A program made the translations under genes and the position numbers. Of a stretch of 40,617 nucleotides of DNA, positions 1-40,617 are shown one piece after another. Each line of letters starts with the position of its first letter. Position 1 is the stretch's first letter. The notes beneath the pieces are model-generated. The model did no database searches. It saw nothing but the letters and a program-made list of their open reading frames with translations, and was not told the DNA's origin. Origin of the DNA: a virus; IMG/VR virus record IMGVR_UViG_3300020171_000073, positions 1 to 40,617 of that record; one strand, given 5' to 3'.

Positions 1-505
1 CACTCCTTTTAGCGACAGTTACGAATTAAACCAGTTGACCACCTTAACTAATTCCACCGGTTCGGGCTGTTTAATGCCGAATTTAGTAGCTAATGGATTT
101 TTCGGCGGGGGGACTACTTGTTTTGATAGTCTGGAAAATACCAGTAATTATCATTCTGCTGGTGAAATGGAAAGCAAAGCTATAATGCCTTTATTCACTC
201 CAGGTAAAAAAGGCAAAGTTAAATATATTGACTTATATTTCCAGAATACAGCTTCTGGAGGCAGGCCTTTGGAAATCACTTTAAGAGTTGATGCCGATTC
301 CACAACTAAAACCATATTCAGCACGGCGACTATCGCTTTGCCACTTATAAAACATATTGTCAGGGACACTTCGGATGCACCTTTTCCGATGTTTGCGGAA
401 ATCAAAGTCAATCTGCAATGGCAGAATAGCGGGGCTTCGACTTCTATTCCGCCAATGTTATCAAAAATAGTCATTGAATACGAAGAAGTCTTAAATCCAC
501 AATAA
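1..505 (+). CDS. C-terminal part of a virion protein that continues from the right end of the window
   Basis: The frame is open to the left edge (codons begin at base 2) and ends at TAA 505. It is the same frame that is still open at 40617: joining the ends, with the shared 9 bases counted once, gives a 519-residue protein starting at 39554. An internal ATG at 35 is therefore not the start. The visible part is beta-rich (Ser/Thr/Gly-rich, with alternating hydrophobic stretches such as KVKYIDLYFQN and PLEITLRVD), typical of phage tail or fibre domains. No family is recognised. The connector-like gene follows 10 bases later on the same strand, so it sits in the late virion operon. Confidence 0.8.
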   Translation, partial: TPFSDSYELNQLTTLTNSTGSGCLMPNLVANGFFGGGTTCFDSLENTSNYHSAGEMESKAIMPLFTPGKKGKVKYIDLYFQNTASGGRPLEITLRVDADSTTKTIFSTATIALPLIKHIVRDTSDAPFPMFAEIKVNLQWQNSGASTSIPPMLSKIVIEYEEVLNPQ

Positions 506-515
506 TAAAAAATTT

Positions 516-1430
516 ATGAAATCATACACAGTTTTAAGAGGGTTATTCGGCAGTTTTACTGGCGATACCGCTACCGCCACTCTGACTTTAGGCGACCAGC
601 TTATCAATGACTGGCATAGAAAACTTATCAAGAAATTCAGACTTGACGAAATTACCGACAGCACCAAGTCAACTGTCGCTTCAACTCAATTTTACAATCT
701 GCCTTTTAATTGTCAGAAACTTTTTAGCGTTTATATCACGATAGGAACAGCCAAATATTATCCTGTTGAGGCGCAGGACAGGGCATCGTGGGACAAACTG
801 AATCAGACGACTTCCGATACCGGAGACGGCCCGACTGTTTTTTACATTGAAAACAAGAGAATCGGTTTTTATCCAATACCTTTGACCGCGGGATATGTTA
901 TAACTTTTGTCTTCAAAAAAAGGATTAAGGACTTATCTATTGCCGATTACACGACTGGAAGTATTGTTACCGCCACCAATGGCTCTGCTTCAATCGTGGG
1001 AACTGGCACGACTTTTACTGCGGCGATGGCTGGCAGGTGGCTAAGAATTACCGATTCCGATACCGCCAATAAAGGGGACGGGGAGTGGTATGAGATTCTA
1101 AGCGTGGAAAGCGCAACCGCACTTACTCTTAGAAACACTTATCAGGGGATTTCAATCTCCACCGGCACGGCTACCTTTGCTATCGGCCAGATGCCTGACT
1201 TGCCGGAAGATTATCACGACCTGCCCGTATATAAAGCTACCCAGATTTATTTTGAATCTATCCACCCTGAAACCGAAAGAGCTTCATTTTACAAAAACCT
1301 CTTTGACGAGGGCTATAACGCTTTTGTTTCCGAGTATGCCACCAAGACTGAAACTCCTAAAGTAGGACTTAGAATGAGAAAAGAAAATTATAATAATAAA
1401 GTCTTAAATAATTATATAAGATGGCCATAA
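516..1430 (+). CDS. connector/adaptor-like virion protein (head-tail joining)
   Basis: This 304-residue protein has the look of podophage connector (tail adaptor) proteins. A helical N-terminus (GDQLINDWHRKLIKKF, about residues 27-42) precedes a beta region with the pattern FYNLPFNCQKLFSVYITIG, a segment FYIENKRIGFYPIPL, and a C-terminal helical part (PEDYHDLPVYKATQIYFESI). Residues about 150-225 form an inserted Ser/Thr/Gly-rich beta domain (GSIVTATNGSASIVGTGTTF) of the sort that contacts fibres. No SD is visible; the ATG follows an A/T-rich leader. The gene lies between the wrap-around virion gene and three large virion-associated proteins, which fits a neck role. The assignment rests on pattern and position, not on a catalytic motif. 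Confidence 0.55.
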   Translation: MKSYTVLRGLFGSFTGDTATATLTLGDQLINDWHRKLIKKFRLDEITDSTKSTVASTQFYNLPFNCQKLFSVYITIGTAKYYPVEAQDRASWDKLNQTTSDTGDGPTVFYIENKRIGFYPIPLTAGYVITFVFKKRIKDLSIADYTTGSIVTATNGSASIVGTGTTFTAAMAGRWLRITDSDTANKGDGEWYEILSVESATALTLRNTYQGISISTGTATFAIGQMPDLPEDYHDLPVYKATQIYFESIHPETERASFYKNLFDEGYNAFVSEYATKTETPKVGLRMRKENYNNKVLNNYIRWP

Positions 1431-1434
1431 AAAT

Positions 1435-3078
1435 ATGAACATAACATCTCAATTATCAAAATCAGAATGGACATCGGCTGAATGGAGTAATTATTATAAT
1501 ACTACTGGCAAAGGGAAAGGTATTGCTGAATTATTAGTTAATAAACCCCAAAAAACTCAATGGACTTCTAAAGATTGGGAGAATTATAATTATGCTAGTG
1601 GCGCAGGAAAAGGCATCGCTGGATTATTAACCAATAAACCTCAGGTTCAATGGTCGCCGACTGACTGGAAAAACTACAATTATGCCGTTCTAAACACCCC
1701 TAACGTCAATTCCTTGCAGGCAGGAACGCAAAATCTGCCCGATTTCACCCCTCAAGCTCCTAATGTGCAGAATAGCTACCTTAACAGCGTAGGAAGCAAT
1801 TTAACGACCTCTAGGGCTAATCTGGAGAATGAATACACCAAAAGAATTTCCGAGATAGACAAGCAGAAAGAAACTTACCAAAAACAGCTAGACGACATTA
1901 CCGGATTCCAAGAACTCGCTTTAGAAGATGTGCAATCCTTAATGACTCCTTTTAGGGCTAATCTTGAAAATACCGAAAGAGAAAGGTTTAAGATTGAAGA
2001 AAACTACTTTGCCAATCAAGACGCTCTCTCTGAATTGGAAACATTATACAACGGAGTGAAAGCCGATACTGAATCAATGACTGGCAGGACTTCTGGCGGC
2101 GGGATTTGGGCAGGAAGACTGCAAAAATCTATCGAAACGGCCAACGGCAGAATTGGAATTTTACAGGCGGTGATGTCGGCAAGAAGCAATCAGATTTCAA
2201 CAGCAACCAATCTGATAGACAGGTCAGTTAGTGCGATTAACGCCGACAGGCAAGACCAGCTTACTTACTACAACGGCATTTTGGATTTTTATAAGACTCA
2301 AAAATCAGACATTCAAGGACTTTTAAAAACCGCAATCGGCGATAAGCAGGATATTATCAAATCTCAATTAGGGTTTTTGGAAAACGATATGAAGCAATCC
2401 GAAGATGTCGCTAATAAGGTTAAAGAACTTCTTTTGAATCCCGACAACGCCAAGATGATACAGGAATCCGGCATCTCTCTGGCTGATTCGGTAGAAGAGA
2501 TAAATAAGAAAATGGCTGACTGGCAGATTGCCCATCCTGAAGAAGTCGCTAATATGATAAAGCAATACCCAGACGCTAATATCCAGCCGACTGATACTAT
2601 TGAAATAGCGACAGCTAAGTTAAAGAACAGCAAGATTTACCAGCAGGAAACGAGATTGAGTGGAGGGGGAAGTGGAGGCGGAACAGGAAGAATTACTAAA
2701 AATCAACAAAGCCAAATAGAACAAAATTTGCTTTCTCAATTAGGTGGAGATGGTTTTGTTAGTCCAGATGATTATGCCGCGGCTAAACAAGATTGGATAC
2801 AAGCTGGCGGTTCGCCAAGTGATTTTGACACTAAATTCAAAGACAGAAGAAACCCTGATAATAATTATTATGATGTTACTGGGGAAAATAATGTTAATAA
2901 TGCAACAAATGAAACTGATATTACTGATTATAAAAATCAAGGTTATACCGCAGATGATTTAGTAAAAGCTGGTTATGATAAAGCAACAGTAGAAAAAGTG
3001 TTTAAAACAACCAAGAAAACAAATTGGTTAAGCAGTTGGTGGGGAAGTGTTAAAAGCAAAATAAATAAAGGGTGGTAA
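1435..3078 (+). CDS. virion-associated protein with N-terminal Trp repeats and long coiled coil
   Basis: The 547 residues form four zones. Residues about 9-85 hold three tandem repeats of the type WTSxxWxNYNYAxGxGKGIAxLLxNKPQ, the third cut short. Residues about 115-330 are heptad-rich coiled coil (for example ENEYTKRISEIDKQKETYQK). A Gly/Ser linker (SGGGSGGGTGR, about 407-417) follows. The C-terminal module contains a segment GGDGFVSPDDYAAAKQDW and ends with WLSSWWGSVKSKINKGW. No catalytic motif is seen. Position before two further large late proteins suggests an internal or ejected virion protein. Both the repeat zone and the part after the Gly linker are more AT-rich than the middle, which suggests module shuffling. 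Function is not known. Confidence 0.7.
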   Translation: MNITSQLSKSEWTSAEWSNYYNTTGKGKGIAELLVNKPQKTQWTSKDWENYNYASGAGKGIAGLLTNKPQVQWSPTDWKNYNYAVLNTPNVNSLQAGTQNLPDFTPQAPNVQNSYLNSVGSNLTTSRANLENEYTKRISEIDKQKETYQKQLDDITGFQELALEDVQSLMTPFRANLENTERERFKIEENYFANQDALSELETLYNGVKADTESMTGRTSGGGIWAGRLQKSIETANGRIGILQAVMSARSNQISTATNLIDRSVSAINADRQDQLTYYNGILDFYKTQKSDIQGLLKTAIGDKQDIIKSQLGFLENDMKQSEDVANKVKELLLNPDNAKMIQESGISLADSVEEINKKMADWQIAHPEEVANMIKQYPDANIQPTDTIEIATAKLKNSKIYQQETRLSGGGSGGGTGRITKNQQSQIEQNLLSQLGGDGFVSPDDYAAAKQDWIQAGGSPSDFDTKFKDRRNPDNNYYDVTGENNVNNATNETDITDYKNQGYTADDLVKAGYDKATVEKVFKTTKKTNWLSSWWGSVKSKINKGW

Positions 3079-3080
3079 AT

Positions 3081-4844
3081 ATGGCATATCAAAGCATATT
3101 CACAAATCAAAATATACCTGTCAGGAAAGGAGGGGGTTATCAGTCTATTTTCCAAAGAGCTAAACCAGTAACTCCGATAAAACCTATCTCCCCGACTTCA
3201 ACTAATCCAACGATTAAAACCTTGCCTGATATTGGTTCTTTTTATAATGTTCCAGGACTTTACACTAAACCTCATACGACTTATGGGGGCATTCCTTCAC
3301 AACCAGGTTATCAGAGAGATGATATTTTTCCCGTTGCTTTAGGGGGAGTAAACGCCACTTCTTCAAATATAAAAATGATGGAGGAGAATACGGCTGATAA
3401 ATTCGACGCTATTGAAAAAAAGAACATAGCCGATTATAAGGCAGGCAGAATTACTTTGGCGGCGGCTAGAAGTAATGTGGTTAATGCCAAGATACCTTGG
3501 ATACTTGAACAGCAGGGTATTTCACAAAGTGTGATGAAAAATTTGCCCTCTTCTATGCTTAGTGCCGCAGGACAGATAGCAAAAGGATTTATTTCACCAT
3601 TTGTCAGTGCCGGAGTGTCTTTAGTAAATCAGCAAAGGAATATTCAATCAGCCACTAAAGCTTTAATAACCGGAAAAAAAACAACTCAAGATTATACTGA
3701 TACTTCTTATAATATTCCTATTTATGGTAAAGCCGAACCATTATTAACCGAGAAGATAAAAAATCCTGTAGAAATGACTAAACAAGTAGTCGGTAATGCC
3801 CTTGAAATAGCCCCCTATGTTATGAGTGCTCCTGTTGCAAAAAATTTAATTAAGACCATCGAAACTATCGGTAAAAAACCTTTACAACAAATTACTTCTA
3901 AAGAAGCAATCCAATTTGCTAAAGCATATGGAACTAAAATTGCCGCTTCTTCTTTAGGTCTTGGCTCAATGTTTGGTTTAGGCGGAAGCATAAAAGAAGG
4001 AGCTGATTTAAAAACAACCACTACTAATATCGCTAAATCAATAGGGACTATCGCTTTGCTTGAAATGACTTTAAGCCCACTTATTACTTATGGGCTTAAA
4101 AATATTAAAGGCAGAACAGTTAAAGAAAGCGTTGATAAGGTTATTGAAGACCATAAAGAATTGATTGACCAAAAGGCACAGGAAATTGTAAGTAAAATTC
4201 CTCCAACAGAACCCCTTAAACCATTAGAACCTCTTAAATTTGGAATAAAAAAACCAGAAATTAAACCATTAGAAACAGCCCAAATTGAGCCAATTAAGCC
4301 GGAAGTGGGTAATTTACCGATAGAAGGGCAAAAAGTATCAGGTGTGGCTAAACAGATTGAAGCTAAGGCGATTGAAGAAGGAATGACTAAAAAAGGATAT
4401 GCCGAACTTGCCGAATATGATGCCTCTACGATTAAAGAGCAGTCTGAAATGGCTTCTAAGTATTCGTCGGAACAGATAAACAGAATTGCTACTGGTAAAG
4501 AACTGTTGCCGGAAAGAATGAAAGCCGGAACAGCACTTTCTATTGCCGAAGACTATGCGATAAAAACTAAAGATGGTCAGTTGGCTTTAGAACTTGCTAA
4601 ATCTCCTCTCGTTACTCAATTGTCAGAATCAGCTAGTGAATTAAGTTTATCCAGAATGAGAGAATCTGCTATTTCTGGGATACAGGAAGTTATTAAAAAC
4701 AAAGAACAGATAATAGAAAAAAGAAGTGGTAAAACTATTAAAGAATTAAAGAATAAGGTTATAAAGGAAATTAAAAATGAAGTGATAAAAAAGACTCCAA
4801 CCAGAGAAACTTGGTTAAGTTTTATTGAAAGCATTAAATGTTAA
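3081..4844 (+). CDS. large virion-associated protein with a degenerate HNH-like domain
   Basis: ATG 3081 is preferred over an upstream in-frame GTG (3072) because GGGTGG lies just before it, one of the few SD-like sites here. The protein (587 residues) starts with two YQSIF repeats and a Pro-rich stretch. Residues about 65-140 resemble the small HNH-type domain found in polyvalent phage and endolysin proteins: the usual D-H-I-x-P-x-x-LGG-x-N core is present as QRDDIFPVALGGVN, followed by the family's typical helix ending in GRITLAAARSNV. The catalytic His position appears to be Asp, so the domain may be inactive. A hydrophobic middle (about 155-185 and 290-350) and Lys/Glu/Pro-rich repeats (EPLKPLEPLK) follow. 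It is probably an internal or ejected protein. Confidence 0.65.
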   Translation: MAYQSIFTNQNIPVRKGGGYQSIFQRAKPVTPIKPISPTSTNPTIKTLPDIGSFYNVPGLYTKPHTTYGGIPSQPGYQRDDIFPVALGGVNATSSNIKMMEENTADKFDAIEKKNIADYKAGRITLAAARSNVVNAKIPWILEQQGISQSVMKNLPSSMLSAAGQIAKGFISPFVSAGVSLVNQQRNIQSATKALITGKKTTQDYTDTSYNIPIYGKAEPLLTEKIKNPVEMTKQVVGNALEIAPYVMSAPVAKNLIKTIETIGKKPLQQITSKEAIQFAKAYGTKIAASSLGLGSMFGLGGSIKEGADLKTTTTNIAKSIGTIALLEMTLSPLITYGLKNIKGRTVKESVDKVIEDHKELIDQKAQEIVSKIPPTEPLKPLEPLKFGIKKPEIKPLETAQIEPIKPEVGNLPIEGQKVSGVAKQIEAKAIEEGMTKKGYAELAEYDASTIKEQSEMASKYSSEQINRIATGKELLPERMKAGTALSIAEDYAIKTKDGQLALELAKSPLVTQLSESASELSLSRMRESAISGIQEVIKNKEQIIEKRSGKTIKELKNKVIKEIKNEVIKKTPTRETWLSFIESIKC

Positions 4845-4848
4845 ATTT

Positions 4849-4932
4849 ATGTATGAAAATTTAATGATAATTTTAGGAATTGCTATGGTATCTATAATAT
4901 CAATAGCTATTTATACTGAAAACCATAAATAA
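4849..4932 (+). CDS. 27-residue single-span membrane peptide
   Basis: A short ORF fills the space between two large late genes, starting 4 bases after one stop and ending 1 base before the next start. It encodes MYEN, then a hydrophobic segment (LMIILGIAMVSIISIAIY) and a polar tail (TENHK). The exact fit in the operon and the clean membrane helix support translation, but no family is recognised and chance cannot be excluded at this length. Confidence 0.4.
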   Translation: MYENLMIILGIAMVSIISIAIYTENHK

Positions 4933-4933
4933 A

Positions 4934-6616
4934 ATGCCTTATTGTCTTACAAAACAATTAGCTGAAGAATTTAAACATCGTCTTAAAAATGGTGAGATTA
5001 ATCCTGAAAAATTAAGCAAAATGACTTCTAAAGAAAGACACGATTTTTTTGCCGATTTTTTGGGCAAAGAAAATGCCCTAAATGTCAATTCTTTATTTGA
5101 AAGTAAATTGCTTTTAAAAAGTCAGCAACAGGGAATGATTAGTTGGGCTAAAACAGTAACAGGCATTAAACCGCAAATTAGGCAGGATTTAATTACCCGT
5201 ATAGGTAAAATGGATAAAATTTTAAATCCTCTGGAAGAAAAGGCATTTTTACAAGACCTTGCTTCAAAAAGATTAGGAACAGATGTAACTTTGGAAGAAG
5301 CCCAAAAAATTACTGAGTTATCTGGTAAGATAAAGGAAAAAGAAGATTTTAAAACAGATGATGAGAGGATTCAATATGGATTATCTAAATTAAATTTAAA
5401 TGATTATGTAAACTCTCTGAATCCAAAAAGAGCTGATTTTTTAACTAATATAGCCAATGTTCCAAGGTCAGTAATGGCTTCTTTTGACTTATCTGCTCCT
5501 CTAAACCAGGGTTGGGGTATGATGAGTAGAAAACAATTTTATACATCTTTAGGCAGTATGCTTAAATATGCTAAAGACCCTAATGCTTTAAGAGAATTAC
5601 AAGCAGATATAATTACCAGACCAACTTATGATATGGCAAAAAAAGGCGGACTTCGCTTAACTGATTTGGGACAAAAACTTGAAATGAGAGAAGAACAATT
5701 TATGTCAACTTTAATGGATAAAATACCTGGTTTTGCCGCTTCCCAAAGGGCTTATGTCGGTTTTTTAAATAAATTAAGAATGGATGTTTTTGACGAATTA
5801 ATCAGAAAAGCCCAGTTAGCCAATGAAGATATAGGAGTTGGCACTAAGGCCGTTGAAGATATAGCAAAAAACGTTAATAATTTTACCGGAGGAGCTAGAG
5901 TAGGAAAAGTTGAAGGAGCAGTGCCTATTTTAAATGCTTTTTTCTTTTCACCTCGTAAAATTACTTCTACGATTAATATGTTAAATCCCTGGAATTATAT
6001 TAATCCTAAAATAAGTAAGACTGCTAGAATTGCTGCTACCAGAAATTTATTTGGCAGTCTTGGTATAACGGCTACTGTAATTACTTTAGGAAGTTTATTA
6101 ACTGGCGGTAAACCTGAAACTGACCCCACAAGTTCAGATTTGGGTAAGATTAGAGTGGGTAATAATACTTTAGATTTAAGTGGAGGTAATGCTAATTATG
6201 CTATTTTAATAAGCCGTTTGCTGACTGGAAAAATTAAAAGTCCGACTACTGGAATAATAAGTGAATTGGGTAATAAAATCGGCCAAACTTCCAAACCTAA
6301 ATTGATAGGTAATTTTATCAGATATAAATTATCTCCAAATGTATCATTATTAATTGACGCTTTAACTGGAGAAAATGCCGTAGGAGAACCTAAAACAATT
6401 TTACAATCCGTAATAGATAGATTCAAACCAATGTTTTTAGAATCAATTTATGAACTTGTTAAAAATGATACTGCTGATGTTTTTTCTAAATCATTATTTT
6501 CTTCTTTTAGTTTATTTGGAGCTGGGCTTAATACTTATAAACAAAAACTTAAACCTCTCAAATCCCTAAAACCTTTTAATAAACTCAAACCATTAAAAAA
6601 ATTAAAACCTTTATAA
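4934..6616 (+). CDS. large polyvalent-type internal virion protein
   Basis: A 560-residue protein of the type found at the end of virion protein operons, resembling domains of large polyvalent (ejected) phage proteins. The region about 170-310 has the pattern VPRSVMASFDLSAPLNQGWG followed by long amphipathic helices (REEQFMSTLMDKIPGFAASQRAYVGF), which recalls an LPD-type domain; this is from memory of the family style and needs a profile search. A hydrophobic stretch (ATVITLGSLLTGG, about 376-388) may insert in the membrane on ejection. The C-terminus is a run of KPL/KPF units (KLKPLKSLKPFNKLKPL), strongly basic. It is the last gene of the rightward late operon and a strong terminator follows 5 bases later. 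Confidence 0.6.
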   Translation: MPYCLTKQLAEEFKHRLKNGEINPEKLSKMTSKERHDFFADFLGKENALNVNSLFESKLLLKSQQQGMISWAKTVTGIKPQIRQDLITRIGKMDKILNPLEEKAFLQDLASKRLGTDVTLEEAQKITELSGKIKEKEDFKTDDERIQYGLSKLNLNDYVNSLNPKRADFLTNIANVPRSVMASFDLSAPLNQGWGMMSRKQFYTSLGSMLKYAKDPNALRELQADIITRPTYDMAKKGGLRLTDLGQKLEMREEQFMSTLMDKIPGFAASQRAYVGFLNKLRMDVFDELIRKAQLANEDIGVGTKAVEDIAKNVNNFTGGARVGKVEGAVPILNAFFFSPRKITSTINMLNPWNYINPKISKTARIAATRNLFGSLGITATVITLGSLLTGGKPETDPTSSDLGKIRVGNNTLDLSGGNANYAILISRLLTGKIKSPTTGIISELGNKIGQTSKPKLIGNFIRYKLSPNVSLLIDALTGENAVGEPKTILQSVIDRFKPMFLESIYELVKNDTADVFSKSLFSSFSLFGAGLNTYKQKLKPLKSLKPFNKLKPLKKLKPL

Positions 6617-6620
6617 TAAA

Positions 6621-6645
6621 AAAAAGCCCCGACTTGGGGCTTTTT
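6621..6645. terminator. bidirectional rho-independent terminator
   Basis: AAAAAGCCCC, a GACTT loop and GGGGCTTTTT form a perfect 10-bp stem flanked by A and T runs. It lies between the convergent late (+) and early (-) operons and would work in both directions. Confidence 0.93.
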
Positions 6646-6706
6646 AAATTTCCTTTTTATAATTCTATCTTCTCTGATGTGAATCTAATTATATTTATTT
6701 AATTTT

Positions 6707-6889
6707 TCAATCAGCTTTTCCTTTGTCAATCTTTGAATCGTGTATGGGACAATCAGCTTCTGGGACAAAACCATATTTTTCAGTCAAATGACAATCATAA
6801 CCACATTTAGCAGTTCCAGGAGTATAACTAATACCATCAGCTATATAATCATAACTTTGTAAGTCGTGGTCTGTTGTATATTCACTCAT
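6707..6889 (-). CDS. small Cys/His-rich protein
   Basis: The 60-residue product has a compact metal-ligand-like pattern, CGYDCHLTEKYGF followed by CPIHD, so it may bind zinc. It is the last gene of the leftward early operon and overlaps the gene upstream by 4 bases (ATGA). No known family is recognised. Confidence 0.6.
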   Translation of the reverse strand: MSEYTTDHDLQSYDYIADGISYTPGTAKCGYDCHLTEKYGFVPEADCPIHDSKIDKGKAD

Positions 6890-7128
6890 AATTGCGAGGT
6901 TATTTTATAAAATTGTTTTTTTAATTTTTTTATTCTTTTACAAACTGGCATTATTTCTTTTTCAAAATCATTAATCCGTTTTTTATCATAACCAGTTGAT
7001 TCATCAATCATTATTTCCAAGCCAGATTTAGGTATGTTTTTTTCGTGTTTTTCCATTATTTGACCTAAAACATAATATAAATAATCAATATCCGCTTGAA
7101 GTTCTAACCATCTAGGCATTTTTTTCAT
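6886..7128 (-). CDS. small charged helical protein
   Basis: The ATG at 7128 is chosen over an upstream in-frame TTG (7146) because a purine stretch GGGAAAGGG precedes it at SD distance. The 80-residue product is largely helical and rich in Lys/Glu (WLELQADIDYLYYVLGQIME, later KRIKKLKKQFYKI). Function unknown. The stop overlaps the next start (ATGA), which indicates coupled translation. Confidence 0.6.
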   Translation of the reverse strand: MKKMPRWLELQADIDYLYYVLGQIMEKHEKNIPKSGLEIMIDESTGYDKKRINDFEKEIMPVCKRIKKLKKQFYKITSQL

Positions 7129-7139
7129 ATATCCCTTTC

Positions 7140-7200
7140 CCGCCAAGGCGGAGTTAGTTAATAATCTTCCTATCCTGCCCCGCTAGCTTTAACGAGGCAG
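7140..7200 (-). other. intergenic inverted repeats
   Basis: Two GC-rich dyads lie in an AT-rich gap. CCGCC/GGCGG (7140-7151) is next to the RBS of the downstream gene. CTGCCTCG (complement of 7193-7200) pairs with CGGGGCAG (complement of 7175-7182), 8 bp with one G-U pair. They may stabilise or process the early mRNA; there is no T-run, so this is not a normal terminator. Confidence 0.45.
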
Positions 7201-7209
7201 AGAGGGGGG

Positions 7210-7437
7210 TTATATTTTTATACTGTTAGCAATCTGTTCAGCTCTTAAAGTCAATACTTCTAATTCCTTTTCAAAATTAGTTTTTTCAGAGCTTGGTTCT
7301 TCTTTCAAAGAATCAACATTTACTATAAAATGTTCAATCTTACTCTCAATAGAACCTAAAGCTTCTCTCAACCTTTCCAATAACTCTTGATAAGGCATTT
7401 TTGAAGGAGTGCCTACTCCTGTGTTTGGTAAATTCAT
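7210..7437 (-). CDS. small coiled-coil protein
   Basis: 75 residues, mostly one amphipathic helix (YQELLERLREALGSIESKI, then FEKELEVLTLRAEQIANSI). No SD; the leader contains ATTAACCAAAAACAATGT directly before ATG, nearly the same as for the next two genes upstream. Function unknown. Confidence 0.6.
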   Translation of the reverse strand: MNLPNTGVGTPSKMPYQELLERLREALGSIESKIEHFIVNVDSLKEEPSSEKTNFEKELEVLTLRAEQIANSIKI

Positions 7438-7450
7438 ACATTGTTTTTGG

Positions 7451-7696
7451 TTAATAATTAAAACCTATGATTTTTTTACAATCAAGTTCAAAAAGACTTA
7501 AATTACCAAATTTAATAGTGCAATCAGCATATTCAGCCAAACAAAGCATTTCATTATTTTTAATCGCTTCTCTTACCTCTTCAAAAATAACGTCATCTAT
7601 ATTTTCATCAGCTTCATATTCAATGATTATTTCTTTCCCTTCAGTTGTAATTAAACTAATTGACCTTTCTTCTAATTGTTGTTTTTGATTAGCCAT
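7451..7696 (-). CDS. small acidic protein
   Basis: 81 residues, acidic, alternating beta and helix (RSISLITTEGKEIIIEYEAD, then DVIFEEVREAIKNNE). The leader ATTAACCAAAATAATGT is close to those of the neighbouring genes. An open frame on the opposite strand is a shadow. No family recognised. Confidence 0.6.
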   Translation of the reverse strand: MANQKQQLEERSISLITTEGKEIIIEYEADENIDDVIFEEVREAIKNNEMLCLAEYADCTIKFGNLSLFELDCKKIIGFNY

Positions 7697-7723
7697 ACAT
7701 TATTTTGGTTAATAATAAATTAT

Positions 7724-7993
7724 TTAATTATCATATTTTCCATTAACGACATTATCAGCTAATTGCAATAACCTATTTCTTAAAGCTACTTTTGGGGTTG
7801 AATATTTTTTATTCTTAAAATCGTGATACTGATATTCGTGTGCTTCTTTTACAATATCTGCCAAATCAGTCATTAGTTTATTATGTCCTTCATTCGTATC
7901 TGTTGGCGGATTTTTTTCTAAATCTTCCGCTAAATTTTTTAAATACTCATTCGCATTATCTGGCGAATTTCCTATCTCTTTTAGCATATCCAT
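7724..7993 (-). CDS. hypothetical early protein
   Basis: 89 residues, predicted helical (MDMLKEIGNSPDNANEYLKN, later LMTDLADIVKEAHEYQYHDF). The leader has two TTAACC units (ATTAACCATTAACCAAAAAC) before ATG. Nothing in the sequence indicates its role. Confidence 0.6.
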   Translation of the reverse strand: MDMLKEIGNSPDNANEYLKNLAEDLEKNPPTDTNEGHNKLMTDLADIVKEAHEYQYHDFKNKKYSTPKVALRNRLLQLADNVVNGKYDN

Positions 7994-8022
7994 ACATTGT
8001 TTTTGGTTAATGGTTAATAAGG

Positions 8023-8211
8023 TTATTTTTTTATTTCTCCAACTTTTACTCCTAAAATATATATTGCGTTAGCTGTCCCAAAAATTATAAACGCCTGCCA
8101 AAAAGGAATATCATTACCTAAATTTTTTAAATCAGTAGTTATCCCAAGCCATAAACCGAGTAGATAACCAGCTATAGAAAGGATTAAAATTGTTTTTGAT
8201 TTGATGGTCAT
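8023..8211 (-). CDS. small membrane protein, two spans
   Basis: 62 residues with two hydrophobic segments (about 7-24, ILILSIAGYLLGLWLGI; about 36-56, PFWQAFIIFGTANAIYILGV) and a short charged loop and tail. No signal cleavage site. It could be an early membrane-acting factor (superinfection exclusion or host takeover), but nothing shows this directly. Confidence 0.6.
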   Translation of the reverse strand: MTIKSKTILILSIAGYLLGLWLGITTDLKNLGNDIPFWQAFIIFGTANAIYILGVKVGEIKK

Positions 8212-8232
8212 AGTTAAATTGTTAATAATCCC

Positions 8233-8631
8233 CTATTCTTTATATTTATTATTTCTATGCCATTCTAAATGATGTTTGCGACAAAACCAAATTACTTTCA
8301 ACGGTTTTGTATAATCCGAATGATGTGCTTGAGATTTTTTCTTTCCACAGATTTTACAGGGTAATTTTTTAATCCTTTTTCTTTTAAGAGCTTCTTTAAT
8401 AATCCATCTTACTTTTTCTCTATTATAGTGTTTACTATAATATTCTTTATTATAATTTTTGCAGTATAATACTCTTGTCTTAGTTTTTTGATATTCTTTA
8501 TCCCATTTTTTCTGACAGGATTTACATCTGGAAGTAACACCCCAGTAAGCATTTTTACTTTTATAAAAATCGGATTTATCTTTTCTCTTTTTACATATAT
8601 AACAACGTGGTCTCTTAAATCTTTTCCTCAT
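8233..8631 (-). CDS. HNH endonuclease (freestanding, homing-type)
   Basis: 132 residues. The N-terminus is a basic Cys-rich zinc region (CYICKKRKDKSDFYK and CKSCQKK). The C-terminus is a compact HNH domain: CKICG, then AHHSDYTKPLKVIWFC, then KHHLEWH, giving the two zinc-binding Cys pairs and the catalytic His. Such proteins cut DNA at or near their own insertion site and spread by homing. It lies between unrelated small early genes, with a TTATTAACC leader. There is no sign of an intron around it, so it is probably a freestanding selfish gene. Confidence 0.85.
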   Translation of the reverse strand: MRKRFKRPRCYICKKRKDKSDFYKSKNAYWGVTSRCKSCQKKWDKEYQKTKTRVLYCKNYNKEYYSKHYNREKVRWIIKEALKRKRIKKLPCKICGKKKSQAHHSDYTKPLKVIWFCRKHHLEWHRNNKYKE

Positions 8632-8677
8632 ATATTCAGGTTAATAATCATTTATCAGCTAAGCTCTTGGGTAAGGA

Positions 8678-8938
8678 TTAAACATAACAAATTAAACATT
8701 CATCTCCTAAACTCCAATTTAATTTTGCCAAAATAATAGCATCCTCCTCGGTCAATTTTTCTAATAATTCTTCTATTTGAACGGAATAAATTACATCGTG
8801 TTCGGCGGCACAAATTAAATCTTTTTCAAAAGGATTAACATATTTAGCTATAATTTGTAATCCTTGAAAACAATTATCACCTTTCCATTGAGAATCATTA
8901 GAATTTTCAAAAATTGATTGTAATTTTTCTTTTGTCAT
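8678..8938 (-). CDS. hypothetical early protein
   Basis: 86 residues, acidic and helical, with Cys at several positions (NCFQGLQII, DLICAAEHD, GDECLICYV at the end). No recognised family. The 142 bases between it and the next gene upstream hold only a 20-codon ORF and no clear signal. Confidence 0.55.
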   Translation of the reverse strand: MTKEKLQSIFENSNDSQWKGDNCFQGLQIIAKYVNPFEKDLICAAEHDVIYSVQIEELLEKLTEEDAIILAKLNWSLGDECLICYV

Positions 8939-9080
8939 AAGATTATTTAATTAAGATTTAGCTGTCCCAGCTATTAGGCCGAGCTGATAAAGGACTATTT
9001 AAGTTTGGTTAAACCAATGTTTATAAGTTAAATTATTCCAAATAAAGTAATATTCAAACATTATTTTTTTATACATCTTC

Positions 9081-9530
9081 TTATTGGTTAAGGTTGGTTA
9101 AAATATCTTTAATTTGTCCCTTGATTAAATAAACTCCATTGCTAATATTTTCTTTAGTAGAATTTTTTTCAAGAATATCAATAAGGTCATTTAAAATATT
9201 TATTTTTTCGCTTTGAATAATTAATATTTCTTTCTTCCATTCTTCCTTTTGCTGGGAGAGTGTTCTAGCAATTTCCCATATCCCCTCTTCAGTCGGAATA
9301 ATCATATCGTGATTTTCCAAATACCAGACTATTTTATAAACAGCTTCAGATATTTTAACCCCATATTGTTTTTTTATTTCATCTTCCCAATTTTGCTTTG
9401 AGGTTGGCATAGTTTGATTTGAGTTTGGTATTGTATCTATTTTTGTATTACTTTGGCAATGACAATATTCAATTACCGAAGTATTTATTGGTTCTCCTGG
9501 AAATGGTTTAAAACATTTTGGACAAGGCAT
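9081..9530 (-). CDS. zinc-ribbon and helical protein
   Basis: The ATG at 9530 (MPCPKCFKPF) is preferred over an upstream in-frame start because the Cys pair lies immediately after it and the leader AATAAAATAACT fits neighbouring genes. The 149 residues comprise an N-terminal possible zinc finger (CPKC...EYCHC) and a helical C-terminal half (WKKEILIIQSEKINILNDLI). Function unknown. Confidence 0.6.
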   Translation of the reverse strand: MPCPKCFKPFPGEPINTSVIEYCHCQSNTKIDTIPNSNQTMPTSKQNWEDEIKKQYGVKISEAVYKIVWYLENHDMIIPTEEGIWEIARTLSQQKEEWKKEILIIQSEKINILNDLIDILEKNSTKENISNGVYLIKGQIKDILTNLNQ

Positions 9531-9546
9531 AGTTATTTTATTAAGA

Positions 9547-9684
9547 TTATTTATAAATAAAATAAATAAGTTCACCTAGCATAGCTAACATTCTATGCCT
9601 TTGACTCCAATCTTTGCTATCTTTGGGATAATACTTTTTAGCAAGTTTTAATGCTTTTGCATCTGCTTGTTTTTCAGTTTTCAT
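9547..9684 (-). CDS. 45-residue basic protein
   Basis: A short gene with a typical leader here (CTAACCTAACCCT directly before ATG). It encodes a Lys/Ala-rich helix (KQADAKALKLAKKYYPKDSK) followed by WSQRHRMLAMLGELIYF. The composition looks like real protein and the gene fits between its neighbours without overlap. No family known. Confidence 0.55.
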   Translation of the reverse strand: MKTEKQADAKALKLAKKYYPKDSKDWSQRHRMLAMLGELIYFIYK

Positions 9685-9688
9685 AGGG

Positions 9689-9850
9689 TTAGGTTAGTTT
9701 TTTATAAAATTCAACTTTAGTGGGTTTTGAATATATTTTAGTTGCTTTAAAAGTAAATTTTTCACCCTTTTTATTATAGAAATCTACTTTAATCGGCTTA
9801 GAACAAACTTTAACTTTTTTAAATTTAATTTTTCTTAGCTTAATTTTCAT
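9689..9850 (-). CDS. small basic protein with an internal duplication
   Basis: Start taken at ATG 9850 (MKIKLRKIKFKK), because the longer frame would run into the upstream gene's leader. The 53-residue product contains two similar halves: VCSKPIKVDFYNKKGEKFTF and IYSKPTKVEFYKK. It is strongly basic and beta-patterned, so it may bind nucleic acid. Not recognised. Confidence 0.5.
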   Translation of the reverse strand: MKIKLRKIKFKKVKVCSKPIKVDFYNKKGEKFTFKATKIYSKPTKVEFYKKLT

Positions 9851-9854
9851 AGGA

Positions 9855-10055
9855 TTATTTAGATTTTGTATTAGTTGGCAATAACAACCCAATTAAAAAT
9901 CCAGCTATTCCTAAAGGAAGCCATTGTGGAAAATGAACATAAAACCAAACAGCAAATAAAAAGAAAGGAATAACCCAAAATAAATTATACAATGAAAAAT
10001 CATTTTTATACTCCCCTTTGCTACCAACAACATATTGCCACTTTGAATTATCCAT
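9855..10055 (-). CDS. small membrane protein, two spans
   Basis: 66 residues: a polar N-terminus, then two hydrophobic segments (about 25-43, NLFWVIPFFLFAVWFYVHF; about 46-60, LPLGIAGFLIGLLLP). Aromatic-rich. Possible membrane effector in the early operon; not assignable. Confidence 0.55.
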   Translation of the reverse strand: MDNSKWQYVVGSKGEYKNDFSLYNLFWVIPFFLFAVWFYVHFPQWLPLGIAGFLIGLLLPTNTKSK

Positions 10056-10071
10056 AGTTATTTGATTAAGA

Positions 10072-10260
10072 TTATTTTTGGTTAATCCTTCTATTTAATT
10101 TTTCTTCTAATGGAAATTGCCAAAATCCAAACTCATCTACTTTTCCATAACCATACGATACATCACCGTGGATATTATGAGTTACTCCACATTTGAATTT
10201 TAATTTGTAAAGAATTATTGAAATTATTTTTTTCATATTATTTTTGGTTAGATTTTTCAT
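10072..10260 (-). CDS. hypothetical small protein
   Basis: Two starts are possible. ATG 10260 overlaps the upstream stop as ATGA and has TTAACCTAAAAAA before it. ATG 10236 has the leader CTAACCAAAAATAAT that is also found, identically, before the gene starting at 11436. The product (62 or 54 residues) is MKKIISIILYKLKFKCGVTH followed by a Gly/aromatic stretch. No family seen. Confidence 0.5.
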   Translation of the reverse strand: MKNLTKNNMKKIISIILYKLKFKCGVTHNIHGDVSYGYGKVDEFGFWQFPLEEKLNRRINQK

Positions 10261-10433
10261 TTTTTTAGGTTAATTCTAGTTATCAATAATGACCACCAAA
10301 GCCAAGTATATCTTCTAGTAGTAAATCCCCATAAAGTTTGTTTTGGAATAAAATGAAACTTATATACTTTAGATTTAGCACAATCACAGTTTGGGTCGTG
10401 CGGTTTAGTTCTCTTTATTATTTGTATTTTCAT
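10257..10433 (-). CDS. 58-residue basic, aromatic-rich protein
   Basis: The gene overlaps both neighbours by the ATGA arrangement, which supports translation by coupling. It contains PHDPNCDCAKSK (possible metal ligands) and a C-terminal RRYTWLWWSLLITR. Function unknown. Confidence 0.6.
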   Translation of the reverse strand: MKIQIIKRTKPHDPNCDCAKSKVYKFHFIPKQTLWGFTTRRYTWLWWSLLITRINLKK

Positions 10434-10912
10434 TTTTCCAGGTTTCTAAATTTAGGTTCAATATAATCAATACCTATAATTTCAAATAAATCTTTTTCCT
10501 CTGGCACAAAAGTAATTTCTTCACCTTTATACAAAATACCCTCTTTACTATGATAACCAGCTTTTACCCAGCCACAAGCTAATACTTTATGGGAAAATTC
10601 AGCACTACCAGTTCTTATAGCAAATTGAAGTCCCCAATTTTGTTCATTGACTATAAATAAATCAAGGTTAATACCTTCTGGCAATAATCGCTGGGTATAT
10701 TTTCCTAATGGTTCACCTTTGATTTTTTTCCATTGATTAACAATAAATGAATATAATAAAAGTTTATCATTATTAGGAATACAAACTATCTCAATATCTT
10801 TTACTTCTGACTTTTCCCGTCTGATACTTCCAGCAATTTCAGCCCTTAAACAAACTAATCTTAATTCATTAAGATATTTTTCAGCTATAGTTTTAGCTTC
10901 TTGTAATTTCAT
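10430..10912 (-). CDS. PolX-like nucleotidyltransferase (palm and thumb only)
   Basis: The 160 residues match the family X polymerase/nucleotidyltransferase core. GS at 28-29 and the basic pair RR at 31-32 precede the metal-binding pair D39 and E41 (DIEIV); the third acidic residue is D84 in INLDLF. The region WGLQFAIRTGSAEFSHKV and the thumb end EKDLFEIIGIDYIEPKFR are characteristic of family X. The N-terminal 8-kDa/HhH part of full PolX (300-570 residues) is missing, as in several phage versions. Glu replaces the usual second Asp, conservative but notable. It may fill gaps or repair DNA, or transfer nucleotides to an unknown substrate. No SD. Confidence 0.85.
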   Translation of the reverse strand: MKLQEAKTIAEKYLNELRLVCLRAEIAGSIRREKSEVKDIEIVCIPNNDKLLLYSFIVNQWKKIKGEPLGKYTQRLLPEGINLDLFIVNEQNWGLQFAIRTGSAEFSHKVLACGWVKAGYHSKEGILYKGEEITFVPEEKDLFEIIGIDYIEPKFRNLEK

Positions 10913-10916
10913 TTTT

Positions 10917-11213
10917 TCAACTTTCCAATAAATCTTTAATATCTAAAATTAAATTATTTCTAATTGCTTCTCTAAATGCTTTCTCATAACAATCTTTTTG
11001 TCTTGAAAAATCAGAATTTTCTATTTTTGGCAACTGCTTTTTTATGCTTTTCTGCCATTCTAATTTTTCTTGGTCTTTTTGCTTGAGTTTAGAAAGGATA
11101 AATTCTTCAACCGCTCCTAAAAATTCTTGACCTACACGATAACCTGTATTTTTAGGATTTTTAAATCTGCTTCTAAACTCTTTTAATATTTCCTCATTTG
11201 ATTGTTTTGGCAT
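10917..11213 (-). CDS. hypothetical helical protein
   Basis: 98 residues, highly charged helices (NEEILKEFRSRFKNPKNTG, VEEFILSKLKQKDQEKLEWQ). It lies 4 bases upstream of the PolX-like gene. No family recognised. Confidence 0.55.
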   Translation of the reverse strand: MPKQSNEEILKEFRSRFKNPKNTGYRVGQEFLGAVEEFILSKLKQKDQEKLEWQKSIKKQLPKIENSDFSRQKDCYEKAFREAIRNNLILDIKDLLES

Positions 11214-11217
11214 ATAA

Positions 11218-11436
11218 TTAAATTTTAAAATTTATCACTCTGGTAAATAATCTAAATTTTGAATACGCTACAGCGTCTTTTTTATTATTAAAAGTCTTTA
11301 TAATTTTAGGCACTGGACTGACTTCATCAATAGGATGAGTAATTAGAATCACGGAATACCATAAATTGTCTGGTTCTTTAAACCATTTCGGTTTCTTTAA
11401 ATTCTTAGTTGTTCCACAATTAGTTAAATTTGGCAT
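11218..11436 (-). CDS. hypothetical early protein
   Basis: 72 residues, mixed alpha/beta, basic. Its leader CTAACCAAAAATAAT next to ATG is identical to that before the internal start at 10236, one of the best examples of the recurrent leader. Function unknown. Confidence 0.6.
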   Translation of the reverse strand: MPNLTNCGTTKNLKKPKWFKEPDNLWYSVILITHPIDEVSPVPKIIKTFNNKKDAVAYSKFRLFTRVINFKI

Positions 11437-11437
11437 A

Positions 11438-11587
11438 TTATTTTTGGTTAGATAAAAATTTTATAAATTCTTCTCTCTCTTTTTTACAAACAGGGCACTC
11501 CCTTAATTTATAATTAGGTTTTACTTTTACTTTAATCTTAAATTCTTTACAAAAATCCTTTGATATTTTAATATATTTATCTTTCAT
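11438..11587 (-). CDS. 49-residue protein with a CxxC knuckle
   Basis: Short gene that overlaps the upstream gene by 11 bases and ends 1 base before the next start. The product is Lys-rich with CPVCKKEREE near the C-terminus, possibly half of a zinc site. Unknown function. Confidence 0.5.
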   Translation of the reverse strand: MKDKYIKISKDFCKEFKIKVKVKPNYKLRECPVCKKEREEFIKFLSNQK

Positions 11588-11855
11588 TTTTCCAGGTTTT
11601 GATTCTATTTTTAATATCTAAAAGGGCTTGATTATAACCCATACCTAGACAACCAAATTTAATCACATCTAAGTTATCTGGCATCTCCTTTTCTATCCAC
11701 TCCAGCTGGGCGGTGAGGGATTGGCGGAGGAAGTCTTTTAACATAATTACATCAAATTTATTCAACATTGAATCATCAATACTACAATGTTCACCATCAT
11801 TTCTAAATTCATCAAATCCCTTTATTTGTGATTCTATAAATTGAGAGTAGGACAT
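11577..11855 (-). CDS. hypothetical acidic helical protein
   Basis: Start set at ATG 11855, one base after the upstream stop, because the longer frame overlaps the upstream gene by over 100 bases. The 92 residues (MSYSQFIESQIKGFDEF ... QSLTAQLEWIEKEM ... GYNQALLDIKNRI) are helical. No family recognised. Confidence 0.6.
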   Translation of the reverse strand: MSYSQFIESQIKGFDEFRNDGEHCSIDDSMLNKFDVIMLKDFLRQSLTAQLEWIEKEMPDNLDVIKFGCLGMGYNQALLDIKNRIKTWKNER

Positions 11856-11856
11856 A

Positions 11857-12210
11857 TTAGTTGGAGTTAGATAGACGATTAAATTCTTCTTGAGTAACAT
11901 AACAATAATTTTTATGTTCTGAAGTTCCATATTTTCCAATACCATTACTATGAATCCAAATAAGCCCACATTCTTTAGCCGCTTTAATTTCTGCTCTTGA
12001 TTTTTGCCAATCTCCGTTTCTTTGACCTTGTTTAAAATTTGTAATCCATTGTTGTTTAAATTTTTTCCAACATTTTTTACAAACGTGATTAGGGTCTAAT
12101 GGTTCTGGGTAATCATAATCTTTTGTGCCAAAACAGATATATTCATCATAAGGTTTACAGAATAAACCGCACTCATCGCATATAATAGTATTTCTTTTTG
12201 TAAAACTCAT
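11857..12210 (-). CDS. zinc-finger protein
   Basis: 117 residues with two Cys pairs, IICDECGLFCKP and HVCKKCWKKF, about 25 residues apart, which probably form one zinc ribbon. The C-terminal half (RAEIKAAKECGLIWIHSNGI) could be a small DNA-binding fold. The leader carries CTAACCTAACC about 15 bases before ATG. Role unknown. Confidence 0.6.
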   Translation of the reverse strand: MSFTKRNTIICDECGLFCKPYDEYICFGTKDYDYPEPLDPNHVCKKCWKKFKQQWITNFKQGQRNGDWQKSRAEIKAAKECGLIWIHSNGIGKYGTSEHKNYCYVTQEEFNRLSNSN

Positions 12211-12236
12211 AATTTTTCCCGATAAGGTTAGGTTAG

Positions 12237-12404
12237 TTAAGAAAATATATTAAATTCTTTTTTAGTTAATTTACGATTAACAATTTTTTCGTATGCTTTA
12301 CCGACTAAAAATAAAGATATATTACAATCGCCTGCACAACTTTTTTTATGTTCTTCGGCAATTCTAATTAAATTATCTGCTATAACTTGAATTTCTTTTT
12401 TCAT
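12237..12404 (-). CDS. 55-residue helical protein
   Basis: A short gene with leader CTAACCTAGCCT next to ATG. Product: helix (IQVIADNLIRIAEEHKK), then SCAGDCNISLFLVGKAYEKI and a basic tail. The two Cys may bind metal. It overlaps the upstream gene by 32 bases in another frame. Unknown function. Confidence 0.55.
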   Translation of the reverse strand: MKKEIQVIADNLIRIAEEHKKSCAGDCNISLFLVGKAYEKIVNRKLTKKEFNIFS

Positions 12405-12597
12405 AGGCTAGGTTAGTTATTATTTGATAATCTTTTATAATCCCAAATTCCTGCCTTAATCTGTTTATCTCCAAGATATTGCCTGCTTTTCTTTTGCCGT
12501 GGTCTTCTGCCCTATGGGCGCAATAATTAAGGCAATGCTTAATTGTAGTAATGTCTTTTTCTTCTAAGATGTATTCGGTTGTTGTTTTAATTTTCAT
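12373..12597 (-). CDS. hypothetical protein with His/Cys cluster
   Basis: 74 residues; HCLNYCAHRAEDHGKRKAGN contains a cluster of possible metal ligands. The last 10 residues are encoded across the leader and start of the next gene. Leader CCCTAACCT directly before ATG. No family. Confidence 0.5.
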   Translation of the reverse strand: MKIKTTTEYILEEKDITTIKHCLNYCAHRAEDHGKRKAGNILEINRLRQEFGIIKDYQIITNLAYEKRNSSYSR

Positions 12598-12600
12598 AGG

Positions 12601-12807
12601 TTAGGGTTTTAAAATTAATTCTTTATTATTAATATAAATATGTTCAAATTCTTCTGTTGTAATTATATGTAAATCTTGTCCAATAGTTTTAGTCTTAATC
12701 AAACTCCACCAATAAATTCTTCCGCCAAAAATCCCTACTTTTTTATAAGTCTTTTCTTTTTCAATAAGGAATTTTACATCTGTATGTGTAGTTTTATTTT
12801 CTGGCAT
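12601..12807 (-). CDS. hypothetical small beta-rich protein
   Basis: 68 residues, alternating beta strands (VGIFGGRIYWWSLIKTKTI, DLHIITTEEFEHIYIN). Leader CTAACCTAATAATTT before ATG. Function unknown. Confidence 0.55.
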   Translation of the reverse strand: MPENKTTHTDVKFLIEKEKTYKKVGIFGGRIYWWSLIKTKTIGQDLHIITTEEFEHIYINNKELILKP

Positions 12808-12813
12808 AAATTA

Positions 12814-13194
12814 TTAGGTTAGTTTTTTAATTTTTTTCATATTGAATTTACCCTGTTTTATTAAAGTAAGTTTTACATTCGGATTGACAGAATTAATCGC
12901 TTCAAAGATTTTCCATTTTTGCCTCCAAGCGGGAAAAGCATAACCTTTTGTTTCCACATATTCGATTGTGCCGTCATTATGATAAACCACGAAATCAATA
13001 CGATAAGTTCCAACTATATAATCATTAATTATTAAATCTAAAGTTTTTTGAGCTTCCCAGCTTTTAATATCTTTAGCTTTTAATCTTAAATCCAATTCTT
13101 GCGCATAGCCAGCTTCGAATTTACTGTCATAAGCCCTACCGTTGTAGTCTGTCTTTTTAGCGGTTGTCCAGCTTGTTTTTTGATAATAAACCAT
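12814..13194 (-). CDS. DUF1064-type PD-(D/E)XK nuclease
   Basis: 126 residues matching the phage DUF1064 family. The N-terminal YDSKFEAGYAQELD supplies the first acidic residue, IKSWEAQKTL follows, then YRIDFVVY carries the catalytic Asp and IEYVETKG supplies the E-x-K. The arrangement is that of a PD-(D/E)XK nuclease fold and the length is usual for the family. Family members are thought to be small endonucleases or resolvase-like enzymes in phage DNA metabolism. The HNH gene follows directly downstream (1-base spacing). Confidence 0.8.
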   Translation of the reverse strand: MVYYQKTSWTTAKKTDYNGRAYDSKFEAGYAQELDLRLKAKDIKSWEAQKTLDLIINDYIVGTYRIDFVVYHNDGTIEYVETKGYAFPAWRQKWKIFEAINSVNPNVKLTLIKQGKFNMKKIKKLT

Positions 13195-14004
13195 TTATTT
13201 TAATTGATTAGGTTCTTTTTTTATTAAGCCGATTATAGCGTCAACATCTGAAAAGACTTTAAATTTGTTATTAAAATATTCAATCCAATATTCACGATTA
13301 AAATTAGTTTTTTGATGACATTGACGGCATAAACTGATTAAATTATCTGGATTAAGATTGTTTTTATTATAATCAATATGATGACAATCTAATTGTTTAT
13401 TCCAACCCTCTAATTCATCTTGATGAATACCACATAATTGACAAGTATAATTATCTCTTTCTCTGATACTTTTTCTTAAAGTTTCTGTCCAATCTTCTGG
13501 ATATGGATAATCAGATATACCACCCTTCCAGTTCCAATTTTTTTCACCTATATATTTACCTTTTTTATTTTGACTTATTCTTTTTTTTCTCTCTTCACTA
13601 AAAATTTTACCATAGGAATGACTTTTTTCTCCTTTTATTCCCTTATTCCAAGCAATATTTCCCATTAAAGATTGACTTATTTTATTTTTAGTTTCTTCGG
13701 TATGATGTTTACCTTTAATCCAAGTTATTTTACCCTTTTTAGCTAAACTCATTTTTTTCTTTGTTTTTTCAGAATGATGTTTGCCTTTAAAACTAACTAT
13801 TTTATGATTAATTAACATCATTTTTTTATATTCAGAATTATTCCATAATTTTTTCATATTAATTTTATTTGCTAAACCAATTTTTCTTTTTATTTCATCA
13901 GAACGAGGTTTACCTCTCAATTTACTAACTCTTTTTTCTATTGTTTCCAATGATTGTTTTTTACCCAAATTTATTTTATTACCTTTTTCAAATAAATATT
14001 TCAT
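13195..14004 (-). CDS. NUMOD3/HNH homing endonuclease
   Basis: 269 residues. The N-terminal 140 residues are a string of NUMOD3-like DNA-contact repeats (FKGKHHSEKTKKKMSLAKKG, IKGKHHTEETKNKISQS, WNKGIKGEKSHSYGK). The HNH domain lies at about 165-235: CQLCG, DCHHIDYNKNNLNPDNLISL, CRQCHQ. Such enzymes cleave a specific target and promote their own spread. The start overlaps the repressor stop as ATGA. The C-terminal tail DVDAIIGLIKKEPNQLK closely copies the end of the upstream repressor (DVPAIINLVKIEPNQLQ), in DNA as well as protein, which suggests insertion with duplication at the repressor's 3' end. Confidence 0.9.
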   Translation of the reverse strand: MKYLFEKGNKINLGKKQSLETIEKRVSKLRGKPRSDEIKRKIGLANKINMKKLWNNSEYKKMMLINHKIVSFKGKHHSEKTKKKMSLAKKGKITWIKGKHHTEETKNKISQSLMGNIAWNKGIKGEKSHSYGKIFSEERKKRISQNKKGKYIGEKNWNWKGGISDYPYPEDWTETLRKSIRERDNYTCQLCGIHQDELEGWNKQLDCHHIDYNKNNLNPDNLISLCRQCHQKTNFNREYWIEYFNNKFKVFSDVDAIIGLIKKEPNQLK

Positions 14005-14249
14005 AAGTTTTCTTGTAATTGATTTGGTTCTATTTTGACTAAGTTAATAATTGCAGGGACATCGAAAATATCATTAAAGGGAATACCTGTAAGATTATAT
14101 ATTTTTATAGCCGTAGTAACTTTCGTATGCTTGCTCCCATTATCCATTATCTGTCTTAGTCCTTCTGGGGAAATTCCAATCTGGCGGGCGAAATCTGTCT
14201 GTTTTATCCTGTTATTTTTTAGATAATTTCTTAATAAGTCTTTTTTCAT
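14001..14249 (-). CDS. XRE/Cro-type HTH regulator
   Basis: 82 residues. LLRNYLKNNRIKQTDFARQI, then GISPEGLRQIMD, is a lambda-repressor-like helix-turn-helix, with the further helices TKVTTAIKIYNLTGIPFNDI. The short size fits a Cro-like DNA-binding protein without a cleavable C-terminal domain. Likely operators are the dyads in 19237-19340. Start ATG overlaps the upstream stop (ATGA). The C-terminal tail is duplicated in the following HNH gene. Confidence 0.8.
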   Translation of the reverse strand: MKKDLLRNYLKNNRIKQTDFARQIGISPEGLRQIMDNGSKHTKVTTAIKIYNLTGIPFNDIFDVPAIINLVKIEPNQLQENL

Positions 14250-14578
14250 AAGTTAAATTCATTAATTTTTGAGCGGGCTTTGGCAATCCTGATAAATTCA
14301 ATTACTCTATCTTGTTTGGCCTTAAGCTCTTTGAAGTGTTGATATTCATCGGAGCTTTTAGCCAGAGTGTCCGCTTGAGCATTAGATTTACCGCCCATAA
14401 CTATTCCGCTTTTAATCCGATTGTAATTCATCTCAGCGGCAATGACAGAGTTATCTAATGTTCCCTTTAAAGCATTAACCCTAGCAGCTCCATTTATCCA
14501 TTCGTCAGCACCTATGGGTTCGTCTTTCATCACTCGCATTTTAAATTCTGAAAGTATTGTATCAATATCTATTGACAT
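14246..14578 (-). CDS. hypothetical early protein
   Basis: 110 residues, helical (DTILSEFKMRVMKDEPIGAD, then HFKELKAKQDRVIEFIRIAK). It lies between the SSB-like gene and the repressor with a 4-base overlap, so a role near recombination or replication is possible, but no motif shows it. Confidence 0.55.
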   Translation of the reverse strand: MSIDIDTILSEFKMRVMKDEPIGADEWINGAARVNALKGTLDNSVIAAEMNYNRIKSGIVMGGKSNAQADTLAKSSDEYQHFKELKAKQDRVIEFIRIAKARSKINEFNL

Positions 14579-14587
14579 AATTTTGAT

Positions 14588-15118
14588 TTAAAATCCTAAC
14601 TCGTCTTCAGGCGAGGGGATTGCCTCATCAATAATTTGTTCGGCTGGGTCTTTTGGCAATTTTCCGGTCATTACATACGCCGTCCAGTCATCAATCTCGC
14701 TTTTAATAACTTCGTTTAGGGGCTTGCCCTGTTCATAAGCTATCGTGGCAAAGCCGTGTCTGACCATACCCCAAGCCCTATTATCTTCTGTAATGTTTAA
14801 TTTTGGGCTATCCATCGGTTTTTTAATTTCAGCCACTCCGGATTGCGGCAGTTCCATTCCGATAATATCCTTGTAAGGGTATTCTGCGCTTTTTGGATTA
14901 GGAGTTTCGTTATAGGAAATTTGAACTATTTGACCTACCCCATTATTCGGCAATGATTTAAAGAAAGTATAGGCCTTTCGTTCGGTGTTGTCTTTTTTCA
15001 ATTCCCACAAGCCATAGGTCTTTCCTGTTTCGTCTTTAATCCCATATTTGTTTTTGCCGTTAAAGACGTTCATTTCAAAACCAGAGATTTTAATTACTTT
15101 TTTTAAAGGTTGATTCAT
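14588..15118 (-). CDS. SSB-like single-strand DNA-binding protein
   Basis: 176 residues. The first 100 are beta-rich and could form an OB fold (KVIKISGFEMNVFNGKNKYG, TYGLWELKK, GQIVQISYNETP, YKDIIGMEL). A helical segment follows and then an acidic C-terminus ending PSPEDELGF. An acidic tail ending in hydrophobic-Phe is the hallmark of bacterial and phage SSBs, which recruit partners through it. The first half lacks a diagnostic motif, so the call is tentative. The neighbourhood (nuclease, helicase, initiator) agrees. Confidence 0.5.
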   Translation of the reverse strand: MNQPLKKVIKISGFEMNVFNGKNKYGIKDETGKTYGLWELKKDNTERKAYTFFKSLPNNGVGQIVQISYNETPNPKSAEYPYKDIIGMELPQSGVAEIKKPMDSPKLNITEDNRAWGMVRHGFATIAYEQGKPLNEVIKSEIDDWTAYVMTGKLPKDPAEQIIDEAIPSPEDELGF

Positions 15119-15133
15119 AAGTTTATAGTTAGT

Positions 15134-15328
15134 TTATAATTGTCCTCGCTTTTCTAATTCGTTATGCCTTTCGTAAATCTCATCAGCTTTGGATTCGTCT
15201 AAAGGTTTCTTTTTTTCAAAGTTTAATTCTTCTTGCTTTTCTCTTTGGGATTCTTCCCAAATATCGTTTGTTTTATGGCTACACATATATTTATTGGTTA
15301 TTGGTGGCCGGTGGCGTTTGGCCGGCAT
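15134..15328 (-). CDS. small charged protein
   Basis: Start at ATG 15328, because GAGGG lies 8 bases before it and the in-frame TTG at 15343 lacks any signal. 64 residues, very hydrophilic (NDIWEESQREKQEELNFEKK, DEIYERHNELEKRGQL). Unknown function. Confidence 0.5.
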   Translation of the reverse strand: MPAKRHRPPITNKYMCSHKTNDIWEESQREKQEELNFEKKKPLDESKADEIYERHNELEKRGQL

Positions 15329-15343
15329 TTGTTTTTCCCTCAA

Positions 15344-15491
15344 CTACTGACGACTATCAGTTTCAATTAAGAAACCTCACGCGTTCTTCGTATCGGGGAA
15401 TCCGCTTTATTGAAATGCCGGATTATGAATAATTTTGTGCGACTAGATTGTTACCAATCAATGACATCGCGATTACCGATAATCCAGCGTA
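15344..15491 (-). other. gene-free stretch with weak dyads
   Basis: 148 bases with higher GC than their surroundings and no ORF longer than 14 codons. On the - strand AATCCG/CGGATT and CTGA/TCAG can pair. It may be the leader of the downstream gene. I see no promoter matching both boxes. Confidence 0.3.
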
Positions 15492-15935
15492 TTAAAATTT
15501 ACAAATCCAGCTATTCCAATTACCGTCTTTAATTCTTTTCTCAATCGCCCATTTCGTAGCTTTTAAATAATCCATTTTATCGGCGTTGGAAATATCCTTG
15601 TGAACGGAATTTATTTGCCAAAGTCCGAGGTCATAACTATTTTTATTCACACCCACGGCATCTGGTTTCCATTTGCTCTCGCAGTTGATAATCGCCCAGG
15701 CCTCGTATTCGTTAAGATTGGCTTCCCTGACAAGGTCTAACACCTCTGTTAGCATCGTTTTGGGCTTAAAATTTGGCGAAATTTGAGCCGATACGGGCTG
15801 GATAAGGGAAATTGGTGCTTGAAGTCTGTTTGTCGTCAATTTGGCCGTAATCCCTATAGCCAATGCTCCGGCAAAGAAAACTGCTAATAAGACATACCAT
15901 TTTCTTTTGTTAATTAGTTTTTTGTTTGTTTTCAT
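15492..15935 (-). CDS. membrane-anchored lysozyme / lytic transglycosylase
   Basis: 147 residues. A positive start (MKTNKKLINKRK) precedes a hydrophobic helix (about 13-31), then VSA-Q near 50 could be a signal peptidase site. The catalytic domain is lysozyme/SLT-like: YEAWAIINCESKWKPDA with E86 as the presumed acid, DLGLWQINSVH, and a terminal NWNSWICKF. Residues C85 and C145 could form a disulfide. It would cleave peptidoglycan outside the membrane. Unusually it lies in the early leftward operon, far from the late lysis genes, so it could act in early cell-wall remodelling, or be a SAR-type endolysin or a host-derived gene. Confidence 0.85.
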   Translation of the reverse strand: MKTNKKLINKRKWYVLLAVFFAGALAIGITAKLTTNRLQAPISLIQPVSAQISPNFKPKTMLTEVLDLVREANLNEYEAWAIINCESKWKPDAVGVNKNSYDLGLWQINSVHKDISNADKMDYLKATKWAIEKRIKDGNWNSWICKF

Positions 15936-15946
15936 TTTTGTTTTGA

Positions 15947-16267
15947 TTAGATTGATAAACTTTTATTATAATAATATTCTTCAAGTTCTTCTTTACCTCC
16001 CGTTCCGAACATATCGGTTAATTCTTCGTCTGATACTATTTCGTTATTCGGCACTTCAATTTTTTCGCCAATCCACTGATAACCAATAATCATTCCCTTA
16101 TCATTTTCAACCGCTTGTATCGTTGGGCTTTCCGAGTGCCTTAATTTTCTCTCGGCGGTAGATTGCTTATGGCCTTGCTCACTGGCGATAGTATGAACCT
16201 CATCAAGGGGCAGATATCCTCTGTCTTTTATTTCAGATTGTAAGATTTGTTTTAGACTGATTTTCAT
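15947..16267 (-). CDS. winged-helix-like small protein
   Basis: 106 residues. The pattern LKQILQSEIKDRGYLPLDEV, then GHKQSTAERKLRHSESPTI, then GMIIGYQWIGE looks like a small winged helix (helix, recognition helix, beta wing). The C-terminus is acidic (EELEEYYYNKSL). It could be an early regulator; confident family assignment is not possible. Confidence 0.55.
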   Translation of the reverse strand: MKISLKQILQSEIKDRGYLPLDEVHTIASEQGHKQSTAERKLRHSESPTIQAVENDKGMIIGYQWIGEKIEVPNNEIVSDEELTDMFGTGGKEELEEYYYNKSLSI

Positions 16268-16283
16268 ATATTTAGGTGAAAGT

Positions 16284-16357
16284 GAGGGGCAGGGTCGATT
16301 CCGCCCCTCGGCTTTCTAACTCGCCAGCAAGTCTAAGGTTGACGAGTTTAGACTTGC
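16284..16357 (-). promoter_or_regulatory. structured RNA segment with alternative hairpins
   Basis: On the - strand, right after a stop codon, GCAAGTCTAA (complement of 16348-16357) pairs perfectly with TTAGACTTGC (complement of 16327-16336). Its loop and stem edge, AACTCGTC, can instead pair with the following GGCGAGTT. A third hairpin, GAGGGGC with GCCCCTC (16284-16309), ends 17 bases before the next start codon. Overlapping stems followed by a GC-rich hairpin suggest a switch or attenuator; no T-run follows. Confidence 0.5.
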
Positions 16358-16561
16358 TTAATCATTTTCTATAATTTCAATCTCAGGTTTATTATCAAGA
16401 CAATTATTTTTAATCCAATTTTTTGCTGGTTTTATTGATTTCCAAATTTTAATCATTGCTCCTAAATAATCTGATTTTGCTGTATCAACGAATGCAAAAT
16501 CATTTCCAATTTGATATTTTACTTTGAAACCGTCTTTATCTTTTATAATCTGGTATTTCAT
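16358..16561 (-). CDS. hypothetical small protein
   Basis: 67 residues, mixed alpha/beta (YQIIKDKDGFKVKYQIGN, then GAMIKIWKSIKPAKNWIKNN). The leader ACTAACCAATAAAAAA before ATG fits the early-gene pattern. No family recognised. Confidence 0.55.
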   Translation of the reverse strand: MKYQIIKDKDGFKVKYQIGNDFAFVDTAKSDYLGAMIKIWKSIKPAKNWIKNNCLDNKPEIEIIEND

Positions 16562-16606
16562 TTTTTTATTGGTTAGTTGTTAATTCGCTTTCCTCGACCT
16601 TGAAAT

Positions 16607-16762
16607 TTATGATAAATAATTCTTAATCATTTCCAACATTATTTGATTTATTGTTTTTTGCGATAAGGCCGCTTTAGATTTTAATTTAGCGTGTAATTCT
16701 TTCGGCAGATTGTGAATAGTGAATTTAGTGATTTCTTTATTTTTCATATAGTTTTGCTTCAT
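16607..16762 (-). CDS. ribbon-helix-helix (Arc/CopG-like) regulator
   Basis: 51 residues (46 from the inner ATG 16747). KFTIHNLPKELHAKLKSKA is the beta strand and first helix of an RHH fold, followed by LSQKTINQIMLEMIKNYL. Such dimers bind short palindromes as repressors. ATG 16762 is chosen because a promoter (16769-16796) places the transcription start at or next to this A, so translation is probably leaderless. The palindrome ATGATATCAT covers the -10 box and is a candidate autoregulatory operator. Confidence 0.8.
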   Translation of the reverse strand: MKQNYMKNKEITKFTIHNLPKELHAKLKSKAALSQKTINQIMLEMIKNYLS

Positions 16763-16768
16763 AGCTTA

Positions 16769-16796
16769 ATGATATCATATAGGGTAAATATGTCAA
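16769..16796 (-). promoter_or_regulatory. sigma70-type promoter with palindromic operator
   Basis: - strand: TTGACA (16796-16791), 16-bp spacer, TATCAT (16774-16769). The perfect palindrome ATGATATCAT (16769-16778) overlaps the -10 box. The RHH gene's ATG begins 7 bases after the -10 box. Confidence 0.7.
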
Positions 16797-16884
16797 GGGT
16801 TATATATTAATTTATTTCCTAGTGTTTTAGCATATTTTATGAAGTTATCCCCTTTTGGGTTTGGTTTCTATAAAGGGCAAAAAG

Positions 16885-16956
16885 TTATGCACTCCTCCTT
16901 TTTATTTCCTCTTTTTCGATTAATTTTCTGGTTAACTTTATTAACCACCACGGCAT
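16885..16956 (-). CDS. possible 23-residue peptide
   Basis: A basic short ORF (MPWWLIKLTRKL ... KRRSA) with GGAAG 8 bases before ATG. It lies in the 228-base space between the RHH gene and the gene after the helicase. The same stretch also has a strong SD (AAGGAGGAG) before a 14-codon GTG frame. Weak support. Confidence 0.25.
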   Translation of the reverse strand: MPWWLIKLTRKLIEKEEIKRRSA

Positions 16957-16990
16957 AAAGTTATACTTCCAACATAATTTGTGAAATTTT

Positions 16991-17182
16991 TTAATTAGTT
17001 TTATAGATTTCATAGTTTTCGATTAAATTTTTGATAAATAATATATCTTGTTTTAGTTGTTCGGTCTTATTTAATTTATAAATCCGTTGTCCTAACTTGC
17101 CCAACTTTTTTAAACATTGCAGATAAAACATTCTATCAGCCGGCAATTTGGAGTTTTTAAATTCAGAAAGGTATTTGTTCAT
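16991..17182 (-). CDS. small basic helical protein
   Basis: 63 residues from ATG 17182, which overlaps the end of the helicase gene by 20 bases; an in-frame TTG upstream is less likely. Helical and Lys/Leu-rich (MFYLQCLKKLGKLGQRIYKL). Its position after the helicase suggests a replication accessory role, without direct evidence. Confidence 0.5.
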   Translation of the reverse strand: MNKYLSEFKNSKLPADRMFYLQCLKKLGKLGQRIYKLNKTEQLKQDILFIKNLIENYEIYKTN

Positions 17183-18023
17183 CTTCAATGTTGCTTATGG
17201 GTAAAAATTTAAAATCTTTTAGATAAATTTTTATAAACCGCATATCGCCAGTTAATCTGCTTTTGCCGACTTTGAGTTTGCTTTCGTTGGTGTAAGTAAC
17301 ACCCTCGTCATCATCTCGATAAATCTTTTTTTTAACCGGTATGCGCCAGATAAACAGGACAGCATCGGCAAGTTTGTAAATTCCACTAGAGCCATAAATA
17401 TCTTTTAGTGAAGGCTCTTTTTCTTCGTCTGTTTTCACGATATGGCTGACTAAGAAGATTATAATGTTAAGTTCCATTGCGATGTTCTTGAGTTCTTTGG
17501 CGACATTTTTATAAACCGCAGTTTCATTATCGCCATATTTTATATCAGTCGGCAAAAGAAAATCTAAGTTGTCAATGAAAACCACTTTAGTCGCCTGCTC
17601 GGAATACCCTTGTTTGATTTTCTTTTTAATCCAGTCAGTTGAAAAAGAGTTAAGTTTTACCGGCGCATAGGCAAGTAGTGAGGTATCACAGCCCATTTGC
17701 CGAAATTTCCAGTTTAAGTTTTGAATGGACATTTCATAGCTAAACCATAAACAAGGGATGTTAGATTTTGAGTAGTTATAGGTCATTGTTTGGGCGAGGG
17801 TGGATTTTCCGTGGCCGGAGTAGCCAGAAAGTATAACCAAGTCGCCTTCCCTAAAACCGCCTAAAAAACTGTCGTCTATGCTTTTAAAACCGCAGGGAAA
17901 AGGTCTAGTCAGTTCGTCTTTTCCCTTAGTGATATTAAAAATCTGTAAAATTTGTTCTTCTTCTAAAATCTGTTTATCCCAGTTAATATCCTCTAATTCG
18001 GGGATTTCTTCTAAATTAGTCAT
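17163..18023 (-). CDS. DnaB-type RecA-fold ATPase (replicative helicase core)
   Basis: 286 residues. Walker A GYSGHGKST at 67-75; FSYEM with E97 as the presumed catalytic glutamate; Walker B KVVFIDNLDFL with D151; then NIIIFLVSHI and DIYGSSGIYKLADAVLFIWR, as in DnaB C-terminal domains. The usual N-terminal collar domain of DnaB (full length about 450) is absent. It should form a hexameric motor that unwinds the fork, or load host helicase. The tail ends IEDEQIPF, which resembles an SSB C-terminal peptide. The start overlaps the initiator stop by 4 bases (ATGA), the O-then-helicase order seen in lambdoid phages. Confidence 0.85.
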   Translation of the reverse strand: MTNLEEIPELEDINWDKQILEEEQILQIFNITKGKDELTRPFPCGFKSIDDSFLGGFREGDLVILSGYSGHGKSTLAQTMTYNYSKSNIPCLWFSYEMSIQNLNWKFRQMGCDTSLLAYAPVKLNSFSTDWIKKKIKQGYSEQATKVVFIDNLDFLLPTDIKYGDNETAVYKNVAKELKNIAMELNIIIFLVSHIVKTDEEKEPSLKDIYGSSGIYKLADAVLFIWRIPVKKKIYRDDDEGVTYTNESKLKVGKSRLTGDMRFIKIYLKDFKFLPISNIEDEQIPF

Positions 18024-18667
18024 AATTTTAATCTTAATTTATTAATTTCATTTAAAAAAGTCCAATAATCATAACCTTTTTCTTTATACCATTTATTAAA
18101 TTCAAAGAATAAAGGAACACAATTTAAACAAATTTCCAAAGTAACCTGTTTAATTCGAGTATTAGCAAAAGCTCTGCATTTAGGATAATTATCAATAATT
18201 GGTTCTTTTCCTATAATCTCTTTAAATTTTTCTTTATAGGAATTTTCTAAAAGAACAGAGGGGGTTTCACTTTCTTTTGTATAGTTTCTTTTGTGTCCAC
18301 CTATTTGGGTTACTTTTATACCTGAATAGGTTACTGGAATACCTGTTTGGGTTACTGTAACCTGTTTAGGTAACTCACGCCAATTAGTGTAGTCTTTCTG
18401 AAATGCTATTTTGTTACCTGTTTTGGTTACTATTTTTCGTTGGATTAATCGTTGTTGTGTTCGCCAAATATGCTGTTTTTTTATTCCTGTTAATTCAACA
18501 AACTGGCTATTAGAAATAATATCCTCTTTTTTGTGCCAACCATAGGTTTTACGCCATAATGCCCATAAATAACGGCTTTCGTATTTGTTTAGATTAGTTC
18601 TAGCAAGGGCTTCGCCTATTTCGTTAGCAATATCAATGTGTCCATTTTCTTTTTGCGGATTTGCCAT
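18020..18667 (-). CDS. lambda-O-like replication initiator
   Basis: 215 residues. The N-terminus (PQKENGHIDIANEIGEALAR, then RYLWALWRKTYGWHKKEDII, ISNSQFVELTGIKKQHIWR) matches the phage replication protein O N-terminal winged helix, which binds origin iterons. The middle (about 90-125, VTVTQTGIPVTYSGIKVTQI) is encoded by iterons. The C-terminal part (KWYKEKGYDYWTFLNEINKL) would contact the helicase. As in lambda, the origin lies inside the initiator gene. The DnaB-type gene follows directly. There is a promoter candidate at 18811-18839 and a hairpin in the leader. Confidence 0.85.
   Translation of the reverse strand: MANPQKENGHIDIANEIGEALARTNLNKYESRYLWALWRKTYGWHKKEDIISNSQFVELTGIKKQHIWRTQQRLIQRKIVTKTGNKIAFQKDYTNWRELPKQVTVTQTGIPVTYSGIKVTQIGGHKRNYTKESETPSVLLENSYKEKFKEIIGKEPIIDNYPKCRAFANTRIKQVTLEICLNCVPLFFEFNKWYKEKGYDYWTFLNEINKLRLKL
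18299..18431. repeat. replication-origin iterons (5 copies) inside the initiator gene
   Basis: Copies of the 16-mer ACCTGTTTGGGTTACT begin at 18299, 18320, 18341, 18360 and 18416. Four are spaced 21, 21 and 19 bp apart, i.e. on one face of the helix. Differences are confined mainly to the middle; the end of the motif reads GGTTACT in four copies and GGTAACT in one. By analogy with lambda ori they are probably the binding sites of the O-like protein. Confidence 0.8.
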
Positions 18668-18677
18668 ATTAATTAAA

Positions 18678-18748
18678 AATTGCTGGCTTTATGTTGCTGC
18701 TCAAGGAGAATAATACATAAACTCCAAACAACATAAAAACCAGCAATT
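18678..18748 (-). promoter_or_regulatory. long imperfect hairpin in the initiator leader
   Basis: AATTGCTGG and TTTATGTTG (18678-18696) pair with CAACATAAA and CCAGCAATT (18729-18748), with one small asymmetry. On the - strand it is followed by TTTTTAATT and then the initiator ATG. The loop contains a second dyad, GGAG/CTCC. It could act as an attenuator or a protein-binding site that limits initiator synthesis. Confidence 0.55.
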
Positions 18749-18810
18749 CGTAATTAAGCTGGGTTGGTATTATTTTTTTTGTTTTGAGCATATTTTTAGG
18801 TTGTATTTAC

Positions 18811-18839
18811 AGTATAAACCTTATTTAAAAATAAAGCAA
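18811..18839 (-). promoter_or_regulatory. candidate promoter for the initiator operon
   Basis: - strand TTGCTT (18839-18834), 17-bp spacer, TATACT (18816-18811). The -10 box is good, the -35 box weak. It would start the transcript that passes through the leader hairpin into the initiator gene. Confidence 0.4.
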
Positions 18840-18848
18840 TGCAGAGAT

Positions 18849-18857
18849 AGTGGATAA
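18849..18857 (-). other. DnaA-box-like site (8 of 9)
   Basis: - strand TTATCCACT against the consensus TTATCCACA. It stands between the initiator gene and the divergent control region, where two more DnaA-like sites occur. Confidence 0.4.
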
Positions 18858-18867
18858 GTAAAATAAG

Positions 18868-19236
18868 TTATTGTGAAAGTATATTTTTAATCTGAACAAA
18901 TATTTGTTGGGCTCGTTGACGAGTTATATTATATTTTTCTGCGATTATTCTAAATGTATTTTTTTCCAATCGCATTTCATATATTTCTCCATCACGAATA
19001 TACTTATCTATTATATTTTTTTTAGGGTTATAATGGATAGCAAAATGGCAACACCTACAAAGAGTAATAAGATTATTTATTTCATTATTTTCAATTCCAT
19101 TTTTGTGATGAACTATTATATTTTCTTTACTATTACATAATACACATTGATAATTATCTCGTTTAAGGGTTAATTCTCTATTACCACCAAAACGATGATT
19201 ATCATAATATAGTGATTTTCGTTCAATTATATTCAT
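18868..19236 (-). CDS. HNH endonuclease with C-terminal helix-turn-helix
   Basis: ATG 19236 (MNIIERKSLYYDNHRFGG) is chosen because a consensus promoter puts the transcript start at this codon. 122 residues. HNH core: CVLCNSKENIIVHHKNGIEN, then NLITLCRCCHFAIH. The C-terminal segment TFRIIAEKYNITRQRAQQIF is a helix-turn-helix, typical of DNA-contact modules on homing endonucleases. It is the first gene of the leftward operon, beside the presumed origin and three DnaA-like sites. Confidence 0.85.
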   Translation of the reverse strand: MNIIERKSLYYDNHRFGGNRELTLKRDNYQCVLCNSKENIIVHHKNGIENNEINNLITLCRCCHFAIHYNPKKNIIDKYIRDGEIYEMRLEKNTFRIIAEKYNITRQRAQQIFVQIKNILSQ

Positions 19237-19242
19237 ATAATT

Positions 19243-19271
19243 ATAATACCTGTTTATTTTTAAATTGTCAA
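19243..19271 (-). promoter_or_regulatory. consensus promoter, leftward early operon
   Basis: - strand TTGACA (19271-19266), 17-bp spacer, TATTAT (19248-19243). The ATG at 19236 begins 7 bases after the -10 box, so the mRNA is probably leaderless. The -35 box lies in one arm of the dyad 19265-19287. Confidence 0.75.
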
Positions 19272-19287
19272 GTTCTAATATTGACAA
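19265..19287. promoter_or_regulatory. operator-like inverted repeat
   Basis: TTGTCAA, 9 bases, TTGACAA. One arm contains the leftward -35 box. A third copy (TTGACAA) at 19308-19314 holds the rightward -35 box. This may bind the XRE-type repressor, although TTGACA is itself the -35 consensus. Confidence 0.45.
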
Positions 19288-19289
19288 CT

Positions 19290-19298
19290 TTATCCACA
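19290..19298 (+). other. DnaA box (perfect) with a second near-match at 19345
   Basis: TTATCCACA is an exact consensus DnaA box, lying between the divergent promoters. TTTTCCACA (19345-19353) differs at one base. Together with the iterons they suggest that host DnaA takes part in initiation, or represses here. Confidence 0.55.
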
Positions 19299-19307
19299 AG
19301 GCAGGGT

Positions 19308-19336
19308 TTGACAATTTATTTTTTATATGGTAAATT
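19308..19336 (+). promoter_or_regulatory. candidate rightward promoter
   Basis: TTGACA (19308-19313), 17-bp spacer, TAAATT (19331-19336; 4 of 6). It would transcribe the leader peptide, the terminator and then the packaging genes. Confidence 0.5.
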
Positions 19337-19370
19337 ATAAATAGTTTTCCACAACAACTAAAAAATACCT

Positions 19371-19415
19371 ATGAAAAAGGGAATTACTAATTTTCGAGGT
19401 ATTGCTACAATATAG
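19371..19415 (+). CDS. possible 14-residue leader peptide
   Basis: ATG plus 13 codons (KKGITNFRGIATI), ending TAG within the first arm of the next terminator hairpin. Coupling between ribosome position and terminator folding would be possible. No amino-acid run points to a particular signal. Confidence 0.35.
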   Translation: MKKGITNFRGIATI

Positions 19416-19436
19416 CTTTTTTGGCTATATTTTTAT
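19410..19436 (+). terminator. attenuator-like terminator in the rightward leader
   Basis: ATATAGC (19410-19416) pairs with GCTATAT (19424-19430), followed by a T-run. The stem is short and AT-rich, so it would be conditional rather than strong. It lies before all rightward genes, a natural place for delayed-early or late control. Confidence 0.55.
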
Positions 19437-19569
19437 TCTGCTACCCGTTTGTGAAGGTCTAGTAACCCACAAACAGCAATTAAATTCTTTCTTTCTCAGG
19501 CATGGGGGAAAAAGAAGAAACCCGCCTAATAAGCGGGTAATAGGATAAAATTATGATTAAAACAAATTT
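19437..19569 (+). promoter_or_regulatory. structured leader before the packaging genes
   Basis: Two further hairpins: GTTTGTG/CACAAAC (19447-19474) and ACCCGC/GCGGGT (19520-19538). No ORF of note lies between them. They belong to the same leader RNA as the terminator upstream. Confidence 0.4.
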
Positions 19570-19716
19570 ATGTCCCCAGCTATTAGTAAAAAACAACAAA
19601 AAGCAATGAGTATTGCCGAACATCACCCCAAACAGCTTTATCGCCGTAACAGGGCTATGCTTAAAATGAGCCATCAGCAATTACACGATTTTGCTGTTAA
19701 AAGAAAAAAGAAATGA
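19570..19716 (+). CDS. DUF3008-like small protein
   Basis: 48 residues (starting SPAISKKQQKAMSIAEHHP, with KLSKEQ-like LKMSHQQLHDFAVKRKKK at the end). The pattern of a basic start, AEHHP, RNRAMLKMS and QLHDFA matches small DUF3008-type proteins found in phages and Patescibacteria. Function is not known. It overlaps the next gene by 4 bases (ATGA) and opens the packaging operon. Confidence 0.7.
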   Translation: MSPAISKKQQKAMSIAEHHPKQLYRRNRAMLKMSHQQLHDFAVKRKKK

Positions 19717-19931
19717 GGCAAGATTTTTACAAATACGTTTGCAATCAATGCGGTAAAGAGGAGTTTATCGAGGTTAATATCCCTAACCCGATCCCAGAGG
19801 GTTGGGGGATTTATACCGACAATGACCGCAAAGACTATCATTTTCACTCTGCTAAATGCTGGGAGGATTTTTGGAAAATTGAAAGTATAAATCTGAAGGA
19901 CTTTAAAACCCCTAATAGTTTTAAGAAATGA
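19713..19931 (+). CDS. small zinc-finger-like protein
   Basis: 72 residues. YVCNQCGKEEFIEVN is a zinc knuckle, and HFHSAKCWEDFW may complete the site with His and Cys. Overlaps both neighbours by 4 bases. Function unknown; possible packaging accessory. Confidence 0.6.
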   Translation: MRQDFYKYVCNQCGKEEFIEVNIPNPIPEGWGIYTDNDRKDYHFHSAKCWEDFWKIESINLKDFKTPNSFKK

Positions 19932-20143
19932 CTTTTAAGGAATTAAGTATAAAAAGGCATAACAAGAGATTAAAGCGTGAAGCCCTTTTAGAAAGCAGGC
20001 GTAAAAGCGGTTTTTACAATAGGGGGATAAGTTTAAAAGAACCGGCAATTATCAAATCGGATATTATAAAAATAAGCTGGTTTAAGAAATTTATTAATTG
20101 GGTAAAAAGTTTATTATATGTGTGCAACCGAAAGGCAAGCTAA
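19928..20143 (+). CDS. small very basic protein
   Basis: 71 residues, rich in Lys/Arg (LSIKRHNKRLKREALLESRR) with an amphipathic aromatic end (SWFKKFINWVKSLLYV). Could bind DNA or membrane. Its 3' end overlaps the small terminase gene by 26 bases. Confidence 0.5.
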   Translation: MTFKELSIKRHNKRLKREALLESRRKSGFYNRGISLKEPAIIKSDIIKISWFKKFINWVKSLLYVCNRKAS

Positions 20144-20552
20144 TGAACGGCAAAAGAAAGTGGCAATAGAATTGATTAAAAATATTAAAAATAATCCGGT
20201 GGTAAATGCGAGTGAGCTGTTGGAAACAGTTGGATATACAAGAAATACAGCAAGACATAAACAAAAAACTATAATTCAAAGCAAAGGCGTGCAAAATGAG
20301 TTAAGACCCGTATTGAAAAAATTGATAGAAAAAAGAGAATTAGTAATTAAGGCATTAACAGGTGAAAAGATTGAAGCGGAAAAAGCAAAAGATTTAGTTG
20401 ATATGCTTGATAAACTCACTAAAAATATAGAACTTTTAAGTGGTAGGCCGACTGAAAACATAAATAATCCCTATGAGAACCAACAACTCCGCAAGATTGC
20501 GGACAGAATTAGAGGAAGAAATCCAGATGGTCAGGCAGATGGCGCAGAGTGA
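20118..20552 (+). CDS. terS: terminase small subunit
   Basis: 144 residues. The N-terminal half (ERQKKVAIELIKNIKNNPVV, NASELLETVGYTRNTARHK, SKGVQNELRPVLKKL) has the helix-turn-helix and GVQ-type linker seen in many TerS proteins. A long helix follows (KLIEKRELVIKALTGEKIEA) and a polar end (PENQQLRKIADRIRG-like). TerS recognises the pac/cos site and stimulates TerL. It directly precedes TerL and overlaps its start by 80 bases, a large overlap that leaves the TerL start uncertain. Confidence 0.75.
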   Translation: MCATERQANERQKKVAIELIKNIKNNPVVNASELLETVGYTRNTARHKQKTIIQSKGVQNELRPVLKKLIEKRELVIKALTGEKIEAEKAKDLVDMLDKLTKNIELLSGRPTENINNPYENQQLRKIADRIRGRNPDGQADGAE

Positions 20553-22716
20553 GCTTATATCCTTTGAAATAGCGACTAATAAAAATTATGAACCTAACTG
20601 GCATCACGAAATAATCGCTGAATCATTACAAGATATTGAAGCGGGTAAATTGAGATATTTGATGATAATGTGTCCGCCGAGAAGCGGGAAAAGTCAACAA
20701 GCAACAATAGATTTTCCAGCGTGGTATTTAGGCAAACATCCAGATAAGGAAGTAATTACCGCAAGTTATTCAGGCGAACTTGCTTTCAAGTTTGGCGGTG
20801 AGACCAGAGACTTGATAAGTTCGGTAGCTTATAAGTCAATTTTCCCCAATGTTCTTTTAAAAGAAGATGAAAAAAGCAAAGGGAACTGGCGGACTAGACA
20901 AAATGGAAGTTATATCTCATTAGGCATCGGCGGAGCGGCGACTGGCCGGGGCGCTGATATATTTATCATTGATGACCCTTTAAAAAACAGGGAAGAAGCT
21001 AACAGCCAGACTTTCAGGGACTCGAGGTGGGACTGGTATCGTTCAACCGCCAGGACTAGATTATCACCCACCGGAGCAATAATTTTAATTCTTTGTTTAA
21101 CTGGCGATACATCAATTTTAATGGCTGATGGTTCAAAAAAATTGCTTCGTGACATACGAATAGGAGATAGAGTTAAAACATATAATAATGGAAAGTTGTC
21201 TGATTCGTTCGTTAAAAATTGGAAGAACAATGGTCAAGATTTTATCTTGAAAATTATAACGAGTTCTGGTAGAATTATAAGAGGAAATGAAAGACATCCA
21301 TTTCTTACTTATCATAACGGTAAATTACAATGGACAAGAATCAAAGACTTAACTACGGAACACAAAATCGTAACCTTAAAGGACAGTGGGGAAAATGGAA
21401 AGGAAAACATTGCCTTGAATGTAAAAAGCCAGTTTCAGCACAAGGGTATTGTTCCTCGCACTATGCGAAGAAAATGTGGGCTGATGGTTATCGTTCACCA
21501 TCTTTTTATAATAAAAGGTCTCGCCTTAATACGAAACTCAAGTTTCTTTATGGCATTACTCTTGAGGAATATGAGAGACTTAGTAAAGAACAAGATGGAA
21601 AGTGTGCCATTTGCGGGCAACTGCCTGAAATTAATGCTCGTGCCCGCTGGAGTGGCAAGCTCTGCGTTGACCACTGCCATAAAACAGGAAAAGTTAGAGG
21701 ATTGTTATGCAATAATTGCAACCTCGCAATTGGATATTCTAAAACTGAAAAAACAGCCCTTGCTGTGGCAAAATACATCAGATTTCACTCTTGAAGATAT
21801 TATTTCAGTTAATCCTGATGGCGTTGAAGAGGTATTTGATATACAGATAGAAAAAACTGAAAATTTTATAGCTAATGGCGTTGTTAGTCATAACACTCGG
21901 TGGCATAAAGACGATTTGGCCGGCAGACTTCTTGCACAAGAGGGCGATAAATGGAAAGTTATTTGTTTTCCAGCAATAGCCATTGAAGATGAAAAGTTTA
22001 GAAAAAAAGGCGAGGCATTATGGCCCAGCAGATATTCGCTTAAAGAGATTTTAGATATAAAAAATACCTTAGGAAGTTATGAATTTTCAGCTCTTTATCA
22101 GCAAACTCCTATTTCTTCCGAGAGCCAGGAGTTCAAAGAAAGCTGGTTTAAATATAGGACTTTGGAATATGTTGACCATCTGCAGACCAGAAACTTTTTA
22201 ACGATAGATACGGCAATGAGTGAGAAAGCCAGCGCGGATAATGTGGGTTGGTGCAGGAACTTCGTTGACAGGGAGAATAACTGGAATTTGATAGCTTTCA
22301 AGACCAAAGATAATCCAAGGGATTTAATCAGCAGGATATTTCAACTCCAGGAAGAAGATGGCTATGAAAAGATAGGCATTGAAAAGACGATTTATTCCGA
22401 TGTGCTTAAGTTTTTACTTGAAGATGAACAGAGAAAAAGGAATAAGTTTCTACCAATCGTAATGGTGGAGCATAAGCAGATAGCCAAAGAAACCAGAATT
22501 AGAGGTTTGATACCGAGATATGAAAATAAGACTATCTACCATATTGACGCTAAAGATTTAGAGGAAGAACTTTTAAACTTTCCTAAAGGGGTTCACGATG
22601 ATGTGTGCGACGCCGCCGCTTACCAATTCCAAATAGCCGAACCTCCGGCGGGATTAAGGGAAGAATTGGGAGTTTTGAATAATCGCAAGAGGTTCGGGCA
22701 TAATTTAACAAAATGA
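20473..22716 (+). CDS. terL: terminase large subunit (TerL), interrupted by an intein
   Basis: 747 residues as translated, 480 after removal of the 267-residue intein. ATPase: Walker A CPPRSGKS at 67-74, Walker B ADIFIIDD ending at 168. The coupling motif TRWHKDDLAGRL follows the intein. Nuclease: FLTIDTAMSEKASADNVGW gives the first Asp, and the end holds GVHDDVCDAAAYQF. TerL cuts and pumps DNA through the portal. The intein lies just before the TRW motif, at residues 208-474, so active enzyme requires splicing. ATG 20473 is the first start; an inner Met (QMVRQM) is possible because of the long overlap with terS. A separate HNH gene lies in another frame within the intein. Confidence 0.95.
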   Translation: MRTNNSARLRTELEEEIQMVRQMAQSELISFEIATNKNYEPNWHHEIIAESLQDIEAGKLRYLMIMCPPRSGKSQQATIDFPAWYLGKHPDKEVITASYSGELAFKFGGETRDLISSVAYKSIFPNVLLKEDEKSKGNWRTRQNGSYISLGIGGAATGRGADIFIIDDPLKNREEANSQTFRDSRWDWYRSTARTRLSPTGAIILILCLTGDTSILMADGSKKLLRDIRIGDRVKTYNNGKLSDSFVKNWKNNGQDFILKIITSSGRIIRGNERHPFLTYHNGKLQWTRIKDLTTEHKIVTLKDSGENGKENIALNVKSQFQHKGIVPRTMRRKCGLMVIVHHLFIIKGLALIRNSSFFMALLLRNMRDLVKNKMESVPFAGNCLKLMLVPAGVASSALTTAIKQEKLEDCYAIIATSQLDILKLKKQPLLWQNTSDFTLEDIISVNPDGVEEVFDIQIEKTENFIANGVVSHNTRWHKDDLAGRLLAQEGDKWKVICFPAIAIEDEKFRKKGEALWPSRYSLKEILDIKNTLGSYEFSALYQQTPISSESQEFKESWFKYRTLEYVDHLQTRNFLTIDTAMSEKASADNVGWCRNFVDRENNWNLIAFKTKDNPRDLISRIFQLQEEDGYEKIGIEKTIYSDVLKFLLEDEQRKRNKFLPIVMVEHKQIAKETRIRGLIPRYENKTIYHIDAKDLEEELLNFPKGVHDDVCDAAAYQFQIAEPPAGLREELGVLNNRKRFGHNLTK
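21094..21894 (+). mobile_element. intein in TerL
   Basis: Codons 208-474. The N-terminal splicing block is C1-LTGDTSILMADGSKK, with IRIGDRVKTYNNGK. Block B is RGNERHPFLTYHNGKLQW, with the TxxH-type His. The C-terminal blocks are VFDIQIEKTENFIANGV and VVSHN, followed by Thr as +1 residue. Cys1, penultimate His and final Asn are present, so splicing looks feasible. Between about intein residues 97 and 230 the TerL frame has no recognisable domain; that DNA instead encodes an HNH enzyme in another frame. Confidence 0.92.
21330..21794 (+). CDS. endonuclease-VII-like HNH gene nested out of frame within the intein
   Basis: 154 residues, in the -1 frame relative to TerL, wholly inside the intein. 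N-terminal possible zinc part: HCLECKKPVSAQGYCSSHYA. The catalytic part is typical of recombination endonuclease VII: YGITLEEYERLSKEQDGKC, AICGQ, CVDHCHKTGKVRGLLCNNCN, LAIGYSK. It has its own ATG and its own TGA 100 bases before the intein end. An in-frame TAA lies two codons before ATG, so there is no longer fusion in this frame. It has no SD, like most genes here. It probably acts as the intein's homing endonuclease in trans. Two compensating sequencing indels are the alternative explanation. Confidence 0.85.
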   Translation: MDKNQRLNYGTQNRNLKGQWGKWKGKHCLECKKPVSAQGYCSSHYAKKMWADGYRSPSFYNKRSRLNTKLKFLYGITLEEYERLSKEQDGKCAICGQLPEINARARWSGKLCVDHCHKTGKVRGLLCNNCNLAIGYSKTEKTALAVAKYIRFHS

Positions 22717-23039
22717 AACAATATATTACAAATAAACAATGGCAAGAATTGACTGATAATCAGGCAATTAATCTTATAAAAAACATTGATTATGATGATG
22801 AAGTTGGCTTAGGGATTGGTCAAATGATAGAATTTTTAGGAGATGATTTTAATGAATTACATAAAGAAGTTTATATTAACGTTGAAGAAAATGAAAAATG
22901 GTGTGTCAGTCAAGGTTGGGATGGATATGGTGGATACGACGAACCAACTTATGGTAATTGTTTATGTGATGCCCTTTTTGAAGTAGTTAAAAAGAAATTA
23001 AATGAGAAAAATAACCCAACAACAACCCGAAGTCCCTAG
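22713..23039 (+). CDS. hypothetical acidic protein
   Basis: 108 residues starting at the TerL stop (ATGA). Acidic, helical, with LTDNQAINLIKNIDYDDEVG and a Gly/Tyr/Trp cluster (SQGWDGYGGYDEPTYGNCL). More AT-rich than TerL and the portal gene, as expected for a later insertion (moron). Function unknown. Confidence 0.6.
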   Translation: MKQYITNKQWQELTDNQAINLIKNIDYDDEVGLGIGQMIEFLGDDFNELHKEVYINVEENEKWCVSQGWDGYGGYDEPTYGNCLCDALFEVVKKKLNEKNNPTTTRSP

Positions 23040-23166
23040 AGAGTCATTAACCGAACCAGCCAGACTAATGCTTGGGATGTATGAACGTATGAGCAACCCG
23101 CAGTTAAGAGAACAGGAAATTTTAAAAAAGAAAAGGGAAAATTACGGGTATAAATCTTTTAGATAA
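23002..23166 (+). CDS. 54-residue packaging-region protein
   Basis: Overlaps the preceding gene by 38 bases in another frame. The product MRKITQQQPEVPRES ... RLMLGMYERMSNPQLREQEI has the composition of a real helical protein. Between terL and portal, small accessory genes are common. Unknown function. Confidence 0.5.
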   Translation: MRKITQQQPEVPRESLTEPARLMLGMYERMSNPQLREQEILKKKRENYGYKSFR

Positions 23167-23220
23167 AATAAAATATGCTGTCGTTTTAAAAATGGACAGT
23201 TAAAAAAACATTCTTAAGTA

Positions 23221-23484
23221 TAGTGGGCAAACCAATTCGCCGCAACGTCTTAGGCCTGACGACGGCGACCTAGCTTGCCCACTAGGCAATAAGGAAGCAA
23301 TGAGTTGATAAGTTACGCATTGCTACTGAGTCCCCTCATTATCTTTTCTTCGGAAGGGATAATTATTAACCCAGTAGCAAGTCGTAACCGAGGGAACTTT
23401 CATTGTGCTTAATCCTTAAAGTATTTTTACATAAACAGTTAATATCCTTAGGACTATTGTATCTAGGGAATAAAGGCCTATTTT
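23221..23484 (+). ncRNA. highly structured RNA upstream of the portal gene
   Basis: No ORF here, but strong nested pairing. Stem A: 23221-23230 with 23275-23284 (10 bp). Inside it CGCCG/CGGCG (23238-42 with 23263-67) and CGTC/GACG (23246-49 with 23258-61) leave the loop TTAGGCCT. Stem D: AGCAATG/CATTGCT (23296-302 with 23318-24). Stem E: GCTACTG/CAGTAGC (23322-28 with 23372-78) encloses an 11-bp helix (23338-48 with 23353-63) capped by a TTCG tetraloop. The first loop (TAGGCCT) is complementary to AGGCCTA (23474-80), four bases before the portal ATG. It could be a regulatory 5' leader or a separate packaging RNA. Confidence 0.7.
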
Positions 23485-25242
23485 ATGGGACTAAAAACTT
23501 TTGAAAATGAAATAGAAAATTACGTTACCCAGAAGCAGGATATTCTGCCTGATTATGCTTTTAGCCAGTATCAAATGGTCAAGGATATTTTGATGTTCCA
23601 GAATAATCAGTATTATTCAGGCAACATAGACTCCCAAGGGGATTATAAATATTGGTTTGACCATATCGCTCCAGCTATTGATAACGAGGTTAAAAACATT
23701 GATTTTGACACTAAAGACATTTTTTTGGTGAGTGAGCGTAAGAATGACGATGTTAGGGTGTTTTTGGCCAATTCTGAGCTTAAGGAATGGCTGAAAAGGA
23801 CTGGCCAAGCCGAGAAGTTGAATGAGTCAATCGAGATGTTTTCAGGATATGGGAATGTGGTGTTTAAGAAAGTTAAGAAAGATTATATCCTTTTCGACCC
23901 TTTGAACTTCTATGTCATCAACCAGACAGCCAAGACATTGGACGATTCACCGGTAATTGAAAGGAACGAAATGACCGGCAGCAAACTCCAGTCTTACCGA
24001 AAAGTTTGGGATGATGATATGATTGCTAATGTTCTAAAAGACTGTAAAGTTCAGGGCAAGTCAACGACCAAAGACGGCAAAAAAGAAAACACCGATTCTG
24101 TCTATTACGAAATCTACGAGAGAAACGGCGAAATTTCCTTGTTTGATTATAAGACTTTCACCAATAAAGAACCTGAAGAAGAAGATAAGGACGAATTTTT
24201 ATTGGCTAAGGTAATCTTTGCCGGACTAGGGGATAATAAAGTCATAGGCAAAGATGACAAGGGTTATATTCTTTATTGCGAAGAACTTAAGGAAATGCCA
24301 TACAGAGAAGCCCATAGGGGCAGGTATCACGGCCGGTGGTGGAGATATGGGCTTTATGAGATTTTGATGGATACCCAGATAGCGATTAACTACAATGGCA
24401 ACGAGATTAGGCACGCTTTGGAGTTCGGGGCTAAACAGATATTCAGGAGTGCTGATTCCATCATCGCTAAGAATGTCCTGACTGACTTGTCAAGAGGCGA
24501 TATTATCAAATCTTCGGATATACAGATGATTAAAATAGACTTTCCGCAGATACAGGAATATGTCCTTGAGTATAACAGGTTGGTCCAGCTTATCAGGCAA
24601 CTGGCTAATTCCTTTGAGGTGGCGACTGGTGAAACTTTACCTTCCGGCACGCCATTCTCTTTAGGCGCGATGATGAATGTCAATGTCGGCAAGCTGTTTG
24701 ATTACATTAGGGAGAAATTGGGTTTGGCTTTTAAGGCGGTATTCAATGATTGGATACTTCAGGAGCTTTTTAAAGAGATTAAACAGCAAAAGATTTTAAA
24801 ACTTACCAATAATCCCGAATACATCAAAAGATACAAGGAGATTCTGGCTGATAGCTGGTATGTTAATAATCTGGTTAATCTCGGCCCGCATACTCCAGAG
24901 ATAGCCGAAGAACTTAAAAAGGGAATAATCGCCAAATTAGACAAGCAAAAAGAGTTCTTTATCGAAACTGAAAGCCAGATGTGGGATGACTTCAAGGCCG
25001 GAGTGGAAGTGGTTATAACTGGGGAATCAATCAATTTGGATGCGATAAATAAAAAATATATTTCCCTAATTCAACTTGAGCAAGATCCAAACAGAAGAGC
25101 ATTTTTATTAGACAACATATATTCAATAAATAATATTGATATTACTGGAATACCAAAAGCATTACCAGCGCAACCAACGATAATGCAAAATCAACCATTA
25201 AGACAACCAGTTCAGACAGAAAAAACTCCACAACCAGTTTAA
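23485..25242 (+). CDS. portal protein
   Basis: 585 residues, a usual portal length. The pattern is that of portal proteins: helical start, clip and wing region (IAPAIDNEVKNIDF, SGYGNVVFKKVKKDYILFDP), then YHGRWWRYGLYEILMDTQIA and long helices of the stem and crown (NRLVQLIRQLANSFEVATGE), with a Pro/Gln tail (QPTIMQNQPLRQP). Portals form the dodecameric ring at one capsid vertex through which TerL pumps DNA. Order terL-portal-scaffold-capsid is canonical. No SD; the 23221-23484 RNA fold precedes it and may occlude the start. Confidence 0.8.
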   Translation: MGLKTFENEIENYVTQKQDILPDYAFSQYQMVKDILMFQNNQYYSGNIDSQGDYKYWFDHIAPAIDNEVKNIDFDTKDIFLVSERKNDDVRVFLANSELKEWLKRTGQAEKLNESIEMFSGYGNVVFKKVKKDYILFDPLNFYVINQTAKTLDDSPVIERNEMTGSKLQSYRKVWDDDMIANVLKDCKVQGKSTTKDGKKENTDSVYYEIYERNGEISLFDYKTFTNKEPEEEDKDEFLLAKVIFAGLGDNKVIGKDDKGYILYCEELKEMPYREAHRGRYHGRWWRYGLYEILMDTQIAINYNGNEIRHALEFGAKQIFRSADSIIAKNVLTDLSRGDIIKSSDIQMIKIDFPQIQEYVLEYNRLVQLIRQLANSFEVATGETLPSGTPFSLGAMMNVNVGKLFDYIREKLGLAFKAVFNDWILQELFKEIKQQKILKLTNNPEYIKRYKEILADSWYVNNLVNLGPHTPEIAEELKKGIIAKLDKQKEFFIETESQMWDDFKAGVEVVITGESINLDAINKKYISLIQLEQDPNRRAFLLDNIYSINNIDITGIPKALPAQPTIMQNQPLRQPVQTEKTPQPV

Positions 25243-25243
25243 T

Positions 25244-25564
25244 ATGAGTTATTATAACTATTTTCTACCAATGTCTAAAATCTTTGAATTTAAAACCGCC
25301 CAAGAAAAGAAGCTGGAAAAGAAATATCCAGGCGCAAAACGCAATGAAGTTGTTGATATAGACAAGCGTATAGAAGAAAAGAGGCAGAAGATTTTAAGGT
25401 TTAAGGATTTGACTGTTTTAAGCGGAAGCCAACAGATGAGAATACAGGAAGCCACTAGAAAATATGCCGAGCAGACTGAATGGCTTAAAAAGGCTTACGC
25501 CGAGAGTTTTGAGGAAATGTTGGATGCCCAAATAGCCATAATGGAGGAGAAAATAATCAAATGA
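25244..25564 (+). CDS. small coiled-coil head-region protein
   Basis: 106 residues (97 if the inner ATG 25271 is used). Charged helices (FKTAQEKKLEKKYPGAKRNE, RIEEKRQKILRFKDL). Overlaps the next start by 4 bases. Possibly a scaffold or portal accessory; not recognised. Confidence 0.55.
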   Translation: MSYYNYFLPMSKIFEFKTAQEKKLEKKYPGAKRNEVVDIDKRIEEKRQKILRFKDLTVLSGSQQMRIQEATRKYAEQTEWLKKAYAESFEEMLDAQIAIMEEKIIK

Positions 25565-25833
25565 GCTATAACCTAGAATTAATTCAAAGAGTGTTAAGTT
25601 CGCAGGCGGGAGCTGAACTTATCAGGTATTTCAGCGACAAGTTATTAGAATTAGACAGCGTAATGGGACTTAACGACAAATTGCCGATGGGCGAGAAAGG
25701 ATTAGAAGCCGAAGCCCAGAAGAGGGCATATCTGAAGTTACAGGAAATATTAAAACAAATGCTAATTTGGAACGAACCGACTTTAACTCCTAAAGAGGCA
25801 GAAGATAAAAAAGCAAAAGATTCTTTTAGATAA
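25561..25833 (+). CDS. hypothetical head-region protein
   Basis: 90 residues, helical (LELIQRVLSSQAGAELIRYF, EGLEAEAQKRAYLKLQEILK). Starts within the upstream stop (ATGA). Function unknown. Confidence 0.6.
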   Translation: MSYNLELIQRVLSSQAGAELIRYFSDKLLELDSVMGLNDKLPMGEKGLEAEAQKRAYLKLQEILKQMLIWNEPTLTPKEAEDKKAKDSFR

Positions 25834-25849
25834 TTAACTAATTAAATTT

Positions 25850-26104
25850 ATGGCTCGACCAAAAAAAATAGAAAAGCCAGTTTACAGCGATCCACCCGTT
25901 GAAACTCTGGCCATTCCAGAAACTTCAAAAGAAGTCAGTAAAAATAAGGTGGATATTTACACCTACACCATTAATCCGGAAGGTTTAAAGGTCTTAAATC
26001 AATTAGTCAGGACTTATAGCCTTGAATTACACGGCAAGGATTATAAGGATTTGGCTAAGCAGTTTATTGAAAAAAATAAGGATAAACAATATGTCGCCAA
26101 ATGA
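25850..26104 (+). CDS. hypothetical head-region protein
   Basis: 84 residues: basic Pro-rich start (ARPKKIEKPVYSDPP), then alpha/beta (YTINPEGLKVLNQLVRTYSL). No family. Confidence 0.55.
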   Translation: MARPKKIEKPVYSDPPVETLAIPETSKEVSKNKVDIYTYTINPEGLKVLNQLVRTYSLELHGKDYKDLAKQFIEKNKDKQYVAK

Positions 26105-26237
26105 ACCCGAATCAAGGGAATTTACCGAAAGGGAACTGGAAAAAATGACCAGTAAAGGAGATATAGAATCACAGAAAAAAGCTTTCTTTGAACGTAATAA
26201 GGGGCATTTCGTTCCACCTTCGGAAAAGAAAAAGTAA
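26091..26237 (+). CDS. 48-residue charged protein
   Basis: Start at ATG 26091 (SPNEPESREFTERELEKM); the longer frame would overlap the upstream gene by over 80 bases. Overlaps that gene's end by 14 bases. Highly charged helix, unknown function. Confidence 0.5.
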   Translation: MSPNEPESREFTERELEKMTSKGDIESQKKAFFERNKGHFVPPSEKKK

Positions 26238-26258
26238 TTATAATTAAAAGGATTAACT

Positions 26259-26603
26259 ATGAAAAAATACAAATTTAAGTTAGGTCAAATTTTAACTTAT
26301 AAGGTTTTTGATAGCACTTATTGTTCTAAATGTGGAGAATATACTGGAACTAAAGAAAAAAATGTTAAAGGTAAGATTCTTAAAAGAAGTTATGAAAGTT
26401 TAATGACAATGATGGATTTTGAACCGACTAATGAAATTAAGGAAAATCCAGATGGGACAATAATAAACAGACCATATCGTCAAGATATAAAATTAGAAAA
26501 TTATCCGCCTAAACCAGAACCTTGTTATACATTAAAAAGAAATAATAGCAAGAAAAAAGATTATATATCAGAAGAAGAATTATTGAGACAAATTAAAAAG
26601 TAA
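26259..26603 (+). CDS. hypothetical AT-rich inserted gene
   Basis: 114 residues, basic; YCSKCGEYTG may bind zinc and KRSYESLMTMMDFEPTNE follows. Markedly AT-rich against the scaffold gene after it and separated from it by a terminator, so it is probably a moron. AAAGGATTAACT precedes ATG. Confidence 0.55.
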   Translation: MKKYKFKLGQILTYKVFDSTYCSKCGEYTGTKEKNVKGKILKRSYESLMTMMDFEPTNEIKENPDGTIINRPYRQDIKLENYPPKPEPCYTLKRNNSKKKDYISEEELLRQIKK

Positions 26604-26616
26604 CTTTACAACTTAT

Positions 26617-26685
26617 AAAGGATTAACAAACTTGGTGAACCTGCGCAGGTTACTAATGGTTTTGTTAATCCTTTCCATTAGTAAC
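26617..26685 (+). promoter_or_regulatory. two mutually exclusive hairpins before the scaffold gene
   Basis: Stem 1: AAAGGATTAACAAA (26617-26630) with TTTGTTAATCCTTT (26661-26674), 14 bp perfect. Stem 2: GTTACTAATGG (26649-26659) with CCATTAGTAAC (26675-26685), 11 bp perfect. The strands interleave with no linker between 26674 and 26675, so both full stems cannot form together. The palindrome AACCTGCGCAGGTT lies in the loop of stem 1. A terminator follows at once, which is the layout of a transcriptional switch. Confidence 0.6.
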
Positions 26686-26686
26686 T

Positions 26687-26718
26687 AGACGGGGTTATCA
26701 AGCCCCGTCTTTTTATTT
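26687..26718 (+). terminator. rho-independent terminator before the scaffold gene
   Basis: AGACGGGG (26687-26694) pairs with CCCCGTCT (26703-26710), followed by a T-run. It would separate packaging from capsid transcription. Confidence 0.88.
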
Positions 26719-26749
26719 CGCTCCAGATGGAGCATAACCAAACAATCGT

Positions 26750-27430
26750 ATGACAGATGTCACACAACCGTCCTCTCAGCAGGGAGCAAATGCAGATGCT
26801 GACGAGTTTAAGCCGAAGTCCGAAGCGGAAATCCGCCAAGACATTATCAATGAGTTGGAGTTAGATGAGGAATTAGACACCGACAAAATTGATAAACTCG
26901 TAAAAAAAGAGGCAGACCATCAGACTACACTATCTACCGCTATCAGGCAGAAACAAGACAGAAGAAAAGAAGCCGATATTGCGAAAGCAGATAAAGAAGC
27001 CTTGGAAACTAGGATTAAAGCGGCTGGAATTGACCCGACTACGGGTCAGCCATTCAAAAAAGACTTAACCCAGGATGAGATTGACCAGAGGATTCAATCG
27101 GGGGTTAAGAAAGGTTTGTTTGACGACAAACTCGAATCAATGGGGTTTAGTGATGGCTTAAGAAAAGAAATTAAGGATTACTGCGAATTTAAGAAATGTT
27201 CGCTTAAAGAGGCGTTGGAAGTCCCTTTCATCAAATCAATAATGACTGAGGAAGAAAAAGAGAATATGAACGACAACGCTTCTCTCGTAGGCGGACGATT
27301 AACTAAGACTGGCTCTAAGGCTAAAGTTGACGCGCCTTCTATGTCCGACTTTGATATGAAATCGCAAGACGGGCGTAAAAAGTATGATGAGGCTAATAAT
27401 AAATACATTGATAGCCTGAAAGCTGGTTAA
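26750..27430 (+). CDS. scaffolding protein
   Basis: 226 residues, low in aromatic residues, highly charged, helical: an acidic start (NADADEFKPKSEAEIRQDII), a coiled-coil middle (RQKQDRRKEADIAKADKEAL) and a basic C-terminus (GRKKYDEANNKYIDSLKAG). Composition, length and position immediately before the capsid gene are those of phage scaffolds, which guide capsid assembly and then leave. No protease domain seen. Confidence 0.72.
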   Translation: MTDVTQPSSQQGANADADEFKPKSEAEIRQDIINELELDEELDTDKIDKLVKKEADHQTTLSTAIRQKQDRRKEADIAKADKEALETRIKAAGIDPTTGQPFKKDLTQDEIDQRIQSGVKKGLFDDKLESMGFSDGLRKEIKDYCEFKKCSLKEALEVPFIKSIMTEEEKENMNDNASLVGGRLTKTGSKAKVDAPSMSDFDMKSQDGRKKYDEANNKYIDSLKAG

Positions 27431-27444
27431 GAAAGTAAAATACA

Positions 27445-27716
27445 ATGGCTAATGATTTATCTCCGTTTTCACCGGAGCTTTGGTCAAATGATATACAGGG
27501 AGTTTTCTTTCGGGAAAACCTGGCCTTGGAATTGGCTGATACCACAATGGACGGTTTAGTGATGTATGGCGACACTCTTAATAAGCCATACGCCCAGCCG
27601 TTAGTGGATTCAGCCTATACCAAAGGAACGGCTGTAACTATCTCTGACCAAACTCCGACTAACGAATATTTAAGCGTGGCAACCGCAAGGCAGATCGGCG
27701 GTTACTACGATGACAT
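27445..27716 (+). CDS. major capsid protein, exon 1
   Basis: The first 90 residues (starting ANDLSPFSPELWSNDIQGVF, ending ARQIGGYYDDI) form the N-terminal part of an HK97-type capsid protein of the group with PxxW start. The reading frame then enters the intron and soon stops (TAG 27736). The proposed 5' splice site follows GACAT: this pairs with GTGTC (27724-27728) to form P1, with the required U-G pair and an 8-base loop as in the T4 td intron. Joined to exon 2 the codon is ATA (Ile) and the protein reads YYDDI-LQNKYDW, 395 residues in all. Confidence 0.82.
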
Positions 27717-28640
27717 AAAAGTTTGTGTCTTTGCTTAGTAATAAGCATTTATTAACTTGGCTATATCGGGGAAACTCTCAAAATGAGACAATCCCGACGG
27801 AAGCTGGCACATTGTGCTTAGCCCGCTAACGACTACACGCCGAGTATCCTGAACATTGACAATTTGATGTTGTAAATAAGTATATTCTGTGATAAGATAC
27901 AAGACATATGAAGAAGGGACAATATAAAGGAGAAAAACCTTTTGATAGAAACTTGTATATGAAAGCATATAACAAGAAGTTTTACGCAGAAAATAAAGAA
28001 CGGGAAAAAGAAAGAGTAAGAATTTATTCTAAGTTAAATCCCGAAAAGGTTAAGAAATCTAGAAAAAAATGGTATCAATTATATGGTATTGATTATCGGA
28101 AAAAGCATATCAAAGCAGTTAGAGAGGCTGCGAGAAAATATGCCAAAAAATATCGTCTAAATAATCCTGAAAAGATAAGAGAACAAAATAGGTCAGATGA
28201 AAATAAAATTAGACAAAAACGGTATAGGCAGAATAGAATTTTAACTCCTGAACAAAAAATTAGAAATTGTTTAGCAGGAAGAATTATAACTGCTATAAAA
28301 AGACGATATACTTCTAAAGCATATAAAACGATTGAACTTCTTGGATGTTCTATTAAAAAAGTTAGGGAACATCTTGAAGTCCAGTTTAAAGAAAATATGT
28401 CTTGGGAAAATCACGGAAAAGTTTGGGAAATTGACCATATAACACCATTAGACCATTTTGACCTTACAAAAATTGAAGAACAAAAAAAAGCTTTTCATTA
28501 TACAAATTTACAACCATTAAATTGGCAAGAAAATAGAAAAAAATCTAACAGGATAATGATATAGTCTGAACAATATGGCGACATATTGAGCAAGCAGAAA
28601 TGACTTGCCGCCCGAAAGGGTAGTAACAAAATTGAGACAG
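27717..28640 (+). mobile_element. td-like group I intron in the capsid gene
   Basis: 924 bases (a multiple of 3). The core CGGGGAAACTCTC and GACAATCCCGACGG parallels the T4 td intron. P7: GACTA (27831-27835) with TAGTC (28562-28566). P9: CAATATG/CATATTG with GCGA loop (28571-28588). Further hairpins GCAAG/CTTGC and CCCGAAAGGG follow. P1 is GACAT with GTGTC; AGT in the P1 loop can pair with ACT at the start of exon 2 (P10). The intron ends with G (28640). The HNH gene lies in the P8 region between the two P7 strands. Confidence 0.88.
27908..28564 (+). CDS. intron-encoded HNH homing endonuclease
   Basis: 218 residues. A long Lys/Arg/Tyr-rich N-terminus (KERERVRIYSKLNPEKVKK-like repeats) contacts DNA. 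The HNH domain is at the C-terminus: WENHGKVWEIDHITPLDHFD, then FHYTNLQPLNWQENRKKSNR. It would cut intron-less capsid alleles and spread the intron. Its stop codon TAG (28562-28564) lies in the 3' strand of P7, so coding and ribozyme sequences are interlocked. AT-rich compared with the exons. No SD. Confidence 0.88.
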   Translation: MKKGQYKGEKPFDRNLYMKAYNKKFYAENKEREKERVRIYSKLNPEKVKKSRKKWYQLYGIDYRKKHIKAVREAARKYAKKYRLNNPEKIREQNRSDENKIRQKRYRQNRILTPEQKIRNCLAGRIITAIKRRYTSKAYKTIELLGCSIKKVREHLEVQFKENMSWENHGKVWEIDHITPLDHFDLTKIEEQKKAFHYTNLQPLNWQENRKKSNRIMI

Positions 28641-29556
28641 ACTGCAGAATAAATATGATTGGGCAAAACTCTGGGCCCAACGTGCTGGCAGGACTTTATC
28701 TAATCGGATTGACCAGTCATACTTCTACGAAGTAACTAATGCTGGTCAATACATAGACGATGGAGATGTTGGTGGTACCGCCGGAAATTATATTACTCTT
28801 TCAACAAGTAATATTTATGATATTTTCTTGAGTGCTGGTGAAAAAATAAGCCTTCTTGATGTTCCAGAAAATCAAAGATTCTTTGCGATGGGGCCGAGAG
28901 GTTATAAATGGTTGAGAAAATATCTACAAGGCAAAGATACCAATATCGGCGAAATGGTAGGTATGAACGGTGAAATTGGCACAAGAAACGGTTTTCAATT
29001 ATATCAGACCAATAACTGCTATTTTACCGCCACCTTGAGTATTGCTACAAATCCGACTGAAGGCGATACGGTTAAAATTGCCGGAGTAACATTCACCTTT
29101 AATGCCACTCCTTCTGGCGCTGGTTCGGTGGATATTGGTACAACTGCCGCTGGTTCAGTAACTAATTTAGTTGCCGCTATGATGGATACTGGGACTGTTG
29201 GAACGACTTACATTCAACTTTCGGCTGTTAATCGGTTTAAATTGATTAAAGCTGGTTTGGTTGCTACTGACGCTACGACTTCCATCACGATTGCCGCTTA
29301 TGGCGAACTTTCAACTAAAGAAACTTTGACTGCTCCCGCCGATGTCTGGTCAGCGCAATATGTTCATTACTTTGCCGGTGCAAAGAAAGCCGTGCAGATG
29401 GTCGTTCAAATGCCGCCTAAGATTGAGTTCCATATCCCCGAACTTAAGTTCGGCAAGTATATGCTGGGACTTTGTCTTTATGGCAAAAAGACTTGGGCTG
29501 AATCTGCGCCGCAACTAATTGACATTCGAATTGACGCTAGTTCGTGGACGAATTAA
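28641..29556 (+). CDS. major capsid protein, exon 2
   Basis: 305 residues joined in frame to exon 1. The open frame runs upstream of any ATG to 28636, which shows that it is an exon and not a separate gene. LQNKYDWAKLWAQRAGRTLS continues the capsid N-arm and spine. Residues about 70-165 of this part form a Gly/Thr/Ala-rich beta domain (EGDTVKIAGVTFTFNATPSG) probably inserted as a surface domain. The end (PPKIEFHIPELKFGKYMLGL) returns to the core fold. Confidence 0.82.
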
Positions 29557-29569
29557 AACTTACTAACCT

Positions 29570-29611
29570 AATTATTTAGTGCTTGCATATCGTTGGTCAA
29601 ACTAAATAATT
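29570..29611 (+). promoter_or_regulatory. inverted repeat after the capsid gene
   Basis: AATTATTTAGT (29570-29580) and ACTAAATAATT (29601-29611), 11 bp with a 20-base loop. AT-rich and without a clear T-run; it may protect the capsid mRNA 3' end or weaken read-through. Confidence 0.45.
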
Positions 29612-29628
29612 TAACTTAAAAACCCTAT

Positions 29629-30282
29629 ATGAAAAACAAAATTCTTTACGGGTTGGCCATAATCTTACTGGCCGTAGGGTTAGTAGTTACTTATGGTCAA
29701 TTAACAAAAGCGCAAAATACGACTCCCGATGTGGCAAGTGTGACTGAAATGGTTAAATCAATAACTCCTGAAAATCAAGCGGCTGTTATTGAGGTGGTTC
29801 GTTATCTGAATAACACTCCGGTTAATGTAGCTCCGTCTGAAAATTTAGGCGGATTAATCCACGTTTCCCAAGAGTTCTTTGTTGAAGGTCTTGAATCAAA
29901 AGGCGTGATAACTGAAGGCGGAGGCATCTATGCCACCACTTCCAAGGGAAGTCTTTTAAGGATGACTTTCAGTATGTTTGATACTGAAAATGTCATAGAT
30001 GTTACTCCTGGATTACTTGCTTCAACAGACGTAAAGACAACTCTACCGGCTTCTACTTCACTTACTAACTTCTTGAAGTATCCAGGACAAGTAAGAGGAT
30101 TGATTTTCAGGAACACTACATCTGCAACGACTCATTTTGTCAGGCTGGCCTCTTCGACTGGAGTGATTGTTACATCAGCTTCTACGACATCCAGAATAGC
30201 ACCAGGCAAACACGCTACGCTTAACTGTTATCGCAAAACAAATACAGATATTTCTTGTTTCGTAACTCTGTTCAGGTTATAG
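29629..30282 (+). CDS. exported beta-rich protein
   Basis: 217 residues. A signal peptide is clear: KNK, hydrophobic helix (ILYGLAIILLAVGLVVTYG), then TKA-Q as likely cleavage site. The rest is beta-rich and Ser/Thr-rich (KYPGQVRGLIFRNTTSATTH, SASTTSRIAPGKHATL). Patescibacteria surface proteins look similar. The gene lies in the virion operon, where exported products are unusual. Function unknown. Confidence 0.65.
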   Translation: MKNKILYGLAIILLAVGLVVTYGQLTKAQNTTPDVASVTEMVKSITPENQAAVIEVVRYLNNTPVNVAPSENLGGLIHVSQEFFVEGLESKGVITEGGGIYATTSKGSLLRMTFSMFDTENVIDVTPGLLASTDVKTTLPASTSLTNFLKYPGQVRGLIFRNTTSATTHFVRLASSTGVIVTSASTTSRIAPGKHATLNCYRKTNTDISCFVTLFRL

Positions 30283-30290
30283 ATATTCTC

Positions 30291-30312
30291 CTCTGGCCTA
30301 GAAAGGCCAGAG
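30291..30312 (+). promoter_or_regulatory. strong intergenic hairpin
   Basis: CTCTGGCCT and AGGCCAGAG with an AGAA loop, 9 perfect base pairs. No T-run follows directly, so it is a possible processing or stability element rather than a classical terminator. Confidence 0.5.
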
Positions 30313-30340
30313 ATAGGCTATTTATTAATAATTAAAATAT

Positions 30341-30919
30341 ATGAAAAAATCAACAAAAGTAATTATTTGGTTAATCGTAATTCTGCTTATCGGCATAGGG
30401 AGTTGGTATTTTTGGCCTAAAGTGCCAGTAGAAAATCAAGGCGGGCAAGATGTCGGCGGAGCAGTTTATTTGCCAGGGAAAACGGTGAATACAAGCACGA
30501 GAGCATTCTTTCAGAAACTCTGCCTTCCGGCGAATGTGGGAAGTTGTGCTGCGGCTAATGCGGTTTCCACTTCGACTTTGACTATTCCCGTGGCTAACGC
30601 AAAGTCGGTAATGGTTTTATTAACCGCCTATCCTTCATCGACTGCTACGATTATTTGGAGTTATTGGTATGCTTATAAAAACACTCCGAGAGATTGGTAT
30701 CCAGAGGGTTCTTCTTCAACTACGATTAAGAATTTTAATTTAGTCACTCCTAGTAGGGCGATTTATAGCTGGACGCCTTCCGCATCAAATAACACCACTA
30801 TCACAACGGCAATTTTAGTCCCTAATATTGGAGCTAGTTATTTACAAGTGAGATTCAGCCCCAGGACGGCTTCTTCATCTATCCACGCCATAGGCATATC
30901 AACTAACATAGTCCCATAA
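30341..30919 (+). CDS. membrane-anchored beta-rich protein
   Basis: 192 residues. KKSTK then a hydrophobic helix (VIIWLIVILLIGIGSWYFW) without a clear cleavage site, so a signal anchor is likely. The remainder is a Ser/Thr-rich beta domain with two Cys (KLCLPANVGSC) that could form a disulfide outside the membrane. Adjacent to the other exported proteins. Function unknown. Confidence 0.6.
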   Translation: MKKSTKVIIWLIVILLIGIGSWYFWPKVPVENQGGQDVGGAVYLPGKTVNTSTRAFFQKLCLPANVGSCAAANAVSTSTLTIPVANAKSVMVLLTAYPSSTATIIWSYWYAYKNTPRDWYPEGSSSTTIKNFNLVTPSRAIYSWTPSASNNTTITTAILVPNIGASYLQVRFSPRTASSSIHAIGISTNIVP

Positions 30920-31744
30920 ATGCAACTTAACCCTAGTGAATTATTCCCAATCACCTATTCGGTAGATGACCCTTCTGATACCCAGGCGGACAGTTATTAT
31001 ATTCGGGCGGTAATTAAGAAACTTATAGACAATTCCACGCTTGCGACTGTTGATTTAACCAATATCGGAAGCGGAGTTTATAAGTATAACTGGCGTGTTC
31101 TTTCTCTTATTGATGTTTGGATAGCAATTACGGTTACTGTCTATACCGATTCGGGTTATACGACTTTAGCTCCTAATTATGCGAGAGTAACCAACGAACA
31201 TCTTATCGTCGAAAGATTGTATCCTTATCAGTTAGGCGGGAGTTCGACTGGTATTGATTACGAAAAGATTAAAAAGTTAATCGAAGAAACCTTAAAAAAT
31301 AAAAAGATTGAATTTCCAAAATATCCTGAATTAAAAGAGATTGAAACTTTAATTAGGTTGGAAATTGAGAGATATATCGGGGAGTTAAAAAACAGCATTG
31401 ACAGTATTCAAATACCCTTGCCTATAATCCCGCAGAAGATTGACTTAACTTCTTTAGAGTCAGGGTTAATTGAAGTCAAAAAACAGATTGGCAAAATTGA
31501 AATCCCTAAGCCAGAAAAAGTTAAACTGGATGGAGTTATTGAGATGATAGAAAATTTATCGTCTGATTTCAAGGTTTATTTTTCAGAACACGGGCGAAGT
31601 CATCAGAATATGGAAAAAGTCATTATTGATTTACAGGAAGTCTTAAAAGAAACGAATTTTAAAGTAACTTTAATGCCTATCAAGCCGGAAGAAAAGATGA
31701 ATAATGAACAGATATTAAAAAGATTAAAAGCAAAATATGCATAA
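30920..31744 (+). CDS. fibre/baseplate-like protein with coiled coil
   Basis: 274 residues. The first 110 are a beta domain (ELFPITYSVDDPSDTQADSY, GSGVYKYNWRVLSL) of the kind seen at the base of tail fibres. Then come predicted coiled coils (YEKIKKLIEETLKNKKIEFP, ELKEIETLIRLEIERYIGEL). It starts next to the upstream stop and overlaps the next gene by 8 bases. No signal peptide, unlike its neighbours. Confidence 0.55.
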   Translation: MQLNPSELFPITYSVDDPSDTQADSYYIRAVIKKLIDNSTLATVDLTNIGSGVYKYNWRVLSLIDVWIAITVTVYTDSGYTTLAPNYARVTNEHLIVERLYPYQLGGSSTGIDYEKIKKLIEETLKNKKIEFPKYPELKEIETLIRLEIERYIGELKNSIDSIQIPLPIIPQKIDLTSLESGLIEVKKQIGKIEIPKPEKVKLDGVIEMIENLSSDFKVYFSEHGRSHQNMEKVIIDLQEVLKETNFKVTLMPIKPEEKMNNEQILKRLKAKYA

Positions 31745-34493
31745 AAAATTTTGGATTACAATTTTCTTTATTTATTTTTTCCTTATTGTAATTCTATTTA
31801 TTAATGTAGCATCAGCCCAGACTATTCCGACTTTGCCAGCTTTAAAGAGAAGTATTTTTGAAGGAGTATATTTTGATATACCGAGAGTTACAGGAGATTT
31901 AATCGGTTCTTCGACTGTAACTGTAATTTCTAAAACTTCCTCTACCACTAAACTTTGTCTTACTGGCGATATTTGCCGCACTACTTGGCCGACAGGCGGC
32001 GGCGGAGGCGGCAATGGCCTTTGGGCGACCAATACTTCCTCGACTTTGATGTATCCAGCAACTCCGACTAATGTCGTGGTAATCGGTTCTACCGCCAGCA
32101 ATTCTCTAGGCATCTTAAATGTCATCGGCCAGTCTTATTTCTCGGACAATTTAAGGATAGGCACAACCTCGGCTCACGCTAAGTTGGCTGTCTATACCAC
32201 TTCGACTACGGGAATATTAGTTGACAGTCCTAGCGGTTTCACCGGAAAATTGCTTGATTTAAAAAATGCCTCTTCTAGTAAATTTGTAGTTCAAGGTGAT
32301 GGCAGAGTTACTCTCGGCACGTCTACTTCTTACAGCGGGGAGCAATTCCAGATTTGGAGTGGAGCAAGCACAGCTGGAATTAAACTTCGCACTGAAGCGG
32401 CAGGACAATCCAGTTATATTGCTTTTGATAAAGGGGCATCTACGAAAGCAATGGTATGCTACGATAATGATAGTAATACTCTACAATTATCTACTGGAGG
32501 TGCTTGCAATGCAAGTCAATTTGTAATTGATTCATCTGGCAGGGTCGGTATCGGTACTCTTTTGCCTACTGCTAATTTACAAGTAACAGCGGTTACGGGT
32601 AATTCAACTGTTAATATTAGTTCGGCCGATGGCGCTGGCAATCAGATTATTTATTTTAACGATAATGTTACCAATGAATGGCATATCGGTCGGACTGATT
32701 CAGCTAATCGTTTAGATATTGTAGAAAGTGGCGTAGCTGAAGTTATGTCATTTCTGCCTGGAGGTAAGATTGGCATTGGGACTATTTCACCATCTTCTAA
32801 GTTGGATGTCGTGGGTGATGCTAGATTTTCTAATAGAATAAGTATCGCCACCTCAACTCCTTCGCTGGCTAAAATATCATTATTTTCAACTTCAACAACT
32901 GGCATTTTAATGGATTCAAAGTCTGGATTCATTGGAAACTTATTAGATTTAAAACTTGCCTCTACCACCAGATTTTCAGTAACCGAATCTAAGGTAAATA
33001 CAGCCAATGCGATTTATGCTTCATCAACTTTATCGGTAACGGGCAATATCGTATCTGTGGCTACTGGCACGATGAATGGTTTAGTTATCAATCAAAACGC
33101 CACAATGACTAAGGGGATAGTGGCTAGAACTATTGATATAAAAGGTTCAGGCAAGACTTCTAACAGAGGTATTTTAAACATTAAGCAGTCGGGGCAGACA
33201 GTTGCTGATGGAATTATTTTAGAGAAAAATAATACTGCGAATTATTATGGGATTTATCTCAACGGTGTAAATGCCTTGGCTTTTTCTAACGGGGTTGACC
33301 AGGGTTGGATTGATGTAAATGGTAAATTCAATGCTAAAGCTCTAATCGCAACGGGATTCGGATATTTACAGGCATCGACTTCTAAAATCCAAGTGGGTAA
33401 TTTTTATTCCAAGATAGGCATAGCCACTTCAACTCCATCAGCAAAACTTTCAGTCTTTGCTACTTCCACCACCTTGATTCTAGGGGATACCAAATCAGGA
33501 TTTACCGGAAATTTATTGGATTTAAAGGTCGCTTCTTCTTCTAAATTTTTCATAAAAGAAACAGGGCAAATGGCTGTTAATACCACTACTCCCAAGGCGT
33601 TTATTTCCATTACCGCTCCAGCCGATTCAGTAACTCCGGTTCTTATAATCGCCTCCTCGACTCAACGAACAATGTTTATCATCAGACCCAATAACAAAGT
33701 GGGTATCGGCACTTCTACTCCTAACTTTACCTTAGATGTTTGGGGACAGATTAATGCCAGTTCAACAAGGATTAAATATGTAACTAGCACAGCTGCTGGT
33801 TCTATTAATAATTTATTCTACACCTATGGTGGCAGAGGCGGCGGCATAACAATCCCAGGCGCAACTCCCCAAAGAGTCCCTGCTTTTACTGCTAGTACTG
33901 TTTCCACTGGATTATTCTTTGATTTTCTAAATAACTCTATCAATTTTGAAAGAAATGGCGTTGCGCTTCAAAGATTCGGAATTGTCAGTGGCATTACTTA
34001 TAGTTCGGGCGGATTTAGGGTTGGAGCTGAAAGCGGCAATAATCAGATAGATGATGCCACGCAAGGCACAGCTTCAACGGTTTTGTATATCGGCGTTAAT
34101 ACCATAAATACCACTGCGCCTTCTGATGTTAGATTAAAAACTGAAATTCAGCCGACCAATTTCAATCCTCAAAGTTTAATGGATTTGAATATCGTTGATT
34201 TTAGATTTAAGACTGACCCAGAAGGGACAAAACGGACAGGCTTGATAGCCCAAGAACTTTTAAATACTAAATTCAAAGATTTTGTCCAGCAGGATTCTGA
34301 GGGAATTTATATAGTTAGGTATCAGGATTTTATCCCTTATCTTTTAAAGGCATATCAGGAACAGCAAAAAGAGATAGAAAGCATCAAGGCCGAAACCAAA
34401 CCCGCCTCTACGGGGCAAAATAAGGGTCAGTATCTGGGCTTTTTGGGGCTTTTAGGTCTTATACCATTATTTAGACGAAAAAATGAAACTTAA
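31737..34493 (+). CDS. exported repeat protein with S74 chaperone and C-terminal anchor
   Basis: 918 residues. Signal peptide: KK, hydrophobic core (FWITIFFIYFFLIVILFI), then ASA-Q. The long middle has repeats of the type STSTTGILxDSxSGFTGNLLD and GIGTSTPxxxLDVxG, a beta-fibre pattern. Residues about 798-880 are an intramolecular chaperone (peptidase S74): SDVRLKTEIQPTN, FRFKTDPEGTKRTGLIAQEL, YLLKAYQEQQKEIESI. Such domains trimerise the fibre and cut themselves off. The end (GQYLGFLGLLGLIPLFRRK) is a membrane span with basic stop, like a surface anchor. Either a phage fibre exposed on the host or an acquired host surface protein. Confidence 0.8.
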   Translation: MHKKFWITIFFIYFFLIVILFINVASAQTIPTLPALKRSIFEGVYFDIPRVTGDLIGSSTVTVISKTSSTTKLCLTGDICRTTWPTGGGGGGNGLWATNTSSTLMYPATPTNVVVIGSTASNSLGILNVIGQSYFSDNLRIGTTSAHAKLAVYTTSTTGILVDSPSGFTGKLLDLKNASSSKFVVQGDGRVTLGTSTSYSGEQFQIWSGASTAGIKLRTEAAGQSSYIAFDKGASTKAMVCYDNDSNTLQLSTGGACNASQFVIDSSGRVGIGTLLPTANLQVTAVTGNSTVNISSADGAGNQIIYFNDNVTNEWHIGRTDSANRLDIVESGVAEVMSFLPGGKIGIGTISPSSKLDVVGDARFSNRISIATSTPSLAKISLFSTSTTGILMDSKSGFIGNLLDLKLASTTRFSVTESKVNTANAIYASSTLSVTGNIVSVATGTMNGLVINQNATMTKGIVARTIDIKGSGKTSNRGILNIKQSGQTVADGIILEKNNTANYYGIYLNGVNALAFSNGVDQGWIDVNGKFNAKALIATGFGYLQASTSKIQVGNFYSKIGIATSTPSAKLSVFATSTTLILGDTKSGFTGNLLDLKVASSSKFFIKETGQMAVNTTTPKAFISITAPADSVTPVLIIASSTQRTMFIIRPNNKVGIGTSTPNFTLDVWGQINASSTRIKYVTSTAAGSINNLFYTYGGRGGGITIPGATPQRVPAFTASTVSTGLFFDFLNNSINFERNGVALQRFGIVSGITYSSGGFRVGAESGNNQIDDATQGTASTVLYIGVNTINTTAPSDVRLKTEIQPTNFNPQSLMDLNIVDFRFKTDPEGTKRTGLIAQELLNTKFKDFVQQDSEGIYIVRYQDFIPYLLKAYQEQQKEIESIKAETKPASTGQNKGQYLGFLGLLGLIPLFRRKNET

Positions 34494-34596
34494 ACTTTTA
34501 ATCCAGATTATCCTGTTATTGCCAATCGGTTTCATCTGCTTAATCATATTCACTATTCAATATTATTTCTTTAAGAAAACACTATGGAAGCATTAA
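34483..34596 (+). CDS. 37-residue membrane protein
   Basis: KLKL, then a hydrophobic span (LIQIILLLPIGFICLIIFTI) and an aromatic basic end (QYYFFKKTLWKH). Overlaps the upstream gene by 11 and the next by 13 bases. Possible lysis factor. Confidence 0.5.
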   Translation: MKLKLLIQIILLLPIGFICLIIFTIQYYFFKKTLWKH

Positions 34597-34814
34597 GCAG
34601 TAACGTCTTACAATACGGAGCATTTGGACTTTGTCTGATTTTAATTAGTTATACGGCTTGGAAAGATAAGACTTATAATAAGACGATTAACAATCATTTG
34701 AACCACGTTAATCAGACGATTATTGAATTGACCAAAGTTATAGGCAGTAACAACGAGATTATAAAAGAGAATACCAAAGTTTTAGACAGGGTTTTAAATA
34801 AACTGGAAAAATGA
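34584..34814 (+). CDS. holin-like membrane and coiled-coil protein
   Basis: 76 residues. One membrane span near the N-terminus (YGAFGLCLILISYTAW), then a polar coiled coil (NHLNHVNQTIIELTKVIGSN, EIIKENTKVLDRVLNKLEK). This architecture is common for small holin/BhlA-like or spanin-like phage proteins before the lysin. It overlaps the next gene by 4 bases (ATGA). Confidence 0.55.
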   Translation: MEALSSNVLQYGAFGLCLILISYTAWKDKTYNKTINNHLNHVNQTIIELTKVIGSNNEIIKENTKVLDRVLNKLEK

Positions 34815-34921
34815 AAAAAATATATAAGTATTTAATTCTAATTATTCTGGCTGGGATTGTGATTTTATTCGGGATAGCATTCTACAATGTTTTTATTATT
34901 AGTTGTGTGAGAGGGTATTAA
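34811..34921 (+). CDS. 36-residue membrane peptide
   Basis: KKIYKY, then one span (LILIILAGIVILFGIAFY), ending SCVRGY. Coupled to the upstream gene by ATGA; the next start is 3 bases after the stop. Possible lysis accessory. Confidence 0.5.
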   Translation: MKKIYKYLILIILAGIVILFGIAFYNVFIISCVRGY

Positions 34922-34924
34922 TAT

Positions 34925-35104
34925 ATGAACTGGGAAGTAAATTATAATCCTGATTTTTTTGGGGGACTTTGGCTGGTGATTGCGGTTTTGGGCTTCGGCT
35001 TCACTTGGTGGTTTGCCAGTTTTTTCTGGGGGGTTATCTTTATTGTAGCTTTTATCTTATTTACAAAATATCTAATGAAGATTATTAATAGTTTAAATTT
35101 ATGA
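34925..35104 (+). CDS. 59-residue two-span membrane protein (holin candidate)
   Basis: Two hydrophobic, Trp/Phe-rich segments (GLWLVIAVLGFGFTWWF and FFWGVIFIVAFILFT) and a short basic tail. Overlaps the peptidase start by ATGA, as expected for a holin-lysin pair. Confidence 0.6.
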   Translation: MNWEVNYNPDFFGGLWLVIAVLGFGFTWWFASFFWGVIFIVAFILFTKYLMKIINSLNL

Positions 35105-36162
35105 ACTATTTTCAACAATTATTACGATTGCTCACTAGGGGTTTTAACAAGCCAGAACCCTTACCTAGAGATACCGGTTATCGTCCTTATACTCCAGTGC
35201 CAGAAGATTACAGATTGGGAGCGGTAGCAAAAAAAGTTAAATATCCTAATGGCCACGGCCTTATATTCTATCTGCCTGTCGGGGAATTGCAAAACAGGGG
35301 GCAGGAAAAATTCACCTGCACCAATCACTCCACTAATAATGATTTGGAAGTTGAGTTTAAATGGCTGATTAAAAACGAACCAGACAGTCCGGTGATTAAA
35401 TTCATAAAAGACGAGGGCGGGTTGATAGACGGCGAAGTCAATATTTCCGAGAGGTTTGACGCTTGGGCTTCGGGAACTGGAGTTTATGGCGGTGGGAATA
35501 ATTTTAAGAGAGTTTGCGATTCAAAGAGGCACAATGGGTTTCTCTTTGAACACGAGTGGCCTTATGTCGATGATAATGATGAATTTATTAAAACCCCGTC
35601 AGTAGAGTTAATCCAACGAGCTAGAAATAGAGCCAAAGTTTTGGATATTCAGTATGAATTTGTCAGTCCTGAAAGTTTTGTTAATTCGCTTCAATACGGT
35701 TCATCAGTTACTTGCGGTTTTGCCTGGCCTAATCCCAATGACGGAATTTATCCGAGATCTGGTAATCCCATAAATCACGCTTTTTTGGGATTTGAATATG
35801 AACAAAACAGGACTAAAGAGATATTTGACAGTTATCTCGACAGACAAGTGGCCGGCGATTTCATCAAAGACCTGGCTTGGAATTACAACCTGGGCTGGGG
35901 CGTTCAACTGACCGTCGGAATGAAACAGCCAATGTTCAATATCACGGCAATTAAAGACTTGTTAATCAGAGGGTTCAGATATATCCAGCGCACTGATAGA
36001 GCCAATGGCGGAAGGGGGCAGATTTATGAACTCACCGAAACTGGTTATCGGGAACTTTCAGAAGAAGAAAAAAAGCAGTTGGGATTGAGAGGCATTGCTG
36101 AAAAGGGCGATATGACTGGCGTGTGGGAGTCGCTTTTTACCTCGCTCACAAAAGATGTATAA
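35101..36162 (+). CDS. papain-like (C1-type) cysteine peptidase, possible lysin
   Basis: 353 residues. NRGQEKFTCTNHS gives the Gln and Cys (C73) of a papain-type active site, then GNPINHAFLGFEYE the His (H226), and IFDSYLD a candidate for the third residue (Asp where papain has Asn). The layout Gln-Cys, then about 150 residues, then His, then Asn/Asp-S-Y fits family C1. No signal peptide. The position behind several small membrane proteins suggests a lysis role (cutting peptide cross-links) or protein processing. Tandem C-terminal segment YELTETGYRELSEEEKKQLG resembles a small winged helix. Confidence 0.65.
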   Translation: MNYFQQLLRLLTRGFNKPEPLPRDTGYRPYTPVPEDYRLGAVAKKVKYPNGHGLIFYLPVGELQNRGQEKFTCTNHSTNNDLEVEFKWLIKNEPDSPVIKFIKDEGGLIDGEVNISERFDAWASGTGVYGGGNNFKRVCDSKRHNGFLFEHEWPYVDDNDEFIKTPSVELIQRARNRAKVLDIQYEFVSPESFVNSLQYGSSVTCGFAWPNPNDGIYPRSGNPINHAFLGFEYEQNRTKEIFDSYLDRQVAGDFIKDLAWNYNLGWGVQLTVGMKQPMFNITAIKDLLIRGFRYIQRTDRANGGRGQIYELTETGYRELSEEEKKQLGLRGIAEKGDMTGVWESLFTSLTKDV

Positions 36163-36216
36163 TATGTATAGTTTCTAACCAAAAACATTAAAAAATAAGG
36201 GTAATCTTGACGAAAA

Positions 36217-36336
36217 ATGTCTAAACTTTCAAAACTTTTGGGGGAAGTTGAGAAAAGGAAAAAGATAAAGTGGTTCGAGTGGAAATTATTCTGGAGATTC
36301 ATTAAAGAGTGCTGGAAGATAATAATTAATAAATAA
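36217..36336 (+). CDS. 39-residue basic Trp-rich protein
   Basis: KRKKIKWFEWKLFWRFIKEC: an amphipathic cationic helix. The stop is directly followed by the next ATG. It could interact with membranes. The 54 bases before it hold no clear signal. Confidence 0.45.
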   Translation: MSKLSKLLGEVEKRKKIKWFEWKLFWRFIKECWKIIINK

Positions 36337-36693
36337 ATGAAAACAACTAAACAACATTTTGAATTGTTTAAAAGAGAATGTAAGAAATGGATTAAACTTT
36401 TTGGTTTAATAGATTATAGAATTGAATATTTTAATTCAGAAGAAGCAAATGGTAGTAGAGGTGAGACAAGAGATTACGATGATTTAATGGCAGTTGATAT
36501 AATTTTCCCCAAGGAATTAAATGATGAAACAAATATCGAAAAAATAAAAATGGCTGCTTTTCACGAGATTTGTGAAATAATGTTAATGAGATTAAGAAAG
36601 ATGGCAGATAATTATTATAATTTTTATAGAGTTAATCAAGAAGTTCATATAATTATTAGAAGATTAGAAAATTTTATTTTTAAAACTAATTGA
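36337..36693 (+). CDS. metallopeptidase-like protein (HExxE motif)
   Basis: 118 residues. MAAFHEICEIMLMRLRK resembles the active-site helix of small phage metallopeptidase-like proteins (normally HExxH), but the second His is Glu. The N-terminus (HFELFKRECKKWIKLFGLID) also fits that family. Activity is doubtful. AT-rich. Confidence 0.45.
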   Translation: MKTTKQHFELFKRECKKWIKLFGLIDYRIEYFNSEEANGSRGETRDYDDLMAVDIIFPKELNDETNIEKIKMAAFHEICEIMLMRLRKMADNYYNFYRVNQEVHIIIRRLENFIFKTN

Positions 36694-36709
36694 ATAATTA
36701 AAAAATTTT

Positions 36710-36982
36710 ATGACAGAAGAATTAAATGAACAACAAAAATTTTATAAAAAATTAGAGGGTATTATTGATATACTCGGAACTTGTTATAACCAATATACTG
36801 ATACCGAGTATAAAGATGTCAGGATTTATGACAAAATTGATTTATTAATTCAAAAAGATGAAAATGGAAGCGATATTATTAATAATTCTTGTAATACTGA
36901 TTTAAGATTAGCTCAACAAAAAATCAGGGAAGTTCATCTTTTACTTAAAGATTTAATGGAAAATATATTAAGATATGATTAA
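36710..36982 (+). CDS. hypothetical helical protein
   Basis: 90 residues, acidic helices (EELNEQQKFYKKLEGIIDIL, RLAQQKIREVHLLLKDLMEN). AT-rich like its neighbour. Unknown. Confidence 0.55.
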   Translation: MTEELNEQQKFYKKLEGIIDILGTCYNQYTDTEYKDVRIYDKIDLLIQKDENGSDIINNSCNTDLRLAQQKIREVHLLLKDLMENILRYD

Positions 36983-37056
36983 TCCAATTAACTTCATAAA
37001 AAATGTGTTTAGCAAGCGTTGATTATATTAATATAAAAGATTTAACCAATAAAACT

Positions 37057-37266
37057 ATGAATTTATCTCCTTTCGGAAAATTAAACTGGCAGGATTTAGC
37101 TAAAGGCGGAGTAATGGTTGTCATCTTCGCTATCCTGACCTATCTTAATAAACTTGGCGTTAGCACCGGCAATCCAACGATTGACGGATTTGTCGGTTTG
37201 CTGATTACTTATTTGTTAAAACAACTGGCAACAGACAATAACGGAAAGCTAATGGGGAAAATTTAA
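37057..37266 (+). CDS. holin candidate, two spans
   Basis: 69 residues from ATG 37057, preferred because TTTAACCAATAAAACT, the phage's usual leader type, directly precedes it. Spans: GGVMVVIFAILTYLNKLGV and IDGFVGLLITYLLKQLA, with short charged ends. This resembles small class II phage holins. The stop overlaps the next start by one base. Confidence 0.6.
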   Translation: MNLSPFGKLNWQDLAKGGVMVVIFAILTYLNKLGVSTGNPTIDGFVGLLITYLLKQLATDNNGKLMGKI

Positions 37267-37460
37267 TGACCAACCAGCAATTTATAAATTTATTGAAATT
37301 AATAAAGACAGAATTGGTTAAAAGATACTATAATAAGCAATGCGGTGATTTTGAAATCGGCTGTAAGAACTGTCAGATTCAGATATTGATTGGCTTGCTA
37401 AACTCGGAAATTGATTTACAGAATTGGATTAAAGTAGATAAAAAATTGCCTAAATTATGA
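37266..37460 (+). CDS. small Cys-containing protein
   Basis: 64 residues; KQCGDFEIGCKNCQIQI has three Cys in a possible metal site. TAATG junction with the holin candidate. Unknown. Confidence 0.55.
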   Translation: MTNQQFINLLKLIKTELVKRYYNKQCGDFEIGCKNCQIQILIGLLNSEIDLQNWIKVDKKLPKL

Positions 37461-37816
37461 ATATAACCAAAGATGAAAATGATTTAATAATCCGTGTGCC
37501 TTTGAAAGCAAATAGGTCAAACCTTTATGACCGAGAATTTCACGATGAAATGAATAATATAGTTGGGGTTATAGCGGGTAATGATTGCGGGTTTTGTAAT
37601 TATATCGATATGGACTACAAGGGGAAGCCTGACCAGCATACTGATTTTTTCTATAAATATTTCGGAAGTGATGATAAATTCAGAGAACTTTGTAAAACAC
37701 TAGAAATTGATTTGATAGAATATCCTGTCTGTTCAAAATGCTATAAGCCAATGTTCGGATGTTTTACAGTTGATAAAGAGGGAAAAGATATTTGCTTTGA
37801 TTGCGAAGAAAATTGA
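37457..37816 (+). CDS. zinc-ribbon protein
   Basis: 119 residues. NDCGFCNYIDMDYKGKPDQH and, at the end, YPVCSKCYKPMFGC with ICFDCEE: two Cys clusters, probably one or two zinc sites. ATGA overlap with the gene before. Function unknown. Confidence 0.6.
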   Translation: MNITKDENDLIIRVPLKANRSNLYDREFHDEMNNIVGVIAGNDCGFCNYIDMDYKGKPDQHTDFFYKYFGSDDKFRELCKTLEIDLIEYPVCSKCYKPMFGCFTVDKEGKDICFDCEEN

Positions 37817-37841
37817 ACAATTTACATAATGCGGAGGATAA

Positions 37842-38069
37842 ATGAAACGCAAGCGATGGCTTTCACGGCATCACCTCTGCCCTAAAAGTAGGGGTGGTAA
37901 AGACAACCAAGAGAACATTTTTATCCTCTGGAATCAAAAGCACGAAGCGTGGCACATTCTGTTCGGCAATCGGACAATCCCCGAAATTATCGAAATCTTA
38001 AAAAGAATAGAGGAGGCAAGATGTGTCAGGTGGTCTTTGAAAACTCCAGATACAATCTTCACGGCATAA
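37842..38069 (+). CDS. small HNH endonuclease-like protein
   Basis: 75 residues. SRHHLCPKSRGGKDNQENIF, then WNQKHEAWHILFGNRTIPEI: the pattern HH-x-x-PxSRGG-x-N, then KHEAWHxLFG is a compact HNH family. A canonical SD (GGAGG) precedes ATG, unlike most genes here, and the DNA is more GC-rich than the genes before it. Both point to recent transfer. Confidence 0.75.
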   Translation: MKRKRWLSRHHLCPKSRGGKDNQENIFILWNQKHEAWHILFGNRTIPEIIEILKRIEEARCVRWSLKTPDTIFTA

Positions 38070-38215
38070 TGCCAGAAACCTTTTTGGCAATGAAGGAAGC
38101 AATGCCGGCGGCGACTGTGCAGATTGAATATCTAGGAAATGTCAAAATGGTCAAGGTTGAAAGACTTGACCTTTACAATGGACAGATTGTCTTCAACCCG
38201 CCAATCAGGCGGTAA
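38021..38215 (+). CDS. 64-residue protein paired with the HNH gene
   Basis: ATG 38021 is chosen because AGGAGG lies 4 bases before it. Product: CQVVFENSRYNLHGIMPETF ... VKVERLDLYNGQIVFNPP, alpha/beta. It overlaps the HNH gene's end by 49 bases in another frame, so the two form one translational unit. Function unknown; it may regulate or assist the nuclease. Confidence 0.6.
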   Translation: MCQVVFENSRYNLHGIMPETFLAMKEAMPAATVQIEYLGNVKMVKVERLDLYNGQIVFNPPIRR

Positions 38216-38216
38216 C

Positions 38217-38280
38217 AGCCCAGATACGGGCTTCGTAACAGAGGGCTGTGAAACGACCAATGTCCTTTCCAACAGCCCTC
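38217..38280 (+). promoter_or_regulatory. two hairpins before the fibre gene
   Basis: AGCCC/GGGCT (38217-38232) and GAGGGCTGT/ACAGCCCTC (38241-38249 with 38272-38280, 9 bp). No T-run. It could end the inserted HNH unit or shape translation of the following gene, whose ATG is 9 bases after. Confidence 0.5.
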
Positions 38281-38288
38281 CACTTTCT

Positions 38289-38747
38289 ATGTTTGATTTA
38301 GATGAACAAAAAATAATAGATTATATAGAATATCGGCTTAATAAGATTTATAAGAATTGGCCGAATGTTTATGAAGTTAAAAATGTTGTTTTGAAAGTTT
38401 TAGATGATGCAACCGCACTTACTACTGGAGATGGGAAAATGTATTTTACTGTTCCAAAAGAACTTGCCGATATGCAATTAATCAGCGTAGGAGCGCACGT
38501 TTATACCGTTTCATCTTCAGGCACTCCCACTGTCCAGATACACAATTTAACGGACGCGGCTGACATACTTTCGACCTTGATAACCATAGATGCAAATGAA
38601 AAAGACTCGTCAATCGCTACCGCTCCGGCAGTGATTAATAAAGCAAACAGCATAATGGCCGAGGGTGATGAGTTAAGGATTGACGTAGATGTCGCAGGCA
38701 CTGGGACAAAAGGCCTTGAAGTTAGATTGGGATTTGTAAAATATTAA
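38289..38747 (+). CDS. fibre/receptor-binding-like beta protein
   Basis: ATG 38289 (FDLDEQKIIDYIEYRLNKIY) is chosen; the longer frame overlaps the small gene before it and crosses the hairpins. 152 residues. After a helical start, a beta-sandwich-like domain: GKMYFTVPKELADMQLISVG, SGTPTVQIHNLTDAADIL, EGDELRIDVDVAGTGTKGLE. This arrangement is common in phage fibre heads. It precedes the glycine-rich adhesin-like gene. Confidence 0.6.
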   Translation: MFDLDEQKIIDYIEYRLNKIYKNWPNVYEVKNVVLKVLDDATALTTGDGKMYFTVPKELADMQLISVGAHVYTVSSSGTPTVQIHNLTDAADILSTLITIDANEKDSSIATAPAVINKANSIMAEGDELRIDVDVAGTGTKGLEVRLGFVKY

Positions 38748-38748
38748 T

Positions 38749-39552
38749 ATGAATGTTGAAGCATTAGTTATAGCAGGTGGCGGAGGCGGAGGAGGTTCAG
38801 ATACCGCAAGCGAACACGGTAGCGGAGCTGGTGCTGGCGGTTATCTTTATGAAGCGGCGCATACTGTCGCAGTTACTTCATATCCTGTGACAGTTGGTGG
38901 TGGCGGTAATGGAGGAACGCCTGCGGTTAGAAGTGGTATTCAGGGCAGTAACTCTGTTTTTGACACGATGACAGCAACTGGCGGCGGTGCAGGGACTGAA
39001 TCAACAGGTGGTAATGGCGGTTCAGGCGGTGGTTCAACAAGAAACAATTTCGCTGCTGGTTTAGGAACGGTAGGTCAAGGTAATGACGGTGGAATTGGTT
39101 ATGGAACTGACAGAGCGGCAACTGGCGGAGGCGGAGGTGCTACCGCAGTCGGTAATCCTGCCACTAGCGGGCAAGGCGGTAATGGCGGAGCTGGCACGGC
39201 TAATTCAATAACTGGTTCTTTGGTAACAAGGGCTGGGGGCGGTGGCGGAGGTGCTGGAACTCCTGGTTCTGGCGGAGCTGGCGGAGGCGGTGCCGGAGTT
39301 GATATTGGAACGGCTGTCGCCGGAACAGCAAATACTGGTGGAGCTGGCGGAGGTGGCGGTGGAACTACTGGAACAGGCGGGGCAGGCGGTTCTGGTATTG
39401 TGATTATCAGTTATATAACTGCTGACTTTTCAGCTTATACCGTAACAGGCGGAACGATTACGACCAATGGCACTAAAACAGTTCATTCATTTACTTCAAG
39501 TGGAACATTTTTGATAAGCAGCGGTTTTATCCCTAAAATTATAAGTTTTTAA
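38749..39552 (+). CDS. glycine-rich tail-tip adhesin-like protein
   Basis: 267 residues. The start VEALVIAGGGGGGG is the usual beginning of phage glycine-rich tail proteins. Poly-Gly runs repeat through the middle (AGGGGGGAGTPGSGGAGG), separated by variable loops, as in polyglycine-sandwich adhesins at fibre tips (T4-like gp38 type). GGSGIVIISYIT closes that domain and a beta tail (TNGTKTVHSFTSSGTF) follows. It probably contacts the host surface. Confidence 0.7.
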   Translation: MNVEALVIAGGGGGGGSDTASEHGSGAGAGGYLYEAAHTVAVTSYPVTVGGGGNGGTPAVRSGIQGSNSVFDTMTATGGGAGTESTGGNGGSGGGSTRNNFAAGLGTVGQGNDGGIGYGTDRAATGGGGGATAVGNPATSGQGGNGGAGTANSITGSLVTRAGGGGGGAGTPGSGGAGGGGAGVDIGTAVAGTANTGGAGGGGGGTTGTGGAGGSGIVIISYITADFSAYTVTGGTITTNGTKTVHSFTSSGTFLISSGFIPKIISF

Positions 39553-39553
39553 T

Positions 39554-40617
39554 ATGAGAATAGAAGGCAATAAAATCATCATAGACGAACAGGATTTTTT
39601 GGGAGGTTTCCCTCCTCAACCCCAAGATAATAGTTCGGTTAAAATCGGTAATGGTTTTGGTTTTGCTGCAAATTTTAATCCTTATAGGTATTTAGGTTAT
39701 GCCTTGCCTGGCCATTTAGGAATTGCTCCAACTAACGCAGACCAATTTTCTGGGGTAATAAAAGCCGGTGATTTTGACGGGAATAATACAAATTATCTTA
39801 TTGATACTAACGGGCTTCTTCAGGCACATACGGTTTCCTCACACACTATAATTAAGACCGGCGGGACTTTTCCTTATACGATAAATCACGCCCACGCTTC
39901 GGAAATTCCTGATGACTGTATTATTTACAAGCACAATGTTGCTAGCGTATTGACAAGTTCATTTTTCTATTCTTTCAATGATGCTACTGATTTTGACATA
40001 GGTTGTTATGTAGGATTAACTGGAACGCCTGATGATGATTTTATGTCGCAGACAGGAGCGGGTGCGGTTACGACTCCATTAACGGGTAGTTATTTAACCG
40101 GCGGCAAAAGCTATCCTCACCCGATGATAGTGGGTGAAGATGGCCTCTTATATATCGGTTCGGGTAGATATTTACACGCTTATGACGGAGAAGCAACTGC
40201 TACCGGCACTTTCAATGCGGCATTCCTTACTTTTCCTCCTAATTTTGTCATAACCTCTTTTACCAAGCATAACGGACTTTTAATTATCGGGGGCAGTTAT
40301 ACCGGCGCGCTTTCAACAAATTATCAGAAGGCGTCAATTTTTACTTGGAATTATTTAGATGCTGACCCGACACAAGAATATGAACTTAACGAAAAACTAG
40401 TAGGAACGGTTTTTGTCTGGAACGGCAGGCTGACTGTCGTAACTTCCGGCGATCCCGGACTTTTCGGCAGAATTAGGGTTAAGCAGTATATCGGAAACAG
40501 TTTTACGACTGTCGCTGAAATAAACGCCACCATACCCTCTTACCGGAGTTTTTGCTTTAAAAGCAAACAACTTTGGCTTAATTGCGGAGGCAAGATATAT
40601 TCTGTCGGCACTCCTTT
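39554..40617 (+). CDS. virion protein, N-terminal part; continues at base 1
   Basis: ATG 39554 opens a frame (RIEGNKIIIDEQDFLGGFPP) that runs to the window edge without stop and matches the frame open at base 2. Joined, 519 residues. The visible part has segments such as FAANFNPYRYLGYALPGHLG, GLLYIGSGRYLHAYDGEATA and LVGTVFVWNGRLTVVTSG, suggesting a beta-propeller-like or beta-repeat virion protein. It follows the adhesin-like gene and precedes the connector-like protein. No family identified. Confidence 0.75.
   Translation, partial: MRIEGNKIIIDEQDFLGGFPPQPQDNSSVKIGNGFGFAANFNPYRYLGYALPGHLGIAPTNADQFSGVIKAGDFDGNNTNYLIDTNGLLQAHTVSSHTIIKTGGTFPYTINHAHASEIPDDCIIYKHNVASVLTSSFFYSFNDATDFDIGCYVGLTGTPDDDFMSQTGAGAVTTPLTGSYLTGGKSYPHPMIVGEDGLLYIGSGRYLHAYDGEATATGTFNAAFLTFPPNFVITSFTKHNGLLIIGGSYTGALSTNYQKASIFTWNYLDADPTQEYELNEKLVGTVFVWNGRLTVVTSGDPGLFGRIRVKQYIGNSFTTVAEINATIPSYRSFCFKSKQLWLNCGGKIYSVGTP
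40609..40617 (+). repeat. 9-base overlap with the window start
   Basis: CACTCCTTT ends the window and also begins it (1-9). Removing one copy gives a 40,608-base circle and keeps the reading frame; keeping both copies also stays in frame because 9 is a multiple of 3. Confidence 0.7.

Follow-up and report, generated by a model that had tools for sequence, protein, structure and literature searches.

The terminase large subunit (TerL) gene of the virus analysed here very probably carries a mobile intein at its C-motif whose homing endonuclease has a gene of its own, written over the intein linker in the -1 frame; this nuclease would be internally initiated and would prompt copying of the whole unit. 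The window, meaning the whole stretch of DNA that was analysed, comprises 40,617 nucleotides (positions 1-40,617 of IMG/VR record IMGVR_UViG_3300020171_000073). All coordinates without another label are window positions, and the terL, intein and nuclease features lie on the plus strand.

The terL intein and its nested gene

The terL gene (20473-22716) is a single open frame of 747 codons with an intein inside, and it matches Terminase_6N (1.1e-11). The N-extein (20473-21093) ends in ...AIILIL at the C-motif, and the C-extein (21895-22716) begins with TRWH. Removal of the intein gives a continuous, conserved TerL, and the site also occurs empty, reading ILTRWH in locus L002 and IATRWH in locus L003. 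Upstream, an ORF at 20118-20552 overlaps the terL start by 80 bases; its position suggests a small terminase subunit, and it matches no Pfam family.

The intein itself (21094-21894, 267 aa) runs from C1 to VVSHN and is followed by T+1. The sequence-only reading of this DNA had described splicing blocks at both ends of the TerL frame, and profile searches agree: Pfam Intein_splicing (4.8e-17) and both NCBIfam intein_Nterm and intein_Cterm match this frame. The marks C1, G-D-T, HPF, FIANGVVSHN and T+1 are all present, with invariant columns as further support. The element is a class 1 type intein inserted at the TerL C-motif. An AlphaFold2 model built with 29 family members gives a pLDDT of mostly 93-98 for aa 1-90 and 228-267, that is, for the N-terminal splicing half (aa 1-99, 21094-21390) and the C-terminal splicing half (aa 228-267, 21775-21894). 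Both halves match PDB inteins, and the folded part resembles mini-inteins such as Ssp and Npu DnaB in structure matches. Between them, the linker (aa 100-227, 21391-21774) is predicted to be disordered (pLDDT about 30-40), and its residues are not conserved. As had been noticed from the letters alone, its translation in the TerL frame resembles no domain; Pfam returned no match. Splicing of the window intein is predicted from these blocks and from the Chandler homologue, whose TerL6-f intein splices efficiently in E. coli (Kelley et al. 2016, PMC5050341).

Within this intein lies a complete endonuclease VII (EndoVII)-type (DHHRN/HNH-like) gene of 154 aa (21330-21794), running from ATG to TGA. 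Its offset from the TerL frame is 857 (remainder 2), which places it in the -1 frame, and it matches Pfam Endonuclease_7 (PF02945, 1.2e-20); the earlier proposal of a full out-of-frame nuclease with its own start and stop is thereby borne out. The start codon (21330-21332) takes its first base from the end of the Gln codon CAA and its other two from the beginning of the Trp codon TGG, both read in the intein frame, and a TAA (21321-21323) closes the nuclease frame shortly upstream. Codons 1-17 (21330-21380) overlap the splicing domain of the intein; in this stretch the confidence of the nuclease model is low, and over the first codons the intein frame is at least equally conserved.

The remainder of the protein carries the marks of its family. 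An invariant Cys-x2-Cys...Cys-x2-His (C28, C31, C41 and H44; 21411-21461) is a probable N-terminal zinc site, followed by the Pfam endonuclease VII domain (aa 69-150, 21534-21779). Catalytic D114-H115-x-H117 (21669-21680) corresponds to D40, H41 and H43 of T4 EndoVII, while R123 and C127-x2-C130-N131 (21696-21722) correspond to R54, the second CxxC and N62 (residue roles: PMC6083498). In the alignment of nested nucleases, C92, C95, D114, H115, R123, C127, C130 and N131 are invariant and H117 is nearly so; the EndoVII/DHHRN pattern CxxC...DHxH...R...CxxCN is complete. The protein model has a pLDDT of 85, with the first 20 residues uncertain. By sequence profile the closest solved relatives are T4 EndoVII (1.3e-8) and Hpy99I, and the top Foldseek matches are likewise these two, with weak E-values (0.03). 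Four other members (L015, L019, L020 and L088) encode longer nucleases with an additional zinc module at the N-terminus, which likewise lies nested and introduces no stops into the intein frame. A search for a second nuclease copy in four related records matched the nested one alone.

Spread, mobility and decay of the element

Viral contigs, bacterial genomes and phage records were searched with both the nuclease and the intein as queries; for the intein query, the best 80 of 462 relatives were kept. At least 184 loci, with at least 131 distinct nuclease DNAs, contain the nuclease inside a TerL intein at one fixed frame offset, and the insertion site is identical across elements (QC-MTGDT...HN-T(R/W)W). 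The canonical homing-intein arrangement, in which the nuclease is fused in frame between the splicing blocks, is absent from the set: every element has its nuclease in the -1 frame. Homologues with the same nuclease always in frame had been named beforehand as the finding that would count against the sequence-only reading. Among the loci found with the two queries (best 80 of 462 for the intein), none had the nuclease fused to the intein frame or placed in the third one.

Members from isolated phages include Chandler, Phlyer, AlanGrant, phi1_186018, Angelicage, Affeca and Nordenberg, with complete genomes for Chandler, Phlyer, Angelicage and AlanGrant. In the records examined, only the terminase is annotated, together with the intein in Phlyer; the nested nuclease was missed. 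Occurrences in bacterial genomes lie on contigs labelled Anaerolineae, Gallionellaceae, Endozoicomonas, Nonomuraea and Mycolicibacterium. Some TerL genes (L021, L337, L400 and L401) have an apparent second intein upstream of the nested one.

Several comparisons point to mobility. Chandler TerL differs from Philly TerL by a clean, gap-free 762-bp insertion, with 99.5% identity outside it, and Angelicage differs from Paries by a clean 795-bp insertion (97.9% identity). Bernardo, like Philly, is free of the intein. The nested inteins of Angelicage and Nordenberg occupy one and the same site in closely similar TerLs, yet they are clearly different from each other. In three further loci (L008, L010 and L012) the nucleases are 78-84% identical and the splicing domains 79-85% identical, while the TerLs share only 30-43% identity. 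These sequence comparisons indicate that intein and nuclease move as one unit, including between divergent TerLs.

Nuclease-less inteins were sought with a fused query of the N- and C-terminal parts. The shortened inteins that this recovered (L327-L330 and L021) are deletion derivatives: an in-frame deletion has taken out the central part of the nuclease and left both its ends and both open frames, which looks like the decay stage of a homing cycle. A member from a bacterial genome bin (L249) has an in-frame stop in the nuclease; its intein frame is still open over the nuclease. In L099, a single 1-bp indel near positions 2178-2637 of that locus breaks both the intein and the nuclease frames, and it is either a sequencing error or the mark of a dead copy. 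As for origin, an EndoVII gene could have been inserted out of frame into an intein loop in a GC-rich host. It could have been tolerated there at once, because the +1 frame of stand-alone EndoVII genes of 62% GC or more is open by chance in 16 of 41 cases. Avoidance of stops could then have been maintained later in AT-rich genomes such as the window.

Probable internal start and dual coding

The nuclease start is tied to a conserved Trp codon (TGG) that follows closely on block B: the TG of this codon is joined to the final base of the codon before it. A start codon is present in 128 of 128 elements (107 ATG and 21 GTG). Where the third base before the Trp is free to vary, it is a purine in 23 of 23 cases against 10.8 expected (product of codon frequencies 5e-9, a probability that is indicative only, since the elements are related to each other). 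With the same reservation about relatedness, a Lys, Gln or Glu codon before the Trp ends in A in 91 of 105 cases (46 expected), and a Shine-Dalgarno (SD)-like tetramer occurs in 105 of 128 elements (63 expected from synonymous codons). A GGAG is written into the intein codons about 8-11 bases upstream of the nuclease start. These patterns indicate that the start codon is under codon-level selection, and a selected start codon together with the usual SD motif argues that the nuclease would be translated by internal initiation, not by frameshifting.

The window element is without a clear SD motif, and the genes of the window phage rarely have one (2 of 27 and 1 of 18 ORFs). This rarity, and the fact that no tRNA was found in the window, are hints of a host that can do without SD motifs. 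Whether nested genes carry SD motifs in step with the other genes of their contig was compared using mechanical ORF lists, and no usable signal emerged.

The openness of the intein frame over the nuclease is far from what the nuclease alone would give. In the window, fixing the nuclease protein and drawing its codons from the TerL gene yields a mean of 7.7 intein-frame stops and 0 open frames in 20,000 trials. When the codons of the ORF itself are shuffled, the intein frame stays open in 15% of trials (P = 0.15), because the codon usage of the ORF already shuns the offending codons. The third frame over the window nuclease contains 21 stops. Across 96 non-redundant elements, 336 stops would be expected in the intein frame and 0 are seen; the third frame contains 1213. 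At below 45% GC, the +1 frame is open in 0 of 51 stand-alone EndoVII relatives and in 10 of 10 nested ones.

Conservation passes from one frame to the other along the overlap. Over nuclease codons 1-8 identity is 0.68 in the intein frame and 0.49 in the nuclease frame; the nuclease frame leads from codon 18, with an identity of 0.98 over codons 18-26, and over codons 31-148 it reaches 0.63 against 0.31 for the intein frame. Codon-position bias is present in the nuclease frame, and fourfold sites of the nuclease vary as they do in stand-alone relatives at comparable protein identity. The unconserved linker residues and the free synonymous sites suggest that the linker is not selected as a protein and must only stay open. 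Selection on dual coding is supported by these sequence patterns. The earlier suggestion that selection keeps both frames thus holds for the absence of stops; as a conserved protein the linker does not qualify, being merely kept open.

Proposed mechanism, alternatives and relation to known systems

The proposed cycle has two readings of the same mRNA. Ribosomes reading terL would make TerL with the intein, from which the splicing halves would excise the intein together with its disordered linker. Other ribosomes would start at the ATG or GTG after block B and produce a free EndoVII-type nuclease. This nuclease would cut intein-free TerL genes at the C-motif, and repair from an intein-bearing copy would copy the whole unit. 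Nuclease expression, cleavage of empty sites and homing can so far be inferred from sequence; for the homing role of an EndoVII-type enzyme, the presence/absence polymorphism and the transfer between TerLs are the grounds.

Of the other explanations, the least improbable, though still unlikely, is that the nuclease has no homing function and serves packaging or recombination as an accessory. In its favour, the nuclease sits in terL, the EndoVII of T4 resolves branched DNA, and HNH proteins with a packaging role occur beside terminase genes. Against such a function, phages with a 99.5% identical TerL live without intein and nuclease, nuclease-deleted and broken copies (L249) persist, and the nuclease travels with the intein between divergent TerLs. 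Programmed -1 frameshifting to a TerL-intein-nuclease fusion is very unlikely. The nuclease frame does lie in the usual direction of such shifts, but a slippery heptamer occurs in just 11 of 128 elements, at scattered positions, and the nuclease frame is open upstream of its start for a median of 5 codons (0 in 13 elements). A frameshift would also leave the conserved, selected ATG or GTG and the SD-like motif without a role. Internal initiation, which had been favoured over frameshifting from the window alone, therefore gains from the wider set.

A chance overlap, in which the nuclease is real and base composition alone leaves the intein frame open, has a smaller probability still. It would suit the GC-rich stand-alone relatives whose +1 frame is open in 16 of 41 cases, but it does not fit the low-GC genes (0 of 51 against 10 of 10) or the missing 336 stops, and a full-length TerL needs an open TerL frame in any case. 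Barely worth entertaining is the idea that two compensating indels, real or due to sequencing errors, shifted what had been a conventional in-frame nuclease into another frame. Data of this kind do contain indel errors, as the 1-bp indel of L099 illustrates, but the frame relation is shared by at least 131 distinct DNAs, isolate genomes included, and no in-frame nuclease appeared among the loci found. Because the architecture recurs unchanged in many loci that were sequenced independently, isolate phages among them, compensating assembly errors are ruled out.

Outside inteins, phage genes with an endonuclease in another frame are already known. The closest precedent is the ShiLan domain and the Pacc40 insertion, where methylase genes of phages contain an HNH endonuclease out of frame (Arsenault et al. 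2025, PMC11855218). In these insertions and in the window element alike, the host frame stays open across an HNH endonuclease that has a start codon of its own in another frame; the published insertions too are mobile, and their host-frame product is predicted to be disordered or looping (PMC11855218). The two systems differ in that the ShiLan insertion has no intein or intron splicing domain and stays in the host protein, whereas the window element is a complete intein with a complete splicing domain; the host gene is also another one (methylase versus TerL), and no ribosome-binding site was found there (PMC11855218), whereas the TerL elements often have SD-like motifs and a selected start codon. 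One further locus, L042, has an EndoVII ORF (1187-1738 of that locus) nested at the same frame offset in a terminase frame of TerL1 type (297-2624), which is open and has neither intein blocks nor an Rfam intron: a ShiLan-like element in a second terminase family. Introns were sought, and Rfam gave no match in the window or in L042.

Split inteins provide another comparison. In 2009 Dassa et al. reportedly described fractured genes whose inteins are split and accompanied by a separate gene for the endonuclease. There, as here, an ORF of its own encodes the endonuclease and is physically linked to the intein; that intein, however, is divided between two genes, whereas the window intein is one continuous frame overlapped by the endonuclease.

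Among enzymes, F-CphI is an EndoVII-type homing endonuclease of the DHHRN family, with DHxH between two CxxC motifs, an R, an N after the second CxxC and a C-terminal EndoVII domain, as in the nested nuclease (PMC6083498). Homing use is shown for F-CphI or inferred for intron-encoded relatives; unlike the nested nuclease, the homing members of this family are free-standing or intron-encoded (PMC6083498). Among inteins, the TerL6-f group of mycobacteriophages is directly relevant, as its tested example, Chandler, belongs to the nested-nuclease family (Kelley et al. 2016, PMC5050341). Searches of that paper's text found no mention of a nested nuclease, and there cleavage appears as tested for two other TerL inteins only, both with in-frame LAGLIDADG domains. 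A 2025 preprint by Gosselin, Arsenault and Gogarten on actinobacteriophage inteins with a 'non-canonical architecture' (doi 10.1101/2025.01.02.630785) and 'Non-canonical inteins' (Gorbalenya 1998) are both cited in PMC11855218 for overlapping frames, and to judge from these citations either or both may already describe an out-of-frame endonuclease in an intein. No description of an out-of-frame nuclease inside an intein was found in the literature searched, a scope outside which these two works lie. The chances are evenly balanced that the present elements represent a broad, previously undescribed class of phage inteins, in which one DNA stretch would yield two proteins, namely an intein with disordered filler in the usual place of an endonuclease and a freely translated EndoVII-type homing endonuclease started within the intein gene; splicing and homing would share no polypeptide, and each could be lost separately while both frames are respected.

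An intein normally carries its homing endonuclease as an in-frame domain, since the reading of the host protein must not be interrupted. The nested family meets this constraint by overprinting: the linker merely avoids stops, and a full enzyme evolves in the other frame. This family supplies many natural examples of overlapping genes whose mechanistic logic is clear, and annotations miss the nuclease half even in well-studied phages. Near-identical M. smegmatis phages with and without the element are a ready test system, and the separation of splicing from homing makes the evolutionary cost of each measurable. One DNA stretch probably encodes both a self-removing insert and the enzyme that spreads this insert.
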